A stretch of 64,000 nucleotides of DNA from the NCBI RefSeq assembly GCF_000189635.1, contig NW_002476512.1, positions 806,001 through 870,000 of the forward strand, written 5' to 3'. The notes beneath the pieces were generated by a model that saw only the letters and a list, made by a program, of their open reading frames with translations, was not told the DNA's origin and searched no databases. The position numbers were made by a program, and so were the translations under genes. Numbering within the stretch: position 1 is the first letter of the stretch; every line of letters starts with the position of its first letter. Below, one piece after another: positions 1 through 64,000 of the stretch. The stretch is from Tetrahymena thermophila SB210 (lineage: Eukaryota > Ciliophora > Oligohymenophorea > Hymenostomatida > Tetrahymenidae).

Positions 1-3000
1 AGCATGAAAGAAAATAATTAAGTTTCATTCATATATTTGATAAGATGATTGCAAAAATTAAAACCAGAACAAAATAAATGTTTAAATTTATTATTAAAAT
101 ATTTAAAAAATTAAGTATGTAAGTAAATAATTTTCTTTAATTTCTTCACATAAAAAAATTGAATAGGTTTTTAATTTATTAATAATTATTTAAAGATTAT
201 TTTATTACTGCTTTTTTAATTTGTTGTGATAAAATTTATTTGATTTGATAAAATATTTTTTGATAATGCTTTATAAAAAAATAAAAACAGATTAAAGCAG
301 TAAAAAAAGCTTTTGTTTTTTTTAAATATTTTTAACTTTTTGATGGGATGGATTTGTTTTTAAGGATAAATAAAAAAAGATAGCAGAATATAAATTAATA
401 GTTAAAAATATAGTTTATTCATAGATATTTAAGTGCATTTTAAAATATTTGAGTAAATTTAAAAATACAAAGAACAACAAAGATTTAAAAATTCTTTTAA
501 AAGTAATCAGTAATTGATTTTTTGAAATTTATTGATAAAAAGTTGATTCAATAATTTCTATTTAATGTTTTCTATGAAATTAATAGAAAATATTAATTAG
601 CAAATACCCAATACTTCTAGAAGAATCCTATTTACTTAATATAAATAATGCTAAGAATATTAGGTGTAACGAAAGAAAGATTGAATGATATATTAAATTA
701 CGTATTGAAATTGATCTTAATGCTAATTCTTGATTTATGACTTAATTTATGTCGAAGCAATAATTAAATTGTTAATTTTTAGATTTAAAAAAAATCATAC
801 TGAAATACTGGATACATCAGTCAGTCAGTCATTCAATCGATATTTAACTAAAAATATAAATCTTATAATTTTTAAAAGTGTAAGGCTTTTTATTGTTTAT
901 CATGTTTATTTTAAAATTGTAATAAAAATGGCAAAAAGCAAATAACAAATCTGATATTCTGACATATTTTAAAAACAAACAAATAAAATGAATGAATAAA
1001 ACTAAATAAAATTTTAAAGTTTTTTAGGATGTTTTGGTACTATAAATTTAAAGATTACACTAATTTATTTTATAACTTTGTTAGAGACCAGAATCTTTTT
1101 AGTTAGATATGGCTTTGATTTGGTATTATAAAATTTGTGCTATTGTATTTCTTAAAAAAACTTGCAAAAATTAACTTCACTTTTTTTACACATTTTGAGA
1201 GAATTGTTATTTTTAAGGCTTCTTAGTTTTCTAAGTGTAATCTAAGCAAAATGGTTGGTATCATAGGACGGACCATTGGATTTATCTAAAATTTATACAT
1301 GGATCAAATTTAATAGAAAATTTATAGACCTAAACTTATGATGACTCTTTTCTAAAATTAGTAAGAGAATGTATTGGTATTTACTTCTTCAATTTTTTGA
1401 TCTTTCTTTTAAATAAATAAAGAAATAGTATAGATACTTAGAAGATTTCAAAGGAAACAAAAAGTTTTATAAAAAATATTTAAAATTAAATAAAGTATGA
1501 AGGTAATTCATATGAAATGGTATTTGAATTAAATATTTTATTTGAAATGCTTGTACTAGAAATATTTATTTTTAGTGTTTATTTTGAACTTTGAACAGAA
1601 AGTATAACAAAAAAATTAATATTTTGAAGATAATTTATCAATTTCAAATTTATTATCTGGGGATTTTTTATGAACAGAAAGCAAATTTAAAAAAACGAAT
1701 AATACAATGCTCTTTTCTACAACATTTCTTCTTCTTTTTAAAAAATTGAATTGGCTTATTAAAAACTGATCTAATTTACAAAAAAAGTATGAATTAACAG
1801 TGATTAAAACCAGCTTTATTTTATTAGTGTAATAAGAATCTTATTTTATTGTAAGCAATCATTATTTCAATCAAAAATCTTTAGTGATTAGAAAGCAATC
1901 AGAATAAAAATAATAGAAGCCACAGTAAAAGTAAGTTAAACATTGATAAATATAAAATGCTAGAAGAAAAATTAAATTAATGTTTGTTATGTCATTAGTA
2001 ATCTAATTTATAATTTCATAGTCGGAAATCTAGTATTTCTAAATAAATTATTTTTTAGCAATGACTATTTACAAAATTTTGAGTAGAATTCAATTTCACG
2101 TCAGTTTTTTTATATAAAAAAGAAAAAAATGAGTGATATTATTTGTATTTAGAATTATATTTTGTGAATTTCATCTAAATCAAATAGAGAACTTTTTTGA
2201 ATTTAAGGTGATAGAATGGGATGTAATCATATATTTAATACATGGTATTTATACAATTGAAGCTACTTCAAATTTAAAGTTAAAAAGAAATAAATAAATC
2301 TTTTTTATTATAAAGCTTACATGTCAGAAATCATTTATTACATTTTATAATTGCATAAAATACAAAAAAATGCATACTTATTTATTTCTCATTTTTAATA
2401 TAAAGAATATTTAAATTAAAATCTCCTTAAATACTAAGGTAAATTGACAGATACTTTTGTTAGAATTTTTTTTTTTTTTCGCTTATTCGAATGAACATGT
2501 TTTCAATAACATTTATTAAAACAGGAAAAAAGTTAATTACTTGAGATAGAAAGCAGTATTTTGATTGGTACAAAAGATTAATTATCAATTTTATTTATTT
2601 ACATAATATTTATCTAATAGAGATAAAAATGACAGACACAGCAGTCTATTTCATAATTTTGTAAATAAATAAATAAAATTAAAAAGCCAAAAGCTAAATT
2701 ATTAAAAAAGATAGATTGTACACTATCTATTTTACATGAGCTATGTGTGTTAAAGTAATTGATTATAGTAAATTTAAAATTTTTAAAGAAGTGCATGCAA
2801 TAAATAAAAATAGATTTTGTTAAGATAGATAGATATATATTTATTTTATAAGCTAAGTAAGTATTAACAATAATTACAATTAATGAGTTATAATTACTTT
2901 TAAAAAGAGAGTATTTTATATACTGATTGTTTATTATAGATTTTTAGTTTCAGTTTACAAGCTTTGAAATGTGTTTACATTTTATGAATTTTTTGTTGGT

Positions 3001-3398
3001 TTATATGATTAATTAATTATGTTATTATAATGAGGGTATTTTTGATTGAAATTAGATATTGTGTTTATAAGAATGAATCAAAGAGTGAGTGAGTGAATAA
3101 TTAAATAATTTTCACTCCAATCCTTTTTAATTAATTATCTAGAAAATATGCTATAAACAGGTTGATGAATACTTGTTTGTTTGTTTGTTTATTTATTTAT
3201 CTTATATTTGTGAGAATGAGTCTTTGCTTTTTAAAGCAGAAATTTAAATTAAAAAATATTCTATTGTTTGCACGCTTTAGTTTAGATTAATTGCTATAAG
3301 ATCAGTTAAATCAAATGTTTTAATTATTAGTGTGTAATAATATCAAAATGATATATTAATAATTTATCAGCCAGTTAATAAATCAATTAATCAATCAA
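1..3398. other. AT-rich noncoding stretch
   Basis: I see no convincing gene here on either strand. Open frames exist in the ciliate code (for example around 2254-2547), but their composition is that of random AT-rich DNA, with no splice-consistent exons and no recognisable protein family. A slightly GC-richer pocket at 1230-1330 does not extend into a family I recognise. Short runs of simple sequence occur, for example TTTG repeats near 3174-3195. Confidence 0.6.
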
Positions 3399-3998
3399 TC
3401 AGTTTAGCTTGAATTCTACAACTTCTTCTTGCTCGTCTCCACAGTCAATTTAAATTGGCTCGACGTTTAAAGAGTAATTTTAATTTTCTTCAAAATTTAG
3501 AGATTCGCAGTAGCGCAATACTTAGAAAACGTCATAGTGTTGCACGTTGTGGAAAATTTTACTTTCGTTTAGGGAGTTGCAATTTGTATTGAGTGATTTT
3601 ATATTTTTAAGAATATGTCCTCTATTTTAATTAGTATTTTCATTGGGACTTTCACCCTTTTACTCAATTACAAGGCTAGTTTCACTGTTAATTTCCTTTT
3701 ATTGTTTGATAATGGCTGCAATTTATTTAGCTCTTTAGAGTACGTTTTACTCATAGCATCTGATAATGTCTTCAATGTTTTCTTCATGACGTTTTTTCAT
3801 TTTGATTAAACAAATGTCTTGTTATATAGAAATTAAACTCTTTTAGTATTCTTTCATGTCAAGAACTTCGAAGAGGCAGCTTCTCAGAAGGAGGATTTCA
3901 TTTTTTAGCTTTTCCTCTATCCTGAAAGCTTTATCACTAATGTTGCTGCTCTCTCTTTCAATATGTCTTTTTATCTGCTTTGCTTGATAGCATCCCAT
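3399..3998 (-). CDS. Small coiled-coil protein with MGC N-terminus
   Basis: Single-exon gene of 199 aa in the ciliate code, ATG at 3998 and TGA at 3399-3401. The region is clearly richer in G+C and in acidic and basic codons than its surroundings, which supports coding. The protein begins MGCYQAK, a possible N-myristoylation (Gly2) and palmitoylation (Cys3) signal. It continues with a charged helical stretch at about residues 10-110 of coiled-coil type, then a looser Asn/Ser-rich middle (115-150) and an acidic C-terminal tail. I recognise no catalytic motif and no named family. The lipid-anchor-like start suggests attachment to a membrane or cortex, but that is inference. There is no close neighbour gene and no sign of an intron. 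Confidence 0.75.
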
Positions 3999-6900
3999 TT
4001 TAAAAATGTATTTGCTTGATTGTTATATAAAAGCAAGGAGCGTTGATTATTATGAGAGTTAACAATTAAATAAATAAATATATTGGTTTTAAGAATTGAT
4101 GATTTATGGATATTATTAGATTTTGATTTCTCTAATTTACTGTAATTGTTTTTATTTTTAATTTTTTTGAATTAATAAATTATAATTTTTTTTGGGAGAG
4201 CAAAAACATTTAAAAAGGTGAATGAATTTAATTAATAAGTTGGAAGGGAAATTAATAAATAAATAAATAAATAAATAAATTCTTAGTTACAATTTATTAA
4301 ACTTCTTTTGATTTTCTTTGGGCATGTAAAATTTAATATAAAAAAAATTTGTTAATTTAATTTTTCTATTTATTACATTACAGGAAAGTAAATTATAAAA
4401 TTACGATTGATATCTATCTATCTATCTGTATGTATGTATCTAACTATCTATCTATCTATCAATCTGCAATATTTGCTTGAGTTATAAGATAGAATTCAAA
4501 ATCAAATATCTTTATAAATAAAGATTAAAATTTGAATGAAATTAATCTAATAATGTGGCAACATCTGTTACTACTTACAAATCATTCAATAATCTATGCA
4601 AAACGATATTATTGATCATTTTCAAAGCATTTAAAAAAACCAGATGTAAGGAAATAGATGAATATTTTGATTGATCTTTTGTCGATAGTATTTAACTTTT
4701 GAATAAGTATAAAAAATTAATTTAAGTCAATCTTATTTCAATTTCATTTAATCTGTTATTCTTTTAGAATAGAAAATTCTCCTAAAATGCTCTGTTGCTT
4801 TCTTTATCGAAGCTTTTGCTTAGATCAATAACATTCTTTTTTTCTATTGGAATTCAACTTCACCATAAAATCTAAATTAACAAAATATTATATCTACCTG
4901 ATTTTTTATGTAACTTTAACGCAGTCTAAAAACAATTAAAATCTGATATATCGAATTTAAAACTCAAATTTCCCTAAATAAAAACAAACGCAGGTAACAG
5001 AAAATATGTTTTAACTCATCTACATTTTTTTTATTAATAATCTATAAATAATAAATAATCTATCTGCTTTATAACAGATAAAGGAATTAATAAAAAGTAT
5101 TGCTCTTTGTTTCGAATTAGTTAGTGATGCTTATAAGATTAAATATAATTTATAAGACTCTTTATTGCTAGGAATAGCTTTAATTATTTGTAAAATGTAA
5201 TTTTGTAATTTTTAGATCGGATTATTTACCAAAATAAATGAAAGGAAAATATACTTTTACTAAAAAAATCATTTGTTTCAAAATGCTAAAATATATATCA
5301 CTTAGCAAGCTTGCTTGGTTATAGATTAAGCTTATATCCCTAGAAATAATAAAAATTCATTCAATTATAATTAAATTACTCTAACCCGACTAAATTGATT
5401 CATGTGTTTATTTGCTTGATTGATTGCTTGCTTGCTTGTGAATAGCATAAACATAGAAAAAGTATCGTCCTTTTTAATAAAATATTAGGTGAAATAGACA
5501 GTAATAAAAAAAAATAATTAAGCACTAAGTTAATCATGCTAAATAGTATAAATGAATGAACATAATATTTCATAAAAAGCTCTCTAAATTACTACTTTTT
5601 CCCGAATTATAATCAACAAAATTCAAAAAAAAAATCACCAACCTAGCAATTTCTTTGATCATTGCTAAGTTTTTATTAAGGAAATTTCCTTTTCATAAAA
5701 AGTTTATATAAAATACTTCTAACAATAATTTATCATAAGTAAATGTATTTAATAATGCAATGCTTCGAAACATCCACAAACACTTAGTATAAATCTTTTG
5801 GTAATACTTCTGGCTTTCAAAATTAGCAAGGGAACAATTAATTTATCAAAAAAAATCTATCCTTTTATGATTGTATGTAGAATTTATTACGAATTATTTA
5901 TTTATTAATTTAGTACTAATTTGATTTCCTTCTCAAGCATTCATTCACTCTCTCTTAACATCATTTCAAATATTAAATTTCCCAAATGAAATTTGTAACC
6001 TAATTCCAATACAAATTTCAATTAAGGTAGATTTATATATTTATATTCCTTGCTTCTTTCATTTTACATAAGTATTAAATACTTTTTATTTATTTATCCA
6101 CAAATATTTATTTGTTTTACTAAATACTTTTGGTAAATTAGGTAAATACTTTTTATATTTTAATATGAAGAGGAACTGTAAATAAAATGAGTCTCATTAG
6201 TTAAAACAATTTTTACATTCAGATCCAGTACGCCAAAAAAGGGATAAAATAATAATGAAATAGAAATTAAGAGGCGAAACTATCAATTTTTCTCTTTCTC
6301 TTAATTTAATCTAATTTTTATAATTAGACTGGTATAGCAAACATAATGCTGCTAAGTGAAAAAAAATTGCTAAATTTTAACATAAATTAGCAAAACTACA
6401 AACCAAAAGAATCTTACAAAAACATTTTAATTGCATGCATATACTTATTAGTAAACGTTAATTAAACTTTAAGTTCTTTGGAAAAATTTAAATAAACTCC
6501 TATCAGATTTAAATTGAAAACTTCTTTCTGATAATGGACTAATTTTCAATATATCTTGCTATGAGATTTGGTACTAAATTAAAATATAAAATAAACAGAC
6601 AATCAATCAGACAGACAGACAGACAAACAGATAGACCGATTGATATCTGACTGGTTGACTGAATAGCTTTTTTCAATTAAAAATTATTTGACTACTAAAG
6701 GGAGAGAAAAGAAAAAATATTAAATTAAGGACAGTAAAAGCTAACTAATAAATAAAAATTGTTATTCAAATTATTTTTCTTTCTTTCTAAAATATTAATT
6801 GGATACATCCATCATACAATTAGAAAACCACATTTTTGTATTTTTAATTAGTTTGTATGTTTGTTTACCTGCGAATCTTACAAATGCTAATCATAATTTA

Positions 6901-7812
6901 AAAATATTGTTAAAAGATTACAAAATTTAAAAATAATCAGCTCATTAAAAAAATGTGCTTGCTTGAATTTTGAAGTAAACAATTGCTTAAAATCTGTAAA
7001 AAAAAAATTCTTTTATAATTTTCAAAATATTATTTCATCGTTTTAGTTCGTGCCTACTATTTGAATTTAATTTCGCAATACATCATTTACAATTTTTTTA
7101 ATAAAATTATCTATAATTTGTAGTAAATTATTCATTATTAAACGTTAATAGAAGAATGAAATATAGATGAATAATTATTAAAGTATAAATTTATAAAAAT
7201 GCTAAAAAATTCAAATAATTTAGCAAAGAGTATATTTATTTTATTTGTCTTATTTTATAACAAAACCAGCTGAAACATCTCTAAATTGTTTAATAATTTT
7301 TAGATATTTTAAAAATTGGACATAAAAGAGAAAGGAGAGTAAAAATCATAGACTATATTATTATTATAAAATTTTATTATTAATGAAAATTATAGATTGA
7401 TAAAGACTTATAAAATCTGATATTTTTAGATGAAAGTTCATTGATCAGAACAGCTTTACTTCTTAAAATTTGTAAATATGTTATTTGCTTTTACTTTTAA
7501 TTATTTTTTCTTCTATTTTTTTTAATTTTCCTATGTAAAAACTATTTTATGTAATTAAAGCGATTTAATACCTCTCTAAGCCATCAAATTTATCGAAGTA
7601 TCGTATTTTAATCAATCTATTTATTTTAATCCGTGCTTACAATCATCTTTAAATTTAAATGCTTTTTTACAATTTTAAAATTAAATGTAAATCCTATTTT
7701 CCTAAAAAAGTTTACAAAAACTCTCAAAATAATACATTCATGATTAAATAGAATATTTTTCACAAGCTTTCACTATTTAATTTGAAATTTTGATGAAATA
7801 AATAATACATGC

Positions 7813-7843
<31 letters not shown>

Positions 7844-9518
7844 CATACATACATACATACATACATACATACATACATACATACATACATACATACTAAT
7901 ATGAATTGATTTAATATAATTGCTTCAATTTTTCAAAACTTCTTCAATATTAAACTTCAAAATTTATGATATTAATGAATCTAATTTTGTTTATACAAAT
8001 TTTTTAAGAGTTTTTGTAATAAAAAACTCCACCTTTTCTTAGTTTATAGCAATTTAGAATTGATTAGTCCTTTCTTAGAAAAGTAAGAAAAATTCTACCT
8101 TAATTAATAAAATTACCATACAAACAAACATAGAAAAATAATTCAAAAAGGGCTATAAAGAATTTATAAATTTTGAATAAATTACATTGATGTACTTTAA
8201 ATTTTTTGCAATTTTTATGTTATTAAAATATAAAATTTTCTCTTAAAATTTTGGATTTGTAATTTATTCAGCTCATTTAAAAATCAATAACTTTTTTGTC
8301 AAGATTTGCATTTATTTTTTTATTTAAAACAAATATCCGTCTTTAAATATTTCACTAAAATAAAAGGAATTTTGTTTTTTCAATTGTTTAAGTTGATTTT
8401 TCTTCAGATATTTCATTTAAATTTTAAATTTTGCAAGTTAAATATGAATTAATTGTGTTTAGTAAATTATTTAAAATAAATAAAATCCTTATTTATTTTT
8501 TTATTTAATAACTGATTTCATTTTGAAATATTCTTCTAAGGGTCTTATTAAACCTAAAACAAACTTTGCATTTTTACCTCTTTTTAATAAATGATTTATG
8601 AAGATAATAATAAATAATAAATTTATTTTATTAACAATAAGAATTGCTTCAATTTAATAAATCAAAAAGATTTAATTAATTAAATTAGATTATGAAGTTA
8701 ATTGGTTAAAAAAGAATAAATATGTCATATAAATTTTATCAATATAATTTTGAAGAATTTAATTAAATCCTTGAAAATTAATTAATTTTACTTTTTTGTT
8801 TTCTTTTTAAAAAAAAATCAATTTTGATAACAGGATAAAGCTTGAATCAGTTATTGATTTATTAATATTTAAATCTTTATATCATCAATTTTTCTTCTTA
8901 AATTAACAAATAAATTGTATTTTTAATTTCGTAAATATTATTAAATAATTTTTTGATAAAGCATGAAAATTAATTCATAATAATTTATTTCATTTTACTT
9001 AATTATCAATAAGCTTTTATTCAATAAAATAATTTTCTAAATTTAATTAAAAATTAATTTGCATATTTCGATAAAAATTCTAATTATTTTTTACACGAAA
9101 AAAATGATAGATTGATCAGAGTCTAACAGAATTAATATTACAAAAAGACATCAGAATTGATAAAATCTGACTATCGATGGTCTATTATATATTAAACCTG
9201 ATTTAGTTAAAAAGATAAGTCAAGGATCAATCATAGAAATATAATTAAATTAGATTAACAAAGTGCAAACAAAAATCTTTACCATATCTGAAATTCTAAT
9301 TTCTTAGAAATATCTATTTAAAAATATACAGAATATAGCAGATTTTGTAAGGATATTTACTAAAAAGGTATATTTATTCATCATGATTAAATTTATAGTT
9401 ATGCGATTAGCTTTCTATGAGTCAAATTATGTTTATACTTTTCGTTCTTTTTACATTACTTACTTTGCTTACAAAGCAACTCATTATTTTCTTGTAATAT
9501 TAGATTTTCAACTTGAAT
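3999..9518. other. AT-rich noncoding stretch with microsatellites
   Basis: A 5.5-kb spacer with no gene I can support. It holds several simple repeats (CTAT-type at about 4412-4461, AATA-type near 4255-4280, GACA-type near 6611-6630 and the long TACA array at 7814-7896). A 64-codon open frame at 6165-6359 is no longer than chance predicts when TGA is the only stop. The last ~100 bases before 9519 presumably carry the promoter of the ubiquitin-like gene, but I see no defined element. Confidence 0.6.
7814..7896. repeat. (TACA)n microsatellite
   Basis: About 21 perfect copies of a TACA tetranucleotide in a row, the longest uninterrupted simple repeat in the window. It lies in a noncoding spacer. 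Perfect tracts of this length are expected to vary in copy number between strains. Confidence 0.95.
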
Positions 9519-9761
9519 ATGGAGTAGATTAAATTCTTTGTAAGGATAGTCATGGAAGGAAGAAAAATTCGACTGGTTATGAATAAGAACAGCACCATTG
9601 AAGAAGTTCAAAAAAAAATCTATGAAATGGAAGGCTTGAATTTCAGATTTTTTTAGTTAATATTTAACGGGAAACGCCTAACCTAAAAGTAAACTCTTAG
9701 CGAATGTGAGGTAAAAACTGACTCAGAGTTGAATATTGTATGGAGAGAGTATAGTGGATGA
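9519..9761 (+). CDS. Stand-alone ubiquitin-fold protein, no C-terminal Gly-Gly
   Basis: Single exon, 80 aa, ATG 9519 and TGA 9759-9761. I chose this ATG over the in-frame ATG at 9552 because residues 3-11 (QIKFFVRIV) supply the first beta-strand that ubiquitin needs. The rest follows the ubiquitin fold in order: second strand (GRKIRLVM), helix (TIEEVQKKIYEMEG), the QLIFNGKRL segment matching the ubiquitin hydrophobic-patch strand, a TLSEC turn and a last strand (SELNIVW). The C-terminus is REYSGW, so the di-glycine used for conjugation is absent and there is no extension to process. It is therefore more likely a ubiquitin-like adaptor or binding module than a modifier. The domain is recognised; the partner is unknown. 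The minus-strand gene that ends at 10574 converges on it. Confidence 0.8.
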
Positions 9762-10492
9762 ATAAGACAAAAATATTAATAATAAATACAAAACAAATCA
9801 TTTATTTCTAAATATTGATTAACATTATAAAATATTAACTCTCATTCTATTCCAAATATCAAAAGAAGGAGAAAAAATTTTACAGTCATTATTTATTTCC
9901 CTAGGCATTCAACAAATTTTTTGATAAAGCTAAAAAATTCATATTTAGCTCATTATCAAGACTATTTATTTAAATTTAACTTTTATTTATTATAAAAACA
10001 AACATCAATCCATCCATCCATAATTAAATAAAAATATATATATTAAAGTAATATCATTTATCTATCTATCCATCTATATAGACATTTATTTATATTTTAG
10101 TTTATTTGCTCATAAAATATAAGAAATAAATAAATAAAACCAATTTCTCTATGATAAGAACATTATTTTCCATTTCAGGTGTTTAATTGAATTATTTGAT
10201 ACACATGAATTTAATTAATTGATTGATTGATTCATCCATTATTTACTTAACCAATTAATAATTTTAGAATAGCGTATTAAAAAATAAGAGCAATTAAATG
10301 TAAACTTAAAAAGGATAATAAATAAGTTGTTATATACGTTTAAAAATACAAAGAGATTTACAATATAATAGGATCAATAATTTTTGGTGTTTTTTGGGTT
10401 AATAACTATGATTATTCTCAAATCAATAATAATGTAAGATAATTGATTTTAATTGTGTCATTATAATCCTATTTTTTTAATTTACAACCAAT

Positions 10493-10527
<35 letters not shown>

Positions 10528-10573
10528 CTAACTTCATTATTAGTCAATTTCTAGTTTTTTTGGATTAATAATT
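9762..10573. other. Spacer between convergent genes, with (TAAC)n tract
   Basis: The 3' regions of the ubiquitin-like gene (plus) and the p25-like gene (minus) face each other here. Nothing coding is seen. It contains short AATA and CATC runs and a (TAAC)n tract at about 10492-10525, just downstream of the p25-like stop codon. Confidence 0.7.
10492..10525. repeat. (TAAC)n microsatellite
   Basis: About eight copies of TAAC just past the stop codon of the p25-like gene. Noncoding simple sequence. Confidence 0.85.
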
Positions 10574-13500
10574 TCAATTGTGATTTTGTTAGGTCAAGAA
10601 GTTGGGTGATTCGTATGTTTTTTATATTTACTATTAGTTATATTACTATTGAATACTCATTTATAAAGTGTTGTTTTTGGCTTTTTTCGCAGTCGAAGTA
10701 TTGTCAAATTTATTTTTATTTTAAACATTCAATGGACTTAGTTGAGGTTCATTAGTGGAATACTCCTCATTATTTTGTTGGACAATATTATTATCATTTA
10801 TTACTGTATCTTTGTTGTTCATTCTTTAACTTTCAGAATTGTTGTTGCTTGAAAAGTTTTAAGTAGGAGCCTAGCTCTAGTTGTTAGAGTTTTAATTAAG
10901 CTAATAAATTTGCGATCTTTCATTGATATCCTTTTACTAAAGCAAATACTGCTAACTTAAATTTAAATTAATTGAGTTTTGCATCTTGATAGAATTCAAG
11001 CTCTTTTTGAGTACTTCGTCAAACCTTCCTGTAGAAGGAGAGTTTTAGATGAAGCTCTTTTATACAGATTAATTTTAATCTAGCTAATAGTATGAGTTTT
11101 GCTAATTAGAGATTGTAGCATAATTTGATACTTTATAGAATTCAGTGTATTTCTTTCTAATATTATGAAGCATATCCCAATGAAGTCCATCTGGGCTCCT
11201 ATTCAATAAATTTAGTTAATTTAATTAAAATTATTTTTTTTAAACTAAAAATTTAATCTAAAAAAAGAGTTTCTTAAAATAAAATTTTTTTATAAATAAA
11301 CATATTTTCACTAATTAAAATAAATTAAATTTATTTATTTGCTGATTAGAGGCAAAACATATAAATTAATTTAAATAGATTTAACTAAATTCATTTAAAC
11401 ATAATTAATTTTTGAATTAAATTAATTTCTTTTTGAGATAAATTTAGAAATTTAAAATCTCCTATTTTAAATTTATTTAATAAATGTTAAATTTAGATTT
11501 TATGGTTTCCTTTTTTTATTTTTTTATCTAAAATTAAAAAATTAACTTGGATAGGATAGACAAATTTTAAAAATATTTTTATTGATTGAATACTAAAAAT
11601 TATTTTGCTTTTAATAACAAATAAAGTTTTAATTGTCAAAATTAAAATTTTAATTTTTTTAATTTCACAAAAAATTATTCTATTTTTGTTATTTAAAATT
11701 AAAAATTCACTTAAATGAACAAATATTTTAATTTGATTGAAAACTAAAAATAATTCTAATGATTTGTTTTGCTTCTAATTTCAAATAAAATTTTAATTAT
11801 TATAATAAATATTTATTTGTCTTGAATGTTTATATTAAATAACAAAAAAACATTTCATATTTATTTAAAAAACATTGAAATTAGCTTTTTGTTAATGAAA
11901 ATTAAAGAAATTTTTTTTACCTTGTATGACCAAGTTATTTTTAAATTTTGATAGGACCTTGAGAACTATTCATTCTTTCTAAGATCATAATAATCTTTTT
12001 ATATAATTGAAATTTGTTTAAATATTTTGAATTATTAACTGCTTATTTATCTTACTTTATGAAGGTTTTTTTATTTTTCTGAATATATCTCTATCGCTAG
12101 AAGAGCTATTCCTTCAACAAATAGATGCTAATCTATAATTTCAGTTTCATTTTAATCTGGAGCATTTGAAGACAGAGAGTCATTTAAAAACATTTGGCTT
12201 GCCCTGCTTGTGTTGTGCATTGTTTCATTTTATTGCTTTTATCTTTTCAAATTTTTCATTGATTAAAATTTTAAAAAGCTACTTTTAAAGAAATACCTCG
12301 AATTTTTTTAATTGGCTTGCACTTAGGCTAATGTGTAAAATATTGCCTGTAGCTTTGCTTTACTGACTAAACTAGGGAATACATCAAAATCTTAAAAGAA
12401 TTTAATGAAATTTGTGATATTCATATATCCTTTTTAATCCTAATATATTTTGTAATACATGACTAAACTTAAATGAACTTCTCCTAGTAAATTAACCTAA
12501 ATATTTTTAATTCATATTTATTTTATACTCTTTAATTATTTAAAGAAAGAATAAATAAATACAATTTCTTGGTCTTTTAAGATGTCCATCAAGTTAGCTA
12601 AGTAATCGTGCATTCCTTTTCTGTTTGGCTACGTTTATTCTAAAAGCTTTAAAATTTAACCTTCAACTATAATTTAAAGAGATTGTTCTATTTCGAGCTC
12701 AGGGTACAATTTTTCAGCAATCATTTCTAGCAATTTTACAAAATGCTCATATTCGATCTTACCTTTTGCACCTAATGATTCATCGTTTTTATACATATGA
12801 CTTGAGAATCCAAGCTTTGGTGATGATATTTTTGGATCAATTTAGGAAACTTTATTTGTTTGTTAGTTAAATGTTTTGATCCATTTGCTTCCAGTTAGCT
12901 TAACGACCATAAAATCCATATCTATTTTACTCAAATATCTTTATCCTTTTATCTAATAGTCATCTCCACCTGCTAATATAGACCCTTAAGCTATGCTGTT
13001 TGAATACTTATGCGATGAATACTAAGCAGTATTAGGAGTATAACTGCCTTTCAAGTGACTTGAAGTTGAAGATTTATTTAAGCCTTTAATATCACTTAAA
13101 TTTAATGAATGATTTTAACTTGTGCTAATTTTAGGCTAATTAAAAAAAATACATTTTAAAATCATCATATTTAAAAAATTAATTAATTTTCTACCTTCTT
13201 CATTATGCCTGCATCTGTGAGAAGACGAATTAATTTGAATGTTTTTAGTGTTGCTTAATTCATTGGTTCACCATATGAGCAATAATATTTAAATATTTTC
13301 TGTAAATTCTCATTATTCTTCTCGAAGACATTTATATTTGCAAAGGATTAGCCTAGCTTTTCTGCTAAAAATGATTTTCTTAAGTTTGAGTTATTTCTAC
13401 TAGGACTTCCTGAAGCTGGTGGATTATAGAAGCTCTATTAGCGTGTACTCTATAAACCTGAATTCAATTTGGATCTGAAACTGCAGTACTAACTGGTCCT

Positions 13501-15710
13501 TGGAGTACTCCAATCAATGCTCTTATTTTGACTTAGCTTTTATAAAACAAAAAAACCATTAATTAATTATGAAAATTTATCAATCTATCTTAAAATCGCT
13601 TACTCTCATTACTAAAGTAGAAGGGATTAATAGAGAAGTATGAGAATTGTTAGTCATATGAGTTTTTTTTTAAATATTCAAGAAACCTTCTGAGACTTCC
13701 ATTTTTTCTAAGAGTAAGTTTAATTTTTCTACATGAGAAGAGCATACGTATTTAGATGTCTCTATTCTATTTTCATAGCAAATGATTGAGCTTCTTATTA
13801 AAAACAAGAGGAATCTCTGAAAAGTGAATACCATTCCATAGTCTTTGAACCCAAAGATTGTAGTAGCGCTTTCAGCAACTCCAAACTGAAGATTTAGATT
13901 TTATAACTCCACAATAAAATTATACAATAAAAATGCTGTGCTTTTTGTATAATAAGTAGGACAAATATTATACTCACTCAAAAACTAATATAACGCTTTC
14001 AGACTCTTACTGTAGTTATCCTCTTTTTTCAACGAATTAGTTGGTTCCCATTTGAAATAAGACTTTTATTATTCAATTTAAAATTATTAATGAAACTATC
14101 AAATAATTAATTACTTCATATATTTTTTGTAGAACTGGATACAGAGGAGTCAGCACCTCTATACATTCTATTTCCAACGGTAAGTTGAAGCTCCTTAATT
14201 CTAGACCTAATAATTTTTATTTTTATTTTAAAACACTACGTCTTTACATTAAATTAAAATCTAAATTTAAATAATAAATTTTTTTTATGATTGAAATCTA
14301 AAAAATTTGTCTGAAATCTAAAAAAAATGGAATAATGCTTTTAATTTGATTTATTCTTTATGAAATTTAATTTTCTACTTTACACTTAATTAATTTTTAT
14401 ATTGAGTTGAGTAGATTTCAGTAAAATTTATTTAGTGCTACTTTTTCTGATTACTAATTCAAATCTAAATAGATATTTTTCTTTAAGTCTATTCTTTGAT
14501 TTTTATGAAGTCTATAAAAAAAAATTTATTTTAAAAGGCATACCTAAATCTGTTTTTTCCATAATTCCCAAATACAGTGGATTAAGTTCATTAGTTATTA
14601 GAGAAAGCATGGCTTCTTCGGCAGAGGTATTTGGATATTTAAGCTGTGCTAGCTAAGGAAGCATGTCAAGGAAGGTTTCAAAGCTCATATTTGCTTTGTG
14701 CTTATTTACTTAGCAAAACAACAAATCCAACCTATTAATATTGATATGGGGAGATGAGCTCGATATAATGTTTGCATCAGCCATCATTTTGTAAAACTTA
14801 TTTGACTTAAGATAGGTAATGTTTTATCTATCACCAAAAGTAGTGTAGAAGTGAAAAATAGTTCTTAACTGCATCTTCAATGCTACTATATTTTAGCCTG
14901 CTTCTGCTTCACTGAATTACTCCATGCTTTAAACGCTATCATAATTGTCTAAATACTGTCCATTCTAATGATTTTCGCTATTTCTAGAATTGTTATTGTT
15001 ACTGTTTAAAGCACTTACATTGTTATTACTGATTTAGTGGTTATTCTATCTAAAATTTGAGTGATCTGCATTAGTAGGAGTTAAACCGTTTCCGGCCCAT
15101 CCGCTACTTCTATTGCTTGCATTATTTAATGGAGATCCAATGGTGCTAAATGAATTCTTTTTCTTATGCTAATTTTAAGCATGGTTTCCTACCTGGTTAG
15201 CAGAAGATTTATTGTTTATCCTTAAGGAATCATAACCATTGTGATCTACTTAGGTATTTAGAGTGCTAAAACCATTACTTGCATATTATTTTTCACTATT
15301 TTTAAATTGAATTTTGATTTAATTTTTTAAGGAAAAGAAAAATGAATAAGTAAGTACATCTTGTTAGAATTTAACTAGGACGAGGTTGAATTCGGTAAAA
15401 TACTTTATTGAAACTGAGATTATGATAAAGAAATCTAAAGCAATTAATTTTAGGTATTAGTTTAATTGTTTTAGGTACTATTTTAATAATTTATGTTAGC
15501 AGAGCTATTGTAGTTTTGTTGTGCAGATGGTGATTGCATTTGTTGTGGTGAGAGAGCAAAGTCGTGGATTTTTGGTCCTAATGCTCGGTAATTACCTACA
15601 TTATTTTAAAGGATCTAATTCGATTGAGACTTCTTAACTGTACTTATAACTTTATTTGATGATGATTTTGTTGATGACGGAGGCTGCTACTTCTTTAAAT
15701 TTGGATTCAT
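10574..15710 (-). CDS. Large protein with p25-alpha (TPPP)/EF-hand-like modules
   Basis: Ten exons giving 1218 aa: 15358-15710, 14544-15295, 14115-14206, 13604-14062, 13195-13536, 12563-13135, 12297-12496, 12056-12242, 11921-11994, 10574-11198. Every junction is GT...AG, keeps frame and meets no TGA. Residues 1-255 are Asn/Gln/Ser-rich. From residue 257 a module (LRTIFHFYTTFGD, then FETFLDMLPQLA) resembles p25-alpha domains of tubulin-polymerisation-promoting proteins. Related helical modules follow at about 400-490, at about 628-800 (FKYYCSYGEPMN, then YEHFVKLLEMIAEKLYP) and at about 858-1010. The C-terminal ~200 residues are again Gln/Asn-rich. p25-alpha proteins bind microtubules, so a cytoskeletal or ciliary role is inferred. 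Intron 2 (337 nt) and intron 9 (722 nt) are much longer than the rest (52-67 nt). Exon structure is firm; the family assignment is moderate. Confidence 0.75.
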
Positions 15711-18366
15711 TCTTGCTACTTTAATAAATTTTATAGTAATTATTTTTCTCCTTAATATTTTTTACTAACAATTATTGTAATTTATTTTAATGCTTCTAAA
15801 TTTCAAAATCTTATTTACAAAACAAGCAAGCAAGCAAACAAACAAACAAACAAACAATCTATTTATTTATTTATCTATCAATCATTTATATTTAATAATC
15901 AATAAAAAAATTACAATAATAAGGATTTATTTATTTTGATTTTTACTTCTTACTATTTATTAATTGCTTGAATCATTGAATTTTATGTTTAATTACATAT
16001 ATTTTAAACTAGTTGTGTTCAGTTTATTTTTTCAATTCAAAAATTTAATATAGTATATTGAGTGAGTAGGTGCGTGTGTTTGCAACAATTTGAATTTAAC
16101 TATCTTCACTATTATAGTAGTATCCTTTATTCAATCAATAAAAGTATAAATTATTGACAAACAAATTTAGGCTAATAAGAAATAACAAAATACTAACTTG
16201 ATAAAAAAAAATATTGAATTTAAATTCATATTATATTGCATTTGCATATTTAGCCAATTTAAACCTGAGTTTTTTATAAAAGGTTTTTTGTGTAAGTTAT
16301 TATGCATTTGATGCAAATTTTAACCTTCAAAAATGTATGGCTATACTTTGTTTTAGATTAAAAAATAAAACATAACCTAGGCAGCATTTTAATTTTGAAA
16401 CTAATTACCTACCTTTTTTAAGTTTTAATAAATTACCTCAATTTTTATGAAAATTAAAGCCTAAAATAATTTAAAGCAAAAAAGTAAAATCTACATTTTA
16501 CATTTATATTCATAATCGAAAAAGCGTGAAAGGCTCTTCATTAATACCCATTTCACTTATTATTTTCTTTCTTTAATCTTTTTAAAAATTCATTAACATT
16601 CTAAAAAGAAGTATTAATTGTTTGGTCTTTTACAATTCTATTATCATATGAAAAATATCTTTATGCTTTTAAGTTTTTAATTAATTTATAAAAAAATCTA
16701 TTTACTTATTTATTTTAAAATAGCTGATTAAAAATGATTTATTTTATAATAATCACACTTTAATTATAGCACATATTTTTTAAATCCAGCTTCGTAATCA
16801 TAAAATAGTTAATTTATTATTTAATACTATTTTAAAATATTATTGTCTCTTTAAAATTATTAACTTTCTAAAAAGATTTATTTATAGTTTGAGTCTTTTA
16901 AATTAATCTTCTAATATAAAAAATATCATTATGCTTTTAATTTTTGAATTAATTTACATATAGATCTATTTATCTTAAAACAGTTGATTAAAAATAATAT
17001 CTTTTATTATAGCACCTATTTTTTAAATCCAGCTTCATAATCATAAAATAGTTAAATTATGATTTAATATTATTTTAAAAAATTCTTGTCTCTTTAAAAT
17101 TATTTAGATTTATTTAAAGTTTGAGTCTTTTACAATTCTATTAATATTCTTATATGAAAAATAACATTATGCTTTGAAGTTTTCAATTAATTTACACATC
17201 AATCTATTTATTTATTTATATTAAAATAGTTGATTAAAAATTATTTTTTTTATTATAATCACAGTTTAATTATAATACTTATTTTTTAAATCGTGTTTCA
17301 TAATCTTAAAACAGTTAATTTATGAATTAATATTATTTAAAATATTCTTGTTACTTTAACATTAACTTAATTTTTTCTTTTTTAGATAATACTTATCTAT
17401 TTTTTTGTTACTACAAAACTCCAAAACAGGATTATTACAATTATTTGATAAAATATTTTTAAATAATATTACAAAATATTTTAGTTTTGTGAAGTAATTT
17501 TTTTGAAGAATATGGTCTAAATTATTTATTAAATTTACTCTTTTATTGAAAATAAATAAGGATGAAAACTCTCATATGTAACTTATTAAAATTTATTTTT
17601 ACTATTACGATTATCTCACAAATTGTTCAAAAAAACACCTATTCAAAGATAGTTTAGAAAGTATTCATACTTTGCTTAATATACTTTTTAACTAATAAAC
17701 ATCATTCAAATGATTAAAATTAAAATATTCATTGGTTAATTTTTTAAAAGATAACAATCAACAAAATTGAAAATATATTTTTCAAGCTAATCCATAGTCA
17801 TTCATTAGCCAAAAATACCTTAACTAGACATGACTTAGAAATCATAGACTATAAATAAACCAAACTTATGGGAAGAAAATACTTTAAATATTATTATAAT
17901 TATTATTAGATTACAATTAATTTTTTTTTTTCTCACTTTCAAAAGTGAATTTGTTTGAGTAATTTAAAAATCTATTTTTTATTTGACATCATCAAAACTA
18001 CCATTTAAATATTAAAATTTTGCAAAAAAATTGAGAAAGTTAAAAGGTTATTAACAAAAATTGAAAATTAGAATCATTATTTGATAATAATAATAATAAT
18101 AATATTAACTAATTAATCAGATTTAAGCATTAAAAATATATTAGCTTATAAGAGAGAGAGGGAGAGAAAGAGATAATAAACTCAATTTTTAGAACAAAAG
18201 CTAAAAAATTATTTTTTATTGTAAAAGAGGTTTTCAGTTTCTTTAAAAAAGTAATAATCAACCTCAACCAGCAAGAAGGATTCAATATTTAGTTCTAACA
18301 AGCTAAGCTAGGCATTTATTTATTAATTTGTTGAAGATATAAATTTATTCAAATTACTTATATCTG
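15711..18366. other. Spacer upstream of divergent p25-like and RING genes
   Basis: The p25-like gene (minus) and the membrane RING gene (plus) diverge from this 2.7-kb spacer, so it must hold both promoters, but no defined element can be read. It contains AAGC/AAAC simple repeats at about 15826-15857, a three-copy tandem repeat (16621-17356), an AAT run near 18087-18104 and a GA-rich tract near 18150-18172. No coding potential is seen. Confidence 0.65.
16621..17356. repeat. Three-copy tandem repeat, unit ~230-270 bp
   Basis: Three diverged direct copies start at the shared phrase TTTG(a)GTCTTTTA at about 16621, 16888 and 17120. Each copy goes on with an ATTATGCTTTT-like element, a block of the form TAAAATAGTTGATTAAAAAT, then TTTTTTAAATCCAGCTTCAT and a TCTTGTCTCTTTAAAATT-like end. 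Spacings are 267 and 232 bp. There is no open frame common to the copies, so this is a noncoding duplication. Confidence 0.75.
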
Positions 18367-19323
18367 ATGATAGATAACAGATCTCTAATTTAAAACTAAT
18401 AAAGTGGTGATTTGCAGTTAAATGAATTAGGCGAAGTTGCTATCCAACAGAGTGCGTACACTAGATTGGATCTCATGATTTAAAAGGCAAAGAAAGAAGC
18501 TTATATAATTAATTTGATTTTAGGTTTTATTTGTATATCTAAGATTACTGCTACTACTATTTGCTTTTAAACAAATGATACTTCATTCTCACCACTTTTG
18601 CTTTGGGTTTATCTAATGCTAATTTATGACATAACTTATTTACTCCATTTGGTAGGTGCTACTATTGCTGTCGCACGCTGCTCAGAAGAAGATTTACTCT
18701 ATGGAGATCCTGATTAAGAAGAGATTTCTGATACAAATTTACAGTCATTTATATTTTAGCAGTTCCTTCTGTCCTGCAGACCAATAAATGGGTTAAAATT
18801 ATAGGAAAATGCTGAAAAGAAATTTATAAATAACCTTAGATACGGAGAATTTTGTAGGCTCTTTTACATGATTTTATTTATTTATGGCAATGTAATTTTT
18901 TGTGCTGATGCAATTTGCAGCCCCGATAGAGATGAAATATATTACTATTTAACAGTGGTTTACTTAATATTTGGTTATATTTATTTATCTATTCCTCTTT
19001 TACTATGCCTTTTCTGGCCTTTTATTGCTATTTATACTTATTGCTCAGATATATGGTCTGAAGTATCACAAAGACCTCCTGTAAGATAAGATAATCTGAA
19101 TAAATTAACAATTTAATGTTATAAAGAAATTGAGCAACCTGTAGAAAAAGATTGCACAATCTGTTTCATGTAGTACGAACCTGATGATAAACTTGTAGTT
19201 ATGCCATGTAACAAGCTGCATTATTTTCATGAGGAATGTGTAAAGAAATGGCTTGAACGCAATGGAAATTGCCCAATGTGTCGTGTATATGTAGACAATG
19301 CTTTTGAGATTGAAAATCCATGA
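18367..19323 (+). CDS. Four-pass membrane RING-H2 E3 ligase-like protein
   Basis: Single exon, 318 aa, ATG 18367 and TGA 19321-19323. Hydrophobic segments lie at about residues 46-66, 76-103, 162-183 and 193-226. A cytosolic tail carries a RING-H2 finger: C263, C266, C281, H285, H288, C291, C302, C305, with WL after C291 and CPMC at the end, the C3H2C3 pattern that binds two zinc ions and recruits ubiquitin-charged E2. The arrangement fits a membrane-embedded ubiquitin ligase in the endomembrane system; substrate and exact membrane are unknown. The RING is the firm part and the TM count is read by eye. The next gene starts 1.3 kb downstream on the same strand. Confidence 0.85.
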
Positions 19324-20662
19324 AAATCTATTTTAAGTTGTTGTTACCACACGGAAAAATAATGAAAAGAATTTCTTTCTACTATCGATTCTCAATCTAA
19401 TTAAAAATTATTAAGCTATTTGGAAATAGCTCTTACAATTTTAATAATTAACCACTAAATTTCAATTTAACTCTTATAAAATAATAAAAATAAATGATGG
19501 ATGTAATTAATAATAACATTTTCTATTTATAAATATAATAATTATCTTCTTCGATTCATTACTTTTGAGTTTACATTTAGTTAAACCTGGGTTGAATGCA
19601 CTTCATAATATATAAGTTACCAAAAGCTTGATCTTAAATATTAAATTTATATTATCTATCATTATTTAATTTCTCTATCATTACAATTAAATTATGTTAT
19701 CATAATTTTGCTGTGCATTTATTATATATTTTATATTTATCAAAATTAAGTTAATTAACTTTAATTTTGTTCCCAAGTCAGAATAAACTAAAATATAAGC
19801 TTTAATTTTATGTTGTTGTTGTTTAAATATTTTTATTAGATATCATAAATTTCAATGTCTCTACAAAATTACATTTAAAATTTTTAAAATAAAATAAATG
19901 CACATTTTTACAATTTTAATTTTATAAAATTTTGTAAATAAATAAATAAGCGAAACCTATCTAGAACTATTTATATTGTCTAATTAAATTTACTCATAAA
20001 ATTGTAATCTTTTTTGTTAATTTTGATGGAAAATAAATATTTGTTTCTAAAAAGTATATTTTTTAAATTTATTGTGTAACTAAAATTAAAAGTTAATAGA
20101 ATTCTTGAATAAAATAATTCTAAGAAAGAATTTTACATTTTATAGTAAACAAAAAATATTTTATGTTAGAGCTTACATTTCAATAGATAAAAATAGTTTT
20201 TAAATGTATCTAAAATAACTTGCATAAATTAAAAGTTTTAATAATATTTATAATAATTATTAATTAAATTATAGCTTTTTATTGAATTTTACAGTGAAAA
20301 AGGAATAAATTAATTTTAGAATATTTTATCATTTAAAATTTTTAATAAGCAAACTGATTTTGTAAATTCTTAATAAAAGTAGAAATCTTAGAATTAACAA
20401 TTAATTATTTGGCTATATAAATAGTTATATTAAATATTTGATATGATAAATAAAAATAGTATACATTATTATATTTTTTTATTTTATTTACATTGAATCT
20501 TCAAATAAGTAAATAAAATTAATTGTGTGGAAATAGTTAAATATTAATTAAATTCAAAAGCGAATACTAAAATAAGTACTTAAAATTTAATCAAAAAAGT
20601 AGCAATTAATTTGTGTTTTCAGCTAAAAAAATATTTCAACAAGCAAGCAAGTAAATAAACAC
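19324..20662. other. Intergenic spacer
   Basis: A very AT-rich spacer between two plus-strand genes. I see no gene, no repeat beyond short homopolymer and dinucleotide runs, and no defined regulatory motif. Confidence 0.7.
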
Positions 20663-22235
20663 ATGCAAAATTCTTTACAATCCCCTTTAAAATAGAACTA
20701 ATTTTCACCTGTGAAATAGAGTTAGTTAAAGCCAGCTGAAGACTTCAACAAGAAGTTAAGTTAGATTTTAGAACTAAATTTGATTTCTATCAAGCAGCAT
20801 GCTGCATTAGCAAAGAAAAAATTTGCAGTAGATTAGAATAGTAAAGAAAATATTGAAAAGTAAATTAAGAAGTAAATCAATGAAAATAATCATTTAGTTT
20901 ATAATTACTTGTAAGAGGAGGACATGTTTGTTATGAAGTATTTGGTAATGGGACTTTACAATATTTTTATTGGTTATGAATAGAAAGAAAGCTTATTTTA
21001 AAAGTTTAGAATTCTAAATGATGAGCCTCTGAAGTTGCAAATGCAGGACGTTATTATTTTAGAAAAAAAATTATAAGAAAGAAATAAAATAATTGAATAG
21101 AGCAAAGAAACTATTTCTCTACTTCAATAAAAAATAGACTCTTTTGATGTTAAAATAGATAAAGCTAGACTAACTATCTCCTAAAACAAGAAAATGGAGA
21201 ATAATGTTAGCTAATTGGAGTCTAATTTATAAGCCAAAGAGCAGTACATTTAAGATATAAAGCGATAATTTTAGTTGCAGCTTGAGGAAATAAAAACAGA
21301 AAACAAAACACTTTAAGAGAGATTAAATCTATTACATGCTGAAAAGTAGCAGTTAAATACAAACTTGAAAAATATTAAAAAAGCCAATATGGACTTAGAT
21401 TTAGCCTTAAAGAAAAGCAACTTAATTTGTAAACAATTATCTGAAAAAATTGAAGAAATAGATCACTCACACTATTAATTTATGGCTAAGGGACAAACTA
21501 TTCTGAGCTCAGCGTTTAATCCATATGATAATTCCGTTACGAGTACTTTCCTTCCACCCTAAGTTGAACAGTCTTTTGATCCTTAAGAATTTAATGAAAA
21601 AATGTATTAATAACAAATCTAATAATAAATAAACTAATTAAATTTTGAAGCTAATGATGTGCTTAATTCTAGTAAAATTTAATCAATTGGAATAACTACT
21701 CCTTAGAATCCTGATAGCCATAAAATTAAGTTTTAACAAAATTAATTCACTTAATAATCTCCTTAGCAAGTAATTAATTAATTTAGCAAATAATTTTATT
21801 TATTTTAAATGATAACTCATTAATGAAACAAACTATCTCTTTTTATGATAATAAAAAAATAATGATTAATTCTTTTTAATAATACATATTTTTAAAATAT
21901 TAATTAAAATATTTTAATTTTAAAATAAAAAGCTAAGGGAAAAGACTATATTTACTCCAGAAAAATCATAAAGCGAAAATCTTAATTACAGATATGAATT
22001 TATAAAATTAGCTGAGTTTTTGTTGAGTATTTCTTCTATGGTTTAAAGCTCTGGAGGAAACTTATCAATTGCTTAATTTAAGCAGATTCTAGATCAGAAA
22101 AAGACAGAAATTTAACCAAAATACATAGTTGCTACATCCATGAATGATAATAACTTAGAATCAAGTTAAAAGATAAATAAATAATAATAAAATATATAGT
22201 AAAATTAATATATTAATTAAATGAAATTAAATTGA
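20663..22235 (+). CDS. Coiled-coil protein, function unknown
   Basis: Two exons, 20663-21769 and 21933-22235, 469 aa. The intron (163 nt, GTAATT...AAAAG) is phase 0. Reading through it instead would meet a TGA at 21824, so a one-exon version is possible, but the downstream block 21933-22235 has clear coding composition and joins in frame. Residues ~130-270 form one long heptad-like coiled coil rich in Lys, Glu, Gln and Leu (LEKKLQERNKIIEQSKE and on). A Pro/Gln/Asn-rich region follows, then exon 2 gives a helical segment (YEFIKLAEFLLSISSM) and a Gln-rich tail. I do not recognise a named family; a structural or cytoskeletal role is the usual reading for such proteins but is inference. Confidence 0.75.
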
Positions 22236-22897
22236 ACCTATTTGTTTTTTTGTATTAAAAAATAATTTAATTTAATTTAAAAATTATTAATTAAATTTTT
22301 TTAATTAATTTGATATAATTTTTTTTTTTTGGTGAAATTTAGATAAAATTATTTTTATCGAGTAAATTTAATTTATTTTAATCTATTAATCTTATGAAGC
22401 ATTTAAGCTTTGAAAGTGAGTTTTGACACAGATTAAAAAATATATTTTAAGGAAAGATTAATTAATTTAAGAAAAAATTGCATTTATTTCATATTTTTAC
22501 CTTAAAAATCAGAAAAAAAATCATAAAGGAATGGTCAAGTGTTTTTTATTTATATTTTTGATCTTTAAATAAATTCAAGAAAAGGAATGATAGCAATAGA
22601 ATAAATGTTCTTCACCTTATTCATTTGTAAAAAGATATTTAGTTTTATTTGATAAGGAATAATTGTGAGGAATTTTTGGTAAAGATAAGGATAGGATGGA
22701 TATAGATTGATAATCATCAGCCAGCTAAGCCAAATACATCTTTTATTAATTTTTAAGATATCAAGCAAAAATTTAATAAAATATCAAGCAACAAAAAAAG
22801 AAATTCATTATTTAATAATTAAATTAAATAAAATAAGATATTTAAGTGCAATCAATTATAAAAGTTTTTAGCTCAAAAGAGATAAATAGATAGATAG
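22236..22897. other. Intergenic spacer upstream of capping protein gene
   Basis: An AT-rich 660-bp spacer between two plus-strand genes. An open frame on the minus strand at 22565-22768 has no recognisable features. A short GATA run lies just before the ATG at 22898. Confidence 0.7.
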
Positions 22898-24456
22898 ATG
22901 GCTGACGATTATATTCAATACGACTAATAAGAATAGCCTTAGGTTGTTTTAGATGAAAATAAGAAGACAATTATGGAATATATTATTAAGAATGCACCAT
23001 ATGGTGAAATTAATGACGTAATTGCAGGTATAAATTTTGCATTTATTTTTCAGAATACTATAAAAAAATTTAGATCAGTGCTGATGCAATTTATAGATTA
23101 GCAAAGATTATGGATTTACTGTCTGTCATAAGACTTAAAATATTATTTAAATTCAGAACTTATCTAAATAATACTATAGATCTCAAAAAACTCGTCGATG
23201 ACTATCATTTATACGAATCTTACGTCGATTCCTTATTGATTAAGCATGCATAAGACCATTTTGCAATAGTCAGGGATCATCCTCTTTAATCTACATTTTT
23301 ATTAACTCCTCTCAATTACATTGAATAGGAAGATTGCTATCTCGATTAATAACACAATCTTAAAGTTTTTGTTGATCACAAAACCTTAAAAGTCACAAGA
23401 ACTGAAGAAGTAGAGATTGCTTCTAACCCTGTCCTTGGATAATACAGGTAATTAATAAATACCACAAACATTAAAAAAAGAAAAAAAAACATAATTATTT
23501 TATAATCCTATCATCTTTTTTAAATAAAATATAGAGGATTCATCGAAAAGGGTATCTAAGAATATTTGAAAAACTATTATTCTGGTACTGAATTTGGCTA
23601 ATTAGGTAATTTAAATTAAATATTTTCATTAAATGTTTACAAAATAAATAGATAATTTTAATTGAAAAGTTCCTTACTAAAAAAGAATTAGACTTTACAT
23701 ATAAAATAATTAAATAAATTCCTATTTTAAATAAATAAATAAATAAATTTGTTAGTTTATCTTGATTGGGATGAAGAGAACTTTACCATTTATATAGCTA
23801 TTACTTGCAAAAACTTAAAGCTTAACAGTTTCCAGTAAATAAATAAATAAATCAATATTTTATTTTAAAGAGATCATTTTAATTTGTTAATAAATTATCT
23901 TATTTTATTTATAGTGGAGGAGAATGGATATCTGATTGGAAGATCGATATGAAATCTTTTGAGGTAAAGAATTCAATTTTTAATCTTTATGCTTTAATTT
24001 TTGTTGCAAAGATATATTATATTCTATTGTATTAATGCATTTTTTTAATTTTATATAGGGAAAAGTTAGAATTAATTCTCATTTCTTTGAAGGAGGTAAT
24101 GTTATGTTGAAGGAAACTAAAAAATTTACAGAAGAAGTGTTATTTACTGGCAGTCAAATAGAAAATGAATCATAGAAGATTGTTAAATAAATTATTAACT
24201 TAGAATAAAGCGTTTAAACTTCTCTCGAAAGCATGTATGAAAGAATGTCAGATCAATTCTTTAAAAATATGAGACGTATTTTACCAGGTATATATTTATT
24301 TATTTACATACTTCAATAAATAGCTAATTAATACTTAGATTTTTATAAGAAATCAAAAATTTATTTACTTATTTATTTTTATTTAACACAGTAACAAATA
24401 TGAAGATGAGTTGGGATGCTTCAGTTCATAAGCTAATTGCAAATTTGAAAAAGTGA
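22898..24456 (+). CDS. CAPZA: F-actin capping protein alpha subunit
   Basis: Seven exons: 22898-23027, 23180-23447, 23535-23605, 23756-23834, 23915-23963, 24059-24287, 24392-24456; 296 aa against about 286 in animals. All junctions keep frame. The family signatures are clear: NAPYGE near the N-terminus (animal APPGE), GGEWISDWKI (family RWRSEWKF region), HFFEGGNV at residues 207-214 (signature HYYEDGNV) and FFKNMRRILP ending at 275 (signature FKALRRQLP). A C-terminal Trp-Asp helix follows and the protein ends ANLKK. With the beta subunit it caps actin barbed ends and takes part in dynactin. The beta subunit is not in this window. The first intron (152 nt) was placed by alignment to the family: it joins INDVIA to DLKKL in frame. 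Confidence 0.95.
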
Positions 24457-24963
24457 TGAAAAATAAATAAGAAGAAAATATACAATAACAAATAAATAAA
24501 CAAACAAACAAAATAACTTATTCATTTATAATCTATTATTAAATATTCATTCATATTTATTTTTAGAGTATTTCCTTATATACAAACGATATCATGTTTT
24601 TTAAAATAATTTGAAACAAATTTGATGATTGATAAATTTATTGCTTTCTTGATATGTTATATATATATAACTATTTTAGCTGTTTAAAGTAGAAATATAT
24701 ATTTATTTTTATCATTTTTTCTGATTATTTTCCTTATTGTACATCTTAAATTGTAAGCGAATGTGCTTGTTATTAAATCAAGTCTTTTAAAATAATACAT
24801 AGCAAAGTAGATTGAAAATTGCTTGCTTGCTTGATTTATACTATTATTTTTCAGTATTTAAAGTAAAAATAAATGGGTACTTATTTGATTTCTCAAGCAT
24901 ATTTTAATAAATTCTACACTTTTAACATGTTATTTTTTATTAAAAACTATTTATAAAATATAT
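24457..24963. other. Spacer between convergent genes
   Basis: The 3' ends of the capping protein gene (plus) and the small gene 24964-25416 (minus) face each other. AT-rich; nothing else seen. Confidence 0.7.
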
Positions 24964-25416
24964 TCAAATCTTTTCTTGTTGTATTTTGAGCTATTTTCCT
25001 ATTTCAAGCTGTTAATCAACTTGTTCAAAACTAATATTTGAGCGTACTGAGCTAGAAGGGATAAATGCGCCTTAAAGATTTATAACTTGGTGATTATTTT
25101 TTACTTCCTAGTCTAAATTGTTTGTAAGAAAATCAATTAAATCTTTGAACTAAACATATTTTAGGTCTTTATTATTTTATATATAAAACAGAGATTACTG
25201 AATTACATTCAATTAGCCATTTATTTCATTAATCTAATCATTATTAGAAATATTATATATTTAAGCTTCGTGCTGGAGACACTTTTCAAAATACTCTTAA
25301 TTTTATTTCAAAGCTTTCAAAAAATCTGCATCATAATTTATTTCATTTGTGTAATTAATTTCTTACCAATCATTTTGAAAATTTTAATCAGTATTTTTCA
25401 TAGATTTATCAGACAT
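24964..25416 (-). CDS. Small acidic/Gln-rich helical protein, unknown
   Basis: Single exon, 150 aa, ATG at 25416 and TGA at 24964-24966. The frame stands out from the flanks by its G+C content and by many Asp and Glu codons. Residues ~30-110 look helical and coiled-coil-like (DFLKALKQNQEYFEKCLQ; LIDFLTNNLDQEVKN), followed by a short Ser-rich stretch (IPSSSVRSN) and a Gln-rich end. The pattern resembles small subunits of vesicle or cytoskeletal adaptor complexes, but I recognise no family. It is convergent with the capping protein gene. Confidence 0.55.
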
Positions 25417-26530
25417 TTATTAATTTTAAGATAATAAATAAAAACTCAATATTTTTTTTAAATTCTTTAGAATATATTAAAAAATATTAATTAAATTAAC
25501 AAAGAGACTTAGAAAATTTCAGAATCTTTCTTTGCTTTAGTTTTTCAAAACAAAATTTAGATTATAAATTTTTTTTTTGGGTGAATTTTAAAATCATAGT
25601 TAAATCATTAAAATATTTTTAATTTTTTAGTTATTCACTTTGAAAAATGTTATAAAACATAGTTTTTTATTTTAGATATATTTTGATAATATTAAATTAA
25701 TAAATAAATAACGTAAGTTTATAAAGTTAGAAAAAAAAACCAGTATATTTTTATTTTCTTCCAAAAAATATTGAAATTAATAAGATTTTAATCCAAAATT
25801 AAAACATTTCACTTTGATAGTAAAATCTTATTGCTATTATTTATAGAACATAATTATATGTCAAAGTTATCATTTTAATCAAAAATAAATAACAAGAAAA
25901 TTTCAATTATTGAATAATTATTTAATGAATAGAAAATAAATAGTTAGAATAGCAATACATATTTTTTTATAAATTAAAAGATAATTTTTATGAAATTAAA
26001 AAAGCTTTGAATAAAATATCTAACTAACTAACCTTCAAAACAAACAAACAAAAAAGTTAAAATGTTTAATTAAAATTTAATTTTTTGAAACATTTTTATA
26101 TCAAAATTAAAATCTTTTATTAATTTTTTTTCTCAAATAAATCTTTGATTAAAAACTTTCATTTTTTTCATCAGTGAGGTTAGAGACATTTATTTTATTT
26201 CTTTAAAGTTTTCTTTTAACTTATAAAAAATATATGTTTCCAACACACGAAATAATTATTCAAGCTAGAATATATTTCTGTAAATCAATTAAATTTTTGA
26301 TTACTATCATGCTTTTTTTTGTTTTTTTAAAAGATAAATTAACTTTGAGAATCAAAATCAATTATTTTTGTGGCTTCAATTATTGATTTTATTTATGATT
26401 GATTATGCTATTTTTAAATTTACATTAAATTGAATAATAAACTCAAAAAATTGAGAAGAAAATTAAAATAGGTAAATTAATATAGGAGAGAAAATTAAAA
26501 CTTAAGTAAAATAGCTATTAAATAATAGCA
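25417..26530. other. Spacer between divergent genes
   Basis: The small minus-strand gene and the EGF/TM/RING gene diverge from this 1.1-kb AT-rich region. Both promoters should lie here, but no element can be read. No coding potential is seen. Confidence 0.7.
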
Positions 26531-28715
26531 ATGAAATTTAGCACAATTTATTTAGTGCACAGTCTAATTATTTTATCCTTCCAGATTGTAAACTGTGATT
26601 CAGAACCACAGAATCTTTACCTAGACACAACTTATTAGATAACCTAAAACCAGACAGCAGAGAATTTTCAAATAAATATTTTCTCTGTTGATCCAAGATT
26701 CAATTATTTGATCATTCAGATAGATGTTATTTCTCCCATGTATCCTGTTTATAAGTTCGTTGCTTGCCTTAACTTCAATCAAAATAACTTAGATTAGCAA
26801 TCTTAATAATATACAGAACTTAATGCTTGCTAATTTATCGATACTTTGGCTACTCAATAATAGTTAAGTTAACATCTTTTAATAATATAAACCAATTATT
26901 CAGATTATTCTACTAGAACTCCTACATTTTTAACAATCCTATACACTTAAAAATTTAATGATAATACTGTACAAAACCTTTAATCACTTCATCAAATTTA
27001 ATACAATGTTAAAATTTATTAAGATTATCTTTACCCATGCCATAAAAATTGCAATCAACAAGGATATTGCGATAACTAATTAGGAAAGTGCACTTGTGAA
27101 TCATAATTTTATGGGATCGACTGCAGTGTATAATTGAACGCATTAAATATAAGTGAAACTTAAAACATAACTATCTCCTCGATGGAGTAGAGATACTTTA
27201 TTTTATAATTTGAAGATGCTTTAACAAAATCAAATGGTAAAAGTACTTAAATTTGTTTATAAAATTTAAATGGTACGGCAATAATATATTTTTAAGTAAT
27301 TTTTAACAAATTAGAATTACCTTCTATTTTTAATAATAATATCTCACAAAAAATACAAACAAATGAAATTATAACTATTTTGAGTTTAGAACAAAAGTGT
27401 AATGAATACTAAACATATAAAAGCTTTTCAAATAACTATTAATTAAAAAGTTGCTTTGCAGTGATAAGTATTTAATAATCAATATCAGATGAACCTACAA
27501 TGCTTTCCATTTCAGCCCAATATTCGCAATAAACAATAAGTTAGCAAAATTCTTCAGAATAATCTAAACAAGATAAAGACATTTCATAAATAAAAATAAT
27601 AATAATAATAATAATAGTAGTAGTAACTTTGTCAGTTTTTCTTCTTTGTATTTTTATTTTCGTGTTAGTTAAAATGAGGAAAAGAAGAGCTTCAACTTAA
27701 AATAGACTTAATCAAAATTTATAAAGGCCAAATAATGAATACTTTTAAATAAAAGTTGATGTGACAAAGGCAAAAATACTTTTTTTACAAGAAGCCTTTA
27801 TGCCAATTGTTTAATATGATTCCTTCAAAAAATAAAATGAAATCAACATAATTTAAATAAGATAAGACAACCAGATGATAAAGAAAGAATAAAACTAAAA
27901 TGAATAAAACTTTACAGAAAATATGTTTATAATTAAAGATAGAATAGAAGGCGATTAACAACAGAATATAGGTAAGGATCGTTAAAATTAAGATAAAAAC
28001 TCAAAAGACCAAAATACAAAGGAAGATATTTAGGTTGATAAGGATAACACAAATAACTGTTCTATTTGCTTGGTTGAGATTGTTACTTAAGATGAGCTTA
28101 GGTTAACTATTTGCAGGCATTTGTTTCATTCTAATTGCTTGATTTCGTGGATTAGCTAAAATGATAGTTGTCCTCTTTGCAGATAAAGTTTTGCTATAAT
28201 TGATATAATAGATTATTTAATCACCCAAAAAATCAATTAAAACGCAACAAAAGAATAGGTAGCTGATATTTAAAGCCAAAAAGATAAAATATTAGAGGTA
28301 TTATCAAATGAAAAAAATAAATAATTAACCATATCTGATTTTGAGCTATTAAATATATTCAAATATTTTTTACCATTTGAAACACTCTAAAAATATCAAC
28401 TGATCTAGAAGTAATCAAATCAATAATGCAACAATGAAGCAGAAAATAAATATTAAGAATAAATTTCCGTATTTGAATAATTTAAAAATAGGAAGAAATG
28501 TTCTATTTATTTTGGTAAAAAATTTATAATCTAAAATTTATTTTTAAAAATAATATTTTTATTTATTAATCTCAAAAGATAATACTACATTCGATTAATC
28601 TCCAACTAGTATGTTAATGAGTAACCATTTGAGTTAATAATTTAGAAATAACTTTCAAACAGCTAATTAAACAGAAAGCCTTATTTAAGAAAGAAGAGTA
28701 AGCATCTTTCATTGA
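26531..28715 (+). CDS. Secretory EGF-like / TM / RING-H2 protein
   Basis: Two exons, 26531-28514 and 28579-28715 (64-nt intron, phase 1), 706 aa. Residues 1-22 are a signal peptide ending at a Cys. The luminal part carries one EGF-like module with six cysteines (C170, C174, C180, C187, C189, C198). A single TM helix spans about 354-382 and starts with a run of Ile encoded by an ATA microsatellite. The cytosolic part is basic and Gln/Asn-rich, then a RING-H2 finger: C510, C513, C528, H530, H533, C536, C547, C550 (ending CPLC). The layout (luminal domain, one TM, cytosolic RING-H2) is that of GRAIL-like transmembrane ubiquitin ligases of endosomes and plasma membrane; the EGF module in place of a PA domain is notable. 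Substrate unknown. It is convergent with the LRR gene. Confidence 0.88.
27594..27622 (+). repeat. ATA/GTA triplet run inside a TM-helix coding region
   Basis: A run of ATA triplets followed by three GTA triplets, in frame inside the EGF/TM/RING gene. It encodes the Ile-Val start of the single membrane helix (from residue ~354). Confidence 0.85.
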
Positions 28716-29726
28716 TTAAGATTGCGAAGACAATTAAATTAAATAGAAGTCTTCTATTTAAATAAATAAATTAGAAAATTAAATAAATATTATAAACTAA
28801 ATATTATTTTTATAATTATAATATAAAATACTTGAGATTATTAACATCAAAATAATTGCTAATTAATAGGATTTTTAACTAATAGTTAGTTCAGAGGTAT
28901 GCATCTATCTTTGAATTAAACATAAATTTTTATCTGAATAAGAGAAACAAATGCATGCACTTAGTATTGACTAAACTTATAAGGATAATAAAATTAGATA
29001 AACATCAAAAGTTATTAATTAAATTAATTTTTAATTAATCAATTAAGATTAAATTTATTTTTTTTATTTTAAAACCTTATTTTTTCTTAAGTTTGTTATA
29101 TTTATGTTTGCTTTAAACTTTGCTTAAAAAGAGATAATTTAGTTTTTTAATTGATTTTTCAATATTTCTAATATCTTTTTTACTATTTATCCAAATTACC
29201 TACCCCATTTTTATTTATTTTTTTTGTCAAAATTTTAAATAGTTTTTTTAAATTTAAAAATATTTTAAAAGTAAAATTTGATTTCTCTATTAGGTTTTAT
29301 TTAAGTCTTGGTATCTAATTAATCATGGTAAATAAAAAAAAGGATAGAAATATGATTGATCGACAATATTTAAGATTAAAATATATTTAACTGGCATGTA
29401 AAAGTTTGGCATTTATATAATTTCATAAGATATAATTTAACACTAAAAATTTTTAATTATTTGATCCTTTTTAGAGAAAAAGGAGAGTTGGTTTAAGAGG
29501 AATTAATTTATTTAAGTAAATTTAATTTTTTTATTTTTTATTTTTACAAACAATTTATTTACTTACAAAAATAAATATGAATGATATTTATAATAAAAAA
29601 CAAGAATAAAATCTAATATATAGAAGGTTAAAAAAACTTTTTCAAAATATTAAAAATAAAAAAACCTTTAATATTCAATTATTTAAACATTTAATATTTA
29701 TTCTTCCTTTTTTCGCCATTTGCTTA
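28716..29726. other. Spacer between convergent RING and LRR genes
   Basis: Both genes end here tail to tail. The sequence is very AT-rich with no further exon that I can support. Confidence 0.7.
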
Positions 29727-32700
29727 TCAACAGAATTATTTTTGAAAGACAACTAATCTTTTTGATTTAAGACACTTGCTTATTACTTTGAAATTTTATG
29801 ATTAACACATGTAGCTAAAATTTTATAATAAATTTGTGTAAATTTTAAATAAATATCTAATAGAATAAACTTTCAAATTAAAAATTATTTCTTAAATTAA
29901 TATATAAATAAATAAAATAATATTAGTCAAATAAAATAGATAAAAAATAAATCAAATAAATTCAAAGAAATTTTTTATTTTAAATTAGTTTTTATAATTC
30001 AAAATATCACAATCCAAAACAAATAAACTATTTTTACTCAAGCTGAAGTATCAAATTTGAGAGATTAATGCAATTTGCTAAACCAGAACCTAAGCATGAT
30101 GCACCTTCATAACCAATTTTATTGCCACTTTTTAAATATTATAGAAAAAATATATCATTAAATAGTTAAATAGAAGGAAAAAATGAAGAAAGAATATGAA
30201 ATAATAAAATTAATTAATTGATAATAAAAGAAAAAGTTAAAAATAAAATAATGAGTTAAATTAAAAAAGAAAGAACAAAAAAAAAGCAAGCACAATAAAA
30301 AGTAAAAAAAAGAGAGCTTTGTTGTTTTAAATTTGTTTTTATAACTCAAAATATCACAATCTAAAATAAATAAACTGTTTTTACTTAAGCTTAAGTGTCA
30401 AATTTGAGAGATTAATGCAATTTGTTAAACCAGAAGATAAGCCTGATGTACCTTCATCACCAATTTGATTGCACCTTTTTAAATATTGAAGTAAAAATAT
30501 ATCATTAAATAGTTAATTTGAGGGAAAAAATGAAGAAAGAATATGAAATAATAAGATCAATAATTAATTGATAATAAAAGCAAAAGTTGAAAAGAAAATG
30601 AGAGTTAAATTAACAAAGAAAGAATAAAAAAAAAAAAAAAAGCAAGCACAATAAAAATGAAAAGAAAAGACAGCTTTATTGTTTTAAATTAGTTTTTATA
30701 ATTCAAAATATCGCAATCCAAAACAAATAAACTGTTTTTACCTAAGGTCAAGTGACAAATTTGAGAGATTAATGCAATTTGCTAAACCAGAAGATAAGCC
30801 TGATGCACCCTTTGCACCAATTTAATTTTCACTTTTTAAATATTGAAGAAAAAATATATTATTAAATAGTTAATTAGAAGAAAAAAATGAAGAAAGAATA
30901 TGAAATAATAAGATAATTAATTTATAATAAAAAGAAAAGTTAAAAATAGAATGATGAGTTAAATTAACAAAGAAAGAACAAAAAAAAAAAGCAAGCACAA
31001 TAAAAAGGAAAAGAAAAGAGATCTTTATTGTTTTAAATTTGTTTTTATAATTCAAAATATCACAATCCAAAACAAATAAACTGTTTTTACATAAGGTCAA
31101 GTGACAAATTTGAGAGATTAATGCAATTTGATAAACCAGAACCTAAGCCTGATGGACCTTCATCACTAATTTTATTACCACTTTTTAAATATTGAAGAAA
31201 AAATATTTAATTAAATAGTTAATTAGAAGGAAAAAATGAAGAAAGAATATGAAATAATAAAATTAATTAGTTGAAAATAAAAGTAAAAGTTAAATATAAA
31301 ATGATGAGAGTTAAATTAACAAAGAAAGAACAAAAAAAAAAAGTAAAATAATAAAAAAGAAAAGAGAGCTTTATTGTTTTAAATTAGTTTTTATATTTAA
31401 AAATATCACAATTCAAAACAAATAAACTGTTTTTACCGAAGATTAAGTGTCAAATTTGAGAGATTAATGCAATTTGCTAAACCAGAACCTAAGCCTGATG
31501 CACCAATTGCACAAATTTAATTGTTCCTTTTTAAATATTGAATAAAAAATATATCATTAAATAGGAAAAAATGAACAAAGAATATGAAATAAGAAAATTA
31601 ATTAATTGATAATAAAATCAAAAGTTAAAAATAGAATGATGAGTTAAATTAAAAAGAAAGAAAGAACAAAAAAAAAAAAGCAAAAAAAGCACAATAAAAA
31701 AGAAAAGAAATGAGAGTTTTATTGTTTTAAATTAGTTTTTATAATTCAAAATATCACAATCCAAAATAAATAAACTGTTTTTACATAAGGTGAAGTGACA
31801 AATTTGAGAGATTAATGCAATTTGCTAAACCAGAACCTAAGCCTGATGCACCTTCATCACCAATTTTATTGCCACTTTTTAAATATTGTAGAAAAAATAT
31901 ATCATTAAATAGTTAATTAGTAGGAAAGAATAAAAAAAAAATATGAAATAACAAAATTAATTAATTGAAAATAAAAGCAAAAGTTAAAAATAAAATGATG
32001 ATTTAAATTAATAAAAAAAGATCAAAAAAAAGCAAGCACAATAAAAAGGAAAAGAAAAGAGATCTTTATTGTTTTAAATTAATTTTTATAATTCAAAATA
32101 TCACAATCAAAAACAAATAAACTGTTTTTACTTAAGGTAAAGTGACAAATTTGAGAGATTAATGCAATTTGCTAAACCTGAACCTAAGCCTGATACCCCT
32201 TCATCACCAATTTAATTTTAACTTTTTAAATATTGAAGAAAAAACATATCATTAAATAGTAAATTAGAAGGAAAAAATGAAGATAGAATATGAAATAATA
32301 AGATTAATTAATTGATAATAAAAGCAAAAGTTGAAAAGAAAATGAGAGTTAAATTAACAAAGAAAGAAAAAAAACAAAAACAAGCACAATAAAAAGGAAA
32401 AGAAAAGAGATCTTTATTGTTTTAAATTTGTTTTTATAATTCAAAATATCACAATCCAAAACAAATAAACTATTTTTACTCAAGGTAAAGTAACATATTT
32501 TAGAGATTAATGCAATTTGCTAAACCAGAACCTAAGATTGATGCACCCATTTCACCTATTAAATTGGTACTTTTTAAATATTGAAGAAATAATATATCAT
32601 TAAATATTTAATTAGAAAGAAAATAATAAAGAAAAAATATGAAATAATAAAATTAATTAATTGATAATAAAAGCAAAAGTTAAAAATAGAATGATGAGTT

Positions 32701-35700
32701 AAATTAACAAAGAAAGAACAAAAAAAAAAAAGCAAGCACAATAATAAGGAAAAGAAAAAGAGCTTTATTGTTATAAATTAGTTTTTATAATTCAAAATAT
32801 CACAATCTAAAACAAATAAATTGGTTTTACCGAAGGTCAAGTGACAAATTTGAGCAATTAATGTAATTTGCTAAACCAGAACTTAAGCTTGATGCACCTT
32901 CATCACCAATTTTATTTTTCCTTTTTAAATATTGAAGAAATAATATATCATTAAATAGTTAATTAGAAGGAAAAAATGAAGAAAGAATATGAAATAATAA
33001 AATTAATTAATTGATTACAAAAGCAAAAGTTAAAAATAAAATGATGAGTTAAATTAAAAAAGAAAGAACAAAAAAAAAAAGCAAGCACAGTAAAAAGGAA
33101 AAGAAAATAGAGCTTTATTGTTTTAATTTAGTTTTTATAACTCAAAATATCACAATCCAAAACAAATAAACTGTTTTTACAAAAGGCTAAGTGTCAAATT
33201 TGAGAGATTAATGCAATTTGCTAAACCAAAACCTAAGCCTGATACCCCTTTATCACCAATTTAATTTTAACTTTTTAAATATTGAAGAAAAAATATATCA
33301 TTAAATAGTTAATTAGAAGGAAAAAATGAAGATAGAATATGAAATAATAAAATTAATTAATTGATTATAAAAGCAAAAGTTAAAAATAAAATGATGATTT
33401 AAATTAACAAAGAAATAACAAAAAAAAAGCAAGCACAATAAAAAGGAAAAGAAAAGAGATCTTTATTGTTTTAAATTAATTTTTATAATTCAAAATATCA
33501 CAATCAAAAACAAATAAACTGTTTTTACTTAAGGTAAAGTGACAAATTTGAGAGATTAATGCAATTTGCTAAACCTGAACCTAAGCCTGATACCCCTTCA
33601 TCACCAATTTAATTTTAACTTTTTAAATATTGAACAAAAAATATATCATCAAATAGTAAATTAGAAGCAAAAAATGAAGAAACAATTTGAAATAATAAGA
33701 TATATTAATTGATAATAAAAGCAAAAGTTAAAAATAAAATGATGTATTAAATTAACAAAGAAAGAACAAACAAAAAAAAAAGCTTTATTATTTAAAATTA
33801 GTTTTGATAATTCAAAATATCACAATCCAAAACAAATAAACTGTTTTTACCCAAGATCAAGTGACAAATTTGAGAGATTAATTTAATTTGCTAAACCAGA
33901 ACCTAAGCCTGATGCACCCTTTGCATCAATTTTATTATAACTTTTTAAATATTGAAGAAAAAATATATCATTAAATAGTTAAGTAGAAGGAAAAAATGAA
34001 GAAAGAATATGCAATAATAGGATTAATTAATTAATAATAAAAGTAAAAGTTGAAAATAAAATGATGAGTTAAATTAATAAAGAAAGAAAAAAAAAAACAA
34101 AAAAAGCACAATAAAAAGGAAAAGAAAATAGAGCTTTATTGTTTTAAATTAGTTTTTATAATTCAAAATATCACAATCCAAAACAAATAAACTGTTTTTA
34201 CATAGAAAAATCAAAAATAATATATTTAAAGACCTAATAAATACAAAAAGAACAAACAATAATACATATAAATATAATAAATAAATAAATAATTTTTAAT
34301 TTAAGTTGTATTCTGAGTGCATTTATATGTGCGAGTATTTCTATTCTATTCTATCACCAATATTATTATCACTTTTAAAATATTGAAGAAAAAATATATC
34401 ATTAAATAGTTAATTAGAAGGAAAAAATGAAGAAAGAATATCAAATAATAAAATTAATTAATTGAAAATAAAAATAAAATGATAAGAGTTAAATTAACAA
34501 AGAAAGAACAAACAAAAAAAGCAAGCACAATAAAAATAAAAAGAAAAGAGAGCTTTATTGTTTTAAATTTGTTTTTATAATTCAAAATATCACAATCCAA
34601 AACAAATAAACTGTTTTTACCTAATGTTAAGTGTTAAATTTTAGAGATTAACACAATTTGCTAAACCAGAAGATAAGCCTTATGCACCCTTTGCACAAAT
34701 TTAATTGTTCCTTTTTAAATATTGAAGAAAACATATATCATTAAATAGTTAATTAGAAGTAAAAATATGAAGAAAGAATAAGAAATAATAAGATCAATTA
34801 AATCATAATAAAAGCAAAAGTTAAAAATAGAATGATGAGTTAAATTAACAAAGAAAGAAGAAAAAAAAAAAGCAAGCACAATAAAAATAAAAAGAAAAGA
34901 GAGCTTTATTGTTTTAAATTAATTTTTATAATTCAAAATATCACAATCCAAAACAAATAAACTGTCTTTACTAAAGGATAAGTGTCAAATTTGAGAGATT
35001 AATGCAATATGCTAAACCAGAACCTAAGCATGATGCACCTTCATCACCAATTTTATTGTAGCTTTTTAAATATTGAAGAAAATATATATTATTAAATAGT
35101 TAATTAGAAGAAAAAAATGAAGAAAGAATATGAAATAATAAGATCAATTAATTGATAATAAAAGCAAAAGTTAAAAATAAAATGATGATTTAAATTAACA
35201 AAGAACAAAAAAAAAAGCAAGCACAATAAAAAGGAAAAGAAAAAGAGCTTTATTATTTTAAATTAGTTTTTATAATTCAAAATATCACAATCCAAAACAA
35301 ATAAACTGTTTTTACTAAAGGCTAATTGTCAAATTTGAGAGATTAGCGCAATTTGCTAAACCAGAACCTAAACCTAATACACCCTTTGCACAAATTTAAT
35401 TGTTCCTTTTTAAAAATTGAAGAAATAATATATCATTAAATAGTTAATTAGAAGGAAAAAAATGAAGAAACAATATGAAATAATAAGATTAATTAATTGA
35501 TAATAAAAGCAAATGTTAAAAATAAAATGATGATTTAAATTAAAAAAGAAAGAACAAAAAAAAAAGCAAGCACAATAAAAAGGAAAAGAAAAAGAGCTTT
35601 ATTGTTTTAAATTAGTTTTTATAATTCAAAATATCACAATCCAAAACAAATAAACTGTTTTTACCCAAGGTCAAGTGACAAATTTGAGAGATTAATGTAT

Positions 35701-37159
35701 TTTGCTAAACCAGAACATAAGCCTTATGTACCTTCATCACCAATTTCATTATACCTTTTTAAATATTGAAGTAAAAATATATCATTAAATAGTTAAGTAG
35801 AAGGAAAAAATGAAGAAAGAATATGCAATAATAAGATTAATTAATTGATAATAAAAGTAAAAGTTGAAAATAAAATGATGAGTTAATAAATTAACAAAAA
35901 AGAACAAAAAGAAATCAAGCACAATAAAAAGAAAAATAAAAGAGAGCTTTATTGTTTTAAATTAGTTTTTATAATTCAAAGTATCATAATCCAAAACAAA
36001 TAAACTGTTTTTACGAAACGTTAAGTGTCAAATTTGAGAGATTAATGCAATTTGCTAAACCAGAACCTAAACCTAATGCACCTTCATCATCAATTTTGTT
36101 GCCACTTTTTAAATATTATAGAAAAAATATATCATTAAATAGTTAAATAGAAGGAAAAAATGAAGAAAGAATATGAAATAATAAGATTAATTAATTGATA
36201 ATAAAAGTAAAAGTTAAAAATAAAATGATGAGTTAAATTAACAAAGAAAGAATAAAAAAAAAAAAGCAAGAACAATAAAAAGGAAAAGAAAAGAGAGCTT
36301 TATTGTTTTAAATTAGTTTTTATAATTCAAAATATCATAATCCAAAACAAATAAACTGTTTTTACCGAAGGTTAAGTGTCAAATTTTAGAGATTAACACA
36401 ATTTGCTAAACCAGAACCTAAACCTGATACACCCTTTGCACAAATTTAATTATTCCTTTTTAAATATCGAAGAAAAAATATATCATTAAATAGTTAATTA
36501 GAAGGAAAAAATGAAGAAAGAATATGAAATAATAAAATTAATTAAATGATTATAAAAGCAAAAGTTAAAAATAAAATGATGAGCTAAATTAACAAAGAAA
36601 GAACAAAAAAAAAAAAGAAAGCACAATAAAAAGAAAAAGAAAAAAGAGCTATATTGTGTTAAATTAGTTTTTATAATTCAAAATATCATAATCCAAAACT
36701 AATAAATTATTTTTACTCAAGGTAAAGTGACAAATTTGAGAGATTAATGCAATTTGCTAAACCAGAACCTAAACCTGATGCACCCTTTTTACCAATTTTA
36801 TTGCCACTTTTTAAATATTGAAGAAGTAATATTTCATTAAATAGTTAATTCAAAGGAAAAAATGAAGAAAGAATATGAAATAATAAGATTAATTAATTGA
36901 TAATAAAAGTAAAAGTTGAAAATAAAATGATGAGTTAAATTAATAAAGAAAGAACAAAAAAAAAGCAAAAAAAGCACAATAAAAAGGAAAAGAAAAGAGA
37001 GCTTTATTGTTTTAAATTAGTTTTTATAATTCAAAATATCACATTCAAAAACAAATAAACTGTCTTTACTCAAGCTGAAGTGTCAAATTTGAGAGATTAA
37101 TGCAATTTGCTAAACCAAAACCTAAGCCTGATATACCTTCATCACCAATTTAATTACCA
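29727..37159 (-). CDS. Leucine-rich-repeat protein of tandem 90-bp exons (5' end not found)
   Basis: Twenty intact LRR exons of exactly 90 bp, joined by phase-2 introns. In transcription order they start (upper coordinate) at 37159, 36806, 36455, 36104, 35754, 35405, 35061, 34710, [disrupted 34371], 33940, 33618, 33270, 32920, 32569, 32221, 31874, 31526, 31180, 30831, 30474 and 30127. The terminal exon 29727-29814 encodes a basic end (KCLKSKRLVVFQKQFC) and TGA. Each LRR exon encodes 30 residues of ribonuclease-inhibitor type, e.g. GNKIGDEGASGLGSGL then ANCINLSNLTLNL; none contains an in-frame TGA. Introns run GTAAAAACAG...TTTAAAAAG. Tandem 90-bp phase-2 LRR exons are a known young gene class in Tetrahymena. 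Such domains usually bind proteins on their concave face; the partner is unknown. I could not locate the start codon with confidence, so the 5' end is partial. Confidence 0.82.
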
Positions 37160-37352
37160 CTTTTTAAATATTGAAGAAAAAAAATATCATTAAATAGTTA
37201 ATTAGAAGGAAAAAATTAAGAAAGAATATGAAATAATAAAAATAAAATTAAAAATAAAAATAAAAATAAAATGATGAGTTAAATTAACAAAGAAAGAACA
37301 AACAAAAAAAGCAAGCACTATAAAAATAAAAAGAAAAGATAGCTTTATTATT
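30020..37352. repeat. Tandem array of ~350-bp LRR exon + intron units
   Basis: Twenty-one direct units. Exon-to-exon spacing (lower coordinates) is 344-357 bp for nearly all, with one 322-bp unit (33529 to 33851) and one 419-bp unit (34202 to 34621). Each unit holds a 90-bp exon and a ~258-bp intron. The introns are very similar along their whole length, including a poly-A tract beside an AAGCAAGCACAATAAAAA-like phrase and the phrase AATTCAAAATATCACAATCC. High intron similarity points to recent expansion or ongoing homogenisation. The array ends abruptly at about 37352, part way through a unit. Confidence 0.93.
34202..34371 (-). pseudogene. Disrupted LRR exon in the array
   Basis: Both splice-site contexts of a normal unit are present (intron 5' motif on the lower side, AAAG on the upper side), but the space between them is 170 nt instead of 90. 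Only the first ~18 nt of LRR coding (DNNIGD) remain, then ~150 nt unlike the other units, including a CTATT pentanucleotide run and an AATA tract. As 170 is not a multiple of three, using it as an exon would shift the frame. Skipping it would keep the frame, because the neighbours are all 90-nt phase-2 exons. Confidence 0.75.
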
Positions 37353-39074
37353 TTAAATTATTGAGGTATTTTTAATGTTGGAAATTTTGATTTTTGAGTT
37401 CGTAAATTTTTTCAAAAATAAATATGATATAAGAATATACGGTGAATAATATTTCAAATTTTGCATTTTGTGAATGCTTTCTAAAAACTCAAAAATAAAT
37501 CTGTTTTAAGCTAGTTTAGCTTTATTTATTATGTTATTAAGATATATTACATTTCACCTTTTATAAATTAAATAGGCATTTCACTCAAGTTAAATAGAAG
37601 GAAAAAAAGAAGAAAAAATAATAAATAATTAAAAATTGAAATGAAAATTAAGTTAAAATACTAAAAAATGTTTGTTTTAATAAAAATCTATAAATAATGA
37701 TGATAATTTTTATAATAAAAGTTATAATTAATTGAAAGTTAAATTTATAAAAAATATTAATAATAATAAAAATAATATTTTTTAATTAAATATACTTCAG
37801 ATAAATATGGAGAACCTAATGAGATGATAGTGAAGAGCTTAAAAACTTTTTTGTTAATTTATATAAATTTAAAGGATATTAATAAAAAAATTAATAATTA
37901 CTTTTTTTAATTGCCTGTAATATTAAATCTATTATATCATTTATTTTTTTTCAAAAATATAGAATAAAAATATATGAAATTTAATTAATTAATTATTAAT
38001 GGATAAAAAGAACAAATAAATATATTAATTATCAAATATTAATTTATATTTTTGGTTTTATGAAGATATAGATATCATAGAAAATTTAATTTAACATTCA
38101 TTATTTAAACTTAATATTTGTATGTAAAACATATACTTACAAAAATAATAGGAATTAGAGATAGCCAGTTATTTATTCGTATTTCATAATGTTTATAAGT
38201 AGATTATTCTGTTTTAGCTCTGTAATTTTACGAATTTTTATAATACCTCAAATTATAGCAAGGTGCCATACAAAAATTTTATGGTTTTCATGCCGCTTAT
38301 TAATAGATTTTTTATTTATTTATAAAAAAATTTGTTTTTATATTTTATAATAAAATTGTTATCAATAATTTAATTTATTATAATATCAAAAATAAATAAT
38401 TTTTTTATGTCAAAGTTTTTAAATTTAGCTAAATTTGTGAATTTAGTTATTTTTATGAATTATTTTTTTTATTATATTACAAAACTAGAGTGATCTAATC
38501 ATAGTATATAAATATATATCTCCTCCAATATTTGCTTAATTATTCTAAATTAAACAATCTTCCTTTTTAGAATAAATTTATGAGTTTTGTGGTCTGACTT
38601 TCTTGCAGATAAAGTAGCATTAGCAAAGAATATAAACATAATTCTTCAATTTTATTAATAAATGATTTTCCTAATAGATACCACCACTTATTTATAATAT
38701 CTATTTATTAATCTAATCAAAGTATATATAGATCCTCCTTATCCTTTAGCTTCTATATTATATTTAAGAGAAAATATTATAAATTTAAATTTCATCTGAT
38801 TTATTGATAATAATAATGAATAATGCTTTTTAATTTAACATCATTACTGATTCTATTTAATGTAATTTGAGATTGAATATATCTCTATATTATATAATTG
38901 TTTATTCTTTTATTAAAGAACTTTAAAGACTACAAAATAAGTGCTAAGACTAACTAACTAACCATCAGCTAGTTTTTTAAGCTGAAGATAATATTTTAAT
39001 ATGGCAATTTAATCAATTATAATATTATATTTAAATTAATAGTCATAAATAATTTTAAATTAAAGTTTTTTAAC
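37353..39074. other. Region upstream of the LRR array, no clear exon
   Basis: Here the 5' exons of the LRR gene should begin, but I find none with confidence. On the minus strand, 38560-38700 is open and moderately coding-like (WYLLGKSFINKIEELCLYSL), preceded by an AATAAG acceptor-like site, but I could not join it in frame to the array. The rest is AT-rich. Confidence 0.45.
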
Positions 39075-39335
39075 CTCTTTTATATTTATTTTATTAGCTG
39101 AAATGATCTATTTGAGATGTAGTAAATTTTAGATAATTGTTCTTAAGGATCACAATTATTTTCAATAGTAATTATTCACTCAAAAGATTATAGTATTCAA
39201 TTCGATATTCAGGTTAATATTCCTCTATATAGGCTTCTTTATTAAATTTAGTGCATAAGTAATTCTAACCTAGATAATTGCTATCTAGTACTAATGAATA
39301 TCTGATAGCTTTAAGTTGAACAAGTATTATAAACG
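39075..39335 (-). CDS. Candidate internal exon, owner uncertain
   Basis: An open segment with coding-like composition, many Glu and Tyr codons, bounded by AATTAG on the 5' side and a GTTAAA donor-like site on the 3' side. It would encode segments such as VQLKAIRYSLVLDSNYLG, FNKEAYIEEYQPEYRIEYYN and LLSEQLLLKI. It lies on the same strand as the LRR array, 1.9 kb upstream, so it could be part of the missing N-terminal region of that protein, but no continuous splice path was found. It could also be a remnant of another gene. Confidence 0.3.
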
Positions 39336-39944
39336 CTAATTGAAAACAAAATTAAAAACTAAAATAATTAAAACTTCCTCTGCATTATTTTTTACTAAAT
39401 TATTTTTAAGAATTATAGAAAATTTTTCTGAAAAATTCTTCAAGAATTAGAATTAACATAAATTTTCTATTTAATTCTAAAAAAATAAATCATTTTTTAA
39501 ATTACCATGATTACTGTAAACTCTTGGGTTTTATCATCTTGCATTTCATTTCATCATACGATAAAAATCGAATTATTTAATTTTTTTGTTTGCTTGAATT
39601 TTAAACTTTTATGTCAGAATTAATTAATGTTTTACATTAAATTTTTTGTTCATTTACTTTTTAAGTTAAGTAAATTTAGTAATAATTAATAACCAAAAAA
39701 AAATTTGTTTTAACCTAAATATTTAATAAAAAATAGATAAATCAAATATAAAACTTACTGTTTTGATAACCTACTTTTGAATATATTTTAATCATTTTCT
39801 GATAATTTTATATAATTTTTCATCAATTTTCAATATATTTATGAATGAATTTTATATTTATTTAAAAATCTATTTAAGATTTTCAATAGAAAAAATTCTT
39901 TTACATGGCAATACTTTCACTGCAAAAGCAATATTTTTGATTTA
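39336..39944. other. Spacer
   Basis: An AT-rich 600-bp spacer between the candidate exon and the 432-aa gene. Nothing recognised. Confidence 0.6.
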
Positions 39945-41243
39945 TCAAAAGATAGAATTAATTATTTCTGATTTTTTTGTCTCGTCAGATGGATAAATTT
40001 GCTTAAATTTACACATCTTAGATTTATCAATGTTGGCTTTGATGTTTTTGTATTAATTTTTTAAAGAATTTAGGTACATTAGATTATCTTTGTAATATTT
40101 TTCCATAAATAACTCTGAGTGGACAGAATACTCTACATCTTCAAGAATAATAGACAACTCCTTATTAATAAATTAATCAAATGACATTTTATCATTATTC
40201 ATTATTTTTTCTCTATAATTTATTAAATTTTCTAAATCTTTTAAATCTACATCTAATTCGGATATCTCAAAGATATATTCTTATATCAAGCATGTTTAGT
40301 TTTTTACTATTTCATTGCAAGGAAGTATCTGTTTTTTCTTAATGCTTACCTTAATTGGAAATCCATCGAAAGTTTAAATATAGCATTAATACTCCATTTC
40401 TAACTATTTCAATATCCTCAAATGTAGTCCTTCAATAGAATACTTCATGATATCTTCTTTGTTCAGCATAAGATCTATTTCTTTTTATCTTAATAGTAAA
40501 TTGCACAGATTAGAAAAGTCAATTCCAATTAAATTCAAAAAAGATTGAGAAAAACCAGTTTTAACAATTTAAATATCTCCCAACTCATAATTGAGCCTTC
40601 CTATAGTGAATTGAAATATTTAATTTTCTGACTTCTTTGAATATTCAGATATCTGTTTCATACAAAATTCCACAAACCTTTCCATTTCTTCATCCTTTTC
40701 TTTAATTAATTATTTAGTTATTTAAATTGACCCAAGTATAGATTAAACATATTTATTATAACTTCTTAGTTAAATCAACGCTTTTTTGCACTCTTTATTT
40801 TAAAGAGAATTTATTTTAGATACATATTTTATAGCTTCATCAATAGGCGTTAGCTATTTTTTTTATAAAATTGATAAGTTTATTTCTATTAGCTATTCTT
40901 CTTTAAGGTATTTTATTTACGTATTTTGATAATAGTTAAAACCAAAGCTGAAATGTTTAATGCTATAGTAGAATTTTAGAATTCCTTCTTTTGATATGCA
41001 AATTCCTGTACCTAAAAATATTTGGTCATTTAACACAACTTCTCTTTAAATAAAATCAGCTCTTAAAATTTTTCTTTTCGATACATTTTTTTTCCTAATC
41101 AATCTAAATTTTTACAAACTAACTTTTGATTATTCATCTTCAGTAAATTTATTATCCTTTTTCTTTTTACTTCTTAAAAAATATCTGGTATAGATGTCAT
41201 GGTTTATAGAATCTAAGGATAACGATTATTACTAAATTGACAT
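39945..41243 (-). CDS. 432-aa protein, possible PAS-like domain
   Basis: Single exon, ATG at 41243 and TGA at 39945-39947. An ATG at 41198 opens a different frame that stops quickly, so the upstream ATG is used. The N-terminus is basic (LRSKKKK at 23-29; RLIRKKNVSKRK at 47-58), a possible nuclear or nucleic-acid-binding signal. Residues ~140-200 are helical and charged. Residues ~215-305 (GRLNYELGDIQIVKTGFSQ, then FDGFPIKVSIKKK) have the order of strands and helices seen in PAS-like sensor domains of transcription regulators; this is a weak, by-eye resemblance. The last 100 residues are helical and acidic. I do not recognise a named family. It reads towards the LRR gene on the same strand. 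Confidence 0.7.
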
Positions 41244-42338
41244 TTTTATTTATTATTTCAAATAAAATTAATGTTTATTTATTGAAAAAATATTCCAAAA
41301 CTTTTATTTTATAAATTAAGAATTCTAAAATCTCAAATTTTTTTATCAAATAATTATTTATTTATTTGTTTTAAATAAAGTTATAATTAAATGAGTTTTA
41401 TATTGTAAGCTTTTTTAACTATAATTAGTAATGGAAAATTTTAGTTTTTGCTATTATTTTATCTTTAAATTAGTTTTTTAAATTTAATTTAATAGCAGTT
41501 TTCAAGTTTAAATTCAATAACCAAAAAGTGGAGAATATCAAAAGCCAAACCAAGACAATATAATATATAAGGTGAAAATCTTACCAAATATTATTAAATT
41601 TTTTATCTCATTTATCATTTTATCTGTTAATTGCTTTAGATTTATTAGTACTTCTAATTGGTTTAATAGGCTTTAGTTAAATGTGTGAATATGAGCAATT
41701 TCAGTTTCATTCATTTTTATTTGAATAGGAATCACCTTTTATTCACAAATAGTTGATTCACATATATTTTTTATTATTCTATGATAAAAATATTTTTGTA
41801 AATATTTTAAAAATTAAAAAAATAATTTATATTGAAAAAAGATGTCTATATAAATTAATATTTATTTTTGATAAATTTAACTTTTTTATTTTTCTTTGAC
41901 AAAATTTTTTATTATTTAATTTGAGTCAAGCAAAGATGAAAAATAAACTCAATAACGAAATAATTATAAAAAATTTATATATGGAATGTATTTATTTATC
42001 TTTTTAATTATTTGGAAAATTAATAAAAATGAAACTAAAATATTTTTTTATAAAATTTTAGGTAAATTCATTTATCTATCAACATCATTTACCCAATAAG
42101 TAAGTGAATATTATTCACCTAAATTTTAATAAAAATCTATATTGATGGATAGTGTTAGATTGAAAAATAATCTTTAATTAAGCGATTAATAAATGATTAA
42201 TTTATTTAATTTAGTTTATTGGATAAATATTTCGATTTAGATTTTTAAATTTACAGGACAGAATATGTATGAATATTATTAATTTTAATATAAATATTAT
42301 ATGAAGCATTTATTTAGTATAATTAAAAGATTAAAGTA
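41244..42338. other. Spacer, possibly with decayed 5' part of the GTPase
   Basis: AT-rich. From about 42063, after an ATTTTAG acceptor-like site, a frame is open to 42338 and contains ISIQIFKFTGQN, which resembles the Rab strand leading to WDTAGQE. I found no splice that joins it in frame to the downstream GTPase-like segment. No P-loop (GxxxxGKS) was seen. Confidence 0.4.
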
Positions 42339-42665
42339 ATGATCTTTCCTTTTAAATAAGAAGGATGTAGATTTAGAGTAATAACTAAAAAATATTTTTA
42401 AGATTCTACTACTCTTATTTTTGCTTGTGATGTGACAAACAGAGACTCTTTTGATTCCTTATAGGAAAGAATATAATTAATTATTGATGGAATAAAGTTT
42501 TTCAAAAAATATGATTATTTTTCTTATAGGACTAAAAAAAGATCTATCTATATGATTAAAGACAGGTATAAATAAATAAATGAAGTAAAAAAAATTGCTG
42601 ACTAATTAGGAATGAATTTTTTTGAAATTTCCTCAATAGAGGAATTATGTATTTGTAATGTTTGA
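42339..42665 (+). pseudogene. Decayed Rab-like small GTPase
   Basis: Open frame of 108 aa, ATG 42339, TGA 42663-42665, matching the middle and C-terminal half of Rab/Ras proteins. CRFRVITKKYFQDSTTLIF corresponds to the Rab RFRTITSSYYRGA strand, ACDVTNRDSFDSL to the YDVTDRESF block, and VKKIADQLGMNFFEISS to the EAKEFADSLG..FFETSAK block. The guanine-specificity motif NKxD is lost (IKDR region) and SAK has become SSI. It ends soon after, without the usual C-terminal prenylation cysteines. With no P-loop upstream this is most likely a pseudogene. The family match is good; loss of function is inferred. Confidence 0.6.
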
Positions 42666-42695
42666 TCTTGTAATAAGAGAATCTCTAGAAAGACT

Positions 42696-42742
<47 letters not shown>

Positions 42743-43728
42743 TAGTCTATGAAATTATTAGTATTTTTTTTGGTAAATTTAAAATAGAGAACAAGATAAT
42801 TTAAAAATTTTACTAAAATAAAAATACATACATCTATACATACAAAACTTTTATAAATTAGCTTAAAACTATTTTGATTAGAAAATATAAAATAGCTAGG
42901 TAATTTAAAAAAAGTATAACTTTTATTTACTAAGATCAGTATAATTTGAAGTATATTTTCACTTAAAGACAGACTGGTTGATGTAAAAGGAAATACACTA
43001 TTTATATAGTTTTAATTTTTTAATCACATAAATTCAAGTAAATCAATAAAATAAATAATAAATATCAATTTTTATCATTTATTATATGTAGAATTGGTTA
43101 AAATTAAATAATTTTTTAAAAATATAAAAACATTTATTTAGATAAAAATCAAATTAAATTGTATAATAGTAAAAAACTATATTTATAATAGTATTAATTT
43201 TTTTTTTAATTTATCAATTCAGTTATTAATATTTCATTCAATAAATATTAATTATTATCTTTATTTTTTTAAGTATAAAATAAAATAACTCTTAATTGTT
43301 AGTTCATTATTTGATTTGCTTATTTATGATTTGTATATACCGTAATTCCACATTAATTAAGGCTTCTTACCCCCAAATTATTTTGAAAAAAATGGCCCTT
43401 TAAAATAAAATAAAGGGGTTGGTAAATATATATTACTTTTTGAATTTTTGAGATTTTATAGTATACAGAATATTTAATCTATATTAAAATTTACATCCAA
43501 TTATAGGATACAATTTATAAAAAACAAATATTTAGTTTAGAAGTTAGTTAGTTAGTTAGTTTTTAATTATTTATTTATTTTGTATAATTTGTTATAAATT
43601 AAATACTGAAGTAAAATAAAATTATATATGCAAATTAGTCTTTAAAATTCAAATTATATGTATGTATTTCTGTATATATATCTATCTATATTTTTAGTTA
43701 GAGAGAGGTCTTTTATTAAAAAATATTT
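42666..43728. other. Spacer with TTTA array and a GC pocket
   Basis: It contains a (TTTA)n array at about 42695-42743, a GTTA run near 43541-43560, and at 43370-43425 short C5 and G4 stretches (ACCCCCAAA and AAGGGGTTGG) about 50 bp apart. The latter recall telomeric CCCCAA/GGGGTT units but are single copies. No gene is seen. Confidence 0.6.
42695..42743. repeat. (TTTA)n microsatellite
   Basis: About twelve perfect copies of TTTA immediately downstream of the decayed GTPase. Confidence 0.9.
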
Positions 43729-45975
43729 TCATTTATTTTGTATTGATTATTCATCATCACTATTTTTTAATAATATCTTACGAGGATTAACTTCTAAGTC
43801 GTTGTAATATTATTTTTTTCTTTATTATCTTCTTAACAAACTAGCTACATCTTTGAATGTTAAAGGAGATAGTAAGATTAAGGAAACTAAAGTAAGACCT
43901 AAGAGTACCCAAAATACATTACCAACACCTGCATATGGGACTACAAGTTAAGTAATGGCTGCAAAACAAGCTCCAGTTCCATCTTTTAAGATTTAAATAT
44001 TAAAATTAAGTTATCAAAGAAATTAATTAAATAAATTGTTTATTTAAAGCATGATAAAATATTAAAATTTAAAATAATTCTTTATTTGTTTGTTTGTTTG
44101 TTTAAATGGCTTTAAAAAACTAAAGGATTAATTTATTTCAAATTTAACTATGCAATAATTGATTTACCTATTAATGAAGTAACTGTAGACAAAGCATCAG
44201 CAGAATTTTTTAAAGCTTTTTATTTAGCTAGATCAATCATGATAGCGGATTGGCATACATTGTATGGACCTCCTAGGAATATACCAATAAAAAAGAAAAG
44301 AATAGAGTTTGCTAGAGGACTATCTGTATTAAGAATCAGACAGACAATCATCAAACCTACAGAAAAGAGAATTGAAGGGCCCATAAGGACAGCTCTTTTA
44401 CGAATTCTATCTGTTACTTAACCGACGATCATTCCTTTTAAATTAGAATATATTAAAAAAATGTTTTAATTTGGAATTAAATAGTTAGACTTAATTATTC
44501 AATCATTAATTAATAAGTTAAAAAAGTAAATAAATAATTTTACCACCAATGAAGATGCCAATATCGAACAAAGAACAAACAACAGATTTATTGACCATAG
44601 AAACGTGATTACCCCCTGTGCTCAATAAGGTGGGAAGCCAAAAGAGGATGCAATAAACAGTTGATTTTAATCCAGAGAAGAGGAGAGCATATATTGCAAC
44701 ATTAGGAATCAACCAGGCATTGAAAAAGTTGACAGGTGTTCTGTCTTAGTCAGTACTCAAGTTAGAAGGTTACTTTTAAGAAAATACAGAGGAAAATAAC
44801 GATGAGTTGAACTTCTTTAACAGCTCTTGTTATGCTTATTGCTCAGTTTTTGTTTCATCATCCATAATACTTCCCCACTCAGCTTATGCATCTATGCCTT
44901 AATTAATTCAGTTTAAAAAAATCAATTATAAAATCAGTAATTTCAACATAAATTTATAATAATGCTAAATTTATTAAGTTAGTAAGTAAGTAAGTTATTA
45001 AGTAAAAAATGAAACTAGAAATTAATAAAACAAACACAGCTGCTTTTTTAAGTATTTGCTTTAAATTATATTTTAAACTTAATTTTGCTTGCTATAATAA
45101 TTTTATTACTGTTTTGTATGGATGGAATACTTACTAATTACATATTGCAAAATTAAAGAATTTTATAATATTTTGTTAATTTTTACCTATTTTCTCAGGG
45201 TAAGGTTTCATAAATAAGAATAAGTTTACTACCATGATGAATATTAAGGTTGCTGAAGCTATTGGTACATAGCCCCATTGAATATTCAATCCTGCAGACA
45301 TCACACAACCTAAAGTGTATCCCATGATGTCTCCAAAATTAGTAGTACCTATCCAAAAACCCATGATCAAACCTCTTTTCTTTTTTCCAAACCAATTACC
45401 CATGGCAGCTACAAATCCAGGCATGGCAGTACTTTAGCTCAACCCATTCAAAATCCAAAAGATGATAAAAACAACTTCTCTTGTGGTACCTTCAACCTTA
45501 TTTTTATATATTTTTATTTATTGTTTGTTGCTTTGCTTAACTTTTAACTTGTAAAATTGGAAAGTAAATTAATTAAATAACTTGATTAGCTTTGATACAA
45601 TAAGTAGTAGTAATAACAATAATAACTAATAATAAAAATATCTTTTACTGCTCCTGTAGTTTGCAAAATACCAACAACCATAAGACAAACAACTGCACAG
45701 AGCATACCAATAGTTGTGAAGTATTTAAGATCCATTCTATCTCCATAATGTCCTAAAGTTGCGAGACCAATAGAATATGACATGAGAAAAGCGAAATCCA
45801 TATAACCAAGGAAAGTGCTACTAATATCGCTATCACTTTCCATATTTGCCTTCATCAAAGACCAGGACTGACGAGCACAGTGGAGAGTGGCATAACCAAA
45901 AAAGGTTAGGCCAAAAATTAAGCATCTATAATATTTCAATCTCTTTTAACTCTTTTTTTAATCTTGTTCATCCAT
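43729..45975 (-). CDS. SLC37-like organophosphate:phosphate antiporter (MFS)
   Basis: Five exons: 45649-45975, 45187-45496, 44544-44897, 44168-44434, 43729-43982; 503 aa, normal for the family (~430-530). All junctions keep frame (intron 1 phase 0, others phase 1). About twelve hydrophobic segments are visible. YATLHCARQSWSLMK (residues 28-42) matches the YHxSRKPxSxVK segment of SLC37/GlpT proteins, with R35 at the phosphate-binding Arg position. GHYGDRMD (75-82) is the MFS motif A loop. MGNWFGKKKRGLIMGFW, then GGMIVGQVTDRIRKR and LGGPYN, and KALKNSADALSTVTSLIDG match the second-half signatures. A charged loop of ~60 residues joins the two halves. The likely reaction is exchange of a sugar phosphate or glycerol 3-phosphate for phosphate across an internal (ER) or plasma membrane; the exact substrate is not readable. 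Confidence 0.9.
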
Positions 45976-48900
45976 TTTTTAGCTTTTGTACTTACTTACT
46001 TACTTTAGAATATTTATTATGTTTTTTTGTTAGCTTCTTTTTTGATTTTTAACTTATTAAGATTGTTTAAAGTTAATATGATTAATATGATACGCAGAAT
46101 TTTAATAACCAATTTAAAAAAGATCAACTAATTGAATGAGGAGAAATCTTAATCAAATTAATGTATTTTCCAATTAAAATTTTACATGTTAATTAGAGTG
46201 AGTAAACAAACATAGTTATTTATTTTCGAAAAGTTGCTCACCTATTTAATTATTCGCGAAAAAATATGCCAGAGTTGAAATGCATTAAATTTTAATTACT
46301 TTAAAGCTAATTTTGTAAATATTTGGTTAAATTCTTGAGTTAATGTGTAATTGAAACAAAATAAATCTTTAAATAATTTTATTTATTGCTTTTATTTACT
46401 ATAAAACAAAAAGAGTCCATCAAAAGAAATAAACAATTTTTTGGTTGACTTGAACAATTTATCTATAAATAGATTTATTATTAGAACGTTCATTAAAATA
46501 GTATGAAAGAAAAAGAAAAATTTCAATTTATTTATGTTATCATAAATTATTTTACAAATAAACTTATGACTAATGTACCACTTTCCTCATTTTAAATTGA
46601 TAATGTTCCTCATGTAAAATGTAAGCTTCTTGAAGGATATTTCTAAATATCTACTAGATCTAAAGTTATGTGGTAATAAATAAGCAAATATCTATACTCT
46701 AAAGGAAAATAATAGTGCAAGAGCAAATAAAATTCTATTAATATAAAATAAATTTGTAAAAGATAAAATAAAGTAAATTTGGTTGTTTAAAAAAGAAATA
46801 CATAAAATAATGCTAATTTTTATTATCTAATTAGCATATTTATTTATTTAAATTAATGCAGAAAGATAAATCAAAATTTATATTTCGTTCATTTTGTTCA
46901 TTTTGACATATCATATAAAATAAATCTTTGCTATTGTAAAATATAATTAATCATTAAGAAATCAAAAAAAAAAAATCGAATTACTGTGTTAATAGATCAA
47001 TTTTTTCCTTATAAATTTAATAAATTATGTAATTTTAAATCAAATACGATTTTTAGGGAATGAAAGAATATAAAAAATAACTAAATTTTATTTTCTTATT
47101 GATAAAATAGATAAATTTACATCGGGATGGAAAACAACGAACGAACGGATATTTTTTAAAGTTAAATTTATCTTTTTCTTATCAATTTTAGTTTATTATA
47201 TTTCGGTCATTTTTTAAATATCCGCTTTGCTTTAAGGTTTAAGCTATAATTTTAAATTATTAAATTTCAAATTTTTAACAGATAGATTCAAAAAATAAAA
47301 GAAATGCAATTTAAGCCAATTGGTGGCAAAATCATCGAAAATTATTAGCTTAATTTTTATAAAATTTTTATTAAGATATTTGCGAAGGTATGTATGTATT
47401 TTTTTGTTTGATTGATTGATTAGCTTACACTGAACTCAATTTTTATATTTAATTAATTAATTAAAATATGATCTTTTTCTGAAGAAAAGATTGTCATCAA
47501 AAATTAATTATCATTTATTTATTTTTAGATACACTTGAATTTCTTTTATTTGAGATTTGCATGTATGTATTTACGTAAATAATTAATATTTGTTAAGTAT
47601 TTTGAAAAATATTTTATATTAAAAGTGAATGACACTTTTTAATAATAAGAAATGCAAAAATTTATTTATTTCAAGATTTTTAAAGATATGCTTCAAATGT
47701 TTAATTTTTTTCCCTTTATTTGAGGTTTGATTAAGAATAGATCTCTTTATCAATACATAATTAGTTAATTAATAAGAGAATATGATATAAATATAGAATT
47801 TTTATAGATAAATGAAAGCAATTATAATTTTTTGATGCTTTTCAAAATAAATTGGCTGATTCACTTTATATGAGAGAGAGATACTTTGATTTATTTACAG
47901 CTAAAAATAAAAATATTTAGTAACAAATATAAAAAAATTACAAACATTCAAATAGATAAAATTGATAGTTAAAATGTTATCAATTTATCTAGAAAAATAA
48001 TAAAATTAAGAAATTTTCTATCGATTTGAGATTTATTGTATTTTTTAATCGACTTGAGTATTGAAAACAACAAGATAGATAGATAGATAGATCCATATTA
48101 CTTAGAAAAAAATTAAAAGAAAATTTTAAAGATATTTTTTTATCTTTTATGATAAAAGTTAAGAAATTTCAAGTAGAAATTTATTAATTTTTGTGTAAGC
48201 AGAAAAATTAGAAATTGTAAAAATGAATAAGTATTCAATTAATTCTTTAAGTTTTTGTGTAGAGGAGCAAACAAGATAAAAAATTTTAGGTAGTAACTTT
48301 GCCAATTTTTAATTTAAAAAACTCAAGTTAATTTGACAAAACTTAAGTGTGAGAAATATTAATTATTGTTTAAAATATTAAAAAATAAATAAAGAAATGT
48401 AGACAGTATTCATTCAAACATTTTCAGTAGAAAAAATTGAAATAGAAAAACTTTTTTAAGTGACTTCAAAAGTGAAAATAATTATTCATATTAAATTTTA
48501 TGTGAACATAATGAATGAGTCATAATAAATTTACTTTCCTCAAAAAATAAAATATAAGTAATTAAAATGGGTATTTATTCTTATTTTTTTCTTCTCAGCC
48601 ATTTAATTTTAGGCTCTCCCTTTTGTGAATCAACTATAAATTGAATTCTTTTCTTTAGGATGAATCAATCATAAATATCCTGAAATAGTAGGAGTGATGC
48701 ATGCTTAAGAATTATAATTACATTCTAAACATACAAGTATAAATAAATAAATTAATTAATTAATCACTAAATTTACCTACCCTAGTCTTTTTTAATTATT
48801 ACAAAGATTTGATTCTAAAAATCAGCCAGCTATTTTCAAAAGTAAATACGTTTATTTATTTATTCTATTCTATTTTCTTAAAAAAATTTCAAATAACTGA

Positions 48901-50490
48901 AATTTAAAATCTTAGTCTACTAATTTAAATTTATATGTTATATAATTATGTCTTAATAATTAATTATTGGTTTATGCTTAACACTTTAGTAATTTTTAAG
49001 ATAGATTTTAAAATGTTAGTTCTTATTTTTATTTATATGTTTTCTAAAAATACTATTTTTTTTTATACAAAGATGATCATAAACATAGACAAATTGGGCT
49101 TATTTCAACAAAATTACAATAAGAAAATTTACATAATTAAAAACTAAGCCATTTCATTTAAATTTTTGCTCATTAATTGAAGATAAAAATTTCGGTTATT
49201 TTTCAATGTAAGTTAATTTTTTTTCTTTCAATTGTTGTTTGTAATTTGTACAAATGTAGATTTTAGATTATAAATGAAGGAATTTCTTTTTTACATTAAA
49301 AAAATATAAATAAAATAGACATAGTTGTAAGAAATTTATGATTAGTTTTTTCCTTGTTGTACAAAATTAAAAAATAATTTTATTTCTAGAGTTAAAGAAA
49401 AAATAGTTTGTTTCTATTATTTTGTAAATCTGATTAAACGTATCTTAGCATTTTTTATTATATTTAAACAAATTTTTTAATATTTTGATAAATTTTTTAA
49501 CATTTTGTTTTTTAAAATCTTTTGATTAGAAAGAAGAAGCCACATTAAACCTAAAGTTTTATTTAATTTCATTAACAAACTGATTTACTATCTTGAAAAT
49601 TAATGCAATAATTTGCATGCTTGAATGAGTGGTTATTTATTATTTAATTTATAGTTTATTCATGTAGCTCTAATATATGTTATTTTTTTCATATAAAATT
49701 GATGGTAATAGTTTTCTCACAAAAAAGCTTGAAAAACTCTTGAAAATTTAAAAAAAATAGAGCAATTTTTTATTTAAATGGAATGAAATCGCTACAAACA
49801 AAACAGTTCGAACTATCGTCTTTTATTTTTAAAATAAATAAATAAATAATTATTTTTTCAGAAAAACATTAAAAATATAAAATTGGTTAAGTTTTAGTAT
49901 GTATCAAACATAACTTTTTATTTTTTAAAGAAAAACATATTTAATGTGTGTAAGCAATTTTTTTAATAATAAAAAAAATAGAATGCTTTAATTTTGCTTA
50001 TTTTTAAAAAAGTGGATTATTTACTTACTGAAAATAACATTAAAATTTGAGTTAATAACTCTTAGATTAGTTTATTACTAGAGTAAAAAAAATCCACACA
50101 ATTAAAAAATTTACATTGCGAAATAAAAACCATAATATTGGACTTAATATCAATGATGTAACAATTAAAAAATACTTGGTTTGGTTACCAAAGAAAAGCT
50201 GATTAATAGAGTAAGAAATGTTTAAAAATTATGAAAATTATTGAATCTAACAAAATTTGTGGTAATAAATATGTTTAATTTATGCTAGATGAAAATCAAA
50301 GAAAATCCTTGGATAATGTATAATTAATTAATAATTATGCTTAAAAATAAAAATTTTTTCAAAGAAAGCCTAGCCGTATTTTTAGATTTATGCTTTGATA
50401 TCAATTTCATATTAAATATGATCCAATCAATCAAGAAGATTATTGCAAAATAAATAATTTAAAAGAAATTTTAAACAGGAGGAAGTAAAA
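45976..50490. other. AT-rich noncoding stretch
   Basis: A 4.5-kb spacer. Several frames are open (46566-47063, 47127-47411 and, on the minus strand, 48595-48732), with a few coding-like starts (MTNVPLSSFQIDNVPHVK; MENNERTDI), but they are within the length expected by chance in this code and match no family I know. Short GATA and TATG runs occur. I do not annotate a gene. Confidence 0.5.
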
Positions 50491-50950
50491 ATGAAAAAGG
50501 AATTCATAATTAGTCATTTTAGTAATATTGAGATAGAAATACTAGAAGTATGTAATTAATTATTAATAGAAATGATTATAAATATAAATATTTTGATGAT
50601 AAATTATTTATTAATTTTATTATAATAAATTGGTAATCAAGAGTATAAGAAAGAAAGATAGATAGATAGGTAGGTAGATGGAGAGAATTAATAAGAAAGG
50701 TTAAATAAATAATTTCATTTATTATTGATATTCCATCCATAATTCTCCTATTGAAGTATTTATCTATTATTATCCAACTATAATTATGATATTCCGACTC
50801 TCAGAAATCAATCGATTAATTAATTAATCAAGATTAATTACATGCATAGTTATAATTTACTTTTATTTCTCTAAGGAACTATTCGTTCGCAAAGAAATCC
50901 TATCAGATAGAATGTTTGTCTATAATCATATAATCCAATCAATTGTATGG
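50491..50950 (+). CDS. Tentative two-exon start of a small gene
   Basis: Exon 1 50491-50547 begins MKKEFIISHFSN and ends at a GTATGT donor. Exon 2 50876-50950, after a TTTCTCTAAG acceptor, encodes ELFVRKEILSDRMFVYNHII and ends at a GTAAGA donor. The introns are phase 0 and the segments have coding-like composition. I could not place the 3' exon: the next acceptor gives a frame that runs into the antisense MGNC gene without a stop. Treat it as a candidate only. Confidence 0.28.
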
Positions 50951-51259
50951 GTAAGAATATTTCTTGTTTTGGTTATTAAAATATTTGTAGAAAGTGAGTA
51001 TGTGGATAATAATATATAAATAATTAATGAGGAGAAGAGGAAGGAGAAATTTTAATTTAATATTAAGTGTTTGTTTTGCTAATTATTTTTGTTAGTTAGA
51101 TCGTTAGTTACTATTTTTGGTATTTAAATTTTTTAAATTAGTTCGTTTTTATTTATTTATTTTATTTACATTTTTAGATTAAAATAATTATTTTTTTTAG
51201 CATTTACTTTTTAGATAAATAATTTTATGTTTGTTTTAATAAGGAGATTTAAATGTTTC

Positions 51260-51901
51260 TCAGAATGTGGCCAACATTTCAGTGTTGTTGGTATTTTTGT
51301 TTCTGTTGAAGACACTCTAAATGATTTCTTTTTCATCCCAGTTCTTAACGTTTTCTTCTTCATTTTCAGAAGATTCTTCTTTAATTATGTTAAGAGAGGG
51401 TTGGATGGCAGAAACACGGGTAGTTGCATGAGTGGAGGAACGTTTGAAATATTTTCTTCCATTACCCTCTAAAGGAGAATTAATTTTAACTTGTTTTTGA
51501 ATTTATTTGAGAGGACCATTAGCTTCCTCAAGTATTTTCAAACTAATGTTAAGATAAGGAGTTATGATTTTATTAGCAATATCATTATTTTAACCATAAG
51601 CATAAAAACTCATTTCAATTGCATTTTCAAAGCACTTTTGTGCTTTGTAGTGGTTTCCTGCAATATCTTAATTAATACGTCCCATTTCAATATATAATTC
51701 CATCATCTCTTAGTAATAGGAGTTTTCCTATCTGTATGTCTTAAGTAAATTAACTAATCTATTCATTTTCATAAGAGCTTGATTAAATTTTTCTTCTTTT
51801 TTAAGTAGCTCTATTTCATCTTTCACAATTTTAATAGCTTTTATTTGTTTTTCAGTCCTTTTGTTTTATGATGTTGATTTAGCGGTGGTACAATTTCCCA
51901 T
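51260..51901 (-). CDS. MGNC-start TPR-like helical protein
   Basis: Single exon, 213 aa, ATG at 51901 and TGA at 51260-51262. It starts MGNC, a good N-myristoylation (Gly2) plus palmitoylation (Cys4) context, so membrane anchoring is likely. Residues ~18-125 are all helical and include a tetratricopeptide-like hairpin: YYQEMMELYIEMGRINQD followed by AGNHYKAQKCFENAIEM (residues 62-97). The C-terminal third is Ser/Thr-rich then acidic (EESSENEEENVKNWDEKE). TPR hairpins bind partner proteins; the partner is unknown. Codon and base composition differ sharply from the flanking DNA, and the complementary strand shows shadow frames. I do not recognise a named family. Confidence 0.82.
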
Positions 51902-54900
51902 ATTTTCTTTCTTTTTTTATCTTTGTTTCTTAAGTTGTATTAGTTAGTTTGTTTTTCTGTGTGTTTGTTTGTTATAGATTTAAAACGAGTTTATCAATGA
52001 ATAATCAAATCAAATTTAAAATGGACAAGCAGAAAATATTTTTTTATTTGTATTGTTTTGATTGGAATTAGATTTAACTCTTTGTTTTAAAAAGGTGAAT
52101 TTTTTTTCCCTTCGTAATTATGGAAAACGTTCACAATTTATTTGAAAGTCTTTTTTTGTTTGTTTGTTTATTTATTTATTTTTCCTCTTTTTTTAAACAA
52201 GAGACTTTATGATTTTTTTGATTAAATTAATGTTTATAATTTTTAATGTACTAAATTTTGCCTTGTTATATTAATAAATTTAATTTAATTCTTAATATCT
52301 TAGCTTGCTTTTTGCTTTATTCTTTTTTAGTGTTCAATTATTTACGCTAACAATTTATATATTTAATTATAATTTAGTTAGGCGAAGCGAAGGAAGGGGT
52401 GGGTAAAAAAATTAGCTCTATAAGAATCTAATAAATTATATTTACTTTCTATTGATTTTGATATAATTACATTTATTCGTACTCCTTTTTGCGTATACCT
52501 ATAAAGAAAATTTATTAAAAGCTTATTGATTAATGATCAACTTTCTCTAAAAATTGTAAATTACACTTTCTTCTTAAAATTCATGCTATTTTTCTATTAA
52601 ACAAATCAATAAATTGCGAAATCATTATTTTTTTTTCTATGAAGTTTAAGATTATTGATTCGTTTTGGTATATCTAGATTCTATTAAGACTAATATCGGT
52701 CTATGTATGTATATATTCATTAATGATTGATTGCATGAATGCTTTATTATATATTAATGTCATAAAAATTACTTCAAACCTTTTCAGTACTATATCATTT
52801 TGGAATTTAATTAATTAGCCCTTATGTGAGTAGTGTTTGTTATAATATAATTGTACGAAAATACATTTTTTAAGCTTTAGTTTTTCAAACAAAGATATCT
52901 GAAAAATAATTACTCCAGCCAGCCTTTGTGTTTATTGATTAACTAACAATTAATATCAAATGAAAATATGTATAGTATTTTTAATATAAAGGGTCAAGCA
53001 AAATTATATTACTTTCTTATTTTTGAGGTTTGAAATTATTTATTGGCAAGAAGATCTTAAAAATATGAAAAAGGAAACATTTGGCTATAACATTGTTAAT
53101 AATTCTATGTTGGCTATCTGTGAATTGTCTATTTTAGGTTTTTTAATAATTAGGTAATTTTAGTTATTCAAGTGAATGAAGATTTATTTCTATTTGTAAA
53201 TTTGAACAATATTTATTTAAATAAGCAAATAAACAAACTGCTATAGACCGAATCGAAACAATATCTAAGTGAGAGCCTCTTTGTTTGTTTTTTTGTTATT
53301 TCTTTGTTTATTTTTATCTTCATTAACTTATTTATTTCTGAAGTGCACCCAGTAAAAGAAAATAATTGCCATCTAAAAACTTGTTTACATAGTTTTTAAA
53401 ATTAAAATAATTTAGAAAACAAGATTTTTACAAATATTTTCGAGAATTTCCTAAATTTAAATTAAAGATCTCCTTTGAAATTAACGAAAGATTAGAACAC
53501 ATAAACAAACACAAAATACAATGAATCATATTTTCTATATATTTTTCAATCAGATTTCAGGCTAAAATAGATTTTGCTATTGAAGGAGATTAAAGGAGTT
53601 TTTTGGAATAGATAATTACAATTAATTTTTCCAAAGCGAGATGATAGTAATTTACTTTTAATTTAAACAAAATTCGTTTTACATTCATATGATATAATTA
53701 TGCAAACAAAGAATATTTCTAGATTTTATTTAATTATTGCTATTCACTATTATTGTGATGTGTTTGTTGGATTAATTCTTAACAAAGGATTCTTTCTATT
53801 ATTATTTTATTCTTCCACTTCTAGATACAACAATATTTATTTTGAAATGTTGAATGAAGATTTAAGTTAACAAAATATTATAAGAATCTCATTCATAATT
53901 ACATGCATAACTAACTAAATAACTAACTAACTATAACTAATGGTTTTTAAGAAAAAGAGCAATTTAAAAGAAATTTAAATTTATTGTTCTAACGAAGTAT
54001 TTTTGGTTATTTTGTTTTTTATTGAAGCTGAAATTAAGTCAAGCCATCCCTAATTACTTAGGTTACTTCAAATAATGTTGATAATTTCTACGAATATTTT
54101 CCCCTGTTTTTTTTTAGTTTATTGTTAGTAATTATTAATCTGGATTTTATATAGATTCCAATTATCATAAAAAAGGCTGGCCTAAAATTTGAATAAAATC
54201 AAATTAAATGAATGTATGTAATTTAGCTGAACTTAAATATATTTACCTTAAAATAGCAGATATCTTTTTTATATAAATATCAATCACTGAATAGGTATGC
54301 ATTCTAACCTATATACTGTTTGAAAAATGATCTTATCTACAATGATATACTAACTCTAAATAGATTTTTATAGAAGTGGTAGGATTTATATCAAATTAAT
54401 TTATCATATATGTAAATAGCATCTAATAGAAACTATATAGAATACTCTTCTCAACGATGAAGTATATCTCAGATTCAAGCTATTTTCTTCCTTAAATTTA
54501 ATCAGTCCTTCAATCACAGCAATTAATTAGACGTAAAAGAAAAATCAATTATCCTTCAAAACCTATCTAAAGTTAAAGTACTGTACAATAACAAATTATT
54601 CGAGAACCAACCAGCATTTCCATAAAAACCAAATCTTATCACAAAAATTATACATATCAAAAAATTTAATTAGGATTTTTCTCCTCAAAAATAAATCATA
54701 AAATATAAAAAATAAAATATTTATTTCTTTTTTTTATTTTAAAGAGCCATTTTTAAATTGTGTTTTTACAAAATTTTTTATTAATTTTTGCAAAAAAAAT
54801 ATAAAATTTTCATTAGCTAATTTTTGAAAGAAAAAATAATTTATAATTTATTTTAAAATTTTAGAAATTGTTACTGAGATGTACAAATTTATTTCATTAG

Positions 54901-55158
54901 AATTAATTTATATTTTAATGAAAATAGTGATAAGAAAGCATTATATTTGATTTAAAGTGAATAATTAATTAATTTGATTCCTAGAAGATAATAATAAGTA
55001 ACAAACATCATTTTTTTCATTATAGAATTTTTTATTTTAATTGACCTAATTAAGTATTTAGCATCCATAAATTAGAAATTTACATTTAAATTTTCTTTAA
55101 TCTTGGTATAATTTAAAAAATATTACACAGAATGTAAGCAAAATAAATTAAATATTTT
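51902..55158. other. AT-rich stretch, no supported gene
   Basis: It holds a purine-rich pocket at 52381-52408 (GGCGAAGCGAAGG, then GGGGTGGG). A frame is open on the plus strand from about 53123 to 54230; it includes protein-like pockets (EVHPVKENNC; KYFREFLNLNQRSPLKL) but has no early ATG, no family match, and a length that chance can produce here. Another pocket at 54457-54690 (MKYISDSSYFLPQIQS) is open in two frames. None is annotated. Confidence 0.45.
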
Positions 55159-55555
55159 ATGGAATAGCTAAGTGTAACACTAAAAAGCTCAAGCTCTTAT
55201 ACTGAATTTAAAAAATTAGAAAGGTTCAAGGAAAAGCAGACTAAATTAAACAAACTAATTAATAGGACAAATTTAGTTAAGTTACATGCAAATATTAGGT
55301 AAGAAGTAAATAAAATTTTCTCAACAATAAAATGAAAAATAAATATGTCAGATACTTCAAAAATAATAAATTTTCACCAAAAAAAAAAACTTATTCATAT
55401 TTGTAAATTATAAAAGAGGAGTAAGAAAATCGGTAGATTATTCTCAAATTTGTAACATATTTCTATATTAATTAGTAACAAATCATTTAAATTAAAAAAA
55501 ACTAAATATTTAAAATTTAAAAAATTATTGTGTTAGGTTACAAATCCAAAAATGA
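55159..55555 (+). CDS. Tentative two-exon small gene
   Basis: Exon 1 55159-55298 encodes MEQLSVTLKSSSSYTEFKK and a Lys-rich continuation, ending at a GTAAGA donor. Exon 2 55417-55555, after ATAAAAG, begins GVRKSVDYSQICNIF and ends at TGA. The 118-nt phase-2 intron keeps frame, total 92 aa. Exon 1 looks coding; exon 2 is less convincing. No family is recognised. Confidence 0.35.
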
Positions 55556-56279
55556 ATGAAAGATGAATGAATAAATTTGTTCATAAGTTCTTATTTCAAA
55601 TTATATAATTATCTAAAAAAAATACTTGAATACCTATATGTATGCTAATAATTGAAGTCTATGAATATTAATTTAGTTATGTTAAGCTGAAATTGTATAA
55701 CCAATGGATATGGATGGATGCATGCATAATATATATTGCTTGCATATTAGTATTTACGTATTCAATATACTTTTCTTCTATAAATTAAACAAATATTATA
55801 AATTTAAATGACTTCTTTATTGATATAATCACCATCCAGTCAGATGATAAAATCTAATATTTCTTATTATTGCATTAGTATTATTTATTAAATGGTTTCG
55901 GACTTATTAAAAACCAACCAGCGATAGACATACCTATATACATACTTATGCATATAAACTTTAGGATATTAAAAAGGCTCATTCTTACATATAATTAATA
56001 GTATTTGAAACAAATGCAATTACAAAAGATTTATAAGATTCATGAATATATTAAATAGAAAAATTTAATTTAAAAGTGTTTTCATTTGTTTGAATACTGA
56101 TAAATATATATTCATAAATTTATTTACTTTTACTTGATTACTTTTATTTTAATATATTTTTCTTTATTTTGCAATATAATCGCAAATCTAAATTTTCTTT
56201 CAGAGTACTAGCTTAGTTGCTTTTAAATTGGTTAAATCCAGCATTTATCTGCTTTTAAATCTAGCATATTTATAAACAA
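55556..56279. other. Spacer upstream of the JTB-like gene
   Basis: AT-rich, with ATGGATGGATGCATGCAT-like simple sequence near 55709-55727. No gene is seen. Confidence 0.65.
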
Positions 56280-56696
56280 ATGAGAGCTCCAATTCAATTT
56301 GTTTCTTTCCTTATTCTTATGTCAATTTTTATCATTTTTTGCGAAGGAAAGAGCGAAGATTAAGTAAATGTTGATTCTGAAGAATATAAATAAGTAAATT
56401 GCATTCTATTAGACTCATGTCGTGAGTGCTCGTACTAGGAACTAAAGTAAATAGCTGAATGCAAGTAAAACTCATTTATATACACAAATAAATGCTATTA
56501 CTAAAATGTAAAAGACGAAAATGACAGCTTCGAAGAAATGGAATATCATGCTTGTGCAGATAAAGATACAAAACTCTTTAAAAATAGTCATTACTTTTTT
56601 ATTTTTATATTGATTGGATTTTTGGTATCAATGTATTCACTAAACTAGAAAAAGTACGAAATAGAAAACTAGTGGTTCCTTTCATTGAAAAAGTGA
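56280..56696 (+). CDS. JTB-like type I membrane protein
   Basis: Single exon, 138 aa, ATG 56280 and TGA 56694-56696. Residues 1-22 form a signal peptide. The luminal domain has six cysteines (C41, C47, C50, C61, C72, C92) in the order of the JTB (jumping translocation breakpoint) family: CREC, then AEC about ten residues on, then a FIYTNKC strand and a final Cys before the membrane. One TM helix follows (about 105-120) and a short basic tail (QKKYEIENQWFLSLKK). JTB proteins are small type I membrane proteins of many eukaryotes, linked to cell division and mitochondria or secretory membranes in animals; the role here is not known. The family call rests on the Cys spacing and topology. Confidence 0.7.
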
Positions 56697-57545
56697 TAAG
56701 ACATTTCAAATATATGTTCCTAAGTAACCTTAATTGATACATAAAAACTATCCATTAATTTCAAAATATCTTCAAACGATTTATATTGATATAAGTATGT
56801 AAATTAATTGATTAATTATAAGACAAATCAGCTTACTGCTTAGGAAAAATAAATATTCAGCTTTATCTAACATAAGAGCTATTATATAAGCTCGATTCAT
56901 AACTTATTATATTAAGGATTCTAAATTAATCCAATCTATTATCGAGCTAGCCTTGGCTATTACAAATTAATAATTATATTTATATATATATATATATATA
57001 TATAAATATAAATGCAAGTATTAAGTTTTCTCTTTATTTTTTAAAAATTAATTTCAAAACCAAAGCAGAATTCTAAATAAAATTTTTGCATTTACTTTTT
57101 TTTTCTTGTAAATTTGATTAATTAGCTATTCTATTCTATTCCATTTTGATTAACAATAAATTCCTTGTAAAGAAAGGGAGGGGTAAGAGAGATTATAATA
57201 TTAAAAAAAGAAAATTATATCGTCGACTATCTGAAAAACTATTTGTAAAAAAAGTTATTATTAGATATGAGAATAAACAATACTATATAAAGATATAATT
57301 TTTAAATCAATGAGCATTCATTCATTCATTCTTGGTTGATTGATTATCATTTGATAATAATCAATCGAACAAATCTAGAAACTAATATGAAAAATCAAAA
57401 CCATTTACTGATATAAAATTTTTTGAATTTTTACATAAAAAATATTAAATTTCTATTGCCACTATTTAACTAGAACAAAATCTATTTCTTTAGCCATGGC
57501 ATGGAATGCTTTTTGTCATTTAGTTTACATTTAAAAGTAAAGTAA
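56697..57545. other. Spacer with (AT)n tract
   Basis: It contains an (AT)n run at about 56980-57003 and a purine-rich pocket near 57172-57192 (AAAGAAAGGGAGGGGTAAGA). No gene is seen. Confidence 0.65.
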
Positions 57546-57899
57546 ATGACGATTGTTTATGAATTTAAAATAATTAAATTACTACATTTTGATTACTTAA
57601 TGCCAAAACCTAATGCTAATGAAGCAGGAGGAATTATTAATGATGAAAGGGATAATGATTTTTCCCTAGACTAAAAATGGGTAAAAAGCTAATGCAAACA
57701 AAACTCTTCTGAATCAAATTTATTTTTGCTGATTTAATAAAAAATATTCAGAAAATAATAACTTATTTTGAATTAAGTTATAAAAAGTATTTTTCTATTT
57801 GAATTAGAAAACAAATAATAAGCAAATGGCTTAAATAAATTTTACTTATATGAAATTAAATTTTTATTTTAGTTAGGTTTAGTTAAGTAAGCAAACTGA
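57546..57899 (+). CDS. Tentative small gene
   Basis: Open frame of 117 aa, ATG 57546, TGA 57897-57899. Residues 1-60 look coding, with many Asp, Glu, Gly and Pro codons (DYLMPKPNANEAGGIINDER, then DNDFSLDQKWVKSQC). The second half is AT-rich and may include an unrecognised intron. No family is recognised. Confidence 0.38.
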
Positions 57900-58234
57900 G
57901 TATTCTACCTCACTAAAATTATTAGCTAATTATAAAAATATATTAAGGTAAGTATTTACTGATATAATTTTAATCTAAGAGAACATTAGATCAACTTTAC
58001 TGATTGATATTCAAAAAAATTAGGCTAAATATAATAAATGCTTATAGGGCAAATATTATTTTCATTCTTTTTTTAATTAAATTTCATCTAGTATTTCTCC
58101 CATATCTAATAATAAATAAATAAATAAGTAAATTTTTTTTCTTCTATTTTAAGAATTAGAAAGTTTCGAACTACTTACTTACTTACCCTAAGATATTTAT
58201 AATTAAATTATATATAGCTTGAAACTGCTTATTT
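57900..58234. other. Short spacer
   Basis: AT-rich, with an AATA run near 58111-58128 and a TTAC run near 58174-58187. Nothing else seen. Confidence 0.65.
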
Positions 58235-58477
58235 ATGAAGAGAATACCAGGCAGTAGTCCTAACGCAGAAGACTTTAATTAATTTACCAAATAACTAAAT
58301 ACAAGCTAAATAAAAGAATACTTAAACTACAAATAATTTAGCTAATTCACAAACTTCAAAGTCTTCATTTTTTATAATTATTTAATTTAGTAGATTAAAT
58401 GTGTCTATCCGCACCAATTAATTCAAACCATTAAAATTCAAATTTTTTCTATTCATTTTATCCAATTTTATCTTTGA
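58235..58477 (+). CDS. Tentative small gene
   Basis: Open frame of 80 aa, ATG 58235, TGA 58475-58477. The first ~35 residues are coding-like (MKRIPGSSPNAEDFNQFTKQ); the remainder is Ile/Phe/Gln-rich as in random AT-rich DNA, so an intron may start within it. No family is recognised. Confidence 0.3.
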
Positions 58478-61400
58478 CTATCGAATTATAATAAATTAAA
58501 GTATTTAAAACATATTTTTATCACCATAAATATAATATTATAATTAATATCAAAAATCTCGAATTATGCTAAACTTTTAACTTATTTAATTCAAAAAACA
58601 AATAGAGTTTATAATAATCTCAAATAAAAATTATAAATATTTGTTTATGTATATAAATTAAGCAAATAAAAAGGCAAATATTATCAATTGTTTTTGTAAA
58701 TAAATGTAAATTCAACAAATGCCTTTTTACAAAGTTATCTTTGAATCAACTAGTTTTTTAATAAAGCAAATGAGTAAGCACACAAACTATCTCATCAAAT
58801 ATTTATTAAAATCTAACTAAAAAGCTATTTCTAAAATATACTCCTTTTAAAAGTGTATTGTACATATGTATATTTTATTTAGAAAATAAATCCATTAAAA
58901 GGAATTAACAAAATATTAAAATAGATCTAATTAATTTTATCAATTTGAAATGCGTTATGACTATGATCTTATTTGAAGATAATAATTATTATAATAATAG
59001 CTTATTTTATTTATCAAATTATATTGTAAAATTAAATATAATATACTAGCAAAATTTTTCATTTTATTAAAATTAGTAACTTAATAAAAAAAAAAACTAA
59101 TGCGTTAAGATATAAATGCATACATACATACATAAATACATTCATACATTCGAGCTTGAAAACTTTATCAAATTAATCTGAAAAACTACATTCTTGATTT
59201 TCAAATAAATACCTTTATTTTTAAATGCTTTTTGGTTTTATTTAATCAATTATACTATTTTTGAATATATTCCAAAAAAACAAAGTAAAATTTTAAATCC
59301 AAATTTCATAAAAATTTTAGTTGTAGTGACATTTCTTTAAAAACATAACTTTTTACTATAGCTACAGAAATTATTCATAATATTTAACAGAAAGATTTTT
59401 TAAAATAGAACAAAGTATTCTTTTCATTTGTCTACATACTTTTTGAAACTGTAAATTATAAAATAATTAATTGGTAATATTACAAAAACAAAATTTATTC
59501 TAATAGTAAAACACACACCTACAATACATACATAATACACATGCTTTCTTAATAAAATAATCTTATATAAATTCCAGATAGTTTTAGTTTAATACAAAAG
59601 ATTATTTGAATAAAATCAATCTTAAATTCTATTTATGAAAATTGTGTGAAAAATTTAACTGTTTCATTTTCAAACAAAATTTAAAGAAAATGAAATAAAT
59701 TGAATTTCCTTTTGAATATTTTTAAGGAGCTCAAAAATAAATAAAAAGATATTGTATTGGTTTTAAAAGTTATTTTAGATGTAATAATGTTTCTTTGTAT
59801 GTGTAAAGCTTATTACTATTACCATACAAACTACTCAAATTATTTATTTACCTTTAAAAAACTTCAAAAATAGTAAAAAGTTAATTTTAATTTGAGATCT
59901 TTCCTTTGAAACTGTAAATTATAAAAAGATTAATTGGTTGCATTCCCTAAGAAATTTTATTTAAAAAACAGCATTTACTTACTTAGTTGCCTATTATATG
60001 GTTATCTTAATAAATTAACCTTACCTAAATTAAAGATAGTATAAAAAAACACAAAAGATTATAGTTCGAGTCAAATCAGCTTTTATTTTTAATTTTGTTT
60101 AATTACAGTTTCAATGAAAATTGTGTGAAATTCAATATGAAAATTAAAAATTTTTCTTTATTAAAAGCAATTTTATTTAAAGAAAGTAGTTTTGATTTTG
60201 TTTCAGATGGATTTCATTCTGAATACTTTTTAAGACCTCAAAATTAGAATAGAGAGATTATTTATTATATTATTTATCTTATGAAAAATGTTAGCTGCAA
60301 GAATTTTTGTTTATAATATAATTTCTATTGTCATTGTCAAGGAAAATAGTGAATTTATTTAATTTAGAATTTCTAAAAATAGAAGAAGCTTAATTATTAA
60401 TTGATATCTTGCTTTTTGAAGCTGTAAATTATTCAAAATTTATTTGCAAAAGAAAATTGATTTAAGTCTATCATAATTAACTTCTATTCGGTTAGGTAAA
60501 ATATTTAGTCCTACTTAAGCCATAGATATTATTTATAAAATACAGAACAATAGTTTAAATATAATAAATCTTGATTATTTAATTTATCTAATTATATTTA
60601 AAGTGAAAATTATGTGAATATCAGCAATTTTAATATTTCATTTTCAAGTCAATCTTATAATATAAATATAAGGTAAATATATTTTTTTAGAGCTTAATTT
60701 ACTTACTTATTTACTTCTAATGTATTTTAACAACTTAAAAAAGAAGAAATTTTACTCTGTATTTCATAAAAAATGTTAGCTGTAGTAATGTTTTTTTAGA
60801 TAAAAATGTTTATTAATATTATCACTGAAAATTTAATTTAGAGGATTTATAAAAATAGAAGAAATTTAATATTAATTAATGCTGTAAATTATAAAAATGA
60901 ATTTGTTATATTACCAAGAGAATATTAATTTAGCCAATTAAAAATATTTGCCGTTCAATTACTTTAATAAATTAGTGTTATGCTTATTATAAATTATATA
61001 GGATAGATTTTTCGAGTAAAATATTTCTTGGTTGATTAATTACTACTTTTATCTATTTATTTGCATTCAAAATGAAGATTATAAAAATTAAGTACGAAAT
61101 AGTTAAATATTTCATGACCACAAAACAATTTTATTTAAAGATAAAGTTTTGATTTTGTTGGCAAGCTAAATTTATTTTTTTTGTATTTAAAAAGTTCACA
61201 AAGTACAAAGAAATTTCTGTTTGTTTTTAACAAAAAATATTTTGCTGCCATTTTTAATTTTAAATTATAAATGTAAAGTTAGTTATTGCAATTATCTTAG
61301 AAATAATTGAAGTTATTTGATGAGTAATCTTACTAAAAAATTAATATAATTGAAGATGTATTTTAATAAGAAACATTATTTTTTTAAATAAGTAAACTAA

Positions 61401-62213
61401 TTTGCAATATCACTAAAAAAATTAAGTGATTTAACTAGCTTTTTAATTAACTAATTTATGAATTTCCTTCCTTCCTTTAGATTATCTTAATAAAATAGGC
61501 TTGCGTAGTTTACAGAAAATATAAATAAATACAATTAATTAATAATCATGAGTAAAATCCTGATAGCTAAATTTGTATGATTACATTTAATATAATGAGT
61601 TTGGTTTGTAATCTGTAAGAAAAAACTAGGAGAAATTAATTCGTGGCAATTTTGTAGTGTAAAATATTTAATTAAATCTAATTTTGTTCTAGTCTTAAAA
61701 CGATTCAAGCAACTAACAGTAATTTAGTCTAGTTAGCCAGATAGCTAGCTAGCTATCTTGCTAGCAATTAATATTTTTATCTACCCCTTCCTTTCAATTA
61801 TTATCTATAAGTTCTTTGAATTTCTGTTACCAATTTGTAATGTCCTATGAATTAATTAATTAGTATGATTGATTTATTATTTATTTATTAATTTAAATCT
61901 AAATATACTTCCATAGAAAAATTCATGTAATCATTCACTTCTTTCTATGAAGAATCGCCAACTTACATGTAAACTTTCTGGAGAGTGTCTATTTTCTATT
62001 TGAATTTATTAAATAAAGTATTAAATTAAGGATTTCTTTAATAGCTAACAAAATAAATATTTATTTGCTTCTTATTATCTTGCTTCTCACTTAATGAATA
62101 TTGAGAAGCTGAATGCAAAAAAAAAATGTTAAATTTCTTGATAAAATTTTAATTTCTATCAAAATATTTTTGTTTGTAAATAATATCGAATGAGTGACTA
62201 TTTAAAATAAAAA
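58478..62213. other. AT-rich stretch with long degenerate tandem repeat
   Basis: No gene is supported. The main content is the five-copy repeat annotated at 59300-61290. A TAGC-rich run lies at about 61735-61766. Confidence 0.65.
59300..61290. repeat. Five-copy degenerate tandem repeat, period ~460-510 bp
   Basis: The element CTGTAAATTAT recurs at 59449, 59912, 60422 and 60882 (spacings 463, 510, 460). A second element of the form AAAATGTTAGCTGTAGTAATG recurs at about 59307, 59770, 60283, 60767 and 61228. A third, TGAAAATTGTGTGAA-like, recurs at about 59636, 60115, 60603 and 61071, followed by TTTATTTAAAGAAA-like sequence. The order of elements is the same in each copy. There is no shared open frame, so this is a noncoding satellite-like block. 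Confidence 0.8.
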
Positions 62214-63177
62214 TCAACAAATTTATTTATTTAGCATCTTTTTAACAAATATTTCTTTCATCTCAAACAAAATAAGTTCGAACTAAAAAATTAAATTCAA
62301 ATTTACATTTTAACTAATTAACAAATATAATTTATTTTCTAAAACTAAATTAATTACCTATATCATATTTTCAATATATTCTTTTCCCTAACTAATAATT
62401 TGGTCGAGGGATTCTTTATCCTTCTCATCTCTAACTTACTAGGAGCTGGGACATCTCTTGAGGAATTGGTCACAAATTTTGCTATGTTTATCAATAGCCT
62501 AAATCATGTATTCTGAGTCTGAAAATACTTTATAAATATCACTACATAATTGATCTTCCTATTTAACACAAATAAATAATTAATTAATTATTAAATTATT
62601 TTATTCTTAATAATATTATTAATTAATTACATTAACAATTTAATAGTTAACAAGGAAAGTTTTAGTGTACTTTCCTTCTTTATCTTTTTCTCCATAGTAC
62701 TTTTAATATTATTCCTTTAAGTCCTTGTAGTAAGGTCCCTTTAATTATTAGAAATTAATATATTTTATTTTTAATCTAGACTAATAATAAAAGAGAGTTA
62801 ATTACGACAATACTTTTGAGTTTTTCACAAAATTCAGGATGATATATCTTATCGCTTTTCCATCTATCTACTATTTGGACAACTTTCTTAATTGTATCAA
62901 AAACTTCAGTTGATCTATTTTTTTAGAAATTTTAAGCTAATTTGGAATAAAATTATTTTTAATTACTCGCAGATTTATCTGACAATATCTTTAAGCTTAG
63001 CGCCAAATGATTTAACGAAGTATGAGCTTTATTTTCTTTAAGACTCCATAAAAATCTCGTGAATTGAATAAAAGAAATAAATCTTTTTATCTTTTCTAGC
63101 CTTAGTGAAGTATTAAATGAAAACTTCTGTAATTTCAGGTGCTTGCTTATCATATTAACAGCAATACTAAGAAACAT
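62214..63177 (-). CDS. Four-exon gene, unknown helical protein
   Basis: Exons 62806-63177, 62631-62738, 62358-62558 and 62214-62282; 249 aa. All introns are phase 0 (67, 72 and 75 nt) with GTAATTAA-type donors and AAAG/ATAG/TTAG acceptors. Exons 2 and 3 are clearly coding (KDLKEQYQKYYGEKDKEGK; EDQLCSDIYKVFSDSEYM; RDEKDKESLDQIISQGKEY). The start is the first in-frame ATG; the first ~45 residues are less coding-like, so the true start may lie downstream at residue 9. The protein is charged and helical throughout, with FDTIKKVVQIVDRWKSDK and HSKICDQFLKRCP as distinctive segments. No named family is recognised. Confidence 0.65.
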
Positions 63178-64000
63178 CTATATTTTTTATAAATTAAAAT
63201 ATATCTCATTACTTTAAAGTAGCTAATCTTTAAAAATATATTGGATAGACGCACCAATTATTAAATCTTGATTTATTTTATTGTGTTAGATTTTGATAAT
63301 CATTATTTTTAACCAAAAAAGGAATTATTTAAAACACTCGATTCTTTTCAAATAAATAATTGTTGGTCTAAACTACAAAAAACTATGCGCTTTAAAAAAT
63401 TATTTTACTCTAAATAGTCTTTGAAAAAGAATCTAACTCTTACAAAAATCTGCCTAAAATATCTTTATCCATTTTCAAACTTAAAAATCTATAAATTAAT
63501 AAATAAATAAATAATTAATTAATTAATTTTCTTACTACAAATTTTTGAATTAAAATCTATTCAACCAAAAATTTTAAAATCTATAATTCTTTATAAATTG
63601 GCTCAAATTTTCTTATTCTAACTCAAGCTAATATTTACTCTAATTAAAGTAGTCGATTGCTATTAATATTATAGCTAAGAGACACTCACTACAGATAAAA
63701 CCATTAATTTTGAGAAGAAAAATAATTAAAATCATTAAAAAGTGCATTCATTTTAATTGGAAATAAATTATTTTATTAAAATTTCTTTTTAAAAATTAAT
63801 TCAAATTTATTTAATTTTCAATACTTAAAAAACTGAACTTAAGTGGTTATATTTACTATTCAATTTTTGATGGTTAAATTAAAATAAATTTTTCTACAAT
63901 AAAATGAATTTTTATTTTTATTATCAACTAACATTAGGTTCAAATATAAATTGTATTTATTAAAATAAATGATTCATTTTAAAAGCAAAAAGTTCAAATA
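63178..64000. other. Spacer to the window end
   Basis: AT-rich, with AATA runs near 63498-63513. The divergent or upstream region of the 62214-63177 gene. No gene is seen before the window ends. Confidence 0.65.

Follow-up and report, generated by a model that had tools for sequence, protein, structure and literature searches.

We consider it probable that the tandem LRR array found in the window (the whole stretch analyzed here, 64,000 nucleotides of Tetrahymena thermophila SB210, contig NW_002476512.1, positions 806,001 to 870,000) is a group III gene with diversified contact residues, that the retrotransposon REP entered it after nucleotide 17 of an exon, and that a deletion of the internal eliminated sequence (IES) type removed most of that exon, the ninth. 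On sequence grounds, the locus is one more member of the published Tetrahymena group III LRR gene class. As described in the main text of Xiong et al. 2019 (PMC6564038), T. thermophila genes of this group have exons of exactly 90 bp arrayed in runs of three or more, and the introns between them are phase 2 and about 257 bp long; their units are repeated genome-wide and exons are scattered between genes.

The array occupies 29971..37360 of the minus strand and comprises 21.0 copies with a period of 351 bp (TRF), each unit of about 351 bp consisting of a 90-bp exon and an intron of about 259 bp. Measured from acceptor (..TTTAAAAAG) to donor (GTAAAA..), the exon is exactly 90 bp in 20 of the 21 units. 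All 20 array introns are phase 2 and run from GT to AG, with lengths of 232-267 bp and a median of 259 bp against the published 257. The reading frame is open under the ciliate code: the 20 exons joined in phase 2 contain no TGA stops, whereas the alternative frames contain 36 and 11. It encodes LRRs, and the array unit has at least 341 matches in the genome, in keeping with the masking by a species CRS repeat that marks group III genes. Pfam LRR_6 matches the whole protein at E=1.4e-37, single stretches alone all falling below threshold, and 15 PDB sequences match the protein, including ciliary LRR proteins. An earlier note on this DNA had described 20 exons of exactly 90 bp in units of about 350 bp, phase-2 introns throughout, and an exon class already known in Tetrahymena, all of which we confirm; the single disrupted copy that it mentioned is also present (34202-34371), though the note did not name the nature of the disruption. 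The minus-strand orientation of the gene is absent from that note.

In gene order, the intact 90-bp LRR exons lie on the minus strand at 37070..37159 (exon 1, adjoining the 5' flank), 36717..36806 (exon 2), 36366..36455 (exon 3), 36015..36104 (exon 4), 35665..35754 (exon 5), 35316..35405 (exon 6), 34972..35061 (exon 7), 34621..34710 (exon 8), 33851..33940 (exon 10), 33529..33618 (exon 11), 33181..33270 (exon 12), 32831..32920 (exon 13), 32480..32569 (exon 14), 32132..32221 (exon 15, identical to exon 11 at 90/90 positions), 31785..31874 (exon 16), 31437..31526 (exon 17), 31091..31180 (exon 18), 30742..30831 (exon 19), 30385..30474 (exon 20), and 30038..30127 (exon 21, the last of the array). 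A predicted 3'-terminal exon follows at 29727..29814 on the same strand and ends in TGA; its motif KSKRLVVF occurs in 18 of 28 aligned 3' flanks among the translations listed, our own locus counted. As predicted from these features, the gene encodes about 20 LRRs of thirty residues, each from a single 90-bp exon, and has a short basic C-terminal exon. The 5' flank (37403..38436, minus strand) is multi-copy, kept beside other LRR arrays, and apparently non-coding, since its indels do not come in threes. Paralogue comparison found no start codon in this flank. Two candidate starts, MQNLKYYS near 37.5 kb and an ATG farther upstream, were rejected because paralogue indels there are not in threes and several paralogues lack the reading frame.

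Exon 9 retains its acceptor and first 17 nucleotides (34355..34371, minus strand), after which a dispersed element is joined and the remainder of the exon is missing. This element (34202..34354, plus strand, antisense to the gene) resembles the 3' tail of a REP-like non-LTR retrotransposon, with TTCTA repeats at its end. The genome contains 94 exact tail cores, compared to none for a reversed-pattern control. ACCAAT is found within 29 nt after the core in 63 of the 94 (control 0; 1-2 expected from ACCAAT frequency), the pattern CAYHWATTT adds 11 more (control 0), and BLAST across the junction adds another four from the best 40 of 1131 candidates. Altogether, 78 of the 94 cores have the junction after nucleotide 17 of an LRR exon (36 by alignment, 42 by motif alone), and 16 have no such junction by motif patterns and junction BLAST. 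The 36 aligned cores, which continue into LRR exon and intron, likewise come from the best 40 of 1131 candidates; these were ranked on the whole query and are therefore biased towards junctions, a limit that does not apply to the pattern counts. In the stretches that we examined, chosen as LRR loci, all nine copies join the exon at nucleotide 17, within about 2 nt. The three copies with both ends carry CACCAATTTA(A) on both sides, with a target-site duplication of 10-11 bp (12-13 bp with the shared AT counted) in each member of this small sample. By eye, about 54-56 bp are conserved among tail copies. The assembly has one RVT_1 match, on contig C134, and no exact tail core lies on that contig. 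Taken together, these patterns look like an element that tends to use a single base of this exon as its insertion site.

At this locus, the introns are more conserved than the exons. Exon divergence is concentrated at residues 26, 28, 30, 1, and 3, which from LRR structure we take to be outward-facing on the concave side, and which are predicted contact residues of a putative binding protein. For this class, defined after the diversity table had been seen, dN is 10.5 times intron K (8.5-13.0, bootstrap over units), dS is 4.1 times K, and dN/dS is 2.6. The raised dS at variable codons is not predicted by amino-acid selection alone. Across the 21 scaffold codons (those not in the variable classes), dS/K is 1.10 (0.56-1.74) and dN/dS is 0.96, so the scaffold seems on average to be under weak amino-acid constraint, while across all 30 codons dN/dS is 1.53 (1.21-2.08). 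The pattern extends to other loci: whole-exon dN/dS exceeds 1 in 12 of 13 contigs tested (range 0.97-2.33), and the five-residue class minus residue 30 has dN/K of at least 5.4 in all 20 other arrays with at least four introns. In those arrays, scaffold dS/K spans 0 to 2.1, which makes the intron a rough clock. The ranking of residue diversity agrees between this locus and its paralogue on contig C243 (rho 0.83). Codon 30, the most variable residue (diversity 0.93 over 18 junctions here and 0.90 across 215), is cut by the phase-2 intron, and two exons therefore jointly build residue 30 at each junction. We infer that selection probably diversifies the predicted contact residues. Whereas the group III paper reports Ka/Ks below 1 (PMC6564038), we find diversification at contact residues using introns as a yardstick within the gene; its main text does not contain the words positive selection, hypervariable, concave, or diversifying, and the finding here that the most variable residue is the one whose codon is split also goes beyond its account.

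Other explanations are available for these features. The array might be a pseudogene or satellite evolving neutrally, as one destroyed exon, the failure to find a start codon in the 5' flank, and the scaffold dN/dS of 0.96 could suggest; we find this quite improbable, given that the 20 intact exons (the disrupted one left out) have no indels against 10.2 expected at the intron rate (P ~4e-5), GT and AG are kept in every intron, the 3' exon motif recurs, and divergence at specific residues far exceeds the intron rate. The absence of TGA from the exons (0 vs 1.6 expected) points the same way but is weak taken alone. The contact codons could instead owe their diversity to a targeted process (local hypermutation or short templated exchange) and not to selection acting on ordinary mutations. 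Among 40 unit pairs with intron divergence of at most 1.2%, 35% of variable-codon nucleotides differ, compared to 1.6% of scaffold nucleotides, and the 10 pairs left without six loci near contig ends give 38% and 3.1%. On contigs C142 and C94, seven introns show two substitutions in total while nine exons vary at 15 nucleotides, with segments in all four combinations. The elevation of dS at variable codons would also fit, as would the association between variable sites, weak for sites 4 nt apart (z 3.8 and 6.0) and undetected for those 10-14 nt apart. However, the most extreme arrays (C142, C94, and C162) lie at contig ends, where assembly effects are possible, and of the 10 pairs left, three come from C377, likewise about 8 kb or less from a contig end, and two are unchanged at the variable sites. 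Variability was part of the basis for choosing the nucleotide set, saturating selection likewise removes association, and no mutator was found, so we regard a targeted process as unlikely. As for the shared junction, it may reflect descent, one dead unit having been struck once and copied to many arrays. The tails on C60 and C36 are 99% identical with the same internal start base, and 19 of the 31 junctions listed have the same form, so some of them may be copies of one insertion. As an explanation of the whole set, copying is improbable: identity to C36 falls from 99% in the tail to 91% with flanking exon and intron, the other 12 junctions listed vary in their letters and in the number of TTCTA-type units (2-5), and in three copies the exon is retained as far as the site, with a duplication on its other side.

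The history of the array itself was viewed in the earlier note as that of a young locus whose near-identical introns undergo unequal crossing over, each event adding or removing whole repeats. In favor of this view are the whole-number array, its phase-symmetric exons, and the difference by whole, in-frame units from the C243 paralogue (18 units against 21 here), with which both flanks are shared; in other loci, moreover, there are unit pairs at 0-1.2% intron divergence, mostly within one locus. Evidence for recent crossing over between introns is lacking here, however. Near identity was an overstatement, as the 18 introns compared (of 20, the two flanking the disrupted exon left out) have a mean identity of 92.6% (range 88.8-96.5%), no pair exceeding the upper value. 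The mean difference is 7.4% inside the array, 6.8% against C243, and 8.4% against all other loci compared, and the proposal to date duplications from pairwise intron divergence fails here on these figures. Units farther apart in the array are not more divergent (rho 0.02 for introns, -0.05 for exons), and 15 of 18 introns have their nearest relative in another locus, one tied at three decimals. Neighboring units resemble each other no more than distant ones do, and introns are little closer than between loci, so no recent tandem duplication is apparent here; with the nearest introns lying elsewhere too, nothing points to recent unequal crossing over between introns at this locus. The identical exons 11 and 15 are flanked by introns that differ by 5-8%, so exon and intron histories differ. 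We therefore hold ongoing unequal crossing over at this locus to be doubtful, if less so than the alternatives above. Local duplication or homogenization does occur in the family, as in many other loci similarity within the locus exceeds that to other loci (for the introns of C377, differences of 4.0% vs 7.1%). The correlation of divergence between parts of the unit is low everywhere, which is no proof of recombination because a star-like history yields it too.

In the account that we favor, REP, a non-LTR retrotransposon, would insert by target-primed reverse transcription in the germline nucleus, at this one exon site after nucleotide 17. The body of REP and most of the struck exon would then be deleted as an internal eliminated sequence, and the tail and exon stump would be the remnant in the somatic nucleus. 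Because the exons are phase-symmetric, the dead exon 9 could be skipped in frame.

The tail element is most likely the germline retrotransposon REP, known here by its published description. Tt.REP (Fillingham et al. 2004, via PMC6564038) is described as having a 3' tail of about 54 bp that is conserved, kept in the somatic genome, and associated with LRR units, with ORF1 and the RT/endonuclease ORF2 reportedly removed from the somatic genome. Our element likewise has a dispersed, LRR-associated tail with a conserved stretch of similar length, a likeness to the description rather than to the letters of the REP tail. In contrast to the LRR introns in which that paper places REP remnants, the junction here falls at a constant nucleotide within the 90-bp exon and is accompanied by a duplication of at least 10 bp. 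Among the papers searched, by title and opening of the abstract, none names an exon as the target of REP, and an earlier report is possible. In behavior, the element resembles R1 and R2, although known here from tails: one target nucleotide (78 of 94 tail cores), a multicopy tandem target, and a target-site duplication of constant length in the small two-ended sample. R2 is a site-specific non-LTR element of the tandem, multicopy rDNA of Drosophila, where breaks by its endonuclease start the recovery of rDNA copy number (PMC10266012); unlike rDNA, the target here is protein-coding exons over many loci. A REP-like element may play a role in array growth. A more speculative extension, which we think unlikely to be right, is an R2-like engine of receptor diversity: REP would home on one nucleotide, in conserved N-x-I-G codons, of an exon present in thousands of copies, and its endonuclease breaks, next to the variable block at nucleotides 18-22, would drive the exchange behind array expansion, homogenization of intron and scaffold, and reassortment of contact codons. 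In a search for a drop in association across the target site, nucleotide 8 and block 18-22 showed no association (z -1.7), but this result is no evidence for a break hotspot because other short distances are weak too.

The unit design supplies a built-in yardstick: every variable exon adjoins the intron of its own copy, which allows selection on binding residues to be measured inside a single gene. If the exact target is real, the statement that REP prefers LRR introns would become one that REP inserts at a single base of the LRR exon. Such a target would explain exons lost from arrays, where annotation may show long introns, and would offer a concrete break site for studying the growth of thousands of LRR genes.

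TRF found a single tandem array in the window at 29971-37360, with 21.0 copies of period 351. Splice-site matching placed the gene on the minus strand and bore out the earlier note's count: one copy is disrupted, and the other 20 exons each measure exactly 90 bp. The 20 introns are all GT..AG and range from 232 to 267 bp in length, and their claimed phase 2 holds as well: under the ciliate code, the 20 exons joined in this phase contain no TGA stops, and the two alternative frames contain 36 and 11. The whole predicted product matches Pfam LRR_6 as well as 15 PDB sequences, ciliary LRR proteins among them. At 29727-29814 lies a predicted final exon with a TGA stop at its end; its motif, KSKRLVVF, can be read in 18 of the 28 aligned 3' flanks, as far as their printed translations show. 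The 5' flank is multi-copy (92 matches); no conserved reading frame was seen in it, and a search there for the start codon of the LRR gene did not find one. Upstream of the array, 37403-38436 is a non-coding module kept at many LRR loci, about 74-91% in most matches seen, and is possibly a shared promoter or 5' leader. Other features of the window include an ORF of 958 aa under the ciliate code at 26405-29281 on the plus strand, which has RING and EGF-like domains and ends near the 3' flank of the LRR gene, another ORF with RING at 18367-19323, and 23 copies of the tetranucleotide ATAC at 7805-7896.

The class recognized in the earlier note is group III of Xiong et al. 2019 (PMC6564038). In the portions of that article drawn on here, group III genes are described as arrays of 90-bp exons, with exons scattered between genes and phase 2 introns that in T. 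thermophila measure about 257 bp, and an association with REP, a retrotransposon of the germline, is noted. The mechanism proposed there is unequal crossing over, perhaps together with retrotransposition. Both the class and the mechanism were thus already in print. The words positive selection, hypervariable, concave and diversifying are absent from the main text of that article.

A search of the 101-Mb assembly with one array unit gave at least 341 matches, and loci were compared using 294 intact exons passing a motif filter and 212 introns of 215-285 bp, all from fetched stretches. Introns of this array are 92.6% identical to one another, and those of C243, a paralogue with both flanks in common, 94.3%; between the two loci the figure is 93.2%. 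The exons of this array are 82.7% identical. The dating of the array as young is unsupported: its introns are 7.4% apart among themselves versus 8.4% from all other loci, units farther apart in the array are no more divergent (7.1% for adjacent intron pairs versus 7.4% for all), and 15 of 18 introns have their nearest intron in another locus. Recent duplication is not visible in this array; in many other arrays, units clearly resemble each other more than they resemble units elsewhere. Whole-unit change, the other part of the claim, does stand, as C243 has 18 units against 21 here, so that copy number varies by whole units over time. Similarity of about 90% between the two loci continues past the gene (38440-38900 and C243:29191-29665), and they may therefore share a larger duplicated segment.

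Whether the array is still a gene was judged from the exon frame. At the intron rate (26 non-homopolymer indels in 4610 bases, 18 introns against their consensus), 10.2 indels would be expected in the 1800 bases of the 20 intact exons, and none was observed; TGA stops number zero against 1.6 expected, which is weak alone. We used intron divergence (K) as a yardstick for dN and dS, obtained from Nei-Gojobori counts under the ciliate code. Predicted contact residues 26, 28, 30, 1 and 3, a class chosen from the alternating LRR pattern but only after the diversity table was seen, have a dN of 0.81 against a K of 0.077, a tenfold excess (bootstrap 8.5-13.0), and residues 5, 6, 7 and 9 stand at 5.7 times K. 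The remaining 21 codons have a dS/K of 1.10 (0.56-1.74) and a dN/K of 1.06; their dN/dS of 0.96 speaks against a maintained gene, as average amino-acid constraint on this scaffold is weak. Since dS at the five residues is also raised, to 4.1 times K, dN/dS there is 2.6. With residue 30 left out, dN/K for the class is at least 5.4 in every one of the 20 other arrays that have 4 or more introns, and scaffold dS/K in them runs from 0 to 2.1. Of 13 contigs tested, 12 have a whole-exon dN/dS above 1. The residue with the intron-split codon has a diversity of 0.93 in this array and 0.90 across 215 junctions. Residues rank alike in diversity here and in C243 (rho 0.83). Sets of four residues as diverse as 26, 28, 1 and 3 make up only 0.03% and 0.02% of all such sets in the two loci.

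Exon and intron histories also appear decoupled. In 40 unit pairs with intron divergence of at most 1.2%, 35% of variable-codon nucleotides and 1.6% of scaffold nucleotides differ, the same-locus averages being 43% and 6.8%. Removal of six loci judged to lie close to contig ends leaves 10 pairs (38% and 3.1%), two lacking any variable-site change and three in contig C377, also near a contig end. In contigs C142 and C94 taken together, 9 exons are variable at 15 nt against 2 substitutions over 7 introns, and all four combinations of exon segments are present. Short exchange, strong selection or local mutation may account for this, and assembly error is possible as well because the extreme cases sit at contig ends. 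Contig-end arrays with near-identical introns and differing contact codons lie at C142:159381-161123, C94:92-783 and C162:265-1625; they are very young, or else the pattern comes from assembly.

The disrupted unit, exon 9, carries an insert (34203-34342) that is a dispersed repeat: all 40 candidates scored, of 136, matched, four of them at full length and 99-100%, this insert counted. In contig C36 the same tail is located in another LRR exon. All 9 tails of the fetched stretches meet the exon at one point, give or take about 2 nt, with the tail followed by TTCTA-type repeats and these by CACCAAT, the opposite-strand reading of exon nt 17. Genome-wide there are 94 exact tail cores (control 0), 63 with ACCAAT within 29 nt after the core (control 0; 1-2 expected by ACCAAT frequency). 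A looser pattern added 11 junctions (control 0) and BLAST 4, for a total of 78, with nothing at the other 16 cores; 36 of the 78 align on into LRR exon and intron, and 42 rest on the motif alone. Three copies with both sides kept show a duplicated CACCAATTTA(A). Taken together, the junctions and duplications point to target-primed insertion that recurred at a single site. Some tail copies may instead be descendants of one event; among 31 printed junctions, 19 have one form and the others differ in unit number (2-5) and junction letters.

The disrupted exon keeps its acceptor and first 17 bases on one side, and three copies have the exon intact up to and through the insertion site on the other; IES excision probably removed the remainder. 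Tail copies at 34201-34210, C36:45242-45251 and C220:273433-273442 start with the same letters, CATAGAAAAA, and differ in their exon-side flanks, as though the eliminated segment had one inner boundary at a set position.

The inserted element is probably REP. The somatic genome is reported to have 169 copies of a conserved 54-bp tail of REP, correlated with group III LRR genes (PMC6564038), and the conserved part of the tail here is 54-56 bp by eye, a likeness of length. The assembly contains one RVT_1 match; its contig lacks any exact tail core, which fits removal of element bodies from the somatic genome. Remnants of Tt.REP are placed in LRR introns in the account of PMC6564038, whereas the junction here is at an exon site. 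Because the acceptor and 17 exon bases are kept, and the exon is intact through the site in three copies, the reported "intron" would be a dead exon together with its two introns. What merits following is the apparent targeting of an exon site by the element, along with the diversification at predicted contact residues.
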